Origin: Natronomonas moolapensis 8.8.11
GTDB taxonomy: Archaea; Halobacteriota; Halobacteria; Halobacteriales; Haloarculaceae
Reading direction: 5' to 3'
Assembly (NCBI RefSeq): GCF_000591055.1
Contig: NC_020388.1
Coordinates: forward strand, 62,001-126,000
DNA length: 64,000 bases
Shown piece by piece: positions 1 to 64,000 of the stretch. The translations under genes and the position numbers were made by a program. Position 1 is the stretch's first letter; each line of letters starts with the position of its first letter. The notes beneath the pieces are model-generated. The model was not told the origin of the DNA and searched no databases. It saw only the letters and a program-made list of their open reading frames with translations.

Positions 1-126
1 CACCATCTTTCCCCCCTTGGCACACTGCTCGCAGCCCTTCGATATCATTCGTTGCCCACGTTTGAGCGCCGAGGCTCAAAAGTCGTGCGTTCCGCCGATC
101 CCGGGATCGGGCTACGCCGGCGTCCC

Positions 127-564
127 TCAGAGTTCCTCGAAGAACGTCTCGACGAACTCACCGGTGTCCTCGACGATCGACGCCCAGACGTCGTTCTCGG
201 GCGCGATCCCGACGAGGCGGGCGATCTTCATAATCGAGACGTGATACACTCGCTGGAGGCCGGGCTCCTCCTGCCAGATCACGAAGTTGCAGGGAAACAG
301 CGCACCCTGCTTGAGCGTCTCGTCGAGCGCCCGGTCGGCCATATCGGGGTTGCACGCGCCGAGCACGTAGTAGGGATCGCGGTCGGCGTCGACCTTCTCG
401 TTGAGCAACTCCGAGGGCGAAAACTCCACGGGGACGCCGAACCCGGCCGCCTCGGCCGTCTCCCGGACGTGTTCGATCGCCGCCTCGTGGGCCATCTCCA
501 GGGTGGCCTCCTTCTCACCGATGTCTGTGGGGTCGATCTCCGCCGGGTCGAACGCGAGTGTCAT
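127..564 (-). CDS. DUF302 family protein
   Basis: 145-residue soluble protein that I recognise as DUF302-like, from the central stretch with a single Cys in ACNPDMADRALDE followed by LFPCNFVIWQ. The family is a small alpha/beta fold of unknown biochemical role. The ATG at 564 is chosen over an upstream start at 648, because the extra residues are Pro/Arg-rich and read like intergenic sequence. It stands alone on the minus strand, with 148 bp to the next gene. No signal peptide or membrane segment is visible. Confidence 0.85.
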   Translation of the reverse strand: MTLAFDPAEIDPTDIGEKEATLEMAHEAAIEHVRETAEAAGFGVPVEFSPSELLNEKVDADRDPYYVLGACNPDMADRALDETLKQGALFPCNFVIWQEEPGLQRVYHVSIMKIARLVGIAPENDVWASIVEDTGEFVETFFEEL

Positions 565-712
565 ACCCGATGGTGGTTCCCGGAGCGCAAAACCATTGGG
601 GCCTCGGGGCGTCCCGACCGGGCACCCGCCCCGATGTCCGGGTCGCACCGACCGCGTGCAGTTGCCGTCCCGATGTCGCGGTCGGCGTCGAGACCGACCG
701 GGGTGGCGTCCG

Positions 713-1105
713 TTATACGTTGTCGGGCGTCTCGGCGTCGTCCTCGACGGCGCGTTTCATCGACTCGCGGCGGGATTTCGCGTCGCGGCCGGTACACTCC
801 AACAGAAAGTCGTTTTTGGCGTCGTTGGCGTCGCCCGCCGAATCCACGTCGCCGGTCTCCATCAGCGACTCGAGGTCGCGCTCCTCGAAGTGGACGGCGA
901 GTTTGTCCTTCTTTCCGGAGTACGACACTGCGCCCGCGACGATCCGGGTGAACACCGGATTGTCCGGGTCGCCGACGACGTACAGGTCGCTGTCGTTGAA
1001 CTCCTCGGTGCCGGTGATCGGTCCGAAGTATTCCTCGACGGTCGCCTCCAGGTCGGGGACGCGCTCCTCTAAATACTCCCCGCGTCGCATCTTGTACTCT
1101 TCCAT
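713..1105 (-). CDS. Conserved haloarchaeal protein (DUF5611-like)
   Basis: 130-residue acidic cytoplasmic protein beginning MEEYKMRRGEYLEERVPDLE, which resembles the haloarchaeal DUF5611 family; its function is unknown. The ATG at 1105 is preferred to an upstream start at 1237 because the upstream residues are Arg/Pro-rich and overlap the end of the neighbouring gene. The body predicts alternating strands and helices with no catalytic motif I can name. The family name is from memory; that the gene is real is well supported by its coding character. Confidence 0.75.
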   Translation of the reverse strand: MEEYKMRRGEYLEERVPDLEATVEEYFGPITGTEEFNDSDLYVVGDPDNPVFTRIVAGAVSYSGKKDKLAVHFEERDLESLMETGDVDSAGDANDAKNDFLLECTGRDAKSRRESMKRAVEDDAETPDNV

Positions 1106-1130
1106 ACCGGGGGTATCGGAATCCGGGGGT

Positions 1131-1940
1131 TTACTGGTTTCGTTCGGCCTCCAGCCACGCGCCACAGTCCGGGCAGGGATCGCCGGCCCGATACCCCGAG
1201 TCGGCCTCGACCCGGAACGAACAGTCGGGACAGGCAATCGCCCCCTCCGGTACCGTGATCCCCGACAGCGACTCCTCCCCGGGGGGCGGCGTCTCCGCCG
1301 GACCCTCGGCGCCGACGCTGTCGGCGGCGTCCGCGTTCGCGCTCGTGCCTGCGTTCGTGCCCCCGGCGCCTCCGGGCCACTCGCCGGGTTTTCGCTCGGC
1401 CGGGTCCACGTCTTCGCCGCCGTCGCCGTCGTCGGTTAGAATCTCGGCGTCCTCCGCATCCGGATCCGGGGGTCCCCCGGAGTCGGTGTTCTCGCCTACG
1501 TCTGCGTCCGCGTTCGGGTCGGGCGCTGTGGACGACGCCGTCGGTCCGTCGGTCCCGAACTCGTCCGACGCCGCGGTTCCGGGCGGGGTCGCATCGATCC
1601 CTCCCTCGTCCGGGTCCGCCTTTCCCTCCGCCGCACCGACGCCGCTGCGTTCGACCGCGCTGGCGATGCCGCTGTCGGCGTCCGACCCGTTCGAGTCCGC
1701 ACCCGCCTCTCGCTCCCTCCCGTCCGACTCGGACCCCGATTCGGCCTCGAGGCCGACGTCCGAGGCGTCGACGACGGCTGCGACCTCCGTGCTCTCGGAG
1801 ACGACGCGTTCCGTACCGCAGCGGCGACAGCGTTCGACCTCCCGCTCGGTAGTGATCACCTCGCTGCCCTGTTCTTCGCGCTCGCGCTCTACCCCGGCGT
1901 CCTCGAACGTGTGGCCGAGGAGCGAACATTGGAGTCCCAT
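1131..1940 (-). CDS. Protein with two zinc ribbons joined by a long acidic linker (DUF7093-like)
   Basis: About 269 residues. The N-terminus holds a CRRCG half-site and an earlier Cys (MGLQCSLLGHTFED). The C-terminus holds a second ribbon with CPDCSF and CPDCGAW. Between them lie about 170 residues of Asp/Glu/Ser/Gly/Ala-rich sequence expected to be disordered in molar salt. The layout resembles haloarchaeal DUF7093 proteins, whose function is unknown. The start at 1940 is preferred to the GTG/ATG at 1949 because MGLQC is the usual family beginning. It could tether partners through its two end domains; that is inference. Confidence 0.75.
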   Translation of the reverse strand: MGLQCSLLGHTFEDAGVEREREEQGSEVITTEREVERCRRCGTERVVSESTEVAAVVDASDVGLEAESGSESDGREREAGADSNGSDADSGIASAVERSGVGAAEGKADPDEGGIDATPPGTAASDEFGTDGPTASSTAPDPNADADVGENTDSGGPPDPDAEDAEILTDDGDGGEDVDPAERKPGEWPGGAGGTNAGTSANADAADSVGAEGPAETPPPGEESLSGITVPEGAIACPDCSFRVEADSGYRAGDPCPDCGAWLEAERNQ

Positions 1941-2001
1941 TATCGACACGTGACCGTGACGAATGTATAAAACTTGAGTCCCGCCTCCACGGGTTCGAGC
2001 T

Positions 2002-2208
2002 CTAGAGGTCCTCGTAGCTCATCCCCATCGATTCCAGGAACGAGCCGACGAGGCCGTACGCGACCAGCCCGGCACCGACGGCGACGGCGGCCGCGCCGAC
2101 GGCGATCCGGCGGTTCTGTCGCCCGACGACGACGAGACCGAGACAGGCGAGCGCGGCCCCGGCGAGGCCGGTGTCCCCGAGCGTCTCCCGCAGTTCGTCC
2201 GTGTCCAT
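2002..2208 (-). CDS. Small two-helix membrane protein
   Basis: 68 residues with two hydrophobic segments (about 13-28 and 34-55, rich in Ala/Gly/Val) separated by a short basic loop GRQNRR. This makes a hairpin membrane protein with an acidic N-terminus and C-terminal tail ESMGMSYEDL. Such small membrane proteins of unknown function are common in haloarchaea. A TATA-like AT-rich tract lies on the minus strand near 2230. I cannot assign a family. Confidence 0.65.
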   Translation of the reverse strand: MDTDELRETLGDTGLAGAALACLGLVVVGRQNRRIAVGAAAVAVGAGLVAYGLVGSFLESMGMSYEDL

Positions 2209-2301
2209 ACCCGCGAGTTCCGGCGACGAAAAATAAAACCGGACGGTTCGGTTCGGGGAGCGAGCGGGAGCCTTTTGATCCGCGGTCCCCCATCGGAATG
2301 T

Positions 2302-3042
2302 ATGACCGCCCCGGAGATCCCGGAATCACACCCCAGATACGAGTCGCTTCTGACGCGGCACCGCATCGAGGCGGGTGTCGACCGCGGTCTCACCTCCCGA
2401 CAGGGACTCATCGCCCAGGGCCGCGGCGAGGCGTTCGACTACCTGCTCGGCGAGGAGACGATCCCGAGCGCCGACGACGCCGAACGCGCCGCGGCCGCCC
2501 ACTTGCTCCGTGCCGACCACGCCGTCCTCTCGGTCAACGGCAACGTCGCCGCGCTCGCCCCCGAGGAAACCGTTGCGCTGGCGGCGGCGACCGGGGCCGA
2601 CATCGAGGTCAACCTGTTCAACCGAACCGACGAGCGGATCGAACGGATCGTCGAACACCTCAACGCACACGGCGCCGAGGGGGTCAAGGGGACGACGGCC
2701 GACGGCCGCATTCCCGGCCTCGATCACGAGCGCGCGAAGGTCGACGCGGACGGAATCGGGTCGGCGGACGTCGTGTTGGTGCCTCTGGAGGACGGCGACC
2801 GCGCCGAGGCGCTCGCCGCGATGGGGAAGACGGAACTCGTCGTCGACCTCAACCCGATGTCCCGATCGGCGCGGTCGGCGGCGGTCCCGATAATCGACAA
2901 TCTGATCCGGGCGGTGCCGAACATGACTGACCACGCGAGGGAGTTGGCCGACGCCGACGAGTCGACGCTCTCGTCGATCGTCGACTCCTTTGACCGCGAG
3001 GCGGCTCTCGCGGCCGCCGAGGAACGGATCCGGGCGCCGTAG
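2302..3042 (+). CDS. 4-phosphopantoate--beta-alanine ligase
   Basis: 246-residue archaeal phosphopantothenate synthetase. This enzyme joins 4-phosphopantoate and beta-alanine with ATP to give 4'-phosphopantothenate, replacing the bacterial PanC/PanK order in archaeal CoA synthesis. Recognised from HPRYESLLTRHRIEAGVDRG at the N-terminus, VNGNVAAL, the N-N-R segment EVNLFNRTDERI, the central EGVKGT, and VVDLNPMSRSARSA with IIDNLIRAVPNM near the C-terminus. The ATG at 2302 gives the family's usual beginning; an upstream ATG at 2275 would add nine unlikely residues. It stands alone and is divergent from the preceding small gene. Confidence 0.93.
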   Translation: MTAPEIPESHPRYESLLTRHRIEAGVDRGLTSRQGLIAQGRGEAFDYLLGEETIPSADDAERAAAAHLLRADHAVLSVNGNVAALAPEETVALAAATGADIEVNLFNRTDERIERIVEHLNAHGAEGVKGTTADGRIPGLDHERAKVDADGIGSADVVLVPLEDGDRAEALAAMGKTELVVDLNPMSRSARSAAVPIIDNLIRAVPNMTDHARELADADESTLSSIVDSFDREAALAAAEERIRAP

Positions 3043-3117
3043 GCTCCGTCCCCCGTCGATATTCCGTCTTGCGGGCGTCTGACATAGTGTTTTGTGGGTC
3101 GGGAAAGTAGATCCGGT

Positions 3118-4041
3118 ATGGCTAGCCTCACGGAGGTCTACAGGGGAGGCGGCGGGGCCGGCCTCCGGCGGCTGTACGCCGGTGTCGTGCTCTTCGGGAT
3201 CGGAGCGGTACTCGTCACCGCCGGTCTCGTCGTCGCCTCGACCGACCTGGGCGCGTCCCTCGGGCTCGATCAGTTCGGCGCGCGCGAGTTGGCCGGCGTG
3301 TTGGGCGGTCTCGGGCTTCCGGCAGTCCTCTTCGGGACGATGGTCGCGCTCCCGCGGGCGTCGCGGCGGCTCCGGGCCACCGCCGCCGTCGGCGCGCTCG
3401 TCTGTCTCGTCGGTGTCGGGATGTTCGCCCGCTGGTACCCGATCGACTGGGTCGGCGGCTCCGGCGACACGACGATGACGCTCGTCGTTTCGGCGACGTA
3501 CTTCGTCGGCGCGATCGTTACCAGTTGGTGTCTGTTCTCCGCCGCCGCCAACTTCAAAGCGCGCAACGACCCCGGCGGGACGGTCTCGCTGGAGATCACC
3601 AAAGGGGGCGAAACGCGAGTCGTCGAGGTCTCGAACGACGAACTCCGGGGAAAACTCGGCGGGATCGGGGTGCTCGGCGCGACGCCCGACGGCGATACGA
3701 AAACCCAGACGAACCGCTCCGTTCCGAACGGGGGATCGACCGCGTCTCGACCCGGTACCGGCACCGGGACCGAACGCGGCTCGGGCGTCGCGGCGGCGAA
3801 CTCGACCGACGGAGGCGTCGACAGCGAGTCCTCGATCCGCGAGCCCGGCTTTTCCGACGACGCCGAACTCCTCGACGATGGGGACGGATCGGTCGAACCG
3901 ATCAGCGACCGGTACTGCGGCAACTGTGCGTACTTTCGGTACGTCAGAACCGAGGAGGGGCTGGTACCGTACTGCGGGCGCCACAGCGAGACGATGACGA
4001 ACATGGACGCCTGCGAGGAGTGGTCGCCGAACACCAACTGA
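3118..4041 (+). CDS. Membrane protein with C-terminal Cys cluster (DUF7139-like)
   Basis: 307 residues. Four hydrophobic segments occupy roughly residues 18-40, 58-76, 83-103 and 122-145. They are followed by a cytoplasmic stretch and a low-complexity Ser/Gly/Thr/Asp linker. The last 45 residues hold YCGNCAYF and YCGRH plus a final Cys, a probable metal-binding knuckle. The layout matches haloarchaeal DUF7139 proteins of unknown function. The ATG at 3118 follows a short leader. A redox or metal-sensing role for the Cys cluster is speculation. Confidence 0.75.
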   Translation: MASLTEVYRGGGGAGLRRLYAGVVLFGIGAVLVTAGLVVASTDLGASLGLDQFGARELAGVLGGLGLPAVLFGTMVALPRASRRLRATAAVGALVCLVGVGMFARWYPIDWVGGSGDTTMTLVVSATYFVGAIVTSWCLFSAAANFKARNDPGGTVSLEITKGGETRVVEVSNDELRGKLGGIGVLGATPDGDTKTQTNRSVPNGGSTASRPGTGTGTERGSGVAAANSTDGGVDSESSIREPGFSDDAELLDDGDGSVEPISDRYCGNCAYFRYVRTEEGLVPYCGRHSETMTNMDACEEWSPNTN

Positions 4042-4059
4042 GCCGGCCTCCGGGAACCG

Positions 4060-4554
4060 CTACGCCTCGAGAACCGATTTCATCCGCTCGTAGTGGCTGC
4101 CCCGCCAGAACAGCTGCTCGCACGAGCGACAGCGCCAGCAGTCGGTCCCCCCCGGATCGGGGGCGTAGCTGGGCGTGTCGGCCTCCGCCGGGACCGGCTC
4201 CAGCGAGCCGTTGCACCGACCACAGTAGGATGGCTCCTCGTCGGGAACGAGTTCGACGCCGGCCGCCCGGAGCTCGCCGAGTTGGGCCTCGAGGTCCCGC
4301 TCGGCGAGCAGCACCGCCCCCTCGACGCTGTCGGCCAACTCGACGTCCCGGGTGAGCAGCCGGCGGCCCTCCGCCCCGGCGAGGGCCGCGATACGGTCGT
4401 CCGCCTCCAGCCCCCGATCGAGGGCGTAGGCGGCGTCGTACCCACAGACCCGGAGGTAGACAGCCAGCGAACCGAGCATGACGTCGAGCAACAATCGATC
4501 GGTCTCGGGACGGATCGCTCCCTCCTCCCGAGCGACGGGTCCCTCCCCCGTCAT
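4060..4554 (-). CDS. Mut7-C family RNase-like protein
   Basis: 164 residues of the Mut7-C type: a PIN-like nuclease fold (LLLDVMLGSLAVYLRVCGYD, then LLTRDVELAD) followed by a zinc ribbon (CGRC and CWRCRSC) and the typical ending FWRGSHYERM. The family is predicted to be an RNase. The ATG at 4554 overlaps the stop codon of the upstream PolX gene in an ATGA arrangement, so translation is probably coupled. This start therefore outranks the longer open frame reaching 4956, which runs antisense to codons of PolX. Confidence 0.85.
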   Translation of the reverse strand: MTGEGPVAREEGAIRPETDRLLLDVMLGSLAVYLRVCGYDAAYALDRGLEADDRIAALAGAEGRRLLTRDVELADSVEGAVLLAERDLEAQLGELRAAGVELVPDEEPSYCGRCNGSLEPVPAEADTPSYAPDPGGTDCWRCRSCEQLFWRGSHYERMKSVLEA

Positions 4555-6293
4555 CCGAGGAACTCGCGGACGCCAGCCGCGTCCCAGCAATTCAACACGT
4601 CCGTCGGCTCTGCCCACCCGCGGCGAGCAGTGTGGACGCCGAAGCGAACGTTCGCGTACGCGCCCGTCCCGTGGGCGTCGGTGTTGATGACGACTGTCGC
4701 GCCGGCCTCGACGGCGGCCTTGACGTAACCCGAGCGCAGGTCGAGTCGCCTCGGGTCGGCGTTGATCTCGAGGGCGGTCCCGGTATCGGCGGCCGCCGCC
4801 GCGAGGCGTTCGATGTCGACGTCGTGGCCGGGCCGTCGGTTCAACAGCCGGCCCGTCGGGTGGCCGAGCACGTCGACCTCGGGGTGTTCGACCGCGGCCA
4901 CGAGGCGGTCGGTCCCGTCGCCGTCCAGGCCGCTGTGCGGCGAGGCGACCACGCAATCGAGCGTCTCGAGGACGTCCTCGCCGACGCTGATCGAGCCCTC
5001 CGAACCGATGTTCGCCTCGACGCCCGCGAGAACGTCGACCGCCGCGCCGTCGTCGACCGCCCGGATCGCGTCGGCGTGCTCGAGCAACTCGGCGTCGTCC
5101 AGCCCGACCCCGCCGACCATCCCCGGCCCGGTCGCGTGATCCGCGACCGCGAGGTACTCGTGGCCGAACTCGGCGGCCGCCGCGGCCATCTCTTCGACCG
5201 TCGCGGTCCCGTCGGAGGCGCTCGTGTGGAGGTGGAGGTCACCGCGCACGTCGGTCGTCCCGACGAGCTCCGGGAGCGCGCCCTCGGCCGCCGCCTCGAT
5301 CTCGCCGCGGTCCTCGCGCAGCTCCGGCGGGACGTACTCGAGCCCGACAGCGCCGTAGACGCCGGCCTCGGTCTCGCCCGCGACCCGCTCTCCGACGCGT
5401 TGGCCCGCGTCCGGATCGTCGATCCCGGAGACGTCGAAGACGCCGTACTCGTTGATTTTCAGCCCCTGCTCGACCGCGCGGTTCCTGAGCGCGACGTTGT
5501 GGGCCTTGCTGCCCGTAAAATACTGCAACGCCGCGCCGAACTCCCCCGGGACCACGACCCGGAGATCAACGCGTTCGCCGTCGGCGCGGATCGAGGCCTT
5601 GTTGCCCCCGGCCTCTATCACCGAGTCCGCACCGTCCCAGTCGGCGAACACCTCGACGACGGCTTCGCCGTCCTCGCTCGCTGCCAGGATGTCGACGTCG
5701 CCGATCGTCGGTCGCCACCGCCGGATCGATCCGGCCGTCTCGGCGGCGGTGACGGCGTCGAGGTCCCCGATGAACTCGACGAGGCGATCCGCGACGGGGC
5801 GGGCGTCGCCGAGTACGCTCCGGGCTCTGGCCTCCCTGGCGAAGGGGATCCGCTCGAGGATGTTCGCCTCGGTCGTCTCGCCGAAGCCCTTCACGCTCCG
5901 GATCTCGCCGGCCTCGGCGGCCGCCTCGAGGTCCTCGAGTGTCTCGATCCCGAGCGCCTCGTACAGCGACCCGACGGTCTTGGGGCCGACGCCCTCGACG
6001 GCCGTGAGCGCGCCCATCTCGACGGGCATTCCCTCCCGGAGTTCTTCGAGCTCCGCGATCGCGCCCGTCTCGAGATACTCGGCCGTCTTTGCGGCGATCG
6101 CCTCGCCGACGTCGTCGATCTCGGCGATGGCGTCCTCGCCGCCGGCTTCGTGGAGGCGCTCGACCGAAACGGTGTGGCCCCGGATGCTCTCGGCTGCCCG
6201 GCGGTAGACGTTGGGCTTGTACTCGACGTCGCGCGCCTCGAGGTGGTCGGCCATCTCCTCGAAGAGCGCCGCGACCGCGGCGTTCTCGCTCAC
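4551..6293 (-). CDS. polX: DNA polymerase X with C-terminal PHP domain
   Basis: 580-residue family X polymerase. Residues 1-150 carry the 8-kDa-like and helix-hairpin-helix regions (VEGVGPKTVGSLYEALG and VKGFGETTE). The catalytic palm has GSIRR at 188-192, Asp199 and Asp201 (IGDVDIL) and Asp243. The C-terminal PHP domain begins at GDLHLHTSASDGT (His354, His356) and would supply 3'-5' exonuclease or AP-site activity, as in bacterial and archaeal PolX. Metal ligands appear intact in both domains. It is the first gene of a two-gene unit with the Mut7-C protein. Likely role: base-excision or gap-filling repair. Confidence 0.93.
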   Translation of the reverse strand: MSENAAVAALFEEMADHLEARDVEYKPNVYRRAAESIRGHTVSVERLHEAGGEDAIAEIDDVGEAIAAKTAEYLETGAIAELEELREGMPVEMGALTAVEGVGPKTVGSLYEALGIETLEDLEAAAEAGEIRSVKGFGETTEANILERIPFAREARARSVLGDARPVADRLVEFIGDLDAVTAAETAGSIRRWRPTIGDVDILAASEDGEAVVEVFADWDGADSVIEAGGNKASIRADGERVDLRVVVPGEFGAALQYFTGSKAHNVALRNRAVEQGLKINEYGVFDVSGIDDPDAGQRVGERVAGETEAGVYGAVGLEYVPPELREDRGEIEAAAEGALPELVGTTDVRGDLHLHTSASDGTATVEEMAAAAAEFGHEYLAVADHATGPGMVGGVGLDDAELLEHADAIRAVDDGAAVDVLAGVEANIGSEGSISVGEDVLETLDCVVASPHSGLDGDGTDRLVAAVEHPEVDVLGHPTGRLLNRRPGHDVDIERLAAAAADTGTALEINADPRRLDLRSGYVKAAVEAGATVVINTDAHGTGAYANVRFGVHTARRGWAEPTDVLNCWDAAGVREFLG

Positions 6294-6324
6294 GCCGCCG
6301 CCCCCCCGCGTTCGCTCGGCCGCC

Positions 6325-6768
6325 TCATGGCCCCCGCCCCCGTACCTCCGGGCCGTCGTCGTGGCCGAGGGCCTTCTTCAGGAAGTCCATCCAGCGTTTC
6401 GTGTCCGCCGCCTCCTGCCGTTTCGCCTCCGCCTCGACGCTCTCGGGGCCGAGGCTCTCGAGGGCCTCGAGCGCCCGGTCGATCCCGATGACCGCGCGGG
6501 CGATGCGCTCGCCCTCCTCGAAGCCGACTGCGCCCTCCTCGATCAGCTCCTTGCGTTCGAGGCGCTCGCGCCGCAGGTTGCGCTTGGCCCGCTCGACGCG
6601 GTCGCGTTCGCCCGCGGGGACCGTCTCGCGGCGCTTGATCTCGAAGACGAACTCCTGGAGTTGTACCTCCTCGCCCTGGATCTCGATGCACTCTGGGATG
6701 TCGACCCCGAGCGTCGACCCCTCCCGGCCGATCCGTTCGAGGAGCTGTTTTCGTTCGTACTCCTGCAC
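6325..6768 (-). CDS. DUF5788 family protein
   Basis: 147-residue, highly charged protein of haloarchaeal DUF5788 type. The start at 6768 is GTG, followed by QEYERKQLLERIGREG. The middle (residues 45-75) is a long Arg/Glu helix, and the C-terminus WMDFLKKALGHDD precedes a charged tail. It ends 31 bp before the PolX start on the same strand, so it may be co-transcribed with PolX. Function is unknown. The charge pattern suggests nucleic-acid or protein binding, which is inference only. Confidence 0.8.
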   Translation of the reverse strand: MQEYERKQLLERIGREGSTLGVDIPECIEIQGEEVQLQEFVFEIKRRETVPAGERDRVERAKRNLRRERLERKELIEEGAVGFEEGERIARAVIGIDRALEALESLGPESVEAEAKRQEAADTKRWMDFLKKALGHDDGPEVRGRGP

Positions 6769-6853
6769 GCCCTACAATCGGGCGCGCGGGGACAAATAGT
6801 TCCCGTCCGGCCGCCCCCCGGAGGCCGCGTTCGCGCCGGTCGGAGTCGGGGGA

Positions 6854-7666
6854 TCAGACCGTACAGGTGTCCTCGTACTCGACGTCGTGGATCGAGTCGA
6901 TCCCGCCGTCGCCGCAGACCGGGCAGTCGGGACGGGGTTCGACGGCGATCTCCCTGAAAGTCATATCGGCGGCATCGTAAAATACCATCCGTCCGTCGAG
7001 CGTCTCGCCGTACTCCAGGAGGAGTTTGACGGCCTCGGTCGCCTGCATGCAGCCGACGGTGCCCGGAAGCACGCCCAACACGCCCGCAGTCGCGCAGTCG
7101 GGGACGGTGCCAGGCTCGGGGGCCTCCGGGAACAGACACCGATAGCAGGGGCCGCCCTCGTTGGCCTCGAACGTCGTTACCTGCCCCTCGAAGCGGAGGA
7201 TCGCACCGTGCGCGAAGGGGACGCCCGCGAGCGTACAGGCGTCGTTGACGAGGTATCGGGTGGCGAAGTTGTCGGAGCCGTCGACGACGACGTCGTACGC
7301 CCCCAGCAGGTCCTCGACGTTGTCGGCCTCGACCCGGCACTCGTGGGTCCGGACCGTCACGTCGGGGTTTTGTCGTTCGACGAACTCGCGGGCGGAGTCG
7401 ACCTTCGGGCGGCCGACGTCGGGGTCGCCGTGGATGACCTGCCGCTGGAGGTTCGAGCGCTCGACGACGTCGTCGTCGGCGATTCCGAGGGTACCGACGC
7501 CGGCCGCCGCGAGGTACTGGACGATCGGCGACCCGAGCCCTCCGGCCCCGATACAGAGGACCGACGAGTCGAGCAGCCGGGCCTGGCCCGCGGGGCCGAC
7601 ATCGTCCATGATGATATGTCTGGAGTAGCGGTCGAGTTGCTCGGCGTCGAGGTCGAGTCCGGTCAT
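6854..7666 (-). CDS. ubaA: SAMP-activating E1-like enzyme UbaA (MoeB/ThiF family)
   Basis: 270-residue adenylyltransferase. The Rossmann nucleotide site is CIGAGGLGSPIVQYL (about 38-52), Asp130 lies in VVDGSDNFATR, the zinc pairs are CYRC (174/177) and CPVC near the C-terminus, and the presumed catalytic Cys191 sits in PDCATAGVLG. In Haloferax the single E1 UbaA activates SAMPs for protein modification, tRNA thiolation and molybdopterin synthesis. A SAMP2-like modifier is encoded 12 kb away in this window (19658-19876). The gene is monocistronic; a short AT-rich tract precedes the start. Confidence 0.93.
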   Translation of the reverse strand: MTGLDLDAEQLDRYSRHIIMDDVGPAGQARLLDSSVLCIGAGGLGSPIVQYLAAAGVGTLGIADDDVVERSNLQRQVIHGDPDVGRPKVDSAREFVERQNPDVTVRTHECRVEADNVEDLLGAYDVVVDGSDNFATRYLVNDACTLAGVPFAHGAILRFEGQVTTFEANEGGPCYRCLFPEAPEPGTVPDCATAGVLGVLPGTVGCMQATEAVKLLLEYGETLDGRMVFYDAADMTFREIAVEPRPDCPVCGDGGIDSIHDVEYEDTCTV

Positions 7667-7795
7667 GGGTTTCCGTTACGGCCGCCAGTATAAAATCCAC
7701 CTGGCGACCCGCGTCGTCAGGGGGCCGGGGACCGGGATGTGTGTGCCGTAGCGGAGCGGAATACGCCGACCGCGGAGCCGACGCTCCCGGTGTCG

Positions 7796-8518
7796 TCAGG
7801 CCTCTGTCGTGTCGTCGCGGCGCATCAAGAGAATCACCGCGAACGGCGAGAGGAACGCGACGACAGCCGAAAGCCCGAACAGCGCGAAGACGCCGTTGTC
7901 GCCCTGCATCGCCGGCGGGGCCTCCTCGTCGCTTCCCCCGGAGCCGTCGGACCCGGAGTCCTCGCCGGACCCGCTTTCGCTTCCCTCGGAGCCGCCGCCG
8001 CCGGACCCGGAGCCCCCGGTGCTCATCTCGCCCACGGAGACGTCCGGGACGCCCTCCCCGGAGCCGACGACGATGGCGCCTTTCATCCCGACGCTCGCGT
8101 GTGGGGTACAGACGTACTTCGAAATACCGTCGCTCTCGAAGGTCAACGGGTAGCGCGTGCCGGTCTCGCCGGCGAGGTCGCTCTCGTATCGCTGCCCGGA
8201 CTCCCGTTCGGTGACGTTGTGTACGCCGCCCGCGCCGGTCCACTCGAAGACGACGGTCGTCCCCGCGTCGACGTGGATCGCCGGCGGGGCGAACGCGAGG
8301 CCGTTGTCGCCGGCCCCGACCTCGACGACGACCTCGTCCTCGCCGGTCGCGTCGACCGTCCCGCCGTAGTTGTTCGCGTCCTCGAACCAGCCGCCGTAGT
8401 CGAACTCCTCCTGTGCGTGGGCCGGTCCGGCCGCGCCCGCCGCCGTGGCCGTCGCCGCACCGACACCGACACGGAAGAGATCGCGCCGGGTCATCCCGGC
8501 CCCGTCGTGAGTTGCCAT
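7796..8518 (-). CDS. Halocyanin-like blue copper protein, Tat-exported, C-terminal anchor
   Basis: 240 residues. The N-terminus has a twin-arginine signal (TRRDLFRVGVGAATATAAG, cleavage after AHA). The mature cupredoxin domain shows type 1 copper ligands His100 (GGVHNV), Cys137 and His140 (YVCTPH) and Met145 (GMKGA). A Gly/Ser/Glu-rich linker of about 45 residues leads to a transmembrane helix near 205-228, so the protein sits on the outer membrane face. It is an electron carrier in haloarchaeal respiration. Start 8518 is used; the ATG at 8494 would still keep the Tat motif. A TATA-like tract lies near 8545. Confidence 0.92.
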   Translation of the reverse strand: MATHDGAGMTRRDLFRVGVGAATATAAGAAGPAHAQEEFDYGGWFEDANNYGGTVDATGEDEVVVEVGAGDNGLAFAPPAIHVDAGTTVVFEWTGAGGVHNVTERESGQRYESDLAGETGTRYPLTFESDGISKYVCTPHASVGMKGAIVVGSGEGVPDVSVGEMSTGGSGSGGGGSEGSESGSGEDSGSDGSGGSDEEAPPAMQGDNGVFALFGLSAVVAFLSPFAVILLMRRDDTTEA

Positions 8519-8577
8519 CCGTGCCGGCCCTTGTCGGTCGGTTTATTTTTACTTTCGGATTACTTTCGCGGTCCCAC

Positions 8578-8973
8578 TCAGGCTTCGTCGTCGAACTCGA
8601 GAGCGACCGAATTCATACAGTAGCGCTGTCCGGTCGGGTCAGGCCCGTCCTCGAAGACGTGCCCCAGGTGCCCCTCACACCGCGCGCAGACGACCTCGGT
8701 CCGGACCATGCCGTGGCTGCGGTCCTCGCGCAACTCGACGGCTCCTTCCTCGGCGTCGTAGAAGGAGGGCCACCCGGAGTTCGAGTCGAACTTCGTCTCC
8801 GAGTCGAACAGTTCGGCCCCGCAACCGGCACACCGGTAGACGCCGTCGGCGTCCGCGCCGAGATGCTCCCCGGAGAACTTCGGTTCGGTCCCCTGCTCGC
8901 GGAGGATCCGGTACTCCTCGTCGGTGAGAACCTCGCGCCACTCGGCGTCGGTCTGCGGTAGCTTCGAGTCCAT
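8578..8973 (-). CDS. msrB: Peptide-methionine (R)-S-oxide reductase
   Basis: 131-residue MsrB, which reduces the R-epimer of methionine sulfoxide. Structural zinc is bound by Cys48/Cys51 (CAGC) and Cys96/Cys99 (CARC), and the catalytic Cys119 lies in QRYCMNSVAL. The family-typical SGWPSFY and EGHLGHVF are present. The ATG at 8973 is preferred over an upstream start at 9051 because it gives the normal MsrB length. The stereochemical partner MsrA lies 3.5 kb away (12427-12975), with a block of universal-stress genes between them. Confidence 0.96.
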   Translation of the reverse strand: MDSKLPQTDAEWREVLTDEEYRILREQGTEPKFSGEHLGADADGVYRCAGCGAELFDSETKFDSNSGWPSFYDAEEGAVELREDRSHGMVRTEVVCARCEGHLGHVFEDGPDPTGQRYCMNSVALEFDDEA

Positions 8974-9077
8974 ACCTCCGGTTGGGGCTCCAGCCGTTTT
9001 GTCGTTGCGGGGGCGGCCCGGAATCCACGCCGGCGCGTGCCGCAAACACAAAGGGGCCTCCGCCGGTCGGGTCGGGT

Positions 9078-9257
9078 ATGCGCACCGAGGCCGATATCCG
9101 CGAGCGGATAGAGAAACTGGAAGCCGAGTACGACGACTACGACCCGCCGTCTTCGGAGTACGAGGACGCTGCCGAAGTGGCCGTCCTCCGTGCGATCGAG
9201 GAACTCGAGTGGGTCCTAGAGGAGTACGACGGGTCGGCGGGTTTTACGACCTCCTGA
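9078..9257 (+). CDS. Small acidic hypothetical protein
   Basis: 59 residues, very rich in Glu, Asp and Tyr, predicted as a helical hairpin (IRERIEKLEAEYDDYD, then VAVLRAIEELEWVLEEYD). It has no known domain. The ATG at 9078 follows a short leader. It is divergent from msrB and convergent with the permease gene. Codon usage and acidity fit neighbouring haloarchaeal genes, which is the reason for calling it real. Confidence 0.6.
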   Translation: MRTEADIRERIEKLEAEYDDYDPPSSEYEDAAEVAVLRAIEELEWVLEEYDGSAGFTTS

Positions 9258-9288
9258 TCCCGACGGGTCGTCCTCCCACCGGCGCGCG

Positions 9289-11598
9289 TCAGTTCTCGTC
9301 CCCAGCGCCTCCCTCGTTCCCGGCGCCGCCGCCGTCGGCGCGCGCGCCGGCGCCGAAGAGACGCTCTTTGATTCCACGGTCGTGTTTTTTCTCCGCCAGG
9401 AGCACCGAACACTCGACGTCGTAGAGGACGTCCAACACGAGCGAGCCCCGGACGAGCCGCGAGAGCAGCCCGCGTTCGGTCGCGCCGATAGCGAGCAGGC
9501 TCGCGTCCTCGGCGGCGCGGGCGATGTTCGTCTCGACGTCGCCGGTCTCGACCAGCAACTCGGCGTCCCCGAGGCCGTGTTCGTCAGCCCACGACTCGAG
9601 GAACGACCGACCTTCTGTCTCGTCGTCGGCGACGTGCAGAAGCGTCACCTCCGAGCCGAACTCCGCCCGGAGGGTACGAGCAACGGCGGCCGAGAGCTCC
9701 GAGTCGGGCCCGCCCGCGGTCGGGACGAGCAGCCGCGAGGGGTCGAAGCCGCGGTCCCGGAAGACGAGAAAGTCACACGGCAGCGAGTACGCGAGCTCGT
9801 CGATGGCCGACTCCGCCCGCCCCGGCGAGCCGTGGGCGTTCTCGCCCCAGCCCATTACCGTGACGTCCGCGCCGTAGGTGCGGGCGGCGTCGAAGATCTC
9901 CTCGAAGGTCCGGTGTGAGAGGACGACGTGGGTCTCGACGTCGACGCCGAACGTCTCGGCGTCAGTCTGTGCGCGCTCGAGGAGGTCGCCGGCGGCGTCG
10001 TGGGCACCGCGGTCGCGGGCGGCCTCTAGGGACGTCTGGTCGGGGACGTTGGCGATGTTGACCGCGACGACCGTCCCGTCGTGTTGGCTCGCAATGGCGG
10101 AGGCGAGCGTGATCAGATGCTTTTCCGTGGCGGGGTTCGACAGCGGCACCATCACGCGATAGTCGTCGCCCTCCGGCTGAACCGAGGTCGCCGCCGAGAC
10201 GGCCGCGTCGGGGAGGTCCTCGGAGCGCGAGAGGATCCACCCGCCCAGGACGCCCCTGGCTTCGACGCGAGTCCGGGCGTAAAGAACGTACCAAAGCGCT
10301 GCGAAGGCGACCAGCCCGCCCGAGAGTACGATCACGCGGGGTTCGATGTAGGCGATGAGCGCGAACGACGAGACCGCGCCGACGATCGGGACGACGGGGT
10401 ACAGCGGCACCTCGAAGTCGGGGTCGTACTCCGGCGGCTCGGCCTCGCGCATCACGATCAACGCGAGGTTCAACAGCCCGTAGACGATGAGGTGCAGCAC
10501 CGACCCAGCCGTCGCGAGCAGTTCCAGGTTGCCGCCGAGCAGAAAGACGATGATGAGCGCGCCGGTGAGCGCGATCGATTTATACGGCGTACCGAAGCGC
10601 TCGTGGATCTCGTTGAGACTGGGCGTGACGATCCGCTCTCTCCCCATCGCGAAGTTGATCCGGGACGACGAGAGGATGGAGGCGTTCGCCGAGGAGGCCG
10701 TCGCGAGCAGGCCGCCGAACAGCAACAACCCCCACCCGACGATACCCAACTCGACCCCGAGGAGACTGTACTGACCGAACAGCAGCCGGGCGGCGTCGAC
10801 GACGGCCGTATCGTTGCCCGCGACGAGGTCGTTCGGCACCGCCGCCAACAGCACGAGCAAGAACAGCCCGTACACGACGGTCACGAGGACGACCGACCCG
10901 ATGACCGCACGAGGGAGGTTCCGACCGGGATCTTTGATTTCCTCGGCGACCGAGGTGATCTGGACGAAGCCGAGATACGACACGAAGACGATGGCGGTGA
11001 CGGGCAGCACCTCGCCGGTCGCGCCGGCCGGGGCCAGCGGGCGCAGCGAGGCCGGATCGGCGTTCAGCAGGCCGATGGCGGTGAACAGCCCGAGAATACC
11101 CAACAACAGGAGGACGATGACAATCTGCAGGCCACCGGTCTCCTTGGCTCCGGCGTAGTTGACGGCGACGAACAACAGGGCGCCGACGAGACCGATCACC
11201 TGTGCAGCCTCGAGAAACAGCGGCCCGACCGACAGCGCGGGCGCGCCGACGAGGGTGTTGACGTACTCGCCGAGGCCGTACATATAAAACGCCGAGGCGA
11301 AGGCGAGGCCGAGCCAGTTGGCCCACCCGCTTATCGAGCCGAACAGCGGCCCGAGCGCGCGGTTGATATAAAAATACGCGCCGCCGGACTTCGGCATCGC
11401 CGTGCCGAGTTCCGAGGCCGAGAGGGCGGTAAACAGCGCGATGACGCCGCCGAGGACGAACGTCCCCGCGGCGAGGGGACCGGCCCGAAGCACCGCCGTT
11501 CCCGGGAGGACGAAGATGCCCGCGCCGATCATCGTTCCGACGCCGATGGTGAGCGCGGCCAGCGGGCCGAGGTCCTTTGCGAGTTCCTCGTCGCTCAT
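9289..11598 (-). CDS. APC-family amino acid permease fused to two Usp domains
   Basis: 769 residues. Residues 1-430 are a 12-helix APC superfamily transporter ([16 protein letters not shown] in helix 1, [25 protein letters not shown]). The cytoplasmic half carries two universal-stress-protein domains (about 470-620 and 625-735), including [13 protein letters not shown] and [18 protein letters not shown]. Permease-Usp fusions are common in haloarchaea and are thought to let the nucleotide-binding Usp part regulate transport. Residues after 745 are a Gly/Ala-rich disordered tail. Two free Usp genes follow within 2.5 kb. A TATA-like tract lies near 11690, giving a leader of about 70 nt. Confidence 0.9.
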
Positions 11599-11739
11599 TC
11601 GATCTCACCCGCGTGCCGGCGGTCGAACGTCCACTCGGCGGGGAGACGACGGCGGAAAAACATAGGCGTTCGTTCCGGTGCGGCTGATTTATATATTGCT
11701 AAACACCCCCGACGGCTGGCCGCGGCCCGCAGTCGAAGG

Positions 11740-11748
11740 TTTATAAAT
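11740..11748 (+). promoter_or_regulatory. TATA box for leaderless usp gene
   Basis: TTTATAAAT, centred 27 nt before the ATG at 11771. This places the transcription start at or next to the start codon, so the message should be leaderless. A second AT-rich box (ATTTATATATT, about 11688-11698) lies 45 bp upstream and probably serves the divergent permease gene. Confidence 0.7.
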
Positions 11749-11770
11749 CCCGCGGCGGTAGACGCCGGTC

Positions 11771-12208
11771 ATGACGACCACCCTGGCCGACGGCGGGGGA
11801 CTGCTCGCACACGTTCTCGTGCCGGTCGCGACCGAGGAGGACGCGCTGGCGACGGCGCGGGCGCTCGAACCCCACGATCCCGGCCGGGTGACGGTCCTCC
11901 ACGTCGTCGAGAAGGGCGGTGGCACCCCCGACAAGACGCCCGTCGAACAGTCCGAGGAACTCGCCGAAGCGTCCTACGCCGCGGTCCGGACGGTCTTTCC
12001 CGAGGCCGACGACCACACCGCCTACGCCCGCGACGTGGTGGGTGCGATCTTCGAGGCCGCCGCCGCGGTCGACGCCAGCGCCGTCGCCTACCGCTCCCGC
12101 GGCGGGAACCGCCTCCTCCAGTTCCTCTCGGGGGACCGATCGCTGCGGCTCGTCACCGAGGCGGAGTGCCCCGTCGTCGCGTTGCCGGGCGACTCCGAGG
12201 GGGACTGA
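11771..12208 (+). CDS. Universal stress protein family, degenerate nucleotide site
   Basis: 145-residue Usp-like protein: HVLVPVATEEDALATARAL at the N-terminus, VTVLHVVEK, and a C-terminal SLRLVTEAECPVVAL. The usual G-x2-G-x9-G-(S/T) ATP-binding stretch is degraded here to RGGNRLLQFLSGDRSLR, so ATP binding is doubtful. It is divergently transcribed from the permease-Usp fusion across a 172-bp region with two TATA boxes. Its TGA stop overlaps the first two bases of a 112-bp palindromic repeat. Confidence 0.85.
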   Translation: MTTTLADGGGLLAHVLVPVATEEDALATARALEPHDPGRVTVLHVVEKGGGTPDKTPVEQSEELAEASYAAVRTVFPEADDHTAYARDVVGAIFEAAAAVDASAVAYRSRGGNRLLQFLSGDRSLRLVTEAECPVVALPGDSEGD

Positions 12209-12318
12209 TACTGGTGGACGAAATCAAATAACACCGACTCACGAGTGAGCCGCCGGTCGCTCCGTCGAACGGCGTGATCCTCGTGCGTCGTGTGTATATT
12301 CGTTTGTCTGTCAGTATG
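12207..12318. repeat. 112-bp palindromic dispersed repeat, copy A
   Basis: Begins GATACTGGTGGACGAAATC and ends GTTTGTCTGTCAGTATG. The ends form imperfect terminal inverted repeats (ATACTG...GGAC against the complement of GTC...CAGTAT) and the whole element is nearly palindromic. Copies of exactly the same length lie at 19105-19216 and 58299-58410. CACGAG and CTCGTG hexamers bound a 34-bp core. It encodes nothing and resembles a MITE. It starts at the usp stop codon and lies between usp and msrA. Confidence 0.85.
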
Positions 12319-12426
12319 AGCGGCTCCGATCGAGAATCGACAGCGAAGACGGGGACTCGATCGGCCGTCGGATTGTTCGTGCGGCCCAAGGCGACGATTC
12401 AAGCCCCTCGAACCCCAAACGGAGGT

Positions 12427-12975
12427 ATGTCTGACGCTAGCCACGACGACGAACTCGAAACCGCGACGCTCGGGGGCGGCTGTTTTTGGTGCGTCGAGGC
12501 CGTACTGAAGGAACTCGACGGCGTCCGGTCGGTTACTTCCGGCTACGCCGGCGGCCACGTCGAGGACCCGAGCTACGAGGCGGTCTGTCGGGGCGAGACC
12601 GGCCACGCCGAGGTAGTCCAGGTCGCGTTCGCCCCCGAGACGATCGCCTTCCGGGATCTGCTCGAAGTGTTCTTTACGATCCACACGCCGACGACGCTGA
12701 ACCGCGAAGGCCCGGACGTCGGCAGCCAGTACCGGTCGGCGGTGTATTACCACAACGACGAGCAACGCCGGGTCGTCGAATCGGTCATCGGAGAACTCGA
12801 ACCGCTGTACGACGACGACATCGTGACCGAAGTCGAACCGCTCGAGACGTTCTACCCCGCCGAGGAGTACCACCAGGACTACTTCGATAAGAACCCCTCT
12901 GACACCTACTGTACGGTCAACGTCAACCCGAAGCTCTCGAAACTCCGGGAGAAACACGCCGAGTTGCTCGCGTGA
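12427..12975 (+). CDS. msrA: Peptide-methionine (S)-S-oxide reductase
   Basis: 182-residue MsrA, which reduces the S-epimer of methionine sulfoxide. The active site is GGGCFWCVEAV with Cys19 catalytic and Cys22 next to it. The family signatures SGYAGG, GHAEVVQV, VGSQYRSAVYYH and EEYHQDYF are all present. The ATG at 12427 gives normal length; an upstream frame from 12274 reads through the palindromic repeat and is rejected. It belongs to a stress-response neighbourhood with msrB and three Usp-containing genes. Confidence 0.96.
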   Translation: MSDASHDDELETATLGGGCFWCVEAVLKELDGVRSVTSGYAGGHVEDPSYEAVCRGETGHAEVVQVAFAPETIAFRDLLEVFFTIHTPTTLNREGPDVGSQYRSAVYYHNDEQRRVVESVIGELEPLYDDDIVTEVEPLETFYPAEEYHQDYFDKNPSDTYCTVNVNPKLSKLREKHAELLA

Positions 12976-12997
12976 ACGGGGGCGCGTAGCGACGGGG

Positions 12998-13087
12998 CGG
13001 CCGTGTCCCAGCGGCTGCGACGATGCGGTCGGCCGTGTCCCAGCGGCTGCGACGATGCGATCGGCCGTGTCCCAGCGGCTGCGACGA
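12998..13087. repeat. 32-bp direct repeat, almost three copies
   Basis: Tandem units start at 12998, 13030 and 13062. Each opens with CGGCCGTGTCCCAGCGGCTG; copies one and two differ by one base and copy three breaks off after 26 bases. The array lies in the gap between msrA and a usp gene, ending 40 bp before the usp start, so it could act as repeated binding sites upstream of that promoter. Confidence 0.9.
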
Positions 13088-13127
13088 CGGGGGTAGTTCT
13101 TTGTACCGCTGGGGGAATTTCCCGTGT

Positions 13128-13565
13128 ATGCACGACCGAATCCTGCTGCCGACGGACGGAAGCCGGGGGAACAGCCGTGCGGTCGAACAGGCCATCGGGT
13201 TGGCCGCCCAGTCCGACGCCCGACTGCACGTCCTCTTCGTCGTCGAGGACATCCCCTACGCCCCGGAGATGATGGACGGGCAGGTCGAGGCCCGACTTCG
13301 GGAGATCGGCGAGGAGGCCATCTCGGACATCCGACAGCGGGCCGACGACGCCGGCGTCTCGGTCGAGACCGCCCTCGAGGACGGCACGCCCCACCAGTCG
13401 ATCCTCGAGTACGCCGACGAGGAGGGGGTGGACCTGATCGTGATGGGGACCCACGGCCGAAGCGGTCTCGATCGGTACCTCCTGGGGAGCGTCACCGAAC
13501 GTGTCGTCCGCGGGGCCGACACGCCCGTGTTGACGGTTCGCGTGAACGGCGAGGAGGCGGACTAG
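13128..13565 (+). CDS. Universal stress protein (UspA family), ATP-binding type
   Basis: 145 residues, a complete Usp domain: HDRILLPTDGSRGNSRAVEQ at the start and an intact ATP-binding signature GTHGRSGLDRYLLGSV (G-x2-G-x9-G-S). The ATG at 13128 gives the family length; the open frame upstream runs through the 32-bp repeats. The stop codon overlaps the stop of the convergent membrane-protein gene by four bases (CTAG). The repeat array directly upstream may contribute to its regulation. Confidence 0.93.
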   Translation: MHDRILLPTDGSRGNSRAVEQAIGLAAQSDARLHVLFVVEDIPYAPEMMDGQVEARLREIGEEAISDIRQRADDAGVSVETALEDGTPHQSILEYADEEGVDLIVMGTHGRSGLDRYLLGSVTERVVRGADTPVLTVRVNGEEAD

Positions 13566-13834
13566 CGGTAGCCGAACGTCCGGAGCGCACCCGACCCGGC
13601 GGTGACGGCGATCGCCGCCGCGAGCGCGGCGACGAAGAGATACCCTGACGACGTTCGGACGCCGTAGATCGCGGCACCGGCCGCGCCGAACGTCGACACC
13701 GCGGCCAGCCAGATAAAACCGATGCCGAGGAGGGCCGTCCGGACGCTGACGATCCCGTCGCGGGGCGGCTCGTCCTCCGGGGGAGATACAGCCTTCGATT
13801 CGTCCGGGGTGTCGGGCGGCGATCTCTCGGTCAC
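13562..13834 (-). CDS. Small membrane protein (about 90 residues)
   Basis: 90 residues from a GTG start at 13834: an acidic N-terminal tail of about 32 residues rich in Pro/Asp/Glu, then two transmembrane helices (LLGIGFIWLAAVSTFGAAGA and YLFVAALAAAIAVTAGSGAL). The start is supported by a TATA box (complement of GTATAAATC, about 13858-13866) centred 28 bp upstream, typical of a leaderless haloarchaeal gene. A longer frame reaching 14743 is only the antisense of azf. Family not recognised. Confidence 0.7.
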   Translation of the reverse strand: MTERSPPDTPDESKAVSPPEDEPPRDGIVSVRTALLGIGFIWLAAVSTFGAAGAAIYGVRTSSGYLFVAALAAAIAVTAGSGALRTFGYR

Positions 13835-13969
13835 ACCGACGAAAGCGCCCCCGAGCGTATAAATCACTCCGCTCCGGTTCGCGACCCCCAGCTCGAACAC
13901 TCCGGAGGACACGCCGTTCCCGGGGCGAACCGCACGTTTCTTACCCGGCTGTCGCGTTCCATCGTCCAC

Positions 13970-14737
13970 ATGGACGAGACCGTGTTGCTCACCGGGGCCA
14001 AGGGATCGGTCGGGACGGCCATCCGCGAGGGGCTCGCCGACGAGTACGAGTGGCGGTACCTGTTTCACAACCCGCCGCCGTTCGACCCCGACCACCCGTA
14101 CCTCGTCGGCGACGTCACCGACGAGGCCCTCGTCGCCGAGGCCTGCGAGGACGTCGGCGCGGTGGTCCACCTCGCCGGCGACCCCCGCCGCGACGCCCCG
14201 TGGGACTCGGTGCTCGAGAACAACATTCACGGCACGAAACTGCTCTACGACGCCGCCGTCGACGCGGGCGTCCCGCGCTTCGTCTTCGCCTCCTCGAACC
14301 ACGCTGTCGGCCACTTCGAGACCGAGCGCAAACCCGACCTCTACCGGACCGACGACGACTTTCTGCTCGACGGCACCGAGTTGCCCCGCCCCGGCAACCA
14401 CTACGGGGTTTCGAAGGCCGCCGGCGAGACGATCGGGCGGTACTACCACGACGAGTACGGCATCGACGTCTGCAACGTCCGGATCGGCAACCTCACCCGG
14501 GACCACCCGCCGGTCGACTACGAGCGCGGGCAGGCGATGTGGCTCTCCTATCGGGACTGTGCGCACCTCCACGACTGCGCGCTGCGGGCCGACTACGACT
14601 ACGAGATCGTCTACGGCATCTCCGACAACGACCGCAAATACTACTCCCTCGAACGCGCGAAGGACGTCCTCGGCTACGAACCGCGGGACAACTCCGCGGA
14701 GTGGGACGGCGAGAAGCGGGACGCGGCGGGGGAGTGA
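13970..14737 (+). CDS. azf: NAD-dependent glucose-6-phosphate dehydrogenase-like (SDR)
   Basis: 255-residue extended SDR epimerase/dehydratase-fold protein. The NAD-binding motif is LLTGAKGSVG (6-15), and the catalytic Tyr/Lys pair lies in HYGVSKAAGE with SSNHAVGHF before it. It closely resembles haloarchaeal Azf, the NAD-dependent glucose-6-phosphate dehydrogenase of the oxidative pentose phosphate pathway in Haloferax. The general SDR assignment is certain; the Azf assignment rests on SNHAVG, overall length and the C-terminal YYSLERAKDVLGYEP. Confidence 0.8.
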   Translation: MDETVLLTGAKGSVGTAIREGLADEYEWRYLFHNPPPFDPDHPYLVGDVTDEALVAEACEDVGAVVHLAGDPRRDAPWDSVLENNIHGTKLLYDAAVDAGVPRFVFASSNHAVGHFETERKPDLYRTDDDFLLDGTELPRPGNHYGVSKAAGETIGRYYHDEYGIDVCNVRIGNLTRDHPPVDYERGQAMWLSYRDCAHLHDCALRADYDYEIVYGISDNDRKYYSLERAKDVLGYEPRDNSAEWDGEKRDAAGE

Positions 14738-14854
14738 GAACACACGGAGCGATCGACCGCAGCCGACGACCCGTCCGGGACGTCATTGGTCGTCGAAATA
14801 AACCACACACGGACGCCGGAGCGCCTCACTCCACGTTCGATGTCCGGGCTCTTC

Positions 14855-15031
14855 CTACGCGGGATTGAACCCGAGGACCTCCCCGCAGACGCCGCATTTG
14901 TACACCTCGGCCGACCCCTCGACGAAGAGAAACTGATCCAGATCGACTTCGGGAACGTCCGTGACTGTCTCGATATCGTCGTGGGTGACGTCCTCGTTGC
15001 AGGTCTCACAGTAGAATGCGTCCTCTGCCAT
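14855..15031 (-). CDS. Small CxxC zinc-finger protein
   Basis: 58 residues with two zinc knuckles, FYCETCNEDV and YKCGVCGEVL, separated by about 30 residues. This makes a single four-Cys rubredoxin- or ribbon-like site. An AT-rich tract near 15055 lies about 25 bp upstream of the ATG at 15031, so it is probably leaderless. Small zinc-finger proteins of this kind are abundant and mostly uncharacterised in haloarchaea. Confidence 0.8.
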   Translation of the reverse strand: MAEDAFYCETCNEDVTHDDIETVTDVPEVDLDQFLFVEGSAEVYKCGVCGEVLGFNPA

Positions 15032-15167
15032 GCCGGACGTACCCCCCGTGTACATACATAGCTTACTGCGGCGTGTGGGACGGCCCCACGACCGCCGGGA
15101 TGCTATTTCCGCAGGGGCGATCGGTCGACTCGCGGACACCCGATCGACTCGCGAGCGATCGGTCGGC

Positions 15168-16310
15168 TCACCCTCGAAGCGCCTCGACCGGCGGATCGTT
15201 GGCCGCCTTCCAGGCCGGGTACAGCCCGCTCACGACGCTCGCAAAGACGGCGAACCCGAAGCCGTACAGCAGGTACCGCGAGCTCTCCCAGCCGAAGACG
15301 AGCACTGCGTCCCCGGCGAGGACCTCGAACAGCACGAGACCGGCCCCGAGCGACAGGACCGCGCCGACGATTCCGCCGATGATCCCGAGGAACGCGGCCT
15401 CCGCGAGGATCATCCGGAGCACCTCGCCGCGACGGATGCCGACGGCGCGCAACACGCCGATCTCGCCGCGGCGCTCGATCGTGCTCATCAGCATGATGTT
15501 GAGGATCGCGACGCTCGCGACGATAAGCGAGATCAGCCCGATCCCGAGCAGCGCGAGGTTGAGCGTCCCCAAAAAGGAGTTGATATCCGCCTGGACGCTC
15601 GCGAAGCTCTGGACGCTCAGTATCTCCTCGTCGTCGTCGTTGAACTCGGCCTCGAGCGTATCGGCGATGGCCGTCGCCGCGTCGCCGTCGTCGGCGACGA
15701 CCGTCACGGTGTCGTAGTACTCCTGCTCGGAGAGCGCCGACAGCGGGAGGACGAGTTCGTCGCCCCCGGGACCGAACCCGTCGTCGGACTCGATGAACCC
15801 CCGGAGTCGATACAGCGTCCCGTCGTACTCGACGGGATCGCCGAGCTCCAGCCCCAACTCCTCGGCCGTGTCAGCGCTCAACAGCGCGCCGGAACGGAGC
15901 CGTTCGGGGGCCTCCCCGGCCGACGTCTCGTAGAGCGCGTCGGCCTGGCTCACCCCCGTGACGGAGACGCGGGCGCGCTCGCCGCTCCGCGTGGTGAGCG
16001 TCGTCGCGTTGGACTTCTGCGGGACGACGTCGGCGTCGACGACGACGCTCCGGATATCCTCGACCTGATCGTCGGTGACGCCGTCCTGGTCGCTGTCGGC
16101 CCCCGAGGAGACGATCACGTCGCTCGTCAGGCTCCCCAGGTCCGTGTTCGCCTGCTGTTGGATCGCCGCCCCCGCCATGCCCAGCGAGACGATGGCGACG
16201 ACGCCGATGACGATGCCGAGCGTCGCCAGCCCCGTCCGGACGCGGTTGCGGCCGAGGTTCTGCCAGGCGATCTCGACGCTCGGAAAGCGCCGCAGCGGCC
16301 GGAAGCTCAC
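15168..16310 (-). CDS. ABC transporter permease, MacB/FtsX type
   Basis: 380 residues. One N-terminal helix (ATLGIVIGVVAIVSLGMAG), an extracytoplasmic MacB-PCD-like domain of about 200 residues, and three C-terminal helices (ALLGIGLISLIVASVAILNI; AFLGIIGGIVGAVLSLGAGL; YGFGFAVFASVVSGLYPAW) with the FtsX signature RRGEIGVLRAVGIRRGEVL. The fold belongs to mechanotransmission exporters or lipoprotein-release permeases. It is the last gene of an operon with the ATPase (16330) and a surface protein (18239), 19 bp downstream of the ATPase. Confidence 0.93.
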   Translation of the reverse strand: MSFRPLRRFPSVEIAWQNLGRNRVRTGLATLGIVIGVVAIVSLGMAGAAIQQQANTDLGSLTSDVIVSSGADSDQDGVTDDQVEDIRSVVVDADVVPQKSNATTLTTRSGERARVSVTGVSQADALYETSAGEAPERLRSGALLSADTAEELGLELGDPVEYDGTLYRLRGFIESDDGFGPGGDELVLPLSALSEQEYYDTVTVVADDGDAATAIADTLEAEFNDDDEEILSVQSFASVQADINSFLGTLNLALLGIGLISLIVASVAILNIMLMSTIERRGEIGVLRAVGIRRGEVLRMILAEAAFLGIIGGIVGAVLSLGAGLVLFEVLAGDAVLVFGWESSRYLLYGFGFAVFASVVSGLYPAWKAANDPPVEALRG

Positions 16311-16329
16311 GGGCGATCCCCCCCGCGGC

Positions 16330-17007
16330 TCACGACTGGATCCTCCCGTCGACCAACTCGACGACCCGGTCGGTGTACTCGAGCAGCTGTTCGTCGTGGG
16401 TGACGGCGACGATCGCGACGTCCTCCTCCTCTTTCAGTCGGGTGAGTTCCTCGAGGATGGTCCTGCTCGTGTCCTGATCGAGGTTGCCCGTCGGCTCGTC
16501 GGCCAACACCACGTCGGGTTCGTTGATCAGCGAGCGGGCGATTGCGACGCGCTGTTTTTGCCCGCCGGAGAGCTCCTCCGGCGTGTGGTCGAGCCGGTCG
16601 CCGAGCCCCACCCGTCCCAGCAGGTCGATCGCCCGGTCGCGCCGGTCGACGGAGGTGTCCCACCGCGAGGGCAACTCGACGTTCTCGATGGCGGTGAGCA
16701 TCGGCAACAGGTGAAACGCCTGGAAGACGAAGCCGAGCTTCGAGCGACGCTCCTCGGTGAGCTCGTCCCCCGTGAAGTCGGTCACGTCCGTCCCGTCAAG
16801 AAAGACGCTGCCCTCGGTCGGCGTATCGAGCAGGCCGATCAGGTTGAGCATCGTGCTCTTTCCCGACCCGGAGGGACCGATGATCGTCACCATCTCGCCG
16901 TGACGGGCGTGGAAGTCGACACCCTTCAGCGCCTCGACGACGTTCTGTCCGCTCCGATACCGCTTGACGACGCCGTCGAGCTCGATGACGTTCACCGCCT
17001 GCGCCAT
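16330..17007 (-). CDS. ABC transporter ATP-binding protein, MacB/LolD type
   Basis: 225-residue ATPase: Walker [11 protein letters not shown]-loop [13 protein letters not shown], signature [17 protein letters not shown], Walker [13 protein letters not shown] and H-loop VAVTHDEQ. The sequence is typical of ATPases that pair with FtsX/MacB permeases. Its start overlaps the end of the upstream surface-protein gene by 16 bp, and the permease follows directly, so the three are one operon. Confidence 0.95.
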
Positions 17008-18239
17008 ACATACACACCCGTACCGAGAACTGCGATCGCGCCGAGGCCGACCGCGATCGCCACGATCGGGAGGCCGCCGGCGTTGCCGCCGCTGCCGCTT
17101 TCGGCCGCCGGCGTCACCCCGCCGGTCCCCGCGAGTTCGATCCGTTGGGTCGTCTGCACCCGCTCGTTCTCGGCGATGTAGGAAATCTCGACGGGGACGG
17201 ACGACGCGTTCGGCGGCGTCTCCGCGGTGAGTTCGAACGTCGCGAACTCGCCTTTTTCGACGTCCCCGACAAAGTACCTGCCGGACGGCGACACCGGCCG
17301 TACGCCCCCTGTGTCGGGCACCTCGACGAGGACCGATCCGGCGTCGGTGCCGCCGACGTTCGAGGCGTCGCCCTCGAGCGCGACGCCCGTCGCGGTTCGC
17401 GTCGTCTCGACGCTCGTGAGCAGCATCTCGCCGAGCACTTCCTCGCGCTCCCGCAGGTCGATCGTGTGGGTCGCGGTGTGAGAGCGGTCGTTCGCCCTGA
17501 AGTCGGCTTCGAAGGTGACGCGCTCGTTCGAGACGCTCCGCGTGTCGAAGACGGCCGTCCGGTTCGTCTCGGGGTCCAAATCGAAGACGTACGCCCGGTC
17601 GATCACCGTGCCGTTCGCGCTGGCGGCTATTCGCACGTCAGTGAACTCTACGTTGCCGGCGTTCGTCACGTCCAGTCGGGTCGTCCCGTACTGCCCGTCG
17701 TCGGCGTCGGCGTCCAGTTGGGCGCGCACCCGCGGCTCCTCGACGTCGAGTATCAGCGGGCTCTCGTAGGTCTTGATCGTGCCGTCCTCGCCCTTCACGA
17801 CGACGTTCACAGTGAGGTCCTTCTCGCCCGCCGTCTCGAACGTCGCCGACATCGGGACCGTGACCGATCCCCCGGGGTCGAGCGCGCCGACCTCCTCGAC
17901 CCGGACGAACGTCTTCGCCCCCGGTGCCGTCCGGAGGTAGACGTCGGTGACGTCCAGGCTCCCGTCGCTGCTCTCGAGGTTCGCGATCGTGGTCTCGACG
18001 ATCACGCTGTCGCCCGTCACGGGATCGTCGGTGGTCACGTTCACGTCGGTGATCTGTCCGTTGGCCTGTGCCGCGGACGTAGAGACTGCCACGACGCCGA
18101 GGCCGGCGAACGCGAGCGTACACACCGCGATGCAAACTGCCACCCGTCGTACGTTCGTACGTCCCGTCGTCGCCCCGGTCGAGTCGTCGGCCGGCCCCGG
18201 ATCCCGAGGCCCGTCACCGATCGTATCGAGACCGTACAT
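16992..18239 (-). CDS. Secreted, membrane-anchored CARDB-like protein of an ABC operon
   Basis: 415 residues. After about 30 residues comes a Sec signal (VRRVAVCIAVCTLAFAGLGV... cleaved near AQA). Three tandem beta-sandwich modules of CARDB/NEW3 type follow (VNVTTDDPVTGDSVIVETTI; ARLDVTNAGNVEFTDVRI-like; GDASNVGGTDAGSVLVEV). A Gly/Ser linker and a C-terminal helix ([20 protein letters not shown]) ending in WRRR anchor it. It leads the operon with the ABC ATPase and permease. It probably supplies an extracytoplasmic subunit for a MacB-like system; the substrate is unknown. Confidence 0.8.
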   Translation of the reverse strand: MYGLDTIGDGPRDPGPADDSTGATTGRTNVRRVAVCIAVCTLAFAGLGVVAVSTSAAQANGQITDVNVTTDDPVTGDSVIVETTIANLESSDGSLDVTDVYLRTAPGAKTFVRVEEVGALDPGGSVTVPMSATFETAGEKDLTVNVVVKGEDGTIKTYESPLILDVEEPRVRAQLDADADDGQYGTTRLDVTNAGNVEFTDVRIAASANGTVIDRAYVFDLDPETNRTAVFDTRSVSNERVTFEADFRANDRSHTATHTIDLREREEVLGEMLLTSVETTRTATGVALEGDASNVGGTDAGSVLVEVPDTGGVRPVSPSGRYFVGDVEKGEFATFELTAETPPNASSVPVEISYIAENERVQTTQRIELAGTGGVTPAAESGSGGNAGGLPIVAIAVGLGAIAVLGTGVYVWRRR

Positions 18240-18414
18240 CAGTTACTGGCTACACACAAACACCCGCCGAGTTAAACAGTTGTCATCCCACGGTCAGATG
18301 TCCGGGACCCGTCCGGACGGTTCTCGACAGTTCGGATTCGCGTCGCGCTCTCGGACCCGTCTCAGGTATCCGGACATCGCCCGGTGCCCCTCCGGACCGG
18401 CTACCCGCCTCGGT

Positions 18415-19026
18415 TCACTCGAAGAGCCCCTCGACGTCGGCCGCCCGCGACCGTCGTCGCCCGACGTGCTCGCGCAATCGCTGTCGGACGATCGGCGTCG
18501 GATCGCGCACGCAGTCCAGCGTGAGCGTCACGAACGGGCTGGACTCGTCACCCGCGTCGAGGTCGGATTCCGCGTAGCCGAGGGCCGCCCGGAGCAGGTC
18601 GTCGTCGTCCGTCTCCGCGACCGCTTCCGCCGCCGCCACGACGCCCCCCGGGGTGAGGTCGTAGACGCCGACCGCCTCGCCGCCGAGGCGGACCTCCGGC
18701 GGTGACTCGCGGGTAGCGAGGTCCGGATCCGTGACGAGCCGCCCGAGCCACCCGACGAGCGCGTCGACGGCGAGCCGCTCGCGGACGCCCGTCCCGGTGT
18801 CCCCACCGGCGTCGATGTACCCGACCGCGCTTTCGGCGAGGCCGGCCGCGCCGGTCTCGTTGCCGCTCCGCGATTTATGTACGGCGGCGCACGCCTGTAT
18901 CAGGCCTTGTAAATAGTCGTCGCGTTCGCCGGCCGGCGCCTCGAGCCACAGCTCCTCGAGTGGTTCGTGGGCCGCGAGGTGGCGGCCGACGTTGTAGAGG
19001 GCGATCCCGACCCGCAGCCGATCCAT
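18415..19026 (-). CDS. DUF309 domain protein
   Basis: 203 residues. Residues 1-65 carry the DUF309 signature: GIALYNVGRHLAAHEPLEELWL followed by DDYLQGLIQACAAVHKSRSGN. This is an all-helical fold of unknown function with conserved His/Glu. The C-terminal half is haloarchaea-specific and acidic. The ATG at 19026 is chosen; a longer frame crosses the promoter (AT-rich near 19050) and palindromic repeat copy B. Confidence 0.85.
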   Translation of the reverse strand: MDRLRVGIALYNVGRHLAAHEPLEELWLEAPAGERDDYLQGLIQACAAVHKSRSGNETGAAGLAESAVGYIDAGGDTGTGVRERLAVDALVGWLGRLVTDPDLATRESPPEVRLGGEAVGVYDLTPGGVVAAAEAVAETDDDDLLRAALGYAESDLDAGDESSPFVTLTLDCVRDPTPIVRQRLREHVGRRRSRAADVEGLFE

Positions 19027-19104
19027 ACTCGTCCGTTCCGCCCGCGTATATAAATGGTCGTCGCCGCGGAGGTAGTGTTCGAACAAGGGCTCGTAGCAGC
19101 AGCC

Positions 19105-19216
19105 GATACTGGTGGACGAAATCACATGGAACCGATGCACGAGGAGCACGCCGTTCGACGGCGCGACCGGCGGCTCACTCGTGCGTCGTGTGTACGTTCC
19201 TTTGTCCGTCAGCATC
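19105..19216. repeat. 112-bp palindromic dispersed repeat, copy B
   Basis: Starts GATACTGGTGGACGAAATC and ends TTTGTCCGTCAGCATC. The first 19 bases equal copy A, and the TIRs are better preserved here. The 34 bases between CACGAG (19138-19143) and CTCGTG (19178-19183) are the reverse complement of the same segment in copy A with two mismatches, while the flanks are collinear. It lies between the GNAT gene end and the DUF309 promoter. Confidence 0.85.
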
Positions 19217-19259
19217 AGTCCACCAGAAAGCGGCTGTTCACCCGGCAGAAACGGTGTGG

Positions 19260-19661
19260 TTATATATCGCCGCCCCCGCGGCCGCCGTCCGACCTCGCCT
19301 GTCCCGACCGCCGCCCCCGACACCGCCCGTCCGAACACCGCACATCGAACCCCAGTGCAGTATAAAAAGCCCGGACCGACGGGTCGAACCCCGCCGACAG
19401 CGAGGGGCGACGGTCGACCGCGGCCTCGACCAGCGCCGTTCCGACGCCCTGCCCGCGCCGGCCGGGGCGGACGGCGACGGCGTCGACCTCACAGCCGTCG
19501 AGGACCAACGCGCCGACGATCCGGTCGCCGGCGACGGCGACGAGCGTCGACGACCGGGCGAGGCGGCCGCGCTCGACCGTCAACAGCGCTCCCTCGAGGA
19601 TCGACCGGGCGGTCACGTACTCGTCGGGCGTCGCGGGACGGACGGCGACCGCGCGGCTCAC
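19260..19661 (-). CDS. GNAT-family N-acetyltransferase
   Basis: 133 residues with the GNAT acetyl-CoA loop RPGRRGQGVGTALVEAA (R-x-x-G-x-G/A), a preceding strand VDAVAV, and SVRAFYTALGFDVR near the C-terminus. The GTG start at 19661 overlaps the TGA of the SAMP2-like gene (GTGA), so the two are translationally coupled. The substrate is unknown. Its fusion-like neighbourhood with a ubiquitin-like modifier suggests a shared pathway but does not prove it. Confidence 0.85.
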   Translation of the reverse strand: MSRAVAVRPATPDEYVTARSILEGALLTVERGRLARSSTLVAVAGDRIVGALVLDGCEVDAVAVRPGRRGQGVGTALVEAAVDRRPSLSAGFDPSVRAFYTALGFDVRCSDGRCRGRRSGQARSDGGRGGGDI

Positions 19662-19876
19662 GTTCCGCCCGGCGTCGCCCCACCTTTTATAAGCCTGAGC
19701 ACCTGCACCGAGTCGACCTCGATCCGACGGTCCTCCGGGACGGGGCTGTCGCCGACGAGCACGGAGGCCTCCTGCGTCGAGAGGCCGACGGCCTCGAGGA
19801 CGTCGCCGTAGGTCGCGTCGGCGTCGAGTTCGAGCTCGTGGGTCCCGCCGCCGAGTACTTCACACGTCACGTCCAT
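19658..19876 (-). CDS. SAMP2-like ubiquitin-like small archaeal modifier with C-terminal tail
   Basis: 72-residue beta-grasp protein that resembles Haloferax SAMP2: [50 protein letters not shown] and VLRLIKGG. In SAMP2 the chain ends at the Gly-Gly that UbaA adenylates. Here six residues (ATPGGT) follow Gly65-Gly66, so either the tail is removed, the protein works as a non-conjugating ThiS/MoaD-like fold, or the final GGT serves instead. It is coupled to a GNAT gene. A TATA-like tract about 85 bp upstream, in the end of the preceding gene, may drive it. Confidence 0.85.
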
Positions 19877-19920
19877 ACACCGGGAGACGGAATCGAGTGG
19901 TTTCAGCGTGCCGTTCCGGC

Positions 19921-19954
19921 CGCCCGGTCGGTACGGTCGCCCGGTCGGTACGGT
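19921..19954. repeat. 17-bp perfect direct repeat, two copies
   Basis: CGCCCGGTCGGTACGGT occurs twice back to back (19921-19937, 19938-19954). The repeats lie between the minus-strand TATA-like tract at about 19958-19970 and the start of the SAMP2-like gene (19876). They are therefore in its leader or at its transcription start, and could bind a regulator. Confidence 0.85.
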
Positions 19955-19959
19955 CGGAT

Positions 19960-21000
19960 TTATATATCAGCCAGGCCACCCCGGCGCTGGCTCGCGAGGC
20001 GCCACAGCGACCGGAGACCGAGCGCGACCACGCCCGCGCCGACGCCGAAAACGACGACGGAGACGAGCGTCCCGAGGTACGGGACGACTCCGAGAAGCGT
20101 CACCCCGACGACCCCGACGAGGAGCGCGAGCGGGCGGTTCCCGTACTCGGTGTACGAGAGTGCGATCGATCCCACGACGTACTGCCCGTAGACGCGGGCG
20201 ACCCACCCCAACACGAGCGCCGAGAGGAGTCCCCCGACGGCGAGCGGGAGGCCGACAACGGTCACGGCGAGGACGCCGACCGCGAGGAGCGCGCCGACCG
20301 CCGCCGCCAGCCCCACGCCGACGGTGTAGACCGGCTCCGCCCGCGCCGTCTCGGTCGCCGAGTCGGCAAACCGCGGCGCGACCCGGAGGAGGATCAAGCC
20401 CAAGAGGAGGTCCCCGACGACGAGGGCGGCGCCGACGACGGCGGCAAGGATCTCGGTCGGCGGCCCGAGCGCGAGGTCGCGGCCGTCCTGGATCACCCCC
20501 TCGACGGTGCCGCCCCGGTCGTCGAGGTCGCCGACGTGATTGAGGCTCCCCCCGACGGTCGCCGTCTCGGCGAGGGTGACCGACCCGGCGACCGCCGAGG
20601 CATCGCCGCCGACCCGCCCGGCGAGGGTGACGTCTCCGGCGACCGCGCCGAAGGAGCGCTCGACGTCGGCCGTCTCCCCGACACGGACCGACCCGCCGTA
20701 GACGAGGACGTTGCCGCCGACCGACCCATCGATCGCGACCGACCCGCCGTAGGCGCGGACGATCCCCGTCACTTCGCCCCCCTCGGCGATACGGACCGAC
20801 CCGCCGTAGACCCGGAGGTCGCCGTCGACCGTTCCTTCGACCACGACGGTCGCGCCGGTCGCGGAGGTGTCTCCGACCGTCTCTTCGGGGCCGACCTGGA
20901 CCGACCCGCCGACGAGCGTTTCCGCGGCGACCGCACCCGGGAGGAGGGCGAGCGAGACGACGAGGCCGACGAGCGCGAGGCGGGCAACGGAGCGTCGCAT
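19960..21000 (-). CDS. Bactofilin-like (polymer-forming) membrane protein
   Basis: 346 residues. A signal peptide ([20 protein letters not shown]) leads to about 150 residues of short repeated beta-helix turns of the form G-x-V-x-G-x-(V/L)-x-x-YGGSV, as in the bactofilin or DUF583 right-handed beta-helix. At least five transmembrane helices (residues 190-330) follow. Polymer-forming sheath domains joined to a membrane anchor suggest a cell-surface scaffold. It is upstream of the SAMP2-like gene on the same strand with 83 bp between, so they may be partly co-transcribed. Confidence 0.8.
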
Positions 21001-21126
21001 AGCGGTGATCTAACCGCCGCCGTGTATATGTTTTCCGCGTCTCGTCGAGCGGAGCCAGCGGCTCTCGGAGGCACACACAGCCCGCCGTCTCGGGGCCTTT
21101 ATGCCCGCCCCGACCGACGTCCGGAT

Positions 21127-22101
21127 ATGAGCGAGGCCGCTGCCGAGGACCGCGGGCGGGAGATCTGGATCGAGAAGTACCGCCCGCAGGCGCTCGACGA
21201 GATCGTCGGCCACGAGGGCATCACCGAACGGCTGAAGCAGTACATAAATCAGCAAGATTTGCCGCACCTTCTGTTCGCGGGGCCGGCCGGAACAGGGAAG
21301 ACCACCTCATCTATCGCCGTCGCCAAGGAGATCTACGGCGACGACTGGCGGGAGAACTTCCTCGAGTTGAACGCCTCCGACCAGCGCGGGATCGACGTGG
21401 TCCGCGACCGGATCAAAAGCTTCGCCCGCGCCTCCTTCGGCGGCTACGACCACCGGGTGATCTTCCTCGATGAAGCCGACGCCCTCACTTCTGAGGCCCA
21501 GTCAGCGCTCCGCCGGACGATGGAGCAGTTCTCCGACAACACCCGGTTTATTCTCTCGTGTAACTACTCCTCGCAGATCATCGACCCGATCCAATCGCGG
21601 TGTGCGGTGTTTCGGTTCTCGCCGCTGGGCGAGGCGGCGATCGAAGAACAGATCGAGGCCATCGCGGAGGCCGAGGGCATCGAGATCACCGACGACGGCA
21701 TGGACGCGTTGGTGTACGCCGCCGCGGGCGACATGCGAAAGGCGATCAACGGGCTGCAGGCCGCCGCCGTCGTGGGCGGCGTCGTCGACGAGGAAGCCGT
21801 CTACACGATCACCTCGACGGCCCGCCCCGAGGAGATCGAGACGATGGTGTCTGCGGCGCTCGACGGCGACTTCACGGCCGCCCGCGCCCAACTCGACACG
21901 CTGTTGACCGACGTCGGGATCGCCGGCGGGGACATCATCGACCAGATGCACCGCTCGGTCTGGGAGTTCGACCTCGGCGAGCGCGAGGCCGTCCGGCTGA
22001 TGGAGCGCGTCGGCGAGGCCGACTACCGGATCACGGCGGGGGCGAACGAGCAGATCCAACTGGAGGCGCTGCTCGCGTCGCTCTCGCTCGATTCTGAGTA
22101 G
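21127..22101 (+). CDS. rfcS: Replication factor C small subunit
   Basis: 324-residue AAA+ clamp-loader subunit: Walker [10 protein letters not shown], Walker [10 protein letters not shown], sensor 1 LSCNYSSQI, arginine-finger SRC motif [10 protein letters not shown], and [15 protein letters not shown] at the N-terminus. It loads PCNA with RfcL. No intein interrupts it, unlike several archaeal RfcS genes. The ATG at 21127 gives the standard MSEAAA start; an in-frame extension to 19897 is only antisense to the bactofilin-like gene. TTTATG lies 20 bp upstream. Confidence 0.97.
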
Positions 22102-22187
22102 CCGGCAGTTCCCTCGCCGCCACTACTGTCGCCGCCCACGGCTCCGACAACCGAGCCCTTTAGCACCGGGGCAGCCTTCGATCGGGC

Positions 22188-23927
22188 GTGGACCCCTCCC
22201 GAATCGTCTCCGAGTTTCCCGCGCCGTCGTTCCGAGGCACACAGGAGCGGGCGCTCCGCGACATCCGCGAGGCCTTCGAGGCCGGCAACGACGTCGTCCT
22301 CGTGCGGGCGCCGACCGGGAGCGGCAAATCGCTTCTGGCCCGGGCTATCGCGGGCTGTGCCCGCCGCGACGGCGAGGGCGCGCCGAGCCTCCCGACGGGG
22401 GCGTACTACACGACGCCGCAGGTCTCCCAACTGGACGACGTCGCGGGCGACGAGTTGCTCTCGGACCTCTCGATAATCCGGGGGAAGTCGAACTACTCGT
22501 GTATCCTGCCGGGCGACACGTCGACGCCGGTCGATCGCGCGCCCTGCGCCCGCGAGCGCGGCTTCGACTGTCCGGTCCGACACCGGTGTCCGTACTTCGC
22601 CGACCGGGCGAGCGCCTCGAACGGGCCGGTCGCGGCGATGACGCTGGCGTACTTCATGCAGACCGCGGGCAGCGAGGTGTTCGGCGAGCGCGACGTCGTC
22701 GTGATCGACGAGGCCCACGGCCTCCCCGAGTGGGCCGAGATGTACGCGACGATCGAACTCTCGCCGACCACGGTCCCGGTCTGGGGGAGCTGTCGGCCCC
22801 CCGACATCGAGGACGTCTCCGACGTCGAGCCCTACGCCGAGCGCTTGCTCGACGCCTGTAGCCGCCGCCAGGAGGAACTCCGGGGGTTCGTCGAGCTGAC
22901 CGAAGCACAGACCGAAGCGCGCGACCGGCTGGCGACGCTGGTCCGCGACCTCGGGTGGTTCCTCGAGGACCTTCGGGACGCCGACAGCCCGACGGTGTGG
23001 GTCGCTGACCAGTCGGACCGTGCGAGCGAGGACCCCCGCGGCGGCGCGATCTCGATCAAGCCGCTCGATCCGGCCCGGTATCTCCACCACACGGTCTGGG
23101 ACCGCGGCCGCAGGTTCGCGCTGCTGTCGGCGACGATGCTCGACAAGGACGCGTTCTGCCGGGGGGCCGGTCTCGACCCCTCGACCGTCGCGCTGGTCGA
23201 CGTCCCCCACACGTTCCCGGTCGAAAACCGGCCACTCTACGACGTGACCCAGGGAAAGATGACCTACGAGCACCGCGGGGAGACGCTCCCGAAGGTGGCC
23301 CGAGCGATCGCCCGGCTGATGGCGAAACACGACGACGAGAAGGGACTGATCCACGCCCACTCCTACGACATTGTCGACCGGCTCGTCGACCGTCTCGAGG
23401 CGCTCGGCGTCGGCGACCGGATCCGCCGCCACGACTCGGAGACCCGCGACGCCGCCCTCTCGGGGTGGAAACGAAGCTCCGAGCCGGACGTGTTCGTCTC
23501 CGTGAAGATGGAGGAGGCGCTCGATCTCCGGGGGGATCTCTGCCGATGGCAAGTGCTGTGTAAGGCCCCCTACCCGAACACCAACGACTCCCGGGTCGCC
23601 CGGCGGCTCGAGGACGGCCAGTGGGCGTGGTACTACCGGGCCGCTCTGCGGACGGTGATTCAGGCCTGCGGTCGGGTCGTCCGCGCGCCCGACGACCACG
23701 GCGCGACGTATCTCGCCGACGAGTCGCTGCTCGACCTCTTCGAGCGCGCCCGATCCGACATGCCGCCGTGGTTCCAAGCACAGGTCGATCGGCTCTCCCG
23801 CCCCGAGTTGCCGCCGTTCGACCCCGATTTGGCCGTCGGAAACGCCGACCGCTCTCGTGGGTCGCGCCGATCGGACGCGGAGCACATCGACGATCATCCC
23901 CTCTCGGACGTGTGGGGCGACGGGTAG
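22188..23927 (+). CDS. XPD/DinG-like superfamily 2 DNA helicase
   Basis: 579 residues from a GTG start. Walker A APTGSGKSLLAR, DEAH-type Walker B VVIDEAHGLPEW, motif VI QACGRVVRAPDDHG. Four Cys likely to bind an iron-sulfur cluster lie between motifs I and II (YSCILPG, APCARERGFDCPVRHRCPYF), as in the Rad3/XPD family. It is probably a 5'-3' DNA helicase in repair. It lies directly downstream of rfcS on the same strand with an 86-bp gap. Confidence 0.9.
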   Translation: MDPSRIVSEFPAPSFRGTQERALRDIREAFEAGNDVVLVRAPTGSGKSLLARAIAGCARRDGEGAPSLPTGAYYTTPQVSQLDDVAGDELLSDLSIIRGKSNYSCILPGDTSTPVDRAPCARERGFDCPVRHRCPYFADRASASNGPVAAMTLAYFMQTAGSEVFGERDVVVIDEAHGLPEWAEMYATIELSPTTVPVWGSCRPPDIEDVSDVEPYAERLLDACSRRQEELRGFVELTEAQTEARDRLATLVRDLGWFLEDLRDADSPTVWVADQSDRASEDPRGGAISIKPLDPARYLHHTVWDRGRRFALLSATMLDKDAFCRGAGLDPSTVALVDVPHTFPVENRPLYDVTQGKMTYEHRGETLPKVARAIARLMAKHDDEKGLIHAHSYDIVDRLVDRLEALGVGDRIRRHDSETRDAALSGWKRSSEPDVFVSVKMEEALDLRGDLCRWQVLCKAPYPNTNDSRVARRLEDGQWAWYYRAALRTVIQACGRVVRAPDDHGATYLADESLLDLFERARSDMPPWFQAQVDRLSRPELPPFDPDLAVGNADRSRGSRRSDAEHIDDHPLSDVWGDG

Positions 23928-23970
23928 CGACCCCTGCACACACAAGTAGACGGGACCCGAACCGCCCCCC

Positions 23971-25161
23971 GTGAGCCGAGCCGAGCGCGCCCGCCTGTCG
24001 GCGGTGGTCTTTGTCGTCCTCTTTACGCAGCTGCTGGTCTATCCCGGCGTCGACCGGCTCGTCGACGCGCTCGGCGGTGCGCCGACGATCGACGCCGGGA
24101 CCGCGTTCTTGGCCGTCCAACTCGGGGCGTTCGTGCTATTTTCGGCCGTCTGGGGGGCGCTCTCGGACCGTGTCGGCTGCCGGGTCCCGTTCGTCGTCGC
24201 CGGGGCCGTCGGCGGCACCGCGGCGTATCTCGCCCTCGCGGCGCTCGTCGTCACCGACCTCGGCGACTTCCGCGTTGCGCTCGCCCTCCGGTTTCTCGAG
24301 GGCGCGTTCACGATCGGCGCGTTCTCGCTGTCGATCACGATGCTCATGGACCTCGACGGCGGCCACGGCAAAAACATGGGCGCGGCCGGCATCGCGATCG
24401 GCGGCGGGGCCGCCATCGGCGCGCCGGTCGGCGGACAGCTGTACGCGTTCGGCCCGCTGGCACCGATCCTCTTCGCGGCCGCTTTGCTTTCGGCCGTCGC
24501 CGTCGCCGTCTCGACGCTCCCCGATCGGGCCGCGGGACAACGCCAGGACGTAGCGGCGGCGTTCGACGGCCTCCGGGGGCGCACTGGACTCCTCGTCCCG
24601 TTCGCGTTCGGCTTCGCGGACCGGTTCGCAGCCGGCTTTTTCGGGCTCGTCGGAACGTTCTACTTCCGGGACGCGTTCGGGCTCGATCCCGCCGCCATCG
24701 GGCTGTTGCTCGCGTGCTTTTTTGTTCCGTTCGCGCTGTTGCAGTACCTCTTCGGCGCGCTGTCGGACCGGATCGGACGGGTGTTGCCGATCGCCGCCGG
24801 GTCGGTCGGGTTCGGCGCGGCGATCCTCGGTGTCGGCCTGGCTCCGACGGTCCCCGTCGCCGCGCTTGCGATGGTCGCGGTCGGCGTCCTCGGAGCGCTC
24901 GTCGCGCCCGCGACGATGGCGCTCGTGACCGATCTTGTCGACGCGGACCAACGCGGTGCCGCCATGGGCGGGTTCAACATCTTCGGGAGCCTCGGGTTCC
25001 TCGGCGGGATCCTCGTCGGCGGATGGCTCGCGACCCGATACGGCTACCTCGCCGCCTTCGCCGTCGCCGGCGGCCTCGAGATCGCCATCGCGACGCTCAC
25101 GCTTCCGGTGCTCTTCCGGATCGTTCCCCGACCGTCCGGCGCGGAAACGGCCAGGGAGTGA
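23971..25161 (+). CDS. MFS transporter
   Basis: 396-residue, 12-helix major facilitator protein from a GTG start. The loop 2-3 motif is ALSDRVGCRVPFVV, and its repeat in the second half is ALSDRIGRVLPIAA. Substrate is not predictable; the spread of helices fits drug or metabolite exporters. It lies 43 bp downstream of the helicase gene on the same strand and may share its transcript. Confidence 0.88.
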   Translation: MSRAERARLSAVVFVVLFTQLLVYPGVDRLVDALGGAPTIDAGTAFLAVQLGAFVLFSAVWGALSDRVGCRVPFVVAGAVGGTAAYLALAALVVTDLGDFRVALALRFLEGAFTIGAFSLSITMLMDLDGGHGKNMGAAGIAIGGGAAIGAPVGGQLYAFGPLAPILFAAALLSAVAVAVSTLPDRAAGQRQDVAAAFDGLRGRTGLLVPFAFGFADRFAAGFFGLVGTFYFRDAFGLDPAAIGLLLACFFVPFALLQYLFGALSDRIGRVLPIAAGSVGFGAAILGVGLAPTVPVAALAMVAVGVLGALVAPATMALVTDLVDADQRGAAMGGFNIFGSLGFLGGILVGGWLATRYGYLAAFAVAGGLEIAIATLTLPVLFRIVPRPSGAETARE

Positions 25162-25303
25162 CTGTCGGACGCGATCCGGCGTCGCACACTGGCCGTGTCG
25201 ATCGGACTCGGTGTCGGGCGTCGGTTCCCGTCGCCGGTGCGCGCCGAACGGACAGCGGGGGATCAAAAATACCATGCCTGCTCCCGCCGATAATCCGCCT
25301 ATC

Positions 25304-25310
25304 AGGTGAT
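25304..25310 (+). promoter_or_regulatory. Shine-Dalgarno site deciding the start of the aminotransferase
   Basis: AGGTGAT complements the 3' end of archaeal 16S rRNA and lies 4 bases before the GTG at 25315. It overlaps the alternative GTG at 25306, so the downstream GTG is the better start. Strong SD sites are uncommon in this window, where leaderless starts prevail. Confidence 0.7.
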
Positions 25311-25314
25311 TTCC

Positions 25315-26424
25315 GTGAGCAAAAAACGCGAGTACAAAGACGAGTATCCCGATAAGACGCTGTATCTCCCCGGTCCGACTGAGGTCCCCGACAACGTCAT
25401 CGACGCGATGGCCGAGCCGGTGTTCGGCCACCGCATGGACCGGATGACGGACCTCTATACGACCATCGTCGAGGACACCAAGGAGTTCCTCGGGACCCAA
25501 AACGACGTGATCATTCTGACCGCTTCCGGCACCGAATTCTGGGAGGCGACGACGCTCAATCTCGTCGAGGATCGCATGCTCGTCCCGACCTCCGGGGCGT
25601 TCAGCGAACGGCAGGCCGACGTCGCCGAACGACTGGGCAAGGGCGTCGATCGCATCGCGTACGAGTGGGGCACGGCGGTCAAACCCGACGACGTCCGCGA
25701 GGCGCTCGAGACCAGCGACGAGGGCTACGACGTCGTCGGCATGGTAATGAACGAGACGTCGACCGGCGTCAGAAACCCCGTCGAGGAGATCGGAGACCTC
25801 CTCGGCGAGTACCCGGACACCCACTTCGTCGTCGACGCCATCTCCTGTCTCGGCGGCGATCTCGTCGACATCGAGGCACACAACATCGACTGCATCTTCA
25901 CGTCGGTACAGAAGGCCTTCGCCATGCCCCCCGGGCTCGCGGTCTGCACCGTCAGCGACGAGGCCTACGAACGCGAAGTACAGACGGAGGCGTCGTCGTG
26001 GTACGGCGGGTTCCGCCGGTGCCTCGACTACTACGACCGGAAGGGACAGACACACTCGACGCCGGCGATCCCGATCATGCTCGCCTACCGCAAGCAAATG
26101 AAACGCATGCTCGAGGAGACCCACGAGGGACGCGACGAGCGTCACCGCGAAATGGCGGCGTACACCCGCGAGTGGGCCCGCGAGCACTTCGATCTCTACC
26201 CCGAGGAGGGCTATGAGTCCCAGACCGTAACGTGCATCGAGAACACGCAGGGGATCAACGTGGCCGAAACGATCGAAACGGTGAGCGAGGAGTACGATAT
26301 GGTCTTCTCGAACGGGTACGGCGATATCGGGGAGGAGACGTTCCGGATCGGGCACATGGGCGAACACACTGTCGAGAGCATCGAGGCCCTGACCGACGCG
26401 ATCGAGGACGTCGCGGACCTGTAG
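25315..26424 (+). CDS. Class V aminotransferase (alanine/serine--glyoxylate type)
   Basis: 369-residue PLP enzyme. The N-terminus LYLPGPTEVPDNVIDAM and the Schiff-base lysine in IDCIFTSVQKAFAMPPGLA mark the SGAT/AGAT or phosphoserine-like class V family. VVDAISCLGGD supplies the PLP-ring Asp. It may interconvert glyoxylate and an amino acid. GTG 25315 is chosen because of the SD site AGGTGAT; GTG 25306 would add three residues. Confidence 0.87.
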   Translation: MSKKREYKDEYPDKTLYLPGPTEVPDNVIDAMAEPVFGHRMDRMTDLYTTIVEDTKEFLGTQNDVIILTASGTEFWEATTLNLVEDRMLVPTSGAFSERQADVAERLGKGVDRIAYEWGTAVKPDDVREALETSDEGYDVVGMVMNETSTGVRNPVEEIGDLLGEYPDTHFVVDAISCLGGDLVDIEAHNIDCIFTSVQKAFAMPPGLAVCTVSDEAYEREVQTEASSWYGGFRRCLDYYDRKGQTHSTPAIPIMLAYRKQMKRMLEETHEGRDERHREMAAYTREWAREHFDLYPEEGYESQTVTCIENTQGINVAETIETVSEEYDMVFSNGYGDIGEETFRIGHMGEHTVESIEALTDAIEDVADL

Positions 26425-28593
<2,169 letters not shown>

Positions 28594-28808
28594 CGAACAG
28601 GCGGAACGGAGCGGTCAGTGGCCCGTGTTCCGCGGCCCCGAGGGGCGCGCTCCCGCCCAGGCGGACCACCGGCGATCGCTCAACGCATACGGGTTGTGGT
28701 CCCGTTTTCATTTATGAACCATCGGGCGAGTGCCGTGCCCGACGGCGTCGGGTCGAGTCTCGGCACCGACGGCAACTTCTATCTCCGTCCCGCCTCACGA
28801 TACGAGCG

Positions 28809-29411
28809 ATGGGTGTTTTCGATACGATCCGGCAGGCACTGGGACTCGGCGTGGAGACGGACGCGACCCGGGAGGCCGCCCCCGAGGACCTGTTCGGGAT
28901 GTCGACGGCGTACCTGTCGATGGAGTCCGACCTCGGGTTCGCCCCGACGGGCGACGCCGCGCTCTGTTTCGCGGACGTCGACAGCACTGCCTTCCGGGAC
29001 GCGCGCTCGGAGGTCGAAGCTGTCCTGGAGGCCGGCCGGGAGGAGACGGGGACTGTCGCGTCGTTCATCGAGGACAGCCACGGCTACAGCTGGGTCGTGT
29101 TATCCGATCCGGACTTCGAGGATCTGGTTACCAGTGTTCACTTTGCTGCGGATACCCTCATAGAGGAGGGGTTCGGCTCCCGGCTGTTGGCGGCGTTGTT
29201 TTCCTTCGAGCGGGACGGACTGACGGCGTATTGGGCGTACTCGTTCCGCCGAGGAGCGTACTACCCGTTCGTCCCCACCGGCGGCCACGAGCGCGACAGC
29301 TCCCTGGAGTTCAAACTCGAGAGCAACCTCGACGGGGAACTCGAGATCGAGGACGACACGTCATATTGGTATCCCATGTGGCCGGACGGCGACGCCCACC
29401 CCTGGGGGTGA
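28809..29411 (+). CDS. pspAB: PspA-associated protein PspAB
   Basis: 200-residue protein matching the haloarchaeal PspAB family: EDLFGMSTAYLSMESDLGF, ALCFADVDSTAF, DLVTSVHFAADTLIEEGFGS, YWAYSFRRGAYYPF, and a C-terminal YWYPMWPD. The family is linked by context to PspA in bacterial and archaeal envelope-stress systems; the exact role is unknown and no pspA lies in this window. An ATTTATG box is near 28709. The N-terminus MGVFDTIRQALGLG resembles that of an unrelated HhH protein at 43586. Confidence 0.75.
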   Translation: MGVFDTIRQALGLGVETDATREAAPEDLFGMSTAYLSMESDLGFAPTGDAALCFADVDSTAFRDARSEVEAVLEAGREETGTVASFIEDSHGYSWVVLSDPDFEDLVTSVHFAADTLIEEGFGSRLLAALFSFERDGLTAYWAYSFRRGAYYPFVPTGGHERDSSLEFKLESNLDGELEIEDDTSYWYPMWPDGDAHPWG

Positions 29412-29544
29412 CCGAGCGCCGATGTGGCAGCATCCTGTCTAAACCTTCGGTTGGTGCGACGGCGCCTACCGGCCCCTCCCCTCGGTTTCACTTTCACCAA
29501 GCTGTTAACGAGACTTTATGTATCGGGCGGACCCAGAGGCGAGT

Positions 29545-30582
29545 ATGGCAGCAAGCGGCGAAGACTTAGAGGAGCTCCCGGGCGTCGGCCCCGCAACGGC
29601 CGACAAACTCCGGGAGAACGGCTACGACTCGTATCAAAGCATCGCAGTCGCCGGCCCGGCGGAGCTTTCGAACACCGCCGACGTCGGCGAATCGAACGCC
29701 AACGACATCATCCAGGCCGCCCGAAACGCGGCCGACATCGGCGGCTTCGAGACCGGCGCCGACGTACTCGAACGCCGCGAACAGATCGGAAAGCTCGAGT
29801 GGCTCATCCCGGAGGTCGACGAGATGCTCGGCGGCGGCGTCGAGACCCAATCGATCACCGAGGTGTACGGCGAGTTCGGGGCCGGAAAGTCCCAGATCAC
29901 CCACCAACTCGCGGTCAACGTCCAGCTCCCGAGCGAGGCCGGTGGTCTCGGCGGGCGCTGTATCTTCGTCGACAGCGAGGACACATTCAGACCCGAACGG
30001 GTCGAGGAGATGGTCCGTGGCCTTCCCGACGACGCCATCGAAGCGGCGATGGAGGATCAAGAGATCGACGGGACGCCCGACGACGACGAGGCGATGGCCG
30101 AACTCGTCCAGGCGTTCCTCGACAAGATCCACGTCGCGAAGGCGTTCAACTCCAACCACCAGATCCTGCTGGCCGAGAAAGCGAAGGAGATCGCCGCCGA
30201 GTACGAGGACGACGAGTACCCGGTTCGGCTGGTCTGTATCGACTCGCTGACCGCACACTTCCGTGCGGAGTACGTCGGCCGCGGCGAACTCGCCAACCGC
30301 CAACAGAAACTCAACAAACACCTCCACGACATCGAACGGGTGGGCAACCTCTACAACGCCGCGACGGTCGTCACGAACCAGGTCCAATCGAACCCCGACG
30401 CCTTCTTCGGCGATCCGACGAAACCGATCGGCGGCAACATCCTCGGCCACAAGTCCACGTTCCGGATGTACCTCAAAAAGTCCAAGGGGAACAAACGGAT
30501 CGTCAAACTCGTCGACGCGCCGAACCTCCCGGACGGTGAAGCGGTGATGCGCGTCGAGAACGAGGGTCTCAAACCCGAATAG
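29545..30582 (+). CDS. radA: DNA repair and recombination protein RadA
   Basis: 345-residue archaeal RecA/Rad51 recombinase. N-terminal helix-hairpin-helix ([16 protein letters not shown]), Walker [15 protein letters not shown], Walker [13 protein letters not shown]2/ATP-cap region [20 protein letters not shown]. It lacks an intein. A TTTATG box at 29515-29520 is centred 27 nt before the ATG at 29545, so the message should be leaderless. It has an acidic insertion around residues 170-190 ([14 protein letters not shown]), usual for haloarchaea. Confidence 0.98.
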
Positions 30583-30688
30583 CGATCCCGACCGGGGGTC
30601 CGCCGCCGGTGTGCATGTGAAACCACGCCGGGGCGTCGGCCTTTGGAAAGCCTTAAGATGTAAACGGGGTTACGAGTGAGTGCAGGTA

Positions 30689-30761
30689 GCCCGGGTGGTG
30701 TAGTGGCCCATCATACGACCCTGTCACGGTCGTGACGCGGGTTCAAATCCCGCCTCGGGCG
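30689..30761 (+). tRNA. tRNA-Asp (GTC)
   Basis: 73-nt cloverleaf. The acceptor stem GCCCGGG pairs with CTCGGGC (one G-U pair). The anticodon stem CGACC/GGTCG encloses loop CTGTCAC with anticodon GTC. The T arm GCGGG-TTCAAAT-CCCGC is perfect. There is no intron and CCA is not encoded. A T5 tract follows immediately (terminator). The next gene downstream is a PD-(D/E)XK nuclease. Confidence 0.97.
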
Positions 30762-30766
30762 TTTTT
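30762..30766 (+). terminator. Poly-T terminator of tRNA-Asp
   Basis: Five T residues directly after the discriminator base; archaeal RNA polymerase stops at such tracts without a hairpin. Confidence 0.6.
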
Positions 30767-30850
30767 GATGACTACGCTACGAGTCCCAACGCCCTACTCG
30801 TCCCGTCGACACTAGTATTCATATCTCATACCGGACCAGGCCGTTTTAGA

Positions 30851-31270
30851 ATGAATACCAAACAGACTGGAGACACCTCCGAGGCAGCGGTCATCGCCGA
30901 GTTGATCGGGCGAGGGTACACGGTTTCGATACCGTTCGGCGATAACGACCCGTACGACCTCGTTGTCGATAGTGCGGAGAGCCTCCATCGAGTACAGGTC
31001 AAAACGGGGTGGATCGAAGACGGCTGTCTCCGGTTCAAAACCGGGTCAAAAACGACGGAAGACGGGTCGACACGGGTCACGGACTACAGCCCGGAGGACG
31101 TCGACGCGTTCGCCATCCGGTGCCGCGACACTGAGACACTGTACTGGGTTCCCATCGCAATTGCCGGCAAGAAAAACACGTACCTCCGTATCGATCCCGC
31201 ACAGATCGAGCACCCGAATATCACCCGTGCTGAGGGGTTTCTTTTCGATGCTGCGTTACCGGACGTATAA
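30851..31270 (+). CDS. PD-(D/E)XK endonuclease (group I intron-associated family)
   Basis: 139-residue nuclease. The N-terminal helix TGDTSEAAVIAELIGRGY, Asp36 in DNDPYDLVVD, and the QVKTG triad (Gln49-Val-Lys51) match the archaeal group I intron-associated PD-(D/E)XK family, where Gln can replace the usual Glu. The C-terminus ITRAEGFLFDAAL ends the fold. Base composition is less GC-rich than its neighbours and it sits 90 bp from tRNA-Asp, a common integration site. It may be a solitary mobile-element remnant or a host nuclease. Confidence 0.82.
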   Translation: MNTKQTGDTSEAAVIAELIGRGYTVSIPFGDNDPYDLVVDSAESLHRVQVKTGWIEDGCLRFKTGSKTTEDGSTRVTDYSPEDVDAFAIRCRDTETLYWVPIAIAGKKNTYLRIDPAQIEHPNITRAEGFLFDAALPDV

Positions 31271-31312
31271 CTCGTCGCCAGCTAGTTAACCGACGGATGT
31301 GTACCGCCTTGT

Positions 31313-31768
31313 ATGCCGACGTGGACCGGCGCGTGGTCGGAGGCTGAGGCCGAATCCTACCTGTGGGAGCGAGCGATACCCATCCGACTCGGCTGCCGAA
31401 CGCCCTCGGGCGGCCTGTGGATGCTCTCGCTTTGGTATCAGTACCGCGACGGCGCCTTTCACTGTGCGACTGGGGCGGACGCCGACGTCGTCAGTTATCT
31501 CAGCGCCGATCCGGGGGTCTCCTTCGAGGTCTCGGACAACGAACCGCCATATAAAGGCGTTCGCGGGGCCGGAACGGCGACGGTAACGCACGACGACGAC
31601 AAGGAGCAACTTGAGACGCTGTTGGTGCGGTATCTCGGTGGGACCGACAACGACCTCGCCGATCGGCTTCTCGATGCCGACCGCAAGGAGGTCCGGATCC
31701 GGATCGAACCGTCGAAACTCTACACGTGGGATTTCACCGATCGGATGAGGGACGCCGATCGGGGTTGA
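31313..31768 (+). CDS. Pyridoxamine 5'-phosphate oxidase-like (PPOX) flavin-fold protein
   Basis: 151-residue split-barrel protein. It begins with a helix MPTWTGAWSEAEAESYLWE, then strands IPIRLGCRTPSGGLWMLSLW and FHCATGADADVVSYLS, as in haloarchaeal PPOX-class FMN- or F420-binding proteins. Ligand contacts cannot be confirmed from sequence alone. It lies 42 bp after the PD-(D/E)XK gene on the same strand. The gap after it carries the 13-mer GGACGCCGATCGG twice. Confidence 0.75.
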   Translation: MPTWTGAWSEAEAESYLWERAIPIRLGCRTPSGGLWMLSLWYQYRDGAFHCATGADADVVSYLSADPGVSFEVSDNEPPYKGVRGAGTATVTHDDDKEQLETLLVRYLGGTDNDLADRLLDADRKEVRIRIEPSKLYTWDFTDRMRDADRG

Positions 31769-31814
31769 TCCCGAATGGACGCCGATCGGAGTCCACCCGA
31801 CACAAAAACCCCAC

Positions 31815-33119
31815 CTACGCCGTGTATTCGGCGTCCTCCGGGTCGTCGACGGTCTCGAGCCCACGGTTGTTGACCGCGTGGGGGTCGAGACCGACCTCCT
31901 CGAGGAAGTCCTTGTAGATCCGCTCGCAGGTCTCGCCGTCTTTCTGTTTGTCGCTGGCGTGATCACAGAGGTCCGCGATGCCCTCGGGGACGTCGTTCGT
32001 GTGGATGATCCAGTGGTTGACGAGATCCGAGAGCCGTCGGATCGGTGAGGTGAAGTGCCCGTATATTTCGAAGTTCAGCGCGTGGTGACCGCCGAAGGGG
32101 TCCGACATGTACTTCGCCCGGGGCATCACTTTCATGACGGCCCACTGGATCTTGTTCAACTGTCGCCCGGGGGCCTCCTCCAGGGTCGCGTTGACGGCCT
32201 TTCGCGGGTCGTCCCAGGCGTCGCCCGGTATCGAGACCCCGTCGAGGTCCTGTATCTCCTGGAGCGCCTCGTCCCACTCCTGTGGGGTCGGCTGCGGGTG
32301 GACGCGGAACATCGCTTCGAGACCGCGGTTCCACTGGAGTTCGTGCGTAACGGCTTTGTTGGCCTTGAGCATACACTCCTCGATGATCGTGTGGGCGCGG
32401 TCGCGCTTGGGATTGAGAACGAGCGAGCCGTCGGTCTTTCGCTGTTCGTGGAGCTTCTCTGCGAGCTCGTATGCCAAGGCGTTCTCGTCGTGCAGCGGGG
32501 CGTCGTCGTCCTCGAGGCGGTCCTCGCAGTCGTTGTACGTCTGGCGGGCGTCGGAGTGGATGACAGACTTGTAGATGTCGATCGACTCGTGAGAGAGGGT
32601 TTCCCCGTTGATGTGCATCTCGACCGTGTGGGCGAGGCGGTCCTCGTTGGGCACGAGCGAACAGACTGTCTCCGCCAGGATCGGCGGGAGCATGTGGATC
32701 GTGTAGGCGGGGAGGTACACCGTGTTGGCGCGTTTCAGGGCCTCCTCCCACATCGAGGTGTCAGGAGTGACGTAGTGGCTCACGTCTGCGATGTGGACCC
32801 ACAGGCGGTACCCCTTGTCCGTCCGCTCGATCGAGATGGCGTCGTCGAAGTCCTGGGCGTCCGCGGGGTCTGTCGTCCACGTCGTCAACTCCCGGAGGTC
32901 GCGGCGCTCTTCGAGCTCCGTCTCGATGTCCCCCTGCGGGTCGTTCGCCCTGGTCTCTGCCTCCTCCAGTACCTCGTTCGGAAACTCGTCGCGAATCTCG
33001 AACTCCTCGAAGAGCTCCTCGCGCTTGTTCGCGAGGTGGCGGGCGAGGTCCTCGTCGATCCTGACGGGACCCTGCCCCTCCGCGGTTCCGGCGTACGCCT
33101 GCTCGTCGCGGTCAGTCAT
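31815..33119 (-). CDS. RNB-domain exoribonuclease (RNase R-like)
   Basis: 434-residue RNB catalytic domain: TTDPADAQDFDDAIS supplies the metal-binding Asp residues, followed by WVHIADVSHYV, TVYLPAYTIHMLPP and the C-terminal GHFTSPIRRLSDLVNHW. Unlike bacterial RNase R it lacks cold-shock and S1 domains, the short form seen in haloarchaea. It probably degrades RNA 3'-5'. The ATG at 33119 gives MTDRDEQAYAG. It is monocistronic. Confidence 0.92.
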   Translation of the reverse strand: MTDRDEQAYAGTAEGQGPVRIDEDLARHLANKREELFEEFEIRDEFPNEVLEEAETRANDPQGDIETELEERRDLRELTTWTTDPADAQDFDDAISIERTDKGYRLWVHIADVSHYVTPDTSMWEEALKRANTVYLPAYTIHMLPPILAETVCSLVPNEDRLAHTVEMHINGETLSHESIDIYKSVIHSDARQTYNDCEDRLEDDDAPLHDENALAYELAEKLHEQRKTDGSLVLNPKRDRAHTIIEECMLKANKAVTHELQWNRGLEAMFRVHPQPTPQEWDEALQEIQDLDGVSIPGDAWDDPRKAVNATLEEAPGRQLNKIQWAVMKVMPRAKYMSDPFGGHHALNFEIYGHFTSPIRRLSDLVNHWIIHTNDVPEGIADLCDHASDKQKDGETCERIYKDFLEEVGLDPHAVNNRGLETVDDPEDAEYTA

Positions 33120-33199
33120 ATCGGTGGGTAGTGCGGTGGGACAGTTAGTCGTTGCGAGGCGGCTACCGGGCCGTCCCGCATCGGCCGGACCCGTCCGGA

Positions 33200-33505
33200 T
33201 CAGGCGTCCCCGCTTCGATCGCCGCGTTCCTCGGCCTCACAATCGTCCTTGACGGCATCGTAGTAGCGCTCGACGAACCGACCGGCGGGGACCGATTCCG
33301 CTTCGATGTCGGCGAGCAGCGACTCGAGTCCCCTCCGCGGCTGGTGGCACAGTTCGCGATGACACGGTTTACACAGGTATTCGAACTCCTTCTCGCGGCG
33401 CTCCCAGCGGTCGCCCTCTTTGTCGTACTCGCGGGCGTCGGGCCGGTCGAGCGACGCACCGCAGGCGATGCAGGTGACCTCCTTTGGGTCCCGTCGGCCC
33501 CACAT
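33200..33505 (-). CDS. Zinc-ribbon protein (DUF7562-like)
   Basis: 101 residues. A four-Cys site (TCIACGASLDRPDAREY and LCKPCHRELC) includes His/Cys alternates, followed by an acidic helical C-terminus. ATG at 33505 (MWGRRDPKEV) is chosen, since residues before it look non-coding. It matches a haloarchaeal family of unknown function. It shares a 97-bp divergent region with the aminopeptidase gene. Confidence 0.75.
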   Translation of the reverse strand: MWGRRDPKEVTCIACGASLDRPDAREYDKEGDRWERREKEFEYLCKPCHRELCHQPRRGLESLLADIEAESVPAGRFVERYYDAVKDDCEAEERGDRSGDA

Positions 33506-33602
33506 AAAGACGTCTTCGTTCGGCCGTAACTTAGTGGTATCTCTCGAAGCGGGAGCGTGAGACCATCGCAATCGTATAGTCGCCGGCGTCCACACCTCGG
33601 GT

Positions 33603-34694
33603 ATGGACCCGCGAATCCGCGAACACGCCGAGATCGTCGTCGATCACTCCACCGGCGTCGAACCGGGCGACAACGTCGTCATCAGCGCGCCGAGCGTCGC
33701 AGAGGACCTGGCTGTCGCTCTCCACGAGACCGTCGGGGACCGGGGGGCAACGCCGGTACACCTCGCCAACGACGGCCGCGCCCGACGGGCGTACCTGCGA
33801 TCGATCGACACCGAAGAGCTCTCGACGCCGACGCACGCGGAGGCGCTTTACGAGGCGAGCGACGTCCTGATCCGCATCCGGGCGGAGGCGAACGCGACCG
33901 AACAAAGCGACGTCCCCCCGGAGAAACAGGCCGCCCACTCGAAGGCCAACCAGCCGGTTCAGGAGGTCGCCCTCTCGAAGCAGTGGTGTCTCACGCAGTT
34001 CCCCTCGCAGGCGAACGCCCAACTCGCCGGTATGAGCACGGAGGGCTACGAGAACTTCGTGTGGGACGCGGTAAACAAAGACTGGGCGGCCCAGCGCGAA
34101 CACCAGTCCCGGATGGTCGATATCCTCGACCCCGCGAGCGAGGTCCGGATCAAAAGCGGCGAGGTGACCGACGTGACGATGTCTATCGACGGGATGAAGA
34201 CGCTCAACGACTACGGCGAAAAGAACCTCCCCGGCGGCGAGGTGTTCACGGCCCCCGTCGTCGACAGCGTCGAGGGCGCGGTCCGCTTCGACATGCCGCT
34301 GTACCACCAGGGCCGCGAGATAACCGACGCGCATCTCGTCTTCGAGGACGGCGAAGTCGTCGAGCACGCCGCCGCCGACAACGAGGAGCTGTTGACCGAA
34401 GTGCTACACACCGATCCGGGCGCGAGCCGGCTCGGCGAGCTGGGGATCGGGATGAACCGCGATATCGATACGTTCACGTACAACATGCTCTTCGACGAGA
34501 AGATGGGCGACACCGTCCACATGGCGGTCGGGCGCGCCTACGACGAATGTGTCGGCGAGGAACGGGAGGCCAACGAGTCGGCCGTCCACGTCGACATGAT
34601 CGTCGACATGGCCGAGGAGTCGTTTATTCAGGTCGACGGCGACATCGTCCAGCGTGACGGGACGTTTTGCTTCGAGGACGGATTCGAAGCGTAG
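33603..34694 (+). CDS. Aminopeptidase, M29 (thermophilic AmpS) family
   Basis: 363 residues of the M29 metallo-aminopeptidase family: HAEIVVDHSTGVEPGDNVVI at the N-terminus, KNLPGGEVFTAPVVDSVEG in the middle (metal-binding Glu), HIGMN-like GELGIGMNRDI, and FDEKMGDTVHMAVGRAYDE toward the C-terminus. It removes N-terminal residues from peptides. A 23-bp piece of its 3' end (34648-34670) is repeated with one mismatch at 34762-34784, just after the gene. Confidence 0.9.
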   Translation: MDPRIREHAEIVVDHSTGVEPGDNVVISAPSVAEDLAVALHETVGDRGATPVHLANDGRARRAYLRSIDTEELSTPTHAEALYEASDVLIRIRAEANATEQSDVPPEKQAAHSKANQPVQEVALSKQWCLTQFPSQANAQLAGMSTEGYENFVWDAVNKDWAAQREHQSRMVDILDPASEVRIKSGEVTDVTMSIDGMKTLNDYGEKNLPGGEVFTAPVVDSVEGAVRFDMPLYHQGREITDAHLVFEDGEVVEHAAADNEELLTEVLHTDPGASRLGELGIGMNRDIDTFTYNMLFDEKMGDTVHMAVGRAYDECVGEEREANESAVHVDMIVDMAEESFIQVDGDIVQRDGTFCFEDGFEA

Positions 34695-34784
34695 TTTTGT
34701 TGAACGTTTTCGACGGGCGAGCGCAGCGGAAATAAAAAAGCTCCAAGATTCGAGCAGGCTCTCCAGCATGACGGGACGTTTTGC
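34648..34784. repeat. 23-bp repeat: last part of the aminopeptidase gene and a copy downstream
   Basis: The two copies are 34648-34670, inside the coding region, and 34762-34784, in the following intergenic region. They differ by one base (G/A) and share AGC(G/A)TGACGGGACGTTTTGC. A nearby GATTCGA also recurs (34681 and 34748). This looks like a partial tandem duplication of the gene's 3' end that has decayed. Confidence 0.8.
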
Positions 34785-35355
34785 CTTGGGGGCGGGGCCG
34801 AGGGGGAAAAGCCACTGACCGGCGAGCACGGGGCTAGACGGCGATGATTGCGCGAAAACGGAGCCGGAGGCGTGAGGCCTCCAACGGCGGAGCGAGAAAC
34901 GACGGTCCGTCCCGGTGGGACGGCCCGAGTGATCCGGATGACAGGGTCAAGCGCTGAGCCCCCAGGGTTAGGGGCCGGCGTTCACCGTGGAAAACGAACC
35001 GCGACCGGGGCATACCAATCGGGTGCCGGGGTTCGGGCCGGTGCAGGACCGATCGCGGGATCGTATATGTCTGAGTCAGTGTCGACGTCGTTATCCTGCG
35101 TGACGGTACCCCTCCTGCGGACGGTTCGGTTCCGGACGGAACACCCCACCGAGTTCGATTCTTTCGAACTGCGATGGACGTGCGCCCTCTGATCTGTACT
35201 TCACACATACGGACAGACGCCGAGATGGTATAAATTTTGTGTATATTAGAATATTTGCGACACGAAGAAACAATCGGTCGAGGCATTCGCGCGTCTCCGA
35301 CCGTTCGTTCGTTATGAATCTCTCAAGGCGAACGCCCCGCCCATCGCGACGGGCA
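34695..35355. other. Gene-poor stretch between aminopeptidase and TnpB
   Basis: About 660 bp without a convincing gene. Open frames of 110-150 residues on both strands (34848-35192, 34834-35286) lack start signals and plausible composition. Contents seen: the downstream copy of a 23-bp repeat, an A6 tract near 34735, an AT-rich promoter-like tract at 35228-35258, and a short GGGC/GCCC hairpin at 35338-35353 next to the TnpB right end. Probably decayed mobile-element flank. Confidence 0.5.
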
Positions 35356-35520
35356 TTGACATCCTCCTCCGCCTGAAGGCGGCGGAATCCCACGGCACCG
35401 CACCGCTGGATTGGGATATCAGGGTTTGCAGTCCACCACCTCTTCCCGAGGTTGGAATCCTCGGGAGAGGCCATGAAGGTAGACTTTGGGCTGTGCCAAC
35501 CAGCCGGTACTCCTATCCCC
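35356..35520 (-). ncRNA. Predicted TnpB guide RNA (omega RNA / sotRNA) at element right end
   Basis: Covers the last codons of the TnpB gene and the right end of the element. The end shows a hairpin (CCGCC-TGAA-GGCGG, 35369-35382), then GGAGGATGTCAA on the minus strand ending at 35356. IS1341-type elements in Halobacterium make sense-overlapping transcripts here, and TnpB proteins use such RNAs as guides. The 5' boundary is a guess. The guide would be the bases after TCAA, beginning TGCCCGTCGCGATGGG. Confidence 0.45.
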
Positions 35521-36738
35521 ACCCAAATCGGGAGCAGACTCGGAGTTACTTTGCTTCAACTCGAGACGGATGTTCTCCGCCCCATTCACGTCAGCGTTGA
35601 ACGCCGCGTCACACGGCTCGCAGACATACAAGCCACGTTCGACACGCTGACTCTCGTCTTCTCTACCGCAGACGCAACACGTCTTGCTCGTGTCGCGCTC
35701 TGAAACCTCTACGACTTCGACACCCTCGACTTTGGCCTTGTATTCGAGAATCGAGCTGAAGCGGTCGAACGCCCAGCCGTGCAGGTCAAGGTTCCCGTGC
35801 TTGCCCCAGTTCTTCGCCTCGCCGTTGTCGTCTTCACGGACACCAGCGAGCTTCCCGATGTTGATTCGGCCCACTCCCTTCTCAACACACCGTTCTACGA
35901 TGTGTTTGGATAAGGAGTGGAAGAAGTGGGTGCGGCGCTCCGACCACTTCGCGTGGAGACGGGGCGCTTCTTCACCACCCGAGTCGTCGCACTTGGCGAT
36001 TTCTTTCGGGAAGTAGTACCCGTCCTGTTTCAACCGGTTGCCGGGGTAGAGGTCAGCTTGCTCGGTGCTGTATGCGACTGCCGCGAAGTTACAGATGCCG
36101 AGGTCGATACCCGCTGTCTCGTTTCCGGGTGCGGTGGGTGTCTCAACGTCGTCCTTGCAGACGAGGTGCAGTTCCCACCGACCCTTTGAGTTGTCGTAGA
36201 CGGCTCTGACCTGTTGGAGGTTCTCAACAGTGACGCCGGGGCGCGTCTCGTATTCAACAAGGATGTACTCCCATGCTTTCGGGTGTTCCTTGTGATTCGC
36301 GCCCTTTGAGAGACGGACACGGTTGTTCTTCGTGTCGTGTTTGATGCCGTTTTGCTTCCACGTCACGGTCGAACGCGGATGTTCCTCATGAACGCGGTTG
36401 CCGTGGTCGTCGTAGTAGTTTTTTTTGCGGTAGCCGGGCGGATTCGCTCGATTATCAGACTTCCTCTTTTTGTACCACGAGTTGAAGGCTTCAGCGAGTT
36501 CCTCCAGAACGCGCTGACTGGACTGCGAGTGCAATCCCTTGTACTTGATGTGACCTTTCAACTCGTCTTTGAGGTCGCTGTGGTCTGGAATCTCACCCGT
36601 ATCATCCCAGTTTTGTCGAGAGTGGTAATTAGCGACGTTCCAGAGTTTGCTGGCACTCCACCCGTGCCGGTCAAGCGGGTCCTCTACCTGTGAGTGGTTG
36701 AGGATTTTCGCCCGGTGGGTTCGATGGATTTCCAGCAT
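35419..36738 (-). CDS. tnpB: TnpB family RNA-guided endonuclease (IS1341-type)
   Basis: 439 residues, full length. RuvC-I Asp212 (GIDLGICNFAAV), zinc ribbon Cys354/357 and 373/376 (CCVCG...CEPC), RuvC-III Asp383 (NADVNGAENI). At the canonical RuvC-II glutamate position the sequence is INIGKLAG with Gly295, a feature I associate with a haloarchaeal clade that may use a displaced Glu (Glu302 in VREDD is one candidate). It is intact, with no stop or frameshift. Known TnpBs cut target DNA next to a TAM, guided by an RNA from the right end. Confidence 0.92.
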   Translation of the reverse strand: MLEIHRTHRAKILNHSQVEDPLDRHGWSASKLWNVANYHSRQNWDDTGEIPDHSDLKDELKGHIKYKGLHSQSSQRVLEELAEAFNSWYKKRKSDNRANPPGYRKKNYYDDHGNRVHEEHPRSTVTWKQNGIKHDTKNNRVRLSKGANHKEHPKAWEYILVEYETRPGVTVENLQQVRAVYDNSKGRWELHLVCKDDVETPTAPGNETAGIDLGICNFAAVAYSTEQADLYPGNRLKQDGYYFPKEIAKCDDSGGEEAPRLHAKWSERRTHFFHSLSKHIVERCVEKGVGRINIGKLAGVREDDNGEAKNWGKHGNLDLHGWAFDRFSSILEYKAKVEGVEVVEVSERDTSKTCCVCGREDESQRVERGLYVCEPCDAAFNADVNGAENIRLELKQSNSESAPDLGGDRSTGWLAQPKVYLHGLSRGFQPREEVVDCKP

Positions 36739-37129
36739 TCTGAACGCCTCTATAATCGCTTATACTCGCACTTATTGTAAAGGTTCGGTTTGAGAACGGT
36801 GGAATATCCAGCCGTGCTATCGGCGGTGGGTTGTGGAGGAGTTGTCGGATTCATCCTGCGGCTAAAGCCGCAGGTATTCTCCTTGCTCCCTATAACAGCG
36901 TCGGCTGTCCCGTCCGCCGTCGCCGCCGAGATACGCCGTCCGTACGGTTCGCTCCGGAGGGTCCCTGCACGGGTTATTTATTGGTCGAACGCGTATCGAT
37001 CCGATACTGAGCGACGAACTCCCGCCCACCAATGAGTATTATCAGATCTGCCCAACGGACTAGCAGGCGACCGGACCGAGCAGGATCGACCGTCCCCAGA
37101 CACCGCTGCCGTCGTTCGCTCGCCGTCCA
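36739..37129. other. Intergenic region upstream of TnpB and squalene/phytoene synthase
   Basis: 391 bp. It holds the candidate left-end hairpin of the TnpB element (36855-36874) flanked by GGATTCAT and GGTATTCTCC, which also resembles a degenerate right end of another IS1341 element. An AT-rich TTATTTATTG (36974-36983) could be a promoter for the downstream gene. No coding sequence is supported. Confidence 0.5.
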
Positions 37130-38197
37130 ATGAGCCGCGCGCTGTCGGATGATCCGGCCAGTCCGGACTACGCGTGGTGTCGAGAGGCGGTACAACGCGT
37201 CTCGCGGACGTTCGCACTGACGGTCGACGTCCTCGAAGAGCCGATGTCGAGACACATCTGTCTCGGCTATCTCCTCTGCCGGGTCGCCGATACTATCGAG
37301 GACGCGTCCCACATCGACACGGACAGACAGGCAGAACTGCTCTACATCTACGATGCGGCACTGGACCCCGGCGACCCGACGACCATCGCGGAGTTCAGGA
37401 CCGCCGTCGATGCGTGGCTCCCGCCACAGGGAAAACGAAACGCCGACTGGGAAGTCGTCGCCGAGGCCCCGACGGTCGTCGCGACGTTCGACGACCTCCC
37501 CGCGGACGTCCAGGAGGCGGTTCGGCCGCCGGTCCAGGAGATGATCGACGGGATGGCGATGTTCGTCGAGCGCTACGCCGACGAGGGGGGACTCCGGATC
37601 GGCGACCGCGAGGAACTCGAGGAGTACTGCTACTACGCCGCGGGCACCGTGGGAACGCTAATAACGAACCTGCTCGCACACGGCAGCGCCGACGAACGCC
37701 GCGTCCGCACCATGCGGAACACCGCCGAGGAGTTCGGGCTGTTACTCCAGCTCGTGAACGTCTCGAAGGACGTCTACGACGACTACAGCGAAGAGAACAA
37801 CGTGTATCTCCCTGCGGAGTGGCTCGAAGCCGAGGGCGTCCCCCAGGAGGCCGTCGTCGACCCCGAACACCGCGACGGCTCCGCCCGGGTGGTCGCCCGG
37901 ACGGCCGACCTCGCCCGATCGTGTCTCGACGAGGCCCAGGCGTACCTCGAGGCGATGCCGCTCCGGCAGGGCAACACGCTCTCGGCGTGGCTCGTCCCGT
38001 ACGTCCTCGCGGTCGGGACGCTCCGCGAACTCGACGAGCGCCCGGAGGACGCGCTCACCGACGCCGGCGTCAAAGTGTCTCGCCAGGAGGTCTTCGCGGT
38101 GCTGGAGGCGGCGTCATCGGCCAGTCGAGACACCGTCGCGGAGTTCCGGGACGTCGTCGCCCGGACGCCGTTTCACCGCGCCGGCGACGTCGAGTGA
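37130..38197 (+). CDS. Squalene/phytoene synthase family (probably squalene synthase)
   Basis: 355-residue head-to-head prenyltransferase. First Asp-rich motif CRVADTIEDAS; second region LLLQLVNVSKDVYDDYSEENNVYLP; VSRTFALTVDVL at the N-terminus. DTIED and NVSKD resemble farnesyl-diphosphate farnesyltransferases (squalene synthases) more than CrtB, so squalene or a related C30 product is likelier than phytoene. In haloarchaea both isoprenoids feed membrane lipids and bacterioruberin. The gene is separated from the TnpB element by about 255 bp. Confidence 0.82.
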   Translation: MSRALSDDPASPDYAWCREAVQRVSRTFALTVDVLEEPMSRHICLGYLLCRVADTIEDASHIDTDRQAELLYIYDAALDPGDPTTIAEFRTAVDAWLPPQGKRNADWEVVAEAPTVVATFDDLPADVQEAVRPPVQEMIDGMAMFVERYADEGGLRIGDREELEEYCYYAAGTVGTLITNLLAHGSADERRVRTMRNTAEEFGLLLQLVNVSKDVYDDYSEENNVYLPAEWLEAEGVPQEAVVDPEHRDGSARVVARTADLARSCLDEAQAYLEAMPLRQGNTLSAWLVPYVLAVGTLRELDERPEDALTDAGVKVSRQEVFAVLEAASSASRDTVAEFRDVVARTPFHRAGDVE

Positions 38198-38703
38198 CAC
38201 CCCCCGTCATGAACGGCGGGGCTTTCCTCGACAGAGGGACCCCGGCTCGGAACCGGTCGGGTCCCCGCACGACTGTGTTAACGTTTCGGCGGCGGCGCGG
38301 GACGCGGGTCGTCGGACGTGCGAGCGCTGTGGTTCGCCCGGAATTTACAAATCACCCCGAAGAAATCGGGTGAACAATACGCGTCACACGCGTTCCGGCG
38401 TCGCCACTTCCCCGTTCGCTCGATTTATATAATTTAAATACACCCTTCGTCGACTCGGCATCCGCGCGAGCGAAGCGACCGAAGGGAGCGTCCGGCAGTC
38501 TTCTCCCCCAGCTGCTTATAAACCGGGCGAGGCCGAGGGCCCCGTTGACCGTGCGAACGGCGACTCTGTCGCTGTGAGCAGAGAGCGGTTCCCGCAGGCC
38601 GCCGAAGGCGACCGAGGACCCCCGACGTGATCCGGAAATCGCGATGTGACTTTCCTCACCACGGGAGAACGGAGTTCTCTCGAACGAAACTAAAAGGTGT
38701 GAG
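38198..38703. other. Gene-free region with hairpins and AT-rich promoter-like tract
   Basis: About 500 bp without a credible open frame. Visible elements: a GGGACC...GGTCCC hairpin (about 38236-38266) that could end the upstream transcript, a CACCCCGA/TCGGGTG hairpin near 38352-38372, a strong AT-rich tract ATTTATATAATTTAAATA (38423-38440), a further TTATAAA (38516-38522), and a GAGGAAAGTC string on the minus strand near 38650. A small RNA is possible but not demonstrated. Confidence 0.45.
38423..38440. promoter_or_regulatory. Strong AT-rich promoter-like tract
   Basis: ATTTATATAATTTAAATA contains TATA-box matches on both strands in a GC-rich setting and has no gene within 400 bp on the plus side. 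If active it would transcribe the unannotated region up to the tRNA remnant. Confidence 0.45.
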
Positions 38704-38726
38704 CGAGCACGGTGGGATTCGAACCC
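38704..38726 (-). repeat. Displaced copy of the tRNA-Arg 3' end
   Basis: These 23 bases (CGAGCACGGTGGGATTCGAA + CCC) are identical to the T-arm and acceptor end of the tRNA-Arg gene at 38804-38826, exactly 100 bp away. They are followed by nested inverted repeats: GATTCGAACC (38716-38725) with GGTTCGAATC (38759-38768), and CAGACC (38732-38737) with GGTCTG (38749-38754). The pattern suits an attachment-site scar or a decayed tandem tRNA. Confidence 0.8.
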
Positions 38727-38803
38727 GAAGCCAGACCTTGCTTCGCTCGGTCTGCCGTGGTTCGAATCACTGTGTCGTCACTGCTCGCGTTGCTCGCAGA
38801 TGA

Positions 38804-38907
38804 CGAGCACGGTGGGATTCGAACCCACGGCCATCGGATCTCTCCCCACACCGGAACACCGGCGCGGTTAGAAGTCCGACGCTCTGTCCTAGCTGAGCTA
38901 CGTGCCC
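38804..38907 (-). tRNA. tRNA-Arg (TCT) with 29-nt intron
   Basis: Acceptor GGGCACG pairs with CGTGCTC; D arm GCTC...GAGC; anticodon stem TCGGA/TCCGA; T arm GTGGG-TTCGAAT-CCCAC. The anticodon loop CTTCTA|A, anticodon TCT, is interrupted after position 37 by an intron (38840-38868). The precursor folds as bulge-helix-bulge: TCGGA/TCCGA, bulge AGA, helix CTTCT/GGGAG, bulge AAC, then an 8-bp stem closed by TGTT. Mature length would be 75 nt. Confidence 0.92.
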
Positions 38908-39022
38908 TCGTGTCGAGTAGTCGTGGCCCCCTGAAAAACGATACGGGTTACACCGGCCGGAACGCCCCGGAAGCGGCGGGACAACAAAGGCTTCAAACGC
39001 GCGCTCACCCTACCGGGCGTGA

Positions 39023-39559
39023 ATGCGAGTCATCGCAACCGTCGGATTGGCGGGCAGCGGCAAGGGCGAGTTCGCGGCCGTCGCCGAGCGGGCCGACGTG
39101 CCGGTCGTGACGATGGGCGACGTCATCCGTGCCGAGTGCCGCGAGCGCGGGTTGGATCCGGCCGAACACCACGGCGAGGTGGCGAGTGCCCTCCGCGAGG
39201 AGCGTGGGCCGGCGGCGATCGCCGAGGCTTCGCTGCCGTACGTCGAGACGGCCCTCGAGGACGCCGACACGGTCGTCGTCGACGGGGTTCGCTCTGACGT
39301 CGAGGTCGACACCTTCGAGGAGCGCTTCGGCGACGACTTCGCGCTCGTCGGGATCGAGGCCCCCTTCGAGGTGCGCAGCGAGCGGATCGACGACCGGGGG
39401 CGCGACGACGCCGAGAACGGCGAGGCGCTCGCGGCTCGTGACGAACGGGAGTTGGGCTTCGGACTCGGGAAGGCGCTCGGTCGCGCCGACGTGACGATCG
39501 AGAACACCGGCACGCTCGGGGCGTTCCGCCAGCGCGCCCGGGAGGTGCTCGAAGGGTGA
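39023..39559 (+). CDS. UPF0200 P-loop nucleotide kinase-like protein
   Basis: 178 residues: P-loop VGLAGSGKGEFAAVAE, then VVTMGDVIRAECRERG as the NMP-binding region, DTVVVDGVRSDVEVDTFEERF, and a lid RIDDRGRDDAENG. This is the archaeal UPF0200 family, related to dephospho-CoA and adenylate kinases; the substrate is not proven. The stop overlaps the GTG start of the next gene (GTGA), so the two form a coupled pair conserved in many archaea. Confidence 0.87.
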   Translation: MRVIATVGLAGSGKGEFAAVAERADVPVVTMGDVIRAECRERGLDPAEHHGEVASALREERGPAAIAEASLPYVETALEDADTVVVDGVRSDVEVDTFEERFGDDFALVGIEAPFEVRSERIDDRGRDDAENGEALAARDERELGFGLGKALGRADVTIENTGTLGAFRQRAREVLEG

Positions 39560-39960
39560 TCTACAGCGTCGACGTCGAGATCACGGCGCCGGTCAACGAC
39601 ACCGAAGTCACCGGTCGGGTCGAAGAGGCCATCACGAACCTCTTTCCGGAGGCTAACGTCGAGTCCCGCCCCGGCGAGTTGCTGGCGACGGCGCACTCGA
39701 TGGAGCACTTTTCCGAACGGCTCCACGAGCAGGCGATCCTCGATACCGCCCGGGGGGCCTTCTTCGGCGGCCACGAGGGCGGTACGTTCAGTTTCGAGCT
39801 GAAAAAGCAGGCGGCGCTGCGCGGCGTCGTCAACTTCGCCGTCGGTGAAGGAAGCGAACTCGGCGAGCTCCACGTCCGGGTTCGGGTGACCGATCCCGAC
39901 GTCGAGTCGTTCATCGATCACGTCGCGCCCCCGACCGAGGACGGAACGCCGATCGAGTAG
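39556..39960 (+). CDS. UPF0201 RNA-binding-domain-like protein
   Basis: 134 residues from GTG 39556: strands IYSVDVEITAPVNDTEVTGRVEEAI, FPEANVESRPGELLATAHSME, FSERLHEQAILDTARGAFF, and a C-terminal VRVRVTDPDVESFIDHVAPP. It is UPF0201, an archaeal family with a ribosomal L5/RNA-binding-like fold. It is translationally coupled to the UPF0200 kinase-like gene. Function unknown. Confidence 0.87.
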   Translation: MIYSVDVEITAPVNDTEVTGRVEEAITNLFPEANVESRPGELLATAHSMEHFSERLHEQAILDTARGAFFGGHEGGTFSFELKKQAALRGVVNFAVGEGSELGELHVRVRVTDPDVESFIDHVAPPTEDGTPIE

Positions 39961-39976
39961 TGGGGCTGTCCGGGGC

Positions 39977-40051
39977 CGGGCGGACTCCGCCGATCCGATA
40001 CAGCCGATCCCGGGCGGACTCCGCCGATCCGATACAGCCGATCCCGGGCGG
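39977..40051. repeat. 34-bp tandem repeat, two and a fifth copies
   Basis: Units at 39977-40010 and 40011-40044 are identical, plus a 7-bp partial unit. Each begins CGGGCGGACTCCGCCGATCC and contains the small palindrome CGGACTCCG. The array ends 36 bp before the start of the SPFH gene, so it overlaps or abuts its promoter. Confidence 0.9.
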
Positions 40052-40087
40052 CCGAACCCTTATTGACGGGTCGTCCCAACCATACGT

Positions 40088-41239
40088 ATGCTCACTCCGC
40101 TGCAGCTGGGTGGTTCGGTGTTCCCAGCCGTTGCCCTCCTGTTGCTCGCGATCACCGTCGTGGCGGTGTATCAGGCTGTCGAGATCGTCAACGCCTACGA
40201 AAAGCGCGCGCTGACGGTGTTCGGCGAGTACCGGAAGCTGCTCGAACCGGGAATCAACTTCATTCCGCCGTTCGTCTCTCGGACGTACACCTTCGATATG
40301 CGGACCCAGACGCTCGACGTCCCGCGCCAGGAAGCGATCACCCGCGACAACTCGCCGGTGACCGCCGACGCCGTCGTCTACATCAAGGTCATGGACGCCC
40401 GGAAAGCGTTCTTGGAGGTCGACGACTACAAAAAGGCTGTCTCGAACCTCGCACAGACGACGCTGCGGGCCGTGTTGGGCGACATGGAACTCGACGACAC
40501 GCTGAACAAGCGCCAGGAGATCAACTCGAAAATCCGCAAGGAACTCGACGAACCCACCGACGAGTGGGGGATCCGCGTCGAGTCGGTCGAAGTCAGAGAG
40601 GTCAACCCCTCGACGGACGTCCAGCAGGCGATGGAACAGCAGACGTCCGCCGAGCGAAAGCGCCGCGCGATGATCCTCGAGGCACAGGGCGAACGCCGCT
40701 CGGCCATCGAGAAAGCCGAGGGTGACAAACAGTCGAACATCATCCGGGCACAGGGTGAAAAACAGAGCCAGATCCTCGAGGCACAGGGGGACGCGATCTC
40801 GACGGTCCTGCGTGCGAAATCCGCCGAATCGATGGGCGAACGTGCGATCATCGAACGGGGGATGGAGACGCTCGAGGAGATCGGCAAGGGCGAATCGACG
40901 ACGTTCGTGTTGCCCCAGGAGATGACCTCGCTTTTGAGCCGCTACGGCAAACACCTCACCGGCAGCGACGTCGCGGCCCAGACCGACGTCTTGGAGGGGC
41001 TCGACTTCGACGAGGAGACCCGAGAGATGCTCGGCCTCGACGACATCGAGGAGATCCTCGGCCAAATCGACGAAGAAGCCGAGATGGACGTCGAGGAGAT
41101 GGAGGCCGAGGCCGAGGCGATCAAAACCGGTGCCGACCCCGCAGAAATCAAAGACCCAGACGAGGTCATCGCCGAGATGGACGAGGAGATGCCGGACGCC
41201 GACGCCGAGGACGGGGAGCTAGAGACCGAGACGAACTGA
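40088..41239 (+). CDS. SPFH/Band 7 (stomatin-prohibitin) membrane protein
   Basis: 383 residues. One N-terminal transmembrane helix (VALLLLAITVVAVYQAVEI), then the SPFH domain (YEKRALTVFGEYRKLLEPGINFIPPF...VDVRTQ-like DMRTQTLDVPRQEAITRDN), then a long Ala/Glu/Lys coiled coil (about residues 180-260, RRAMILEAQGERRSAIEKAEG), then an acidic tail of about 80 residues. It is a membrane-scaffold protein, oligomerising on the inner face. The promoter region carries the 34-bp tandem repeat. Confidence 0.93.
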   Translation: MLTPLQLGGSVFPAVALLLLAITVVAVYQAVEIVNAYEKRALTVFGEYRKLLEPGINFIPPFVSRTYTFDMRTQTLDVPRQEAITRDNSPVTADAVVYIKVMDARKAFLEVDDYKKAVSNLAQTTLRAVLGDMELDDTLNKRQEINSKIRKELDEPTDEWGIRVESVEVREVNPSTDVQQAMEQQTSAERKRRAMILEAQGERRSAIEKAEGDKQSNIIRAQGEKQSQILEAQGDAISTVLRAKSAESMGERAIIERGMETLEEIGKGESTTFVLPQEMTSLLSRYGKHLTGSDVAAQTDVLEGLDFDEETREMLGLDDIEEILGQIDEEAEMDVEEMEAEAEAIKTGADPAEIKDPDEVIAEMDEEMPDADAEDGELETETN

Positions 41240-41297
41240 TCGGGCCCACGGGATCGGGTTCCGAACTGTTTTATTCTCGTCTCGCGTACTGTGAGGT

Positions 41298-41897
41298 ATG
41301 ACTGACCGGGGGGTCGACGAGGGGAAACGGGCGACGCTCAAGCGCTTCGCCGCGCTCGGTGCGGCGACGCCGCTCGTCCGGCTTTCCGACAGCGACGGCA
41401 GCGAGGTCCGAGAGGCCATCGTCGGTTACCTCGCCGCGACCCCCGGCGCGCACTTCTCGAAACTGCGGGACGACCTGCAACTCGGGACGGGCGAGACCCA
41501 ACACCACCTCCGGCGGCTCGAGACGGACGGGACGATCGAACACCGAAAAGACGGCGAGTACAAGCGGTACTTCCCGGCTGGACGCTTTTCGCCGTTCGAG
41601 CAGCGCGCGCTCGGGTACCTCCGCCGGGAGACGCCCCGCCGGATGCTCGTCGCGTTGCTCCGGACGCCCGGAGCGTCCGGGGGCGAGATCGCAGCGGCCG
41701 CCGGGGTGTCCCGGTCGACGGTGTCGAAGTACGCCGGCAAACTCGACACGGCGGAACTGCTGTCTCGAACGGACGGATACAGCCTCGAACGCCCCGAGAC
41801 CCTGCTGACGCTCGTCGTCCGGTACGCCGACTCCTTCGGTCCCGAGGCGGTCGAACTCGCCGGTGACGCAGACGAACTCGTCCGGTACGATCCCTGA
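41298..41897 (+). CDS. Transcriptional regulator with two winged-helix domains
   Basis: 199 residues. The first winged helix (about 37-90, VREAIVGYLAATPGAHFSKL...TQHHLRRLETDGTIEHRKDG) and the second (about 104-160, GASGGEIAAAAGVSRSTVSKYAGKLD) are of the MarR/ArsR-like type seen in haloarchaeal double-wHTH regulators. There is no sensor domain. It lies 58 bp after the SPFH gene on the same strand, so it may act in the same process. Confidence 0.87.
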   Translation: MTDRGVDEGKRATLKRFAALGAATPLVRLSDSDGSEVREAIVGYLAATPGAHFSKLRDDLQLGTGETQHHLRRLETDGTIEHRKDGEYKRYFPAGRFSPFEQRALGYLRRETPRRMLVALLRTPGASGGEIAAAAGVSRSTVSKYAGKLDTAELLSRTDGYSLERPETLLTLVVRYADSFGPEAVELAGDADELVRYDP

Positions 41898-41919
41898 CGG
41901 ATCACCCCGCTAACCGACC

Positions 41920-42162
41920 TCACACCGTGACCTTCCAAGTCGTCCCCGAGGAGTATCCCCACTTTTCGACGTCGACGTCGACGTTCCCCTCGCAGATCGC
42001 GCTCATATTCGATCCGACCTCCTTGGCGGAGAGGTCGAGTTCCTCGCCGATGAGACGGGATTTGAAATAGGTCTTCATCCGGCCCTCCTCGCGGAGGTAC
42101 GCGAGAATGCGCCGTTGCTTGTCGGTGAGTTCCGAGTTCGGTTCGGCGGTAGTCGCGCTCAT
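41920..42162 (-). CDS. Small winged-helix-like protein (DUF7123-like)
   Basis: 80 residues: LTDKQRRILAYLREEGRMKTYFKSRLIGEEL is a short helix-turn-helix, followed by LSAKEVGSNMSAICEGN and a beta hairpin WGYSSGTTWKVTV. It resembles haloarchaeal DUF7123 proteins. The start is ATG 42162; a GTG at 42177 is possible but would overlap the AAGGAG that may serve as an SD. A DNA-binding regulator is the likely role. Confidence 0.78.
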   Translation of the reverse strand: MSATTAEPNSELTDKQRRILAYLREEGRMKTYFKSRLIGEELDLSAKEVGSNMSAICEGNVDVDVEKWGYSSGTTWKVTV

Positions 42163-42338
42163 GTCTCCTTGATACACCTACACCTCAAAAGGCGGTTTGG
42201 TACGATCGGTCAACCGCGTTCAGTCTTGCGATTTGGCGGATCTGAAGCGTCCCGCAGGCGAGCGAGACGGCGACGGTTGGTACGGGACCGAAACCGGCGC
42301 AGCCGGGACGGCCACCACGGGCACGCCGGGTCGCTTCG

Positions 42339-42728
42339 TCACTCGATGACTTCGCCGACGGCGAAGTTCGATTTGACTTCCGAGATCTCGATCTTGACGC
42401 GCTCGCCGACCTCGGCGCCGGGGACGATGATGACGTACCCGCGCTCGACGCGGGCGATCCCGTCGCCCTGTTTGCCGAGGTCCTCGATCTCGACGTATCT
42501 GATCTCGCCCGGTTCGACGGGCGGCTGGGGTTCGTCCGGCGGGGCCGTCCCGCCCGAAGCGTCGGTACCGTCCACGGCCCCATCGGAAATGAGCGCGACC
42601 CGGTAGGTGTCTTCGGTGCCGACGGAACCGGATTCGATCTCGCGACGCGGGACCTCGACGACGAACCGATCCTCGGCCTCTTCGATCTCGGCGCTGAACA
42701 GACACAGGAGCTTATCAGAGATTTCCAT
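42339..42728 (-). CDS. TRAM domain protein
   Basis: 129 residues. The C-terminal half is a TRAM beta-barrel (VEIEDLGKQGDGIARVERGYVIIVPGAEVGERVKIEI), an RNA-binding fold. The N-terminal half is a haloarchaeal extension (MEISDKLLCLFSAEIEEAED) with a Pro/Asp-rich linker. In archaea, free TRAM proteins act like cold-shock RNA chaperones; here the extension makes an otherwise typical domain longer. Start ATG 42728. Confidence 0.9.
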   Translation of the reverse strand: MEISDKLLCLFSAEIEEAEDRFVVEVPRREIESGSVGTEDTYRVALISDGAVDGTDASGGTAPPDEPQPPVEPGEIRYVEIEDLGKQGDGIARVERGYVIIVPGAEVGERVKIEISEVKSNFAVGEVIE

Positions 42729-42767
42729 AGAGCTTCGGTTTCGATATGTGCACGGCACCTATAGAAC

Positions 42768-43481
42768 CTATCGCCTGCCCGGATCCCGCCCGTTCGAAAT
42801 CGGTTTCCCGTCCGGCCGTTTTTGCCCTTCGGAATCGTGGACCACCACGCCCCCGACGTCCGTCGGTTCGTAGTTGTCACGGACGCCGATCGCCTCCTCT
42901 ATATCACGGATCGTCCGCCGTTTGAGCGCCGCCGCGAGTTCCTCGGCGTCCTCGCGGGCGATGTCGCGGCCGAGGCCCTCACACTCGTGGGCGCGGACGA
43001 GGCCCTCCCCGTCGACGGCCTCGCCCATCGGTTCGGCCGTCCCGGCCAGCGCGAGGCTGAACGGGTAGGTCCGACAGACGAGCGGCCGGTCCTCGTGGAC
43101 GGTGCAGGCGCCGGTGCCGTCGTCGGATTCAGCGTAAAACGTGCAGTCCCCGCAGCTGTCGGTCCCGAGCGCCCACTCGAACGTCTCCCCCTCGAGCTCC
43201 CCGTCGGTGTCGTCGAGTCCATACGGCATGGGCCGGGCGACGTCGCGCCAGTCGTAGGGCTCCTCGCCGGCGTCGGCCGCGGCCGATTGAAGCCGGCGCA
43301 CCTCGTCGGGAAACACCGTTGCGGTGTGGGGTTCAGCAACGACGTCAGCGTCGTCCGTCTCGACCGCGGTGCAACAGCCGCCACACCGGGTACATTCGAA
43401 CCCGATCGCCTCGATGGCGTCGGCGAGTTCAGAGACGGGGACGTCGCGCGCCCGCTCTAGCTCTCTTTCGAGGCTTTCCAT
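42768..43481 (-). CDS. YkgJ-family cysteine cluster protein
   Basis: 237 residues. Cys-rich N-terminus FECTRCGGCCTAV, a middle CGDCTFYAES, then DRPLVCRTYPFSLA and a final HECEGLG, matching the YkgJ or UPF0153 zinc/iron-cluster family. The family is widely predicted to coordinate Fe-S or Zn; function unknown. A TATA-like tract (TATAAAT on the minus strand, about 43503-43510) lies 25-30 bp before the ATG at 43481, supporting that start over the longer open frame. Confidence 0.87.
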   Translation of the reverse strand: MESLERELERARDVPVSELADAIEAIGFECTRCGGCCTAVETDDADVVAEPHTATVFPDEVRRLQSAAADAGEEPYDWRDVARPMPYGLDDTDGELEGETFEWALGTDSCGDCTFYAESDDGTGACTVHEDRPLVCRTYPFSLALAGTAEPMGEAVDGEGLVRAHECEGLGRDIAREDAEELAAALKRRTIRDIEEAIGVRDNYEPTDVGGVVVHDSEGQKRPDGKPISNGRDPGRR

Positions 43482-43585
43482 GCTGGACCGTTCGGGCAGA
43501 TATGTATAAATCGCCCGCTCGGTAACACTCGACTGGTCGTCGGTTCGGCCGATTGGTTTTAAATCGGCGACCACATACTGGAGAC

Positions 43586-44155
43586 ATGGGCGTGTTCGAT
43601 TTACTCCGATCGATGCTTGGCTTCGACGACCCCGGGGACTCGAAAGAGCGTCCGGGGACGACTGTCGCAGCCGAGACGGAACAGGACCCGAACGGCGTGG
43701 ATGCCGACGGGCGTGATCACGGACTGTCGGACGTCGACCCCGGAGACGATACGGCCACAGGACCCGACTCAGCCGCCCCGCCCGACTCCACGGCCGAGAC
43801 GACGGCCGACCCGGCCGGGACCGCCGGCGCGACCGAACACAGCGACACCGGGGCGCCGGCGGCCGACCCAACTAGGACCGCCGATACGGTCCCTGACCAG
43901 CGGGAAGATACGGACACCTCCGAAGACGGTTCTACCGCGGACAAAAGCCACGCCGCCGACGCGGACGACGAGCACGGCGTTGCTGCCCCCGTTCAGACGA
44001 TCAACGGGATCGGCCCCGCATACGCCGACCGACTCGGAAACGCCGGCGTCGAGACGGTGCCCGAACTGCGCGAGGCCGACGCCGTGAGCCTCGCCGAGGC
44101 GACCGACATCTCGAAAAAGCGGATCTCCCGCTGGCAGGAACGCGCCGACGAATAG
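43586..44155 (+). CDS. Acidic protein with C-terminal helix-hairpin-helix
   Basis: 189 residues in three parts: a short amphipathic N-terminus MGVFDLLRSMLGFDD, about 110 residues of Asp/Thr/Ala/Pro-rich linker expected to be disordered, and a C-terminal 55-residue helix-hairpin-helix (INGIGPAYADRLGNAGVETV...ISKKRISRWQERADE) as in DUF4332-type DNA-binding modules. The helix probably binds DNA. The amphipathic start is like that of PspAB at 28809 and might target a membrane. Confidence 0.8.
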   Translation: MGVFDLLRSMLGFDDPGDSKERPGTTVAAETEQDPNGVDADGRDHGLSDVDPGDDTATGPDSAAPPDSTAETTADPAGTAGATEHSDTGAPAADPTRTADTVPDQREDTDTSEDGSTADKSHAADADDEHGVAAPVQTINGIGPAYADRLGNAGVETVPELREADAVSLAEATDISKKRISRWQERADE

Positions 44156-44176
44156 GCGTTCGCCCCCGTCCGAGCG

Positions 44177-44227
44177 TTTTTATATAATCCCGGGACCAGA
44201 CCGCTCGTGAGCTAACGAGTCGTGGTC
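44177..44227 (+). promoter_or_regulatory. TATA tract followed by a dyad, upstream of the pab operon
   Basis: TTTTTATATAA (44177-44187) is followed by an imperfect hairpin 44194-44227 (GACCA...TGGTC outer arms, CTCGT...ACGAG inner arms). A transcript from this TATA would start inside the dyad, about 150 nt before the pabB ATG, so the dyad may be an operator. It could also belong to an unannotated RNA. Confidence 0.4.
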
Positions 44228-44357
44228 GGCCCCCGAGGCCGGAGCGCGGGGACGGGCCGACCGGAGCGGACCCCCGCCTGTTCGCCAGCGACATACTCTA
44301 GCCTCGCGTGTCGCCCCGACCGCAAAACCATTACTCGCCGACGCCTCCAACTACGGT

Positions 44358-45869
44358 ATGCGAGTCGTCACCGACCGGGGGACGTTCCGATCCGTCGCCG
44401 CCGGAGCGGCGGATTCGGCGCGAGTGCCGGTCGAACTTCGGCTGTCGGTCGGCGATCCCTTCGAAGCATACCGCCGCGCCCGCCGCGGTGACGGCGGCGA
44501 CGTCTTTCTCGAGACGACGGGCGGACAGTCCGGGTGGGGGTACTTCGCGACGGAGCCGGTGTCGCGGCTCACTGTGTCGGGGGACGCAGAGCCGACCGCG
44601 GAGGCGGGCTCCGGCCCCACCGCCCGGTCACCATCGCTCTCGGCACTGGCCGACGAACTGAACGCCGACACGCTCGAGCGCGGCGGCTGTGAGACACCGT
44701 ACCCCTGCGGGATCGTCGGTTGGCTCTCCTACGACATCGCCCGCGAACTGGAGACGATCCCGAATGGGACCGAGGACGATCGGGACCTGCCTCGGTTGCA
44801 GGTGGCGACGTACGACCGGATGGTCGCCTGGCGGGAGCCCCACACCAACGGGGTCGAACTCCGGATCACCGCCTGCCCGCGACTCGACGAGTACGGCTCG
44901 GTCGACGCCGCCTACGAGTGGGGCATCGGTCACGCGCGCTCGCTCGTCGCCCGCATCGTCGCCGGAGACCGATCGGTTGGCCGTCCCCCGGCGGCGGGCG
45001 AGCAGGCAGCGTTCGAAAGCGAGTCCGGGCGGTCGGCCTTCGCCGACCGCGTTCGGCGCGTCCAGGCTGCGATACGGGCGGGCGACACCTTCCAGGCGAA
45101 CGTCTCCCAGCGGCTTTCGGCTCCCGCGTCCCTCCATCCCGTCGAGGCGTATGCTGCGCTTCGCCGCGTGAACCCGGCGCCGTACGCCGCGCTCGTGGAG
45201 TTTCCCGGCGTCGACCTCGTGAGTGCGAGCCCCGAACTCCTCCTCGATATCGAGGGAGATCGTCTCCTGACAGAACCCATCGCGGGCACCCGTCCGCGGG
45301 GAGAGACGCCGGAAGCGGATCACGAACTTGAGGCCGACCTCCGCTCGGACGAGAAAGAACGCGCCGAACACGCAATGTTAGTCGACTTGGAACGCAACGA
45401 CCTCGGTCGGGTGAGCGAGTACGGGAGCGTCGAGGTCCGGGAGTATCGCCGCGTCGACCGCTACGCCGAAGTGATGCATCTGGTCAGCCTCATTGAGGGG
45501 CGGCTCCGGTCGAACCGGTCGGTCACCGACGCCGTCGCCGCAGCCTTCCCCGGGGGGACGATTACCGGCGCGCCGAAGCCGGAGACGATGGCGATCATCG
45601 ACGGCGTCGAACGCACCCGGCGCGGGCCCTACACCGGCAGCGTCGGGCTCTTCGGCTTCGACCGGCGGGCGACGCTCAACATCGTCATCCGGACGCTTGT
45701 TCGACGCGCCGACCGGTATCACCTCCGCGTCGGCGCGGGAATCGTCCACGATTCCGACCCGGACCGCGAGTACGCCGAGACGCTCGATAAGGCCCGCGCG
45801 CTTCTGACTGCTATCGATACCGCGCTTGCGGAGCAAGCGGCGTTCACGCTAGAGGTGACGGAGCGATGA
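44358..45869 (+). CDS. pabB: Aminodeoxychorismate/anthranilate synthase component I
   Basis: 503-residue chorismate-binding enzyme. Signatures: [68 protein letters not shown]. In PabB the residue before GT is usually the nucleophilic Lys (PIKGT); here it is Ala, as in anthranilate synthase, while TGAPK favours PabB. The operon (component II and a class IV aminotransferase) favours p-aminobenzoate synthesis, but anthranilate synthesis is not excluded. The stop overlaps the next gene's ATG (ATGA). Confidence 0.85.
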
Positions 45870-46483
45870 CGGCCAAGGATCATCGCGGCGGCGATCCGGC
45901 GACGACGCGGCCGACCGTCCTCGTCGTCGACAACTACGACTCGTTCGTCTACAATCTCGTTCAGTACGTCGGTACCCACGCCGACGTCGTGGTTCGGCGC
46001 AACGACGCCGTCGACGTCGACGGGATCCGGCGGCTCGATCCCGACGGAATCGTCGTCTCGCCCGGCCCGGGAACTCCGTCGACAGCGGGCGTTTCGGTTC
46101 CGATCTTCGAGTCGCTCTCGTATCCGACCCTCGGGGTCTGTCTGGGCCACCAGGCGCTGTGCGTCGCCAACGGCGTGTCGGTCGACCGCGCTCCCGAGGT
46201 CGTCCACGGGAAACCCTCCGTCCTCGTCCACGACGGATCGGGCGTCTTCGAGGGACTCCCGGACCGCGTCGAGGTCGGCCGGTATCACTCGTTGGCCGCC
46301 GAGCCGGAGCCGTTGCCGCCCGAACTGGTCGAGACGGCCCGAACCGGCGACGACGCCGTTCTCATGGGTGTACGACACCGCGAGAAACCCCACGAGGGCG
46401 TCCAGTTCCACCCGGAGAGCATCCTCACCGACGCCGGCGAGCGGATGATCGAGACGTTCTGTCGTCGCTGTCTGGTGGCGTGA
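45866..46483 (+). CDS. pabA: Glutamine amidotransferase of chorismate synthase (component II)
   Basis: 205-residue class I glutaminase, PabA/TrpG. The nucleophile Cys lies in [11 protein letters not shown], and the His/Glu dyad in [26 protein letters not shown] at the N-terminus marks the TrpG/PabA family. It supplies ammonia to component I. Its ATG overlaps the stop of pabB, and the aminotransferase gene starts two bases after its stop, so the three genes are translated as a unit. Confidence 0.93.
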
Positions 46484-46484
46484 G

Positions 46485-47351
46485 ATGTCGCGTCAGTACC
46501 ACGTCGACGGCGAGTTGGTCGATCGGGCCGACGCGACCGTTCACGTCGAGGATCGGGGCTTCCGATACGGCGACGCCGCCTTCGAAACCTGTCGGGCCTA
46601 CGGCGGCAGGGTGTTCCTGTGGGACCGCCATCGGGACCGGCTTGCGGCCACCTGCGAAACCCTCGGGATGGCCGGCGCTGTCCCTCACGACCTCCGAGAG
46701 CGCGTCGACGCGACGCTCGTCGCGAACGACCTCCGGGAGGCCTACGTCCGTGTCTCGGTGACGAGAGGGGTACAACCGGGGAAACTAACGCCCGAGAGAG
46801 ACGTCGATCCGACGGTCGTCGTCTACGCCGAATCGCTTCCCCGAGGCGGGACGGCGGGCGATCCGATCTGGGACGGCCCCGCGACCGTCCGATCGGTCGG
46901 GACCCGTCGGATTCCGGACGACGCCCTCCCAGTCGATGCCAAGACGCACAACTACCTCAACGGAATCCTCGCCCGCATCGAGTTGCGCGGCTCTGATGCC
47001 GACGAGTCGCTCATGTGCGACTCGGACGGGTACGTCGCCGAGGGGGCGACGAGCAACGTCTTTTTCCTCGACGCGGGGACGCTGAAGACCCCCGAGCGCG
47101 GGACGATCCTGCCGGGGATCACCCGCGAGGCAGTCCTGGAGGCGGCCGAACGCATCGGCGTTCCGGTCGAAACGGGCCGGTACACCGTCGACGACGTCGC
47201 AAACGCGGCGGAGGCGTTCCTGACGAACACGACGTGGGAACTACGGCCACTCGGCCGCCTCGATGGGACCGCGATCGGCGGCGGTCCCGTAACCGCTCGA
47301 CTCCGGGCGGCCTACGACGAACTCGTCGATCGGCGCTGTTATACGGGGTAA
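46485..47351 (+). CDS. pabC: Class IV aminotransferase, probably aminodeoxychorismate lyase
   Basis: 288-residue PLP fold-type IV protein: VHVEDRGFRYGDAAFETCR, VRVSVTRGVQ, the Schiff-base Lys in KTHNYLNGILARIE, and ILPGITREAVLEAA. Position after pabBA makes 4-amino-4-deoxychorismate lyase the most likely role, giving p-aminobenzoate; branched-chain or D-amino-acid aminotransferases share the fold. Its ATG is two bases past the pabA stop. Confidence 0.85.
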   Translation: MSRQYHVDGELVDRADATVHVEDRGFRYGDAAFETCRAYGGRVFLWDRHRDRLAATCETLGMAGAVPHDLRERVDATLVANDLREAYVRVSVTRGVQPGKLTPERDVDPTVVVYAESLPRGGTAGDPIWDGPATVRSVGTRRIPDDALPVDAKTHNYLNGILARIELRGSDADESLMCDSDGYVAEGATSNVFFLDAGTLKTPERGTILPGITREAVLEAAERIGVPVETGRYTVDDVANAAEAFLTNTTWELRPLGRLDGTAIGGGPVTARLRAAYDELVDRRCYTG

Positions 47352-47374
47352 GACGCGCGACCGACGGCGCGCTC

Positions 47375-47791
47375 TCAGAACTCGTAGTTCGACTTCGAAC
47401 CCAGATCGTCGTCGTCGTCGATGGGTCCCTCGCCGACGAACTCGTACTCGTCGTCGCTCAGGTACACCGTTCCGTCTTCGACGGTGATATCCACTTCATT
47501 GAGGTACGCTCCCTCGCAGGGACCGAAGTTGCAGAACCCGGTTCCGGACTCGAAGTACGCGCCGTGGTTCTCACAGATGAGTTCGTCGCCGCGCATCTCC
47601 GCACCGGACCCCTTGTCGATCTTGATGTGGGTGTAGTGTTGACAGTAGTTGAGCCACGCGTGAAAGCCGTCGTCGTTACGGAGCAAAATCGCCTCGCGCT
47701 CCTCCTCGGACGCCGCCTCGCGGATTCTAAACAGATACGTCGTCTCCTCTGGCACGTCCTCGACCGGAGCGACCGCACGTCGGGTAGCCAT
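47375..47791 (-). CDS. Rieske 2Fe-2S ferredoxin-like protein
   Basis: 138 residues with a Rieske motif Cys50-x-His52 (NYCQHYTH) and Cys73-x2-His76 (CENHGAYF). The second loop is followed by the extra CNFGPCEGAYL segment. There is no signal peptide or transmembrane helix, so it is a soluble Rieske protein rather than a bc1 subunit. It could supply electrons to an oxygenase or function alone. Convergent with pabC with 23 bp between. Confidence 0.9.
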   Translation of the reverse strand: MATRRAVAPVEDVPEETTYLFRIREAASEEEREAILLRNDDGFHAWLNYCQHYTHIKIDKGSGAEMRGDELICENHGAYFESGTGFCNFGPCEGAYLNEVDITVEDGTVYLSDDEYEFVGEGPIDDDDDLGSKSNYEF

Positions 47792-47855
47792 TATGGGACA
47801 ATAGCGCCCGGTCGAAGAAACCGTTTGCGGGATCGAGAGCGCCCCCGACGTGCGA

Positions 47856-49448
47856 TCACTCCTCCCCGGACTCGTCCCAGATCGCCGACAGCAGGTTCCG
47901 GACCGCGGCGCGGACGTGCGTCGAGAACGTGGGCTGGGCGATCCCGAGCGAGTCGGCGATCTCCGCGCCGGTCCGCTTGCGGTTCCCGTCGAAGTATCCG
48001 GCGTGGTAGGCCGCCCGGAGCACGCTTCGCTGTCGGTCCGTGAGCACGTCGGTCAGAAGCGCCGCCCACGGGGTCGCCTCCGCCGGTATCATGTCGCGCT
48101 CGGCCCGCAACTCGGCGTCGCCGAAGAGCCCTCGAGCGTGTTCGAGAAGGCGGCGTCGATCGCGGTCGCGCTGGATCGAGACGACGAGTTCACACTCGTC
48201 ACCGGAGACGCAAAGCGACTGGAGGCTCGCCTCGAGACCGGTCACCGTCGAGGCGACGCCTCCCTCCCCGGAGAGAATCTCGTACAGCGGTATCCCGGTC
48301 TCCGAGAGACACTCGATCGACCGGATCCCGGGGATCGTAGCCGCTGTCTCGAGGACGCGCTCGGGGTCGACACCGGGGATCAGACCGTACAGGAGCGCGC
48401 CGTCGTTCTCGCGTCGGGTCACGCTCTTCAGATCGACGGTCGCCGAAACCGCCGCGGCGAGCGCCCGCAGCGGGTCGTCACGCTCGGCCTCTACGCCGAC
48501 AACGAGTTCGCGGCCCCCCTCGGCGTGGAGAGCGTCGCGGCGCTCGACGGCGGTAATCGCGTACCCGACCGACTCCCCGAATTCGGTCAGGATTTCCCGG
48601 ATACGTTCGTCGAAGCCGTTCGGGTCGGCGCTGTAGACGGCCAACACGCCGTGTCGGATCCCCCCGTGGCGGATCGGAGCGGAGAACGCCGACCGGTAAC
48701 CGGCGGTCAGCATCGCCCCCCGCCAGGGACCCTCGGGTGCTTCCTCGGGGCGGCCGTACTCGCCGTCCGAGGAGCGATCGGCGGCGACCCGGACGGCCGG
48801 GGACGGTGAATCGGTATCGAGCGACCACGGACGCGCCTCGAGGAACTCCGCCTCGATACCGGCGCTTGTGGCCGGCACGAGCGACGAGGACGTCGGATCG
48901 ACGGTCCCGATCCAGGCGCTGGCGATCCCGTCGAGATCGGCGAGCGACTGGCAGACGTCCAGACGGATCGACTCCTCGGAGTCCGCGTCGATTAACGCTC
49001 GATGCAACGACCGGATCGTCGCGTTCAGATCGGTAACGTACTCGAGTCGCTCCGTGCGCTCCGTGACGTCGACGATGTAGCCGGTGTAACGGACGATCTC
49101 GCCGTCCTCGCGGACGATGTGGGTGTAGTCGAGCACCCAGCGGACGGTCCCCGATTTCGTGACGATACGGTAGGGCTCGTGACCGAACCGCTCTGTCGTC
49201 GCGTCGCTGTTGGCTTCGACCTCCCTGCTGACTCGATCGCGGTCGTCGTCGTGAATCAATTCGGCGTACGCCGGGTTTCCGTCGTGCAGTTCGGCCGGTG
49301 AGTACCCGAAGAGTCGTTCGACGTTCGGCGAGACGTACTCGACCGGCCATCCCGACTCGTTCCGCCACGTGAAGACGACGACCGGTCCGTTCGCGAAGCG
49401 TTCGTAGCCGTCGCCGGACGACACGTCCCCGTTTCCCCCGTCGGTCAT
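47856..49448 (-). CDS. Bat-like regulator: PAS, GAF, Bat and HTH-10 domains
   Basis: 530 residues. A PAS domain (VEYVSPNVERLFGYSPAELHDG) with a PAC tail, a GAF domain (SLADLDGIASAWIGTV... about 180-330), a bacterio-opsin-activator-like segment, and a C-terminal HTH-10 (LTDRQRSVLRAAYHAGYFDG...AEIADSLGIAQPTF). This is a one-component sensor-regulator of the haloarchaeal Bat family. A TATA-like CATAAA (49489-49494) precedes it. It supports GTG 49460 as a near-leaderless start, whereas ATG 49448 gives the shorter protein. Confidence 0.88.
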   Translation of the reverse strand: MTDGGNGDVSSGDGYERFANGPVVVFTWRNESGWPVEYVSPNVERLFGYSPAELHDGNPAYAELIHDDDRDRVSREVEANSDATTERFGHEPYRIVTKSGTVRWVLDYTHIVREDGEIVRYTGYIVDVTERTERLEYVTDLNATIRSLHRALIDADSEESIRLDVCQSLADLDGIASAWIGTVDPTSSSLVPATSAGIEAEFLEARPWSLDTDSPSPAVRVAADRSSDGEYGRPEEAPEGPWRGAMLTAGYRSAFSAPIRHGGIRHGVLAVYSADPNGFDERIREILTEFGESVGYAITAVERRDALHAEGGRELVVGVEAERDDPLRALAAAVSATVDLKSVTRRENDGALLYGLIPGVDPERVLETAATIPGIRSIECLSETGIPLYEILSGEGGVASTVTGLEASLQSLCVSGDECELVVSIQRDRDRRRLLEHARGLFGDAELRAERDMIPAEATPWAALLTDVLTDRQRSVLRAAYHAGYFDGNRKRTGAEIADSLGIAQPTFSTHVRAAVRNLLSAIWDESGEE

Positions 49449-49529
49449 ACCATCAGCCACCCCACTGTCTTTGTTCGATCCGTTGGAACATAAACATCCG
49501 GCCCGGTGTGCGATGTCGCTCGCCTCCGG

Positions 49530-49541
49530 CTATTATAATAG
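49530..49541. repeat. Perfect 12-bp AT-rich palindrome
   Basis: CTATTATAATAG is its own reverse complement and lies in the 288-bp gap between the Bat-like regulator and the malic enzyme gene. It could be an operator or a TATA element. There is no nearby plus-strand gene. Confidence 0.5.
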
Positions 49542-49748
49542 TGTCTCAATTCTTGTATCACCGACCTGTACAACGAGGTGCGAGAGATCAAGCATGGGCT
49601 CTCGGGGTTCCCGACGACGCTTCGGGTGGGATGCACTCGCACGTCTCGCCCGCTGACCGCCTCCGAACGGGCGGTCTGCGGTATGTTTTTGTGAGCGCCG
49701 ATGGACGACTGGGTGGACCGCGGGGTCTACAATTCGCTCGCCACCCGA

Positions 49749-52007
49749 TTACTCCCCGTTGGACTGTGCGTCGACGACGGCGACGCCGGCGAGGTTGACG
49801 ATGTCTTTGACCTCGTCGCCGCGCTGGAGGACGTGAACGGGTTTGTCCATGCCGACCAGCATCGGCCCGATGGCTTCGGCCCCGCCCAACCGCTGCAGCA
49901 GTTTGTACGCGATGTTGCCCGCCTCGAGGTTCGGAAACACCAACACGTTCGCGGGGCCTTCGAGATTCGAGAACGGGTAATCGTCGGTCAGCATGTCCTC
50001 GACGACGGCGGTGTCGGCCTGCATCTCGCCGTCGACGGGGAACTCGACTGCGGGGTCTTCGCGGAGCCGCCGGGCCGCCTCCCGGGGTTTCTGCGTCCCC
50101 TCGTTGTCGACTGTGCCGAAATCGGAGTACGACAGCATCGCAACGCGGGGATCGACATTGAACTGTCGGGCGAGGTCGGCAGTGTGGCGGGCGACCTCCT
50201 CCAATACGTCCTCGTCGGGCGCTTGGTTGACAGTAGCGTCGGCGACGAACACCACCCGGTTTTTGAACGTCAGCATGTACACCCCCGCCGCGTACTCGGA
50301 GTCATCGGCGGTGCCGACGACCGACAGCGGCGGCCGCAACGCCGTCGGGTAGTGGTTGGTCAGCCCAGTGAGCATGGCGTCGGCGTCGCCCATCTCCACC
50401 ATCACGCTCGCCAGGTAGTTGCCGTCGTAGACCATCCCCTCGGCCTCGCGTCGGGTAACGCCCTTGCGTTTTCGGAGTTCGTAGAGCCGGTCGGCGTACG
50501 GCGAGAGTTCGTCATCGATGGGATCGACAATCTCGGGTTCGAAGTCCAACCCCAGATCGGCCGATTGCTCCCAGATCGAGCGCTTGTCGCCGACGAGGAC
50601 CGGCTCGGCGATCCCCTCCTCGACGATCTGGTAGGCGGCCCGGATCATCTTGGGATCGTCGCCCTCGGCGAGGACGAGCCGCTTGGGGTCGCTTTTGGCC
50701 TTGTTCAACACCACCCGCATCATCTCGCGGGACTTCCCCAGCCGCGCTTCCAGTTCCTCCCGGTAGGCGTCGCGGTCGAGGTCGTCGCGTGCGACGCCGC
50801 TTTCGACGGCCGCCTCCGCGACCGCGCCCGACACCTCGAAGAGGATGCGCGGGTCGAGCGGTTTGGGGATGATGTACTCGGGGCCGAACTGCAGCGGCTG
50901 GTCGCCGTAGGCTTTGACGACGGCGTCGGGGACGTCCTGTTTGGCGAGGTCCGCCAGCGCCTCGGCGGCGGCGACTTTCATCTCCTCGTTGATTTCGGTG
51001 GCGCGGACGTCCAGGGCGCCCCGGAAGATGAACGGGAACCCGAGGACGTTGTTGACCTGATTCGGGTAGTCCGACCGGCCCGTCGCCATGATCACCGTGT
51101 CCTCGCGGGCGCCCTTGGCCGCCTCGTAACGGATCTCCGGATCCGGGTTCGCCATCGCGAAGATGATCGGATCCGACGCCATCGACCGCACCATCTCCTC
51201 CGAGACGATCCCCCCCACCGACAGCCCCACGAACACGTCCGCGCCGGCCATCGCGTCCGCCAACTCGCCGCCCGCACCCGAACTCGCGAACGCCTCGATG
51301 TACGTGTGCGGATCGCCCTCGGCCATCCGATCCTCGGTGATGATCCCGTCGACGTCGCACATGGTGACGTTGTCGGCTGGAACGCCGAGGGAGTGATAGA
51401 AGTGTGCCGTCGCCGTCGCGGCCGCGCCTGCCCCCGCGAACACGACCTCGAGGCGTTCGAGGGACTTGCCTGCGATGTCGACCGCGTTGAGAAGCGCCGC
51501 CCCGGAGATGATCGCAGTGCCGTGTTGGTCGTCGTGGAACACGGGGATGTCCATCTCCTCGCGGAGGTACGACTCGATTTCGAAGCAGTCGGGCCCGGCG
51601 ATGTCCTCTAGGTTGATCCCGCCGAACGTCGGCTCCATGCGGGCGACGGACTCGGCGAACGCCGCCGGGTCGCCCTCGTCTAACTCGATGTCGAAGACGT
51701 CGATGTCGGCGAAGCGCTTGAAGAGGACGCCTTTGCCTTCCATGACGGGTTTTGAGGCCTGAGCGCCGATGTCGCCCAACCCGAGCACGGCGGAACCGTT
51801 CGAGACCACACCCACCATATTGCCCTTGGTGGTGTAGGTGTAGGCCCGTTCGGGATCGGCGGCGATCTCGTTGCAGGGGGCGGCCACCCCCGGCGAGTAC
51901 GCCAACGAGAGGTCCCGCTGGGTGTTGGTCGGCTTCGTCGTCGAAATCTCGATTTTCCCCGGCGGGTCGATCCGGTGATACTCCAGAGAGTCCTCGTCCA
52001 GTCCCAT
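49749..52007 (-). CDS. maeB: NADP-dependent malic enzyme with C-terminal PTA-like domain
   Basis: 752 residues. The N-terminal malic enzyme half (about 1-425) has [32 protein letters not shown], the metal/substrate segment [16 protein letters not shown], the nucleotide-binding [15 protein letters not shown] and ANPDPEI. The C-terminal half (about 430-750) is the phosphotransacetylase-like domain typical of MaeB hybrids ([26 protein letters not shown]), which regulates or oligomerises the enzyme. It converts malate to pyruvate and CO2. It is 46 bp downstream of the histidine kinase gene and could share its transcript. Confidence 0.95.
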
Positions 52008-52052
52008 GTCGGGATTGCGAACGTGCAGCCTAATGAGTGGTCGTATCTGGTA

Positions 52053-54743
52053 TCACTGCCGACCTGATTCACCGCCCGCCCGGAAATCGAAGCGCGCGCC
52101 GCCGCCCTCGCTGTCGACGATGTCAAGATCCCACTCGTGGGCGTCCGCGATGGTCTCGACGATGCTCAGCCCGAAGCCGGTCCCGTCGCCGCCGGAGTAC
52201 CCCGAGTCGAGGACGGCCTTGCGCTCGGTCTCGGGGATCCCGGGGCCGTCGTCGGCGACGTAGAAGCCCTCGTCGAGCGGGCCGACCGCGATCTCGGTCG
52301 CGGTGTCGGTGTGTTCGGCGGCGTCGCCGGCGTGTACCCGCCTATCCGTGGAACCGTGTTCTACGCTGTTCCGGAAGAGGTTCTCGAGGAGCTGTCTGAG
52401 GCGGTCGGGGTCCGCCGTCACCTCGGTGTTGCCGTCGACGACGAGCGACAGCGACCCCGTCTCGACCGTCTCCCAGGCGTCCCGTGCGGCCGAGTCGAGC
52501 GACACCTCGGCGGGGGTCGTCGCGGGCTCGCCCTGCCGTGCGAACGCCAACAGCCGCTGTATGAGGTCACCCATCCGCTCGTGGGCGTCCTCGATCGAAT
52601 CGAAGTGCGCCGTCCGCTCTTCGCCCTCGGCGGCTCGGGCGAGTTCGAGGTGGCCGCGGGCGACGCCCAGGGGGTTCCGGAGGTCGTGGCTGACGACGCT
52701 CGCGAACTCGTCGAGGCGCTCGTTTTGCCGCTCGAGTTCGCGCTCGCGGCGCTTTCTGTCGGTGATGTCGGTGTAGATCGCGTACCCCCTCGCCGTCTCC
52801 TCGTCGACGTCGTGGGGGACGATGTGGATGATGAAATCCCGGATGCCGTCGACCGTTACCCGGCGGACCTCGTCGTGCAGCGACAGCCCGCGCTGGAGCC
52901 GCCGGTTGTGCGCCTCGACGTCCGCTTCGGCGCCGTCGGGGACGACGTAATCGTCGAGGTTCTCGCCGGCGATGTCCGCCGTCCGGTGGCCGAACGTCGT
53001 CTCGAAGGCCGGGTTGACGCGTTTGACGATCGGCTCGGTGTCGCGCATGACCACCTCCGCAGTCGGGTCGGGGATGTTCTCGAAGAGCGCGGCGAAGTCG
53101 TCGCGCTCGCGGCGGAGTTCGGCTCCCTTCCGCGCCCGGTCGAGTGCGGCCTCGGCGTTCGCCGCGAGCACGGTCGCCAGTTGAATGTCCGTCTCCTCGA
53201 AGGCGTCCGATTCGCGGGCTCCGACGGCGAAGACGCCGTGGTCGCCGAGCGGCAGACACGCCCCCGAGTCGAAGGGGGCGTCGGCGAGCCACCCCTCGGG
53301 GTCCTCGCCCGAGACCACGTACCGTTCGCTCCCGTCGAACACGCGTCCGGGGACCGTCCCGTCGATCGAACGGCTCCCCTGACCCGACAGGCAGACGCGC
53401 TCCCCGCCGTCGGCGTCCGTGAACTCCGTATCGGTCACGTCGGCGACCAACTCGAGGGTGTCGCCCTCGACGAGCCGAACCGACGACGCCGGGATGTCGA
53501 GAACGTCGCGGGCCGCCCGCGTGGTCAACTCGGCGATCCGGGTCGGGTCGGTTTCGGCGATCAGCTCCCGTGTCGCGTCGTGGAGGCGCCTGAGCCGCGC
53601 TGTCGGACGGTTCGTCGTGTCCCGTAGCACGCCGACGGTGCCGTAGAACTCGCCGTCGACGGTGAGCAAGACGGTGTGGTTTTCGAGCTCGAGGCGCTCG
53701 CCGTCGGCGGCCCGGATCGCGATGTCGTAGGTGGTACTCGAGCGCTCGTCGTCGTCGAGTAGCCGCCGGACGACGTCGGCCCCCCGGTCGATATCCTCCG
53801 GTTCCAGTACCGTCGAGACGTGCTCGCCGACGAGCTCGTCGGCGTCGTAGCCGAGTCGCTCCTCCATGCGGGCGTTGACTGTGGTGAAGCGGCCCTCGGG
53901 ATCGGTCGTGTACACCGGGTCGCCGACGGCGTCGACGAGCCGGTCGTACTCGGCGATCGCCCGTTCGCGCTGTCGTTCCGCGGTGACTTCGGAAATAAAC
54001 CCCTCGATCGTCGCCCGGTCGTCGTCCGACCCGCTCCGTTCGACCCGCCGTCCCTGCTCTCGGAGCCACCGGCGCTCGCCGGACGCATCGACGATGCGAT
54101 ACGTGACCTCGAAGGGGTCGCCGGCGTCGAGGGCCGCCTGGACGTCGGCCCACAGCGTTTCGTTGTCCGGACGGTCGATGAGCTCCGCCCACTGGATGTC
54201 GCCCTCGAGAAAGTCACTGGCCGCGTAGCCGGTGATCTCCTCGACGTTGCCGCCGAGGTACTCCATCGGCCACGGCTCGGCGTTCCGACACCGGTAGGCG
54301 ATTCCCGGGAGGTTCGAGACGAGCGTCGAGAGCATTCGTTCGCTCTCGCCCATGCCCGCCGCCTCGCGCCGCTCGGCTATGGCCCCGTCGATGCTGTCGA
54401 CGAGCGCCTCGAAGCGGCCCTCGACGGCGCCCTTCCGGAGGTAGTCTGCCACGCCGGCCCCGATCGCCTCGCTCGCGACCGCCTCGTCGCCCCGCCCGGT
54501 GAGGAGGACGACGGGGAGGTCGGGATGTCGGTCCCGTACCGCATGGAAGAACCCCAACCCGTCGTGTCCGGGCAGGTCGTACTCCGTTACGACGCAGTCG
54601 ATCCCGGCGTCGAGACGCTCGAGTCCGGCCGTCGCGTCGGTGGCAGCGACGACATCGAGCCCGGCGTCTTCGAGGGCCGCCGCCGAACGCTCACGGAAGA
54701 CGTCGTCGTCGTCGACCTGCAGAACACGGATCTCGGGGGCCAC
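52053..54743 (-). CDS. Hybrid sensor histidine kinase: REC-PAS-PAS-GAF-PAS-HisKA-HATPase
   Basis: 896 residues. A receiver domain (1-125) with acidic pocket Asp11-13, Thr82 and Lys104, but Glu54 in VVTEYDLP at the phospho-acceptor position. PAS domains follow (about 140-260, 270-385), a GAF domain (390-540), a third PAS (about 545-660), a HisKA box (FASVVSHDLRNPLG) and HATPase motifs (LENLFRNSVEHGS; ADDGPGIPETE; GTGFGLSIV). There is no transmembrane segment, so it is a cytoplasmic sensor. Glu in place of Asp suggests a receiver that is locked on or not phosphorylated. Confidence 0.92.
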   Translation of the reverse strand: MAPEIRVLQVDDDDVFRERSAAALEDAGLDVVAATDATAGLERLDAGIDCVVTEYDLPGHDGLGFFHAVRDRHPDLPVVLLTGRGDEAVASEAIGAGVADYLRKGAVEGRFEALVDSIDGAIAERREAAGMGESERMLSTLVSNLPGIAYRCRNAEPWPMEYLGGNVEEITGYAASDFLEGDIQWAELIDRPDNETLWADVQAALDAGDPFEVTYRIVDASGERRWLREQGRRVERSGSDDDRATIEGFISEVTAERQRERAIAEYDRLVDAVGDPVYTTDPEGRFTTVNARMEERLGYDADELVGEHVSTVLEPEDIDRGADVVRRLLDDDERSSTTYDIAIRAADGERLELENHTVLLTVDGEFYGTVGVLRDTTNRPTARLRRLHDATRELIAETDPTRIAELTTRAARDVLDIPASSVRLVEGDTLELVADVTDTEFTDADGGERVCLSGQGSRSIDGTVPGRVFDGSERYVVSGEDPEGWLADAPFDSGACLPLGDHGVFAVGARESDAFEETDIQLATVLAANAEAALDRARKGAELRRERDDFAALFENIPDPTAEVVMRDTEPIVKRVNPAFETTFGHRTADIAGENLDDYVVPDGAEADVEAHNRRLQRGLSLHDEVRRVTVDGIRDFIIHIVPHDVDEETARGYAIYTDITDRKRRERELERQNERLDEFASVVSHDLRNPLGVARGHLELARAAEGEERTAHFDSIEDAHERMGDLIQRLLAFARQGEPATTPAEVSLDSAARDAWETVETGSLSLVVDGNTEVTADPDRLRQLLENLFRNSVEHGSTDRRVHAGDAAEHTDTATEIAVGPLDEGFYVADDGPGIPETERKAVLDSGYSGGDGTGFGLSIVETIADAHEWDLDIVDSEGGGARFDFRAGGESGRQ

Positions 54744-54809
54744 GGGTCGATATTTCGGCCGTCGTGATTAAATACTTACGCCGCATTGTCGCCCGAACCG
54801 GGACCGCAA

Positions 54810-56102
54810 TCACGCCCACACGACCAACACAAGGGCCAACACCGCGGCGACCCCGGCGAAGCCGGCGAGGACGAGGAACATGACCGACGCCGAGGTGTAC
54901 GTGAGAACAGTGCCCGATACGGCGGCCCCGAGCGCACCGACGCCGAAGATGGCGAGGTAGGTGTAGCCGAACGACAGCCCCCGGGAGCCGGGCACCGAGT
55001 ACTTCGCGATCGTCGCCTGCGTGAGCGGCTGGATCGAAAAGAGCGTGAACCCGAGCACGACGCTCGCCGCGAGCAGGCCGCCCACCCCGAGTCGGGCCGC
55101 GGGGACGAAGGCGACGGCGATGGTCGCGAGCGCCGACAGGACGAGAATCAGCCCCCGATCGGGCTCGACCCGCTCGGTGAGTCGCCCGCCGACGTACTGC
55201 CCGCCGATCCCGACGGTGAGCAACCCGGCGTACAGATAGCCCGCGAGGTCGAACTCCTCGGCCAGTGGGCTGTCGGGGGCGAAGATCCCCGGCCGGACGT
55301 CTCCGACTGCCGCGGTCAGGAAGTCCCCGAGCAGGCCGGGCAGGAACGTCAATACGCCGCGGTAGTAGAGCCCGTCCAACGAGACGATGACGAACACCAG
55401 TGCGAACCCCGCGGTGAAAAGCGCCCGGCTCTCGGCGACGACGCCGGTGAGGGAGTCCGGAGTCCTCCGGTTTGGCGTGTCGTTGCCGTCGCCGTCGCCA
55501 TCGGCCGCCGCGAGACCGTCGCTCCCGCCCGCCCCGGCGTCGACCGCTGCCCGAGGATCGAAGTCGATCCGGAGCCCGGCGATCGCGGCCACGAGCGCCG
55601 GCACGGCCAGGAGTATCGCCACCGTCTGCCACTCGAGCGCCACGAGCAGCATCGCGGCCGCGAGCGGTCCCCCCGCGATACCGGCGTTGCCGGCCATCCC
55701 GTGGTAGGCGAACCCTCGCCCGCGCTCGGCGACCCCGTTGCTGATGAGCGTCAGGCCGGCGGGATGGTAGACGCTCGCGCTGAGGCCCCACAGCCCGAGC
55801 GCGGCGGCGATCCCGACGACACCGGGCGCGGCGCTCAAGAGGAGAAACGACACTCCCATACCGGCGAGGCAGGCGACGACGAGCGTCCGGGAGCCGTACC
55901 GGTCGACGAGCAGCCCGCCCGGGAGCGCGCCGACGCCGAAGAGGCCGTAGCCGACCGAGACGACCGTCCCCAAAAGCGCCGCCGTCGTCGAGAACTCGAG
56001 CAGCCAGACCGTCATGAAAATAGGGATCGACAGCTCGTAGACGTGAACCATCGCGTGACCGGCCATGAGAAAGCCGACGATCGATCGGTCGTTTCGATCC
56101 AC
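54810..56102 (-). CDS. MFS transporter
   Basis: 430-residue, 12-helix major facilitator protein. The first loop motif is GLLVDRYGSRTLVV, the second half has LTERVEPDRGLILV, and AIAKYSVPGSRGLSFGYTYLA lies near the end. A hydrophilic middle loop of about 55 residues, rich in Gly, Asp and Arg, joins the two halves. Substrate not predictable. It is separated by 66 bp from the downstream histidine kinase gene, on the same strand. Confidence 0.87.
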   Translation of the reverse strand: MDRNDRSIVGFLMAGHAMVHVYELSIPIFMTVWLLEFSTTAALLGTVVSVGYGLFGVGALPGGLLVDRYGSRTLVVACLAGMGVSFLLLSAAPGVVGIAAALGLWGLSASVYHPAGLTLISNGVAERGRGFAYHGMAGNAGIAGGPLAAAMLLVALEWQTVAILLAVPALVAAIAGLRIDFDPRAAVDAGAGGSDGLAAADGDGDGNDTPNRRTPDSLTGVVAESRALFTAGFALVFVIVSLDGLYYRGVLTFLPGLLGDFLTAAVGDVRPGIFAPDSPLAEEFDLAGYLYAGLLTVGIGGQYVGGRLTERVEPDRGLILVLSALATIAVAFVPAARLGVGGLLAASVVLGFTLFSIQPLTQATIAKYSVPGSRGLSFGYTYLAIFGVGALGAAVSGTVLTYTSASVMFLVLAGFAGVAAVLALVLVVWA

Positions 56103-56189
56103 GGTCGCGGTACTTCCCTCGCCGTGTTAGGCGGTTCGGTTTCGAGCGGGGTCGGACCGCTCCGGGGTGGAATCGCCCCCCAACGGCGC

Positions 56190-56996
56190 CTAGAGCACGC
56201 CGAGTCCACCGGCCAGCAGCCGAACGCCGACGACGCTCAGAAGGCCCAACACCACGGCCCGCCTGGCCCGCTCGGTGAGCCGCCCGCGGAGCCGTTTTCC
56301 GACGGCGACGCCGACGAGCGCCGGGAGGGCGGCCAGCGCCGACCCGACGGCGACGGCCGCGTCCGGGTAGAGCCCCAGCGCGGCCGCCGCGCCGACGCGA
56401 AGCCCGTTGATCCCGACGAACACCAAGGCGATGACGCCGACGAAGAGGCCGTGCCGGAGACCACAGCTTCGGACGTACGCGACGAGTTGGACGCCCACGT
56501 TCGTCGCGCCGAACAGCAGCCCCGAGGCCGCCCCGACGCCGGCCATCGCGGGCGTCGACTCGACGAAACAGCCCGCCCTCGCTCGTTCGAGGCCGGGGAT
56601 CTCGAGGAACCGCTGGGCCGAGGCGACGAACGCGAGGGTGACGACCCCGAGGCCGATTCGGAGCGGCGCCTCGGGCAGCCGATCGAGGACGGCCATCCCG
56701 ACGACCGTCCCGACAGTCGCCGCGAGCACCAACGGCGCGAATCGCCGCCCACAACTCCGTAGATCCTCGGCGGAGAGCTCGGCGAGCAACGAGAGGTTCA
56801 CCACGAGGATCGGGACGATCATGAACACGACCGCGGCCGCGGGAGCGAACACGGACGCGAGCGCCATCGTCCCGACGACGGCGAATCCGAAGCCGGCGAT
56901 CCCGTTGACCGCGCCGGCGGCGACGACGACGGCGACGACCACGAGGACGGTCTCCGGCGGGAGTGGGACTGACACGCCGGAGGTAGGGTCGATCAA
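56190..56996 (-). CDS. TauE/SafE family membrane transporter
   Basis: 268 residues, about eight transmembrane helices. The two halves share the TauE/SafE pattern: VNGIAGFGFAVVGTMAL near the N-terminus and GVGAASGLLFGATNVGVQLVAYV in the middle. The family exports sulfite, sulfoacetate or related organosulfur anions; the present substrate is unknown. It is divergent from trm1 only in the sense of reading away from it: both lie on the minus strand with 81 bp between. Confidence 0.85.
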   Translation of the reverse strand: MIDPTSGVSVPLPPETVLVVVAVVVAAGAVNGIAGFGFAVVGTMALASVFAPAAAVVFMIVPILVVNLSLLAELSAEDLRSCGRRFAPLVLAATVGTVVGMAVLDRLPEAPLRIGLGVVTLAFVASAQRFLEIPGLERARAGCFVESTPAMAGVGAASGLLFGATNVGVQLVAYVRSCGLRHGLFVGVIALVFVGINGLRVGAAAALGLYPDAAVAVGSALAALPALVGVAVGKRLRGRLTERARRAVVLGLLSVVGVRLLAGGLGVL

Positions 56997-57077
56997 TATA
57001 TAAATCCGGGTCGCGCGTACGGGCGATTCCGAGGGACCGATTCCGCGCTCCCGGGAGCGTAGCGACGTCCGGCGCGG

Positions 57078-58178
57078 TCACAACACCGCTTCGCGGATCT
57101 CCGCGACTCCGGCGTCCGTTTTGAACGTCGTCCCGCCGTAGTGCGTCCGGGAGGCCTCGTGTCCCGCCTCCCTGAGCGCCCCCAGAAACTCGTCCATCGC
57201 GGTGTTCGGCTCGCCCCACCGCTTGTAGAGGCGGTGTTGGTCGTAGTGGGTCGGACGGTGGAGCTCCCCGGCGACCGTCCCGAGCAGGTCGCGGGCCGCC
57301 GAGGCCGTCCCGAACGACTCGGGCACCGCCTCGCCGACGCGCTCGACGAAGGCGACGTCGTGGGCGGGGCCGAGCCAGATCGGCCCGGCCGTCCACGTCG
57401 ACTGCCCGCACTCGGGGCAGGCCGCGGTCGGGTCGGCGACGAGGGTCCGCTCGTGGGCGCGCCACAGACACCGCTGGCAGTGGTCGACGTAGCCGAGTTC
57501 CCCGAACAACTCGTCGGCGGCGCGCGCGCCGCCGTCGAGACGGAGATACGTCCGGACGTAGTGGCTCGAGACGTGGCTCAACACGGGCGTCGCGGCGAGG
57601 TCGTAGCGGGCGGCCGTCCGGACGAGCGCCGACAGCAACACTCGAAGCCCCATCTCGGGGTGGAACTCCGTGTTCCGCGGGACCGCGCCGTAGCTTCTGA
57701 CCCCGCTCTCGAAGTGGGCGCCACACAGGGGCGCGGTGTCGGTCGCGGTCACGCAGACGTACTCGCGGGCGCTGCGGAACGCCGCGTCGGCGAAGGGGAT
57801 CGGCGTCCCGAAGGGGTCGAGGTCCACGACGTCGTGGCCGTGCTCGTGCATGTGGGCGTTGACGTTGCGGTGGTGGATCGTCCCCGAGAGGCCGTTCCGC
57901 TCGAGGTTCGACCGGGCGAGATCGACAGCCGCCTCGTCGATGTCACAGCCGGTCGCCGCGTAGCCCGCCTCGGCGGCCCGCACCGCCCGGACGCCGCTGG
58001 CGGTCATCGCGTCGAGGTAAGAATCGCACTCGTCGTCGACGACCCGGAGGACGGCCGCCGTGACGTCGCGGTTCAGCTCCTGGACGGGATTATAAAAGAC
58101 GCCGCTGCCCGACCCTTCGCTCGCGCCGTGGCGCTCCTCGGGGACCTCGATCGTGACGGCTCCCTCCGTGACCTCCAT
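57078..58178 (-). CDS. trm1: tRNA (guanine(26)-N(2))-dimethyltransferase
   Basis: 366-residue Trm1, which makes m2,2G26 in tRNA with SAM. Signatures: [16 protein letters not shown] site [16 protein letters not shown], catalytic [23 protein letters not shown], and a C-terminal zinc site HCQRCLWR...CPECGQ. The ATG at 58178 gives a normal length; an upward frame to 58343 includes the end of palindromic repeat C. That repeat lies about 120 bp upstream of the gene. Confidence 0.95.
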
Positions 58179-58298
58179 ACGCACCGTTCGATAGCCGAGG
58201 CCGAAAAGGGATGCGTTCCGGCGGCGGGGACGACGACTTCGACGCTGTCGGGGGTGTCCATCGGTTCGGTACGGCGACGAATCGCTCCGACCCGGGCT

Positions 58299-58410
58299 GA
58301 TACTGACGGACAAACCAATGTACACACGACGCACGAGGCGCACGCCGTTTGCTCCGTCGAACGGCGGATCACCCGTGAGTCGGTGTTATTCGATTTCGTC
58401 CACCGGTATG
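58299..58410. repeat. 112-bp palindromic dispersed repeat, copy C
   Basis: In reverse orientation to copy A: on the minus strand it reads CATACCGGTGGACGAAATC to GTTTGTCCGTCAGTATC. The flanks match A closely. The inner 14 bp, bounded by GCCG and CGGC, are inverted relative to A (12 of 14 match when reverse-complemented). It is between the divergent trm1 and AbrB/PIN genes. Confidence 0.85.
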
Positions 58411-58470
58411 ACACGCTTTGTAAAGTAATACGTGATTTTAATAGTAAGGAGAGACGATGAAATGTAAGAG

Positions 58471-58740
58471 ATGTCTGTCTCAGACGACGCAACGATCACG
58501 AGCAAAGGGCAAGTCACGATTCCAAAACGAATTCGAGACGAGCTCGGGCTTACCGCGGGCACGGAAATCGAGTTCATCATCGAAGAGGACGGAACGATTC
58601 GTGTACAACCGAAGGAACCAGCACTACAGCGACTTCGTACTGTCAAAGAGCGCCTCGCCGAACACGAGGTAGACATCGAGAAGATGCAGCGAGAGTCGAA
58701 AACGGCGTGGAGTCCACATATCGATGGGAACGACACGTGA
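58471..58740 (+). CDS. AbrB/MazE/SpoVT-type antitoxin
   Basis: 89 residues. The N-terminus is a swapped-hairpin DNA-binding AbrB domain ([20 protein letters not shown] with [15 protein letters not shown]), and the rest is a short helical tail that would bind the toxin. Its TGA overlaps the GTG start of the PIN-domain gene (GTGA). The gene pair is less GC-rich than its neighbours, suggesting lateral acquisition. Confidence 0.9.
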
Positions 58741-59153
58741 TCTTTCTCGACTCGTGGGTATGGCTTGAGTTCATCTTCAGTGGCGACAAAGAAGACGAAG
58801 CGGAATCACTCATCGAACAAGCCAATACTGCTGAGGAAGGTGGCCTTATCGCGCCGACGATCATCGCTGAAGTCTCGTATCGAGTCCGCGTCGTCGAAGA
58901 CCGCGAAACCGCCAAAGAAGCGGTTCGTGCGATTCGGGAGTTCGAATACATCGAGAGTATGCCGCTAATCGACGACATTGCGGAGTACGCCGCAGAACTT
59001 CGCTTCAAGTATTACGAACCGGGAGAACGAGAACTATCGTACGCGGATGCGATACACGTCGCGACTGCCGTCGTCCACGACGACTGTAGTGAGCTCTATT
59101 TTGGAGACCCTGACCTTGCTGACCTCGATGAGATCGAGACAGGCGTTTTGTGA
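58737..59153 (+). CDS. PIN-domain toxin (VapC-like ribonuclease)
   Basis: 138 residues from GTG 58737: the acidic site [11 protein letters not shown] (Asp5), IIAEVSYRV (Glu) and [12 protein letters not shown] (Asp), with a final [16 protein letters not shown]. This is a VapC-like PIN RNase, predicted to cut RNA and to be neutralised by the AbrB-type antitoxin encoded immediately upstream. The overlap fixes the start; a longer frame to 58707 would extend back into the antitoxin. Confidence 0.9.
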
Positions 59154-59281
59154 CCGATACGCGCCCTGTATTCGGCACGGCTATTTAAATCCGTCACCGA
59201 TTGCGATTTTCAACGGGGTCGGACGGATCTGACTCGCGTGGGATTCTGCCGACAGTGAATACCTCGATGTCCGCCCCTCTC

Positions 59282-60805
59282 TCACCGGTCTAACTCGTAC
59301 AGTTCGCCGAACTTTTCTTCGGCGTACTCGAGGAAGTACTCCGCGGTGAGCGGTTCGCCCGTCGCCTGCTCGACCAGCTCGTCGGTGGTGTAGCGGCGGC
59401 CGTGTTCGTGGACGTTCTCGGCGAGCCACTCCCGAAGCGCGTCGAACTCCCCGGCGGCGATCTGTCCCTCGAGGTCGTCGAGGTCCGCCTCGGCGGCGGC
59501 GTACAGTTGGGCGGCGAGGACGCTGCCCAGAGAGTACGTCGGGAAGTAGCCGAAGGAGCCGTGGCTCCAGTGGATGTCCTGTAGACAGCCTTCGGCGTCG
59601 GCCTCGGGGCGGACACCGAGGTACTCCTCCATCCGGTCGTTCCAGACGGCGGGGACCTCCGCGACGTCGAGATCGCCCGCCACGAGGTCGCGTTCGATCT
59701 CGAAGCGCAACACGATGTGGAGGTGATACGTCAACTCGTCGGCCTCGACCCGAACGAGGTTGTCGTCGTAGACCCGGTTTGCGGCCTCGTAGGCCTGCCG
59801 CTCGGTGAGGTCGGTGCCGTGGTGGTCGTTGAACCGATCGACGAACAGCGCCCAGAACGGCTCCGAGCGGCCGACGTGATTCTCGAAGAGCCGCGATTGG
59901 GACTCGTGGACCGAGAGCCCGCGGTGCTCGCCGAGCGGGGAGCCATACGCCCCCCGCGGGAGCCCGAGCGTGTAGTTCGCGTGGCCGAACTCGTGGATCG
60001 TCGAGGCCAACGAGTCAAGCGGTTCGGACTCGTCGAAGCGGGTGGTGACGCGGGCGTCGAACTGCGTCCCCGTCGAGAAGGGGTGCGGGGCGGTGTCGAG
60101 GCGGCCGCGCTCGAAGTCGTAGCCGAGCGTCTCGAGTGCTTCGCGAGTCACCGCGAGTTGATCCGACTCGGGGAACGTGCCGTCGAGGGCGTACGGCTCC
60201 GCGCCGGACTCGCCGATCGCCTCGATCAGCGGGACCAGCCCCTCGCGGAGCTCCTCGAGGACGTCTTCGGCCGTCGAGAGGTCGAGACACGGCTCGTAGT
60301 CCGCAAACAGCGTCGCGTAGGGGTCGGCGTCGGGGGCGACGTGCCCGGCGTAGCGGCGCTTGAGGTCGAGCAGACGCTCGAGCGTCGGCGCGAAGGCGTC
60401 GAAGTCGTCCGTCTCCTTGGCCTCCTGCCAGACCGGATGGGCCTCCGAGGTCGCCGTCGAGATCTCCTCGACGAGGTCGGTCGGCACCCGGGCGTTGCGC
60501 TCGTGCTCGCGGCGGATCTCGCGGACGGCGGCCGCCTTCGGGGCGGGCAGGTCCGCCCTCTCGAGTTCTTCGAGCAACTCGGCCGTCTCGTCGTCGACGA
60601 GGACGTCGTGTGCGACCGCCGAGACCGCCCCCCGCTGTTTCGATCGGGCCGGCGTGCCCCCCTCGGGCATCATCACCTCCTGATCCCAACTCAACACCGC
60701 GTTCGCGTCGCCCAGATACGTCGCCCGGCCGTAGCGTTCGAGGAGGTCGTCGTACGCCGCCGGCGTCGGGGCGGCCTCCGGATCGGCGTCGTCAGGTTGC
60801 GACAT
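59282..60805 (-). CDS. M32 family metallocarboxypeptidase
   Basis: 507 residues. The HExxH zinc site STIHEFGHANYTLGL lies at about residue 270, followed by GLSVHESQSRLFENHVGRS with the third zinc-ligand Glu, and WSHGSFGYFPTYSLGSVLAAQLY near the C-terminus. This family (Taq carboxypeptidase type) removes C-terminal residues. Start ATG 60805 (MSQPDDADPE); an ATG at 60832 is possible. It is divergent from the PINc-ATPase gene. Confidence 0.95.
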   Translation of the reverse strand: MSQPDDADPEAAPTPAAYDDLLERYGRATYLGDANAVLSWDQEVMMPEGGTPARSKQRGAVSAVAHDVLVDDETAELLEELERADLPAPKAAAVREIRREHERNARVPTDLVEEISTATSEAHPVWQEAKETDDFDAFAPTLERLLDLKRRYAGHVAPDADPYATLFADYEPCLDLSTAEDVLEELREGLVPLIEAIGESGAEPYALDGTFPESDQLAVTREALETLGYDFERGRLDTAPHPFSTGTQFDARVTTRFDESEPLDSLASTIHEFGHANYTLGLPRGAYGSPLGEHRGLSVHESQSRLFENHVGRSEPFWALFVDRFNDHHGTDLTERQAYEAANRVYDDNLVRVEADELTYHLHIVLRFEIERDLVAGDLDVAEVPAVWNDRMEEYLGVRPEADAEGCLQDIHWSHGSFGYFPTYSLGSVLAAQLYAAAEADLDDLEGQIAAGEFDALREWLAENVHEHGRRYTTDELVEQATGEPLTAEYFLEYAEEKFGELYELDR

Positions 60806-60922
60806 ATGCGCATAACGGGTCGCGGCAGACAAGAAGCCACGGATCGGGGGCGGTCGGCGAGGGCACAGGCGGGGGGCCGTCTTCGGGACGGCCGCCGCCC
60901 CGCCGGAGCCGCCGCATCACGG

Positions 60923-60930
60923 TATTTATA
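60923..60930 (+). promoter_or_regulatory. TATA box for leaderless PINc-ATPase gene
   Basis: TATTTATA is centred 27 nt before the ATG at 60954, the spacing of a leaderless haloarchaeal promoter. Confidence 0.65.
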
Positions 60931-60953
60931 CCCGTTCGGGACCGATTTGCGGT

Positions 60954-62804
60954 ATGGATATGCTGCCGGACACGAGCGCGGTCATCGACGGCCGCGTGTC
61001 CGAGCGCGCCGGAGACGGCGACCTCGACACGGTGTACGTTCCCGAGGCGGTCGTCGGGGAACTCGAGGCCCAGGCCAACGACGGCCGCGACAGCGGGTGG
61101 GCCGGACTGGAGGAGCTCCAGCGGCTGGCCGAACTCGCCGACGAGAGTCGGCTCGCACTCGAGTACGTCGGCCGCCGCCCGGACGCCATCGAAAAACGCG
61201 ACGCCGGAGAGGGTGAGATCGACGCGCTGATCCGCGATCTGGCCGAACGGCACGACGCGACGCTTCTGACGAGCGACGTCGTCCAAAGCGAGGTCGCGAG
61301 GGCGAAGGGCGTCGCCGTCGAGTACGTCGAACCGCAGGTCGAGGAGACGCCCGATCTCGCCATCGAGGAGTACCTCGACGAGTCGACGATGTCGGTCCAC
61401 CTCAAGACCGGCGTCCGGCCGATGGCCAAACGCGGCACGATCGGCGAGATGGCCTACGAGCCGATCGACGAGGGCGTCCTGACCGAATCTGAGATGCGTG
61501 CTATCGCCGAGAACGTCGTCAACACCGCTCGCTCGGTGAGCGACGGGTTCGTCGAGCTATCGGGGGACGGGATGACGATCGTCCAGATCGCCGATATGCG
61601 GATCGCCGTCGCCGAACCGCCATTCGCCGACGGCATCGAGGTGACGGCCGTCCGGCCGATCGTCAAGACCGACCTCGACGACTACGCGAAGGCCGACGCC
61701 CTCCGGGATCGGTTCACCGAGCGACAGCGGGGCGTCCTCATCTCCGGCGCGCCGGGCGCGGGGAAGTCGACGTTCGCCCAGGCCGTCGCGGCGTTCCTCG
61801 ACGACTCGGGGTTCGTCGTCAAGACGATGGAGAAACCGCGGGACCTCCAGGTCGGCCCCGAGATCACCCAGTACACCGAGCTGGACGGCTCGATGGAGAA
61901 CACCGCCGACTCGCTGCTCATGGTCCGGCCCGACTACACGATCTACGACGAGGTCAGAAAGACCTCGGACTTCGAGACGTTCGCCGACATGCGGCTCGCG
62001 GGCGTCGGGATGATCGGCGTCGTCCACGCGACGCGGGCCATCGACGCCCTCCAGCGGCTCGTCGGTCGCGTCGAGTTGGGGATGATTCCGCAGATCGTCG
62101 ACACCGTCGTCTATATCGAGGCCGGCGAGGTCGACACCGTCTACGACGTGACGACCGAGGTGAAGGTGCCACACGGCCTCGTCGAGGAGGACCTGGCCCG
62201 CCCGGTCATCGTCATCGAGGACTTCGAGACGGGCACGCCGGCCTACGAGATCTACACGTTCAACCGCCAGGTCGTCACCGTCCCCCTCGACGGCGCGGAG
62301 GACGGCGGCGAGACCGGTGTCGAGCGCGTCGCCAAACAGGAAATCGAACGCGAGATTCGTTCGGTGGCCCACGGCCACGTCGAGGTCGAACTCCAGGGAT
62401 CCAACACTGCGGTCGTCTGGGTCGAGGACGACGACATCTCCTACGTGATCGGCAAGGGTGGCGGCCGGATCAGCGGGATCGAGGACCGACTCGGCATCGA
62501 CGTCGACGTGCGGAGTCTCTCCGAGCGGCCCGACGGGAGCCGAACGGGTTCGGCGGGCAGCCCGGGAGCCGGCGCCGCGACCGCGGGCGAGATCGTCACG
62601 CCCGAGATCACGAACCGCCACGTCGTCATCCCGCTGGGGGACCACCACGGCGAGACCGTCGAGATCAGATCGGACGACGAGTACCTCTTTACCGCGACGG
62701 TCTCCCGCGGTGGGGAGATCCAGGTCTCGCGGGGATCGGCCATCGCCGAGGAACTGGAGGACGCGATCGACCACGGGCGGACGATCTCGGTCGTCCCGCA
62801 GTAA
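60954..62804 (+). CDS. PINc/VapC-type ATPase with KH domain
   Basis: 616 residues. An N-terminal PIN domain (MLPDTSAVIDGRV; GEIDALIRDLAERHDATLLTSD), then a PilT/VirB11-like ATPase (Walker A SGAPGAGKSTFAQAV; DYTIYDEVRKTSDF; HATRAIDALQRLVGR), then a KH RNA-binding domain (DDISYVIGKGGGRISGIEDRLG) and a C-terminal beta-rich segment. This archaeal architecture may couple RNA cleavage to ATP. The role is unknown but it is conserved across archaea. A leaderless promoter fixes the start. Confidence 0.93.
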   Translation: MDMLPDTSAVIDGRVSERAGDGDLDTVYVPEAVVGELEAQANDGRDSGWAGLEELQRLAELADESRLALEYVGRRPDAIEKRDAGEGEIDALIRDLAERHDATLLTSDVVQSEVARAKGVAVEYVEPQVEETPDLAIEEYLDESTMSVHLKTGVRPMAKRGTIGEMAYEPIDEGVLTESEMRAIAENVVNTARSVSDGFVELSGDGMTIVQIADMRIAVAEPPFADGIEVTAVRPIVKTDLDDYAKADALRDRFTERQRGVLISGAPGAGKSTFAQAVAAFLDDSGFVVKTMEKPRDLQVGPEITQYTELDGSMENTADSLLMVRPDYTIYDEVRKTSDFETFADMRLAGVGMIGVVHATRAIDALQRLVGRVELGMIPQIVDTVVYIEAGEVDTVYDVTTEVKVPHGLVEEDLARPVIVIEDFETGTPAYEIYTFNRQVVTVPLDGAEDGGETGVERVAKQEIEREIRSVAHGHVEVELQGSNTAVVWVEDDDISYVIGKGGGRISGIEDRLGIDVDVRSLSERPDGSRTGSAGSPGAGAATAGEIVTPEITNRHVVIPLGDHHGETVEIRSDDEYLFTATVSRGGEIQVSRGSAIAEELEDAIDHGRTISVVPQ

Positions 62805-63038
62805 GGCTTCGTGCCGGCAGGTCCGTTTCGTCGCGGGGCGAACGCGTCGAAGCGCACGGCGGGACCGCCGATCCGCCCCCGGTAGGAACCGACACCATTA
62901 TTGATCATTACATACACTACGTCTCGTGTGAGGGGTGATGCGAACCCACACGCGGTCGAACGGTCATCGGACAGCCGCCGGCAACTCCCGTGGGGAACGC
63001 CGTCGGTCGGCCGTCGCAAACACCCATCCAGACAAACT

Positions 63039-63323
63039 ATGAGACTATCAGACGCCAGGGACCGTTTCGTTAGCGAGTTCACGTTCCCGGTCGAGCGCGA
63101 GACCGTACTCGATACCATCGGGGACGTCGAGATAGATGGCCTGACCGACGATCCGGAGACGGTCGGGGACGTGTTGGATCGGACGAGTTCCGAGGAGTTC
63201 CACTCGGCCGACGACCTCTACGATACGATCATCGGATCGATCGGCAGCGGGTACGTCGGTCGTCGGTTCTACGACGACCGGGGATCGAACGCCGGGATCG
63301 ACGTCGACGAGGTGTCCTTTTGA
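63039..63323 (+). CDS. DUF5789 family protein
   Basis: 94 residues: MRLSDARDRFVSEFTFPVER, then IDGLTDDPETVGDVLDRTS and DDLYDTIIGSIGSGYVGRRFY, and a flexible acidic end DVDEVSF. It matches a haloarchaeal DUF5789 family of unknown function. The ATG at 63039 is chosen; the longer frame starts in the promoter region. The stop overlaps the ATG of the next gene (TGATG). Confidence 0.82.
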   Translation: MRLSDARDRFVSEFTFPVERETVLDTIGDVEIDGLTDDPETVGDVLDRTSSEEFHSADDLYDTIIGSIGSGYVGRRFYDDRGSNAGIDVDEVSF

Positions 63324-63907
63324 TGTCCGAGAACGTCCTCGTGAGCGGGGTACCGGGCGTCGGCGCCTCGCGGGTCTGTGAGGGGGCGCGGCGCGAACTC
63401 GACGGGGAGTACACGCTCCTCAACGTCGGGGACATCATGCTACAGGAGGCGCTCGAACACGGACTCGCGAGCAGCCGCGAGGAACTCTCTCGGCTCCGAA
63501 TACGCGACCAGCGGGCGCTCCAGCGGCGGGCGGCCGAGCATATCGGCCGCGAGTCGGATTCGGGGTCGTTGCTGATCAACACCCATCTGGTCGTGGAGAC
63601 ACCGCTTGGGTACGTTCCGGGGATGACCGGGGAGATGCTCGCGGAGATCGACCCCTCGGCGCTCGTCGTCGTCGACGCCGCCACCGAGACCATCCGGGAG
63701 CGCCGCGAGCGGAGCGAGCGCGGCTACGAGCACTTCAGCGAGTCCGTGGGGTTCCACAAGCAACTCCAGAACGCGGCCGCGTTCAGCTACTCGCTGCAGG
63801 GCACTATGCCAGTGTATCATCTCGACAACGAGGACAGCGCCGGGGAGACGAGCGCACAACTCGCCGCCATCGCGGGGATGCTCTCGAACCTCTCGCCGGA
63901 GTCGTAG
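63323..63907 (+). CDS. Archaeal adenylate kinase-like protein
   Basis: 194 residues: P-loop VSGVPGVGASRVCEGAR (Ala instead of Lys, as archaeal AdkA can have Gly there), LLNVGDIMLQEALEHG for NMP binding, and SLLINTHLVVETPLGYVPG. It resembles AdkA, which makes ADP from AMP and ATP. The lid loop is ETIRERRERSERGYEH. It is coupled to the DUF5789 gene by TGATG. Confidence 0.7.
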   Translation: MSENVLVSGVPGVGASRVCEGARRELDGEYTLLNVGDIMLQEALEHGLASSREELSRLRIRDQRALQRRAAEHIGRESDSGSLLINTHLVVETPLGYVPGMTGEMLAEIDPSALVVVDAATETIRERRERSERGYEHFSESVGFHKQLQNAAAFSYSLQGTMPVYHLDNEDSAGETSAQLAAIAGMLSNLSPES

Positions 63908-63970
63908 CGCCCGGGTGGTCTCGTTTCTTCTGAAGACCACTCGATATCGAGTGCCGTCCGGCGGAACCGA

Positions 63971-64000
63971 TTACTGCAGCGCCGCGTCGAGCTTCTCGAT
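63971..64000 (-). CDS. C-terminal end of a gene running off the window
   Basis: On the minus strand the last bases read ...IEKLDAALQ then TAA at 63971-63973. The residues look like the end of a helix, so this is probably the 3' end of a gene whose body lies past the edge. Identity cannot be judged. Confidence 0.35.
   Translation of the reverse strand: MEKLDAALQ

Follow-up and report, generated by a model that had tools for sequence, protein, structure and literature searches.

We find that a short palindromic mobile element carries an interior that has been inverted repeatedly and independently at two nested stem levels, and we consider it probable that hairpin-guided polymerase template switching produced these flips. 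Three copies lie in the window (the whole 64-kb stretch of DNA that was analysed). Copy A (12209-12316, + strand) is in the canonical state, a 108-bp TACTG...CAGTA unit with its interior at 12246-12279; it is flanked on the + strand by TGA target duplications at 12206-12208 and 12317-12319, the left one doubling as the stop codon of a Usp-like gene (11771-12208). Copy B (19107-19214, +), whose neighbours are a DUF309 gene (18418-19026, -) and a GNAT-type gene (19260-19661, -), has canonical arms around an inverted 34-bp interior (19144-19177, -), bounded on the left by CACGAG (19138-19143, +) and on the right by CTCGTG (19178-19183, +); these inverted-repeat arms lengthen outward to CGATGCACGAG and CTCGTGCGTCG, which pair at 10 of 11 positions. 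The interiors of A and B match at 32 of 34 positions as reverse complements versus 16 of 34 in the forward sense, while the outer arms are collinear (27/33 and 29/35, versus 6/33 and 19/35 when swapped), and the figures of the earlier note, which had described this inversion, were exact. Interior orientation is well defined, because an interior compared with its own reverse complement agrees at just 16 of 34 positions in either copy.

Copy C (58301-58408, -; its target duplications, read as TGA on the + strand, are 58298-58300 and 58409-58411) has canonical arms and middle, and an inverted inner loop: its 14-bp core (58348-58361) matches that of A at 12/14 as reverse complement versus 6/14 forward, again exactly as first reported. 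This is most simply explained by inversion of the 6-nt loop (CTCCGT to ACGGAG; element columns 52-57, 58352-58357, -) within a 9-bp stem, CGCCGTTCG/CGAACGGCG, plus one base change. The core type from which C would have started occurs in a congener, the sister species G017, where copy L224 has the same 6-nt loop inversion.

Alignment of the copies from the window's genome and G017 defines the unit as a 108-bp near-palindrome, TACTG...CAGTA, which is non-coding, dispersed, multi-copy and palindromic over nearly its whole length. Both ends carry terminal inverted repeats, TACTGRYRGAC, and most copies are flanked by identical 3-bp TNA duplications (TGA, TCA, TAA or TTA). Short, non-coding and multicopy, with terminal inverted repeats and a target duplication, the element is, judged by these features, a non-autonomous MITE-like transposable element. 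It has about 40 copies in the window's genome and about 70 in G017, of which 35 and 67 respectively are near-full. Gene calling was heuristic, based on acidic codon usage, and by it 16 of about 41 copies sit precisely on the stop codon of a gene, which the duplicated TGA re-creates; because the target duplication coincides with a TGA stop (as at 12206-12208), insertion preserves the stop and the hairpin lands directly after the gene. A search of the window's genome for paired 15-nt ends (at most 1 mismatch) at transposon spacing yielded no autonomous partner, and around PF01609 transposases, the one family searched, there were neither element-like ends nor a TNA duplication.

In the passages of one account that deal with them (PMC3119063), the MITEs of Haloquadratum walsbyi are similarly short and non-coding, with terminal inverted repeats, target duplications and tens of copies; the present element differs in that we found no transposon with matching ends and in that its length is nearly all palindromic, and we found no interior flipping of the MITEs in those passages. 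The small mobile repeats (SMRs) of Haloquadratum, as described there, are likewise short and mobile with terminal inverted repeats unmatched to a known transposon, but they lack a target duplication (PMC3119063). The clear 3-bp duplication rules the present element out as an SMR.

All copies were scored against four templates (canonical, middle-flipped, inner-flipped and double-flipped), and the score margins were wide. The comparison covered 96 near-full copies: 87 canonical, 7 with a flipped 34-bp interior and 2 in which only the inner loop is flipped. The near-full copies of the window's genome comprise 29 canonical, five middle-flipped (B, L031, L032, L033 and L034) and one inner-flipped (C), to which a partial copy that looks flipped (L064) is additional. 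Pattern counts spanning arm and interior, which are unbiased, put the left junctions of G017 at 65 canonical and 2 flipped, L224 with its inverted inner loop being among the 65. A set of 39 G017 loci selected as resembling copy A contained no apparent flips, which reflects biased sampling, as the unbiased junction patterns do show them. None of the flipped copies is matched by an orthologous copy at its site in the other species; L031 and L196, considered as an orthologous flip, share an intergenic region and differ in insertion point.

That the flips are real inversions is clearest in L191 of G017, which matches the flipped consensus at 107 of 108 positions and the canonical one at 91 of 108, with every one of its 16 differing columns fitting the reverse complement. 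This excludes independent drift within a palindrome, which the earlier note had named as the outcome that would overturn it. Similarly, the interiors of L031 and L032 are exact reverse complements of that of canonical L036. Artefacts arise readily when hairpins are sequenced or amplified, and G017 is available as a draft assembly in about 30 contigs; nevertheless, we give practically no credence to the proposal that chance base changes or misassembly in a palindrome account for the apparent flips, given L191 and given flips at five unique sites in the window's genome, which is complete in a single contig, some of them (B and L034) old enough to have accumulated further changes.

The flips also did not descend from one event. 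A single clade of flipped copies was rejected both in an arms-only tree (AU p=0.0018) and with interiors re-oriented and columns 31/78 omitted (AU p=0.013), although trees from such short sequences are weakly resolved; flipped L033 and canonical L043 form a sister pair with support of 100/94. Columns 31/78 aside, unflipping L191 yields exactly the sequence of the most frequent G017 type, and unflipping L192 yields that of canonical L088, private base 65T included; L191 and L192 thus represent two independent recent flips. The simplest account has at least four middle flips, two per genome, and the two inner flips (C and L224) look independent of each other, although the test did not reject a single origin (p=0.26). 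State calls, trees and the L191/L192 pair thus uphold, as a repeated and independent occurrence, the idea that one element had flipped at two stem levels.

Two stretches of stem in the element pair perfectly: CGAC[x]CACGAG/CTCGTG[x]GTCG encloses the 34-bp interior, and CGCCGTTCG/CGAACGGCG the 6-nt loop. The stems measure 9-11 bp, and x, a mismatch at columns 31/78 that reads T/C in G017, marks where inverted tracts end. In L192 (G31/A78) both sides are swapped, so that the tract takes in the next pair outward and is at least 36 bp long; the boundary originally placed at CACGAG/CTCGTG is therefore not always respected. In L031, by comparison, the tract ended inside CACGAG, because G31/T78 is retained as in its canonical relatives L036 and L038. 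In L191 (T31/A78 versus ancestral T31/C78), column 78 is the sole departure from the flipped consensus, a one-sided change that leaves the arms complementary. Two canonical copies, L110 and L225, have T31/A78 as well, i.e. a one-sided arm change without a flip, and because such copies exist the arm change of L191 may have preceded its flip, making two events rather than one. Both middle-flipped copies of G017 are altered at columns 31/78, as against 2 of 58 canonical copies there (Fisher p=0.003).

Switch points are thus variable and arms are homogenised on one side, with no fixed crossover site. This disfavours a fixed-site recombinase, from which neither varying tract ends nor a one-sided change would be expected, whereas template switching predicts both. 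A site-specific invertase acting at the short inverted repeats, flipping the core reversibly between alternative states, would explain recurrent inversion between inverted repeats at two nested levels, and was one of two mechanisms offered by the earlier note. We judge it very unlikely: besides the variable tract ends (L031 inside CACGAG, L192 beyond columns 31/78) and the one-sidedness of L191, the states are heavily skewed to canonical, far from 50:50, and a survey confined to serine recombinases (PF00239) found no match in the window's genome and three in G017. A 6-nt loop is also, to our knowledge, implausibly small for synapsis by known invertases. The other mechanism then offered, template switching, is the one that fits best.

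We suggest that single strands of the element fold into a long hairpin with the two perfect stem stretches, and that replication may stall at this hairpin or cruciform, whereupon the nascent strand would pair with the matching stem on the opposite strand, copy the spacer from there and go back to its own template. The spacer would end up inverted because it was copied from the other strand. A jump across the spacer would invert it, a jump over one arm only would render that arm complementary to the other, and the expected outcome would be flips at each stem level together with occasional one-sided arm changes. Flipped copies would then persist fixed, like ordinary mutations, and are presumably neutral.

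Template switching of this kind is known from yeast, where it occurs recurrently between short inverted repeats, inverting spacers and homogenising arms, and where spacer inversions are seen only with arms exceeding 9 bp (PMC8604942). Here too the arms are perfect over about 9-11 bp and the spacer between them has been replaced by its exact reverse complement, the events are recurrent and independent, and arm homogenisation sometimes accompanies spacer inversion; unlike the yeast cases (PMC8604942), they concern a haloarchaeal mobile element, spacers of 34-36 bp and 6 nt, and two nested stem levels. The 34-36-bp spacer, itself a hairpin, counts against template switching, since it is far longer than in yeast. 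The minute hairpin-loop inversions of chloroplast DNA, as one paper summarises them (PMC3123225), are also small, lie at stem-loops and can recur at one site, and they correlate with hairpin stability; those are single loci compared across plant species, whereas here many dispersed copies occur in one genome. Our literature search, which covered open papers, found no archaeal case of such a template-switch inversion.

The many near-identical copies also raise the question of whether interiors were copied in from other, oppositely aligned copies by ectopic gene conversion or template switching between them. Such exchange is possible at L033, because this copy joins the arms of subfamily 'a' to an interior base (column 53 G) typical of subfamily 'b'. 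As a general explanation we hold it to be unlikely: the interior of L192 has the private base of L088, a canonical copy that also matches the arms of L192, L191 fits one type throughout, and the perfect homology at tract ends is merely 6-11 bp, which is short for homologous recombination.

Alternatively, the flips could arise during transposition, when the parts of a hairpin or single-stranded intermediate might be joined or copied anew in the opposite order, rather than during chromosomal replication. The G017 flips do fall in a young, near-identical burst, whose 61 copies show 3 inversions and 33 distinct base variants. We find this origin improbable to a marked degree, as the searches around PF01609 transposases revealed no transposase or mechanism for the element, and replication accounts more simply for L110 and L225, in which one arm changed and no flip occurred. 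Somewhat less doubtful, with an outside chance of being right, is an active process associated with the element, either tied to transposition or due to an archaeal hairpin-processing enzyme, that flips the core well above the ordinary template-switching rate; inversion would then be part of the element's life cycle.

Returning to replicative template switching as our preferred explanation, we note that a regulated switch is not supported in this element. The suggestion that flipping could generate alternative states has no support, as no locus is known in both states and the predicted hairpin energy is nearly unaltered by either flip (-58.7 versus -59.5 kcal/mol), so that a switch function is not indicated. 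Orientation within palindromic repeats is thus an unreliable sign of a recombinase or phase switch. Rather than a switch, the approximately 100 copies of one hairpin in two genomes constitute a replicated natural experiment for a known kind of mutation, which gives direct access to the ratio of inversions to point changes (3 to 33 in the G017 burst), to the switch points and to how flipping depends on stem length.

The family-fixed stem mismatches (columns 6/103, 7/102, 12/97 and 22/87) are G.T on one strand, not A.C, so this strand would fold better as RNA. RNA-level selection may be read from this excess of G.T over A.C, but the trend is at the family level only, and rare variants look about even.

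Beyond the window's genome and G017, the only trace of the element in searches of 20 congeners and 146 family members is one relic, in genome G005. Other genera of the order have short weak matches of 24-60 bp, which were left out of the counts; those examined have no arms. Plasmid, phage and viral-contig collections held no match to the element, and an Rfam search returned tRNAs only. Counting the core pattern in the window's genome added no further intact copy and one extra site with 3 mismatches. The GC content of this genome (0.67) and its acidic codon usage are as expected of a haloarchaeon. The exact core pattern has seven bacterial matches in named genomes, in a comparison of the core without its flanks, and these were set aside as chance because the core is GC-rich and the element is otherwise unseen outside the genus.

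Several individual loci are of separate note. L172, near the start of G017 contig C3 (approximately 70-190), consists of five head-to-tail units of 23 bp, TGATACTGGTGGACGAAATCAAA, each being the target TGA plus the element's left end. L052 (2717966-2718079 of the window's genome) and L113 of G017 are inserted at an identical base, each next to a duplicated TGA target, and belong to different subfamilies, reflecting either more than one insertion at this site or homogenisation within G017. L167 (2118700-2121400) and L168 (2064900-2069000) of the window's genome are interrupted by sequence resembling IS200/IS605-type ends.

Elsewhere in the window, a 734-aa reading frame (19897-22098, +) has AAA and replication factor C domains only past residue ~418, with no Pfam match of their own for its first 400 residues, and three adjacent 51-nt direct repeats, 73-78% alike, lie at 20664-20822 within a long reading frame. 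At 38804-38907 (-), a tRNA match extends over 104 nt versus a 71-position model, which suggests that this tRNA contains an intron.
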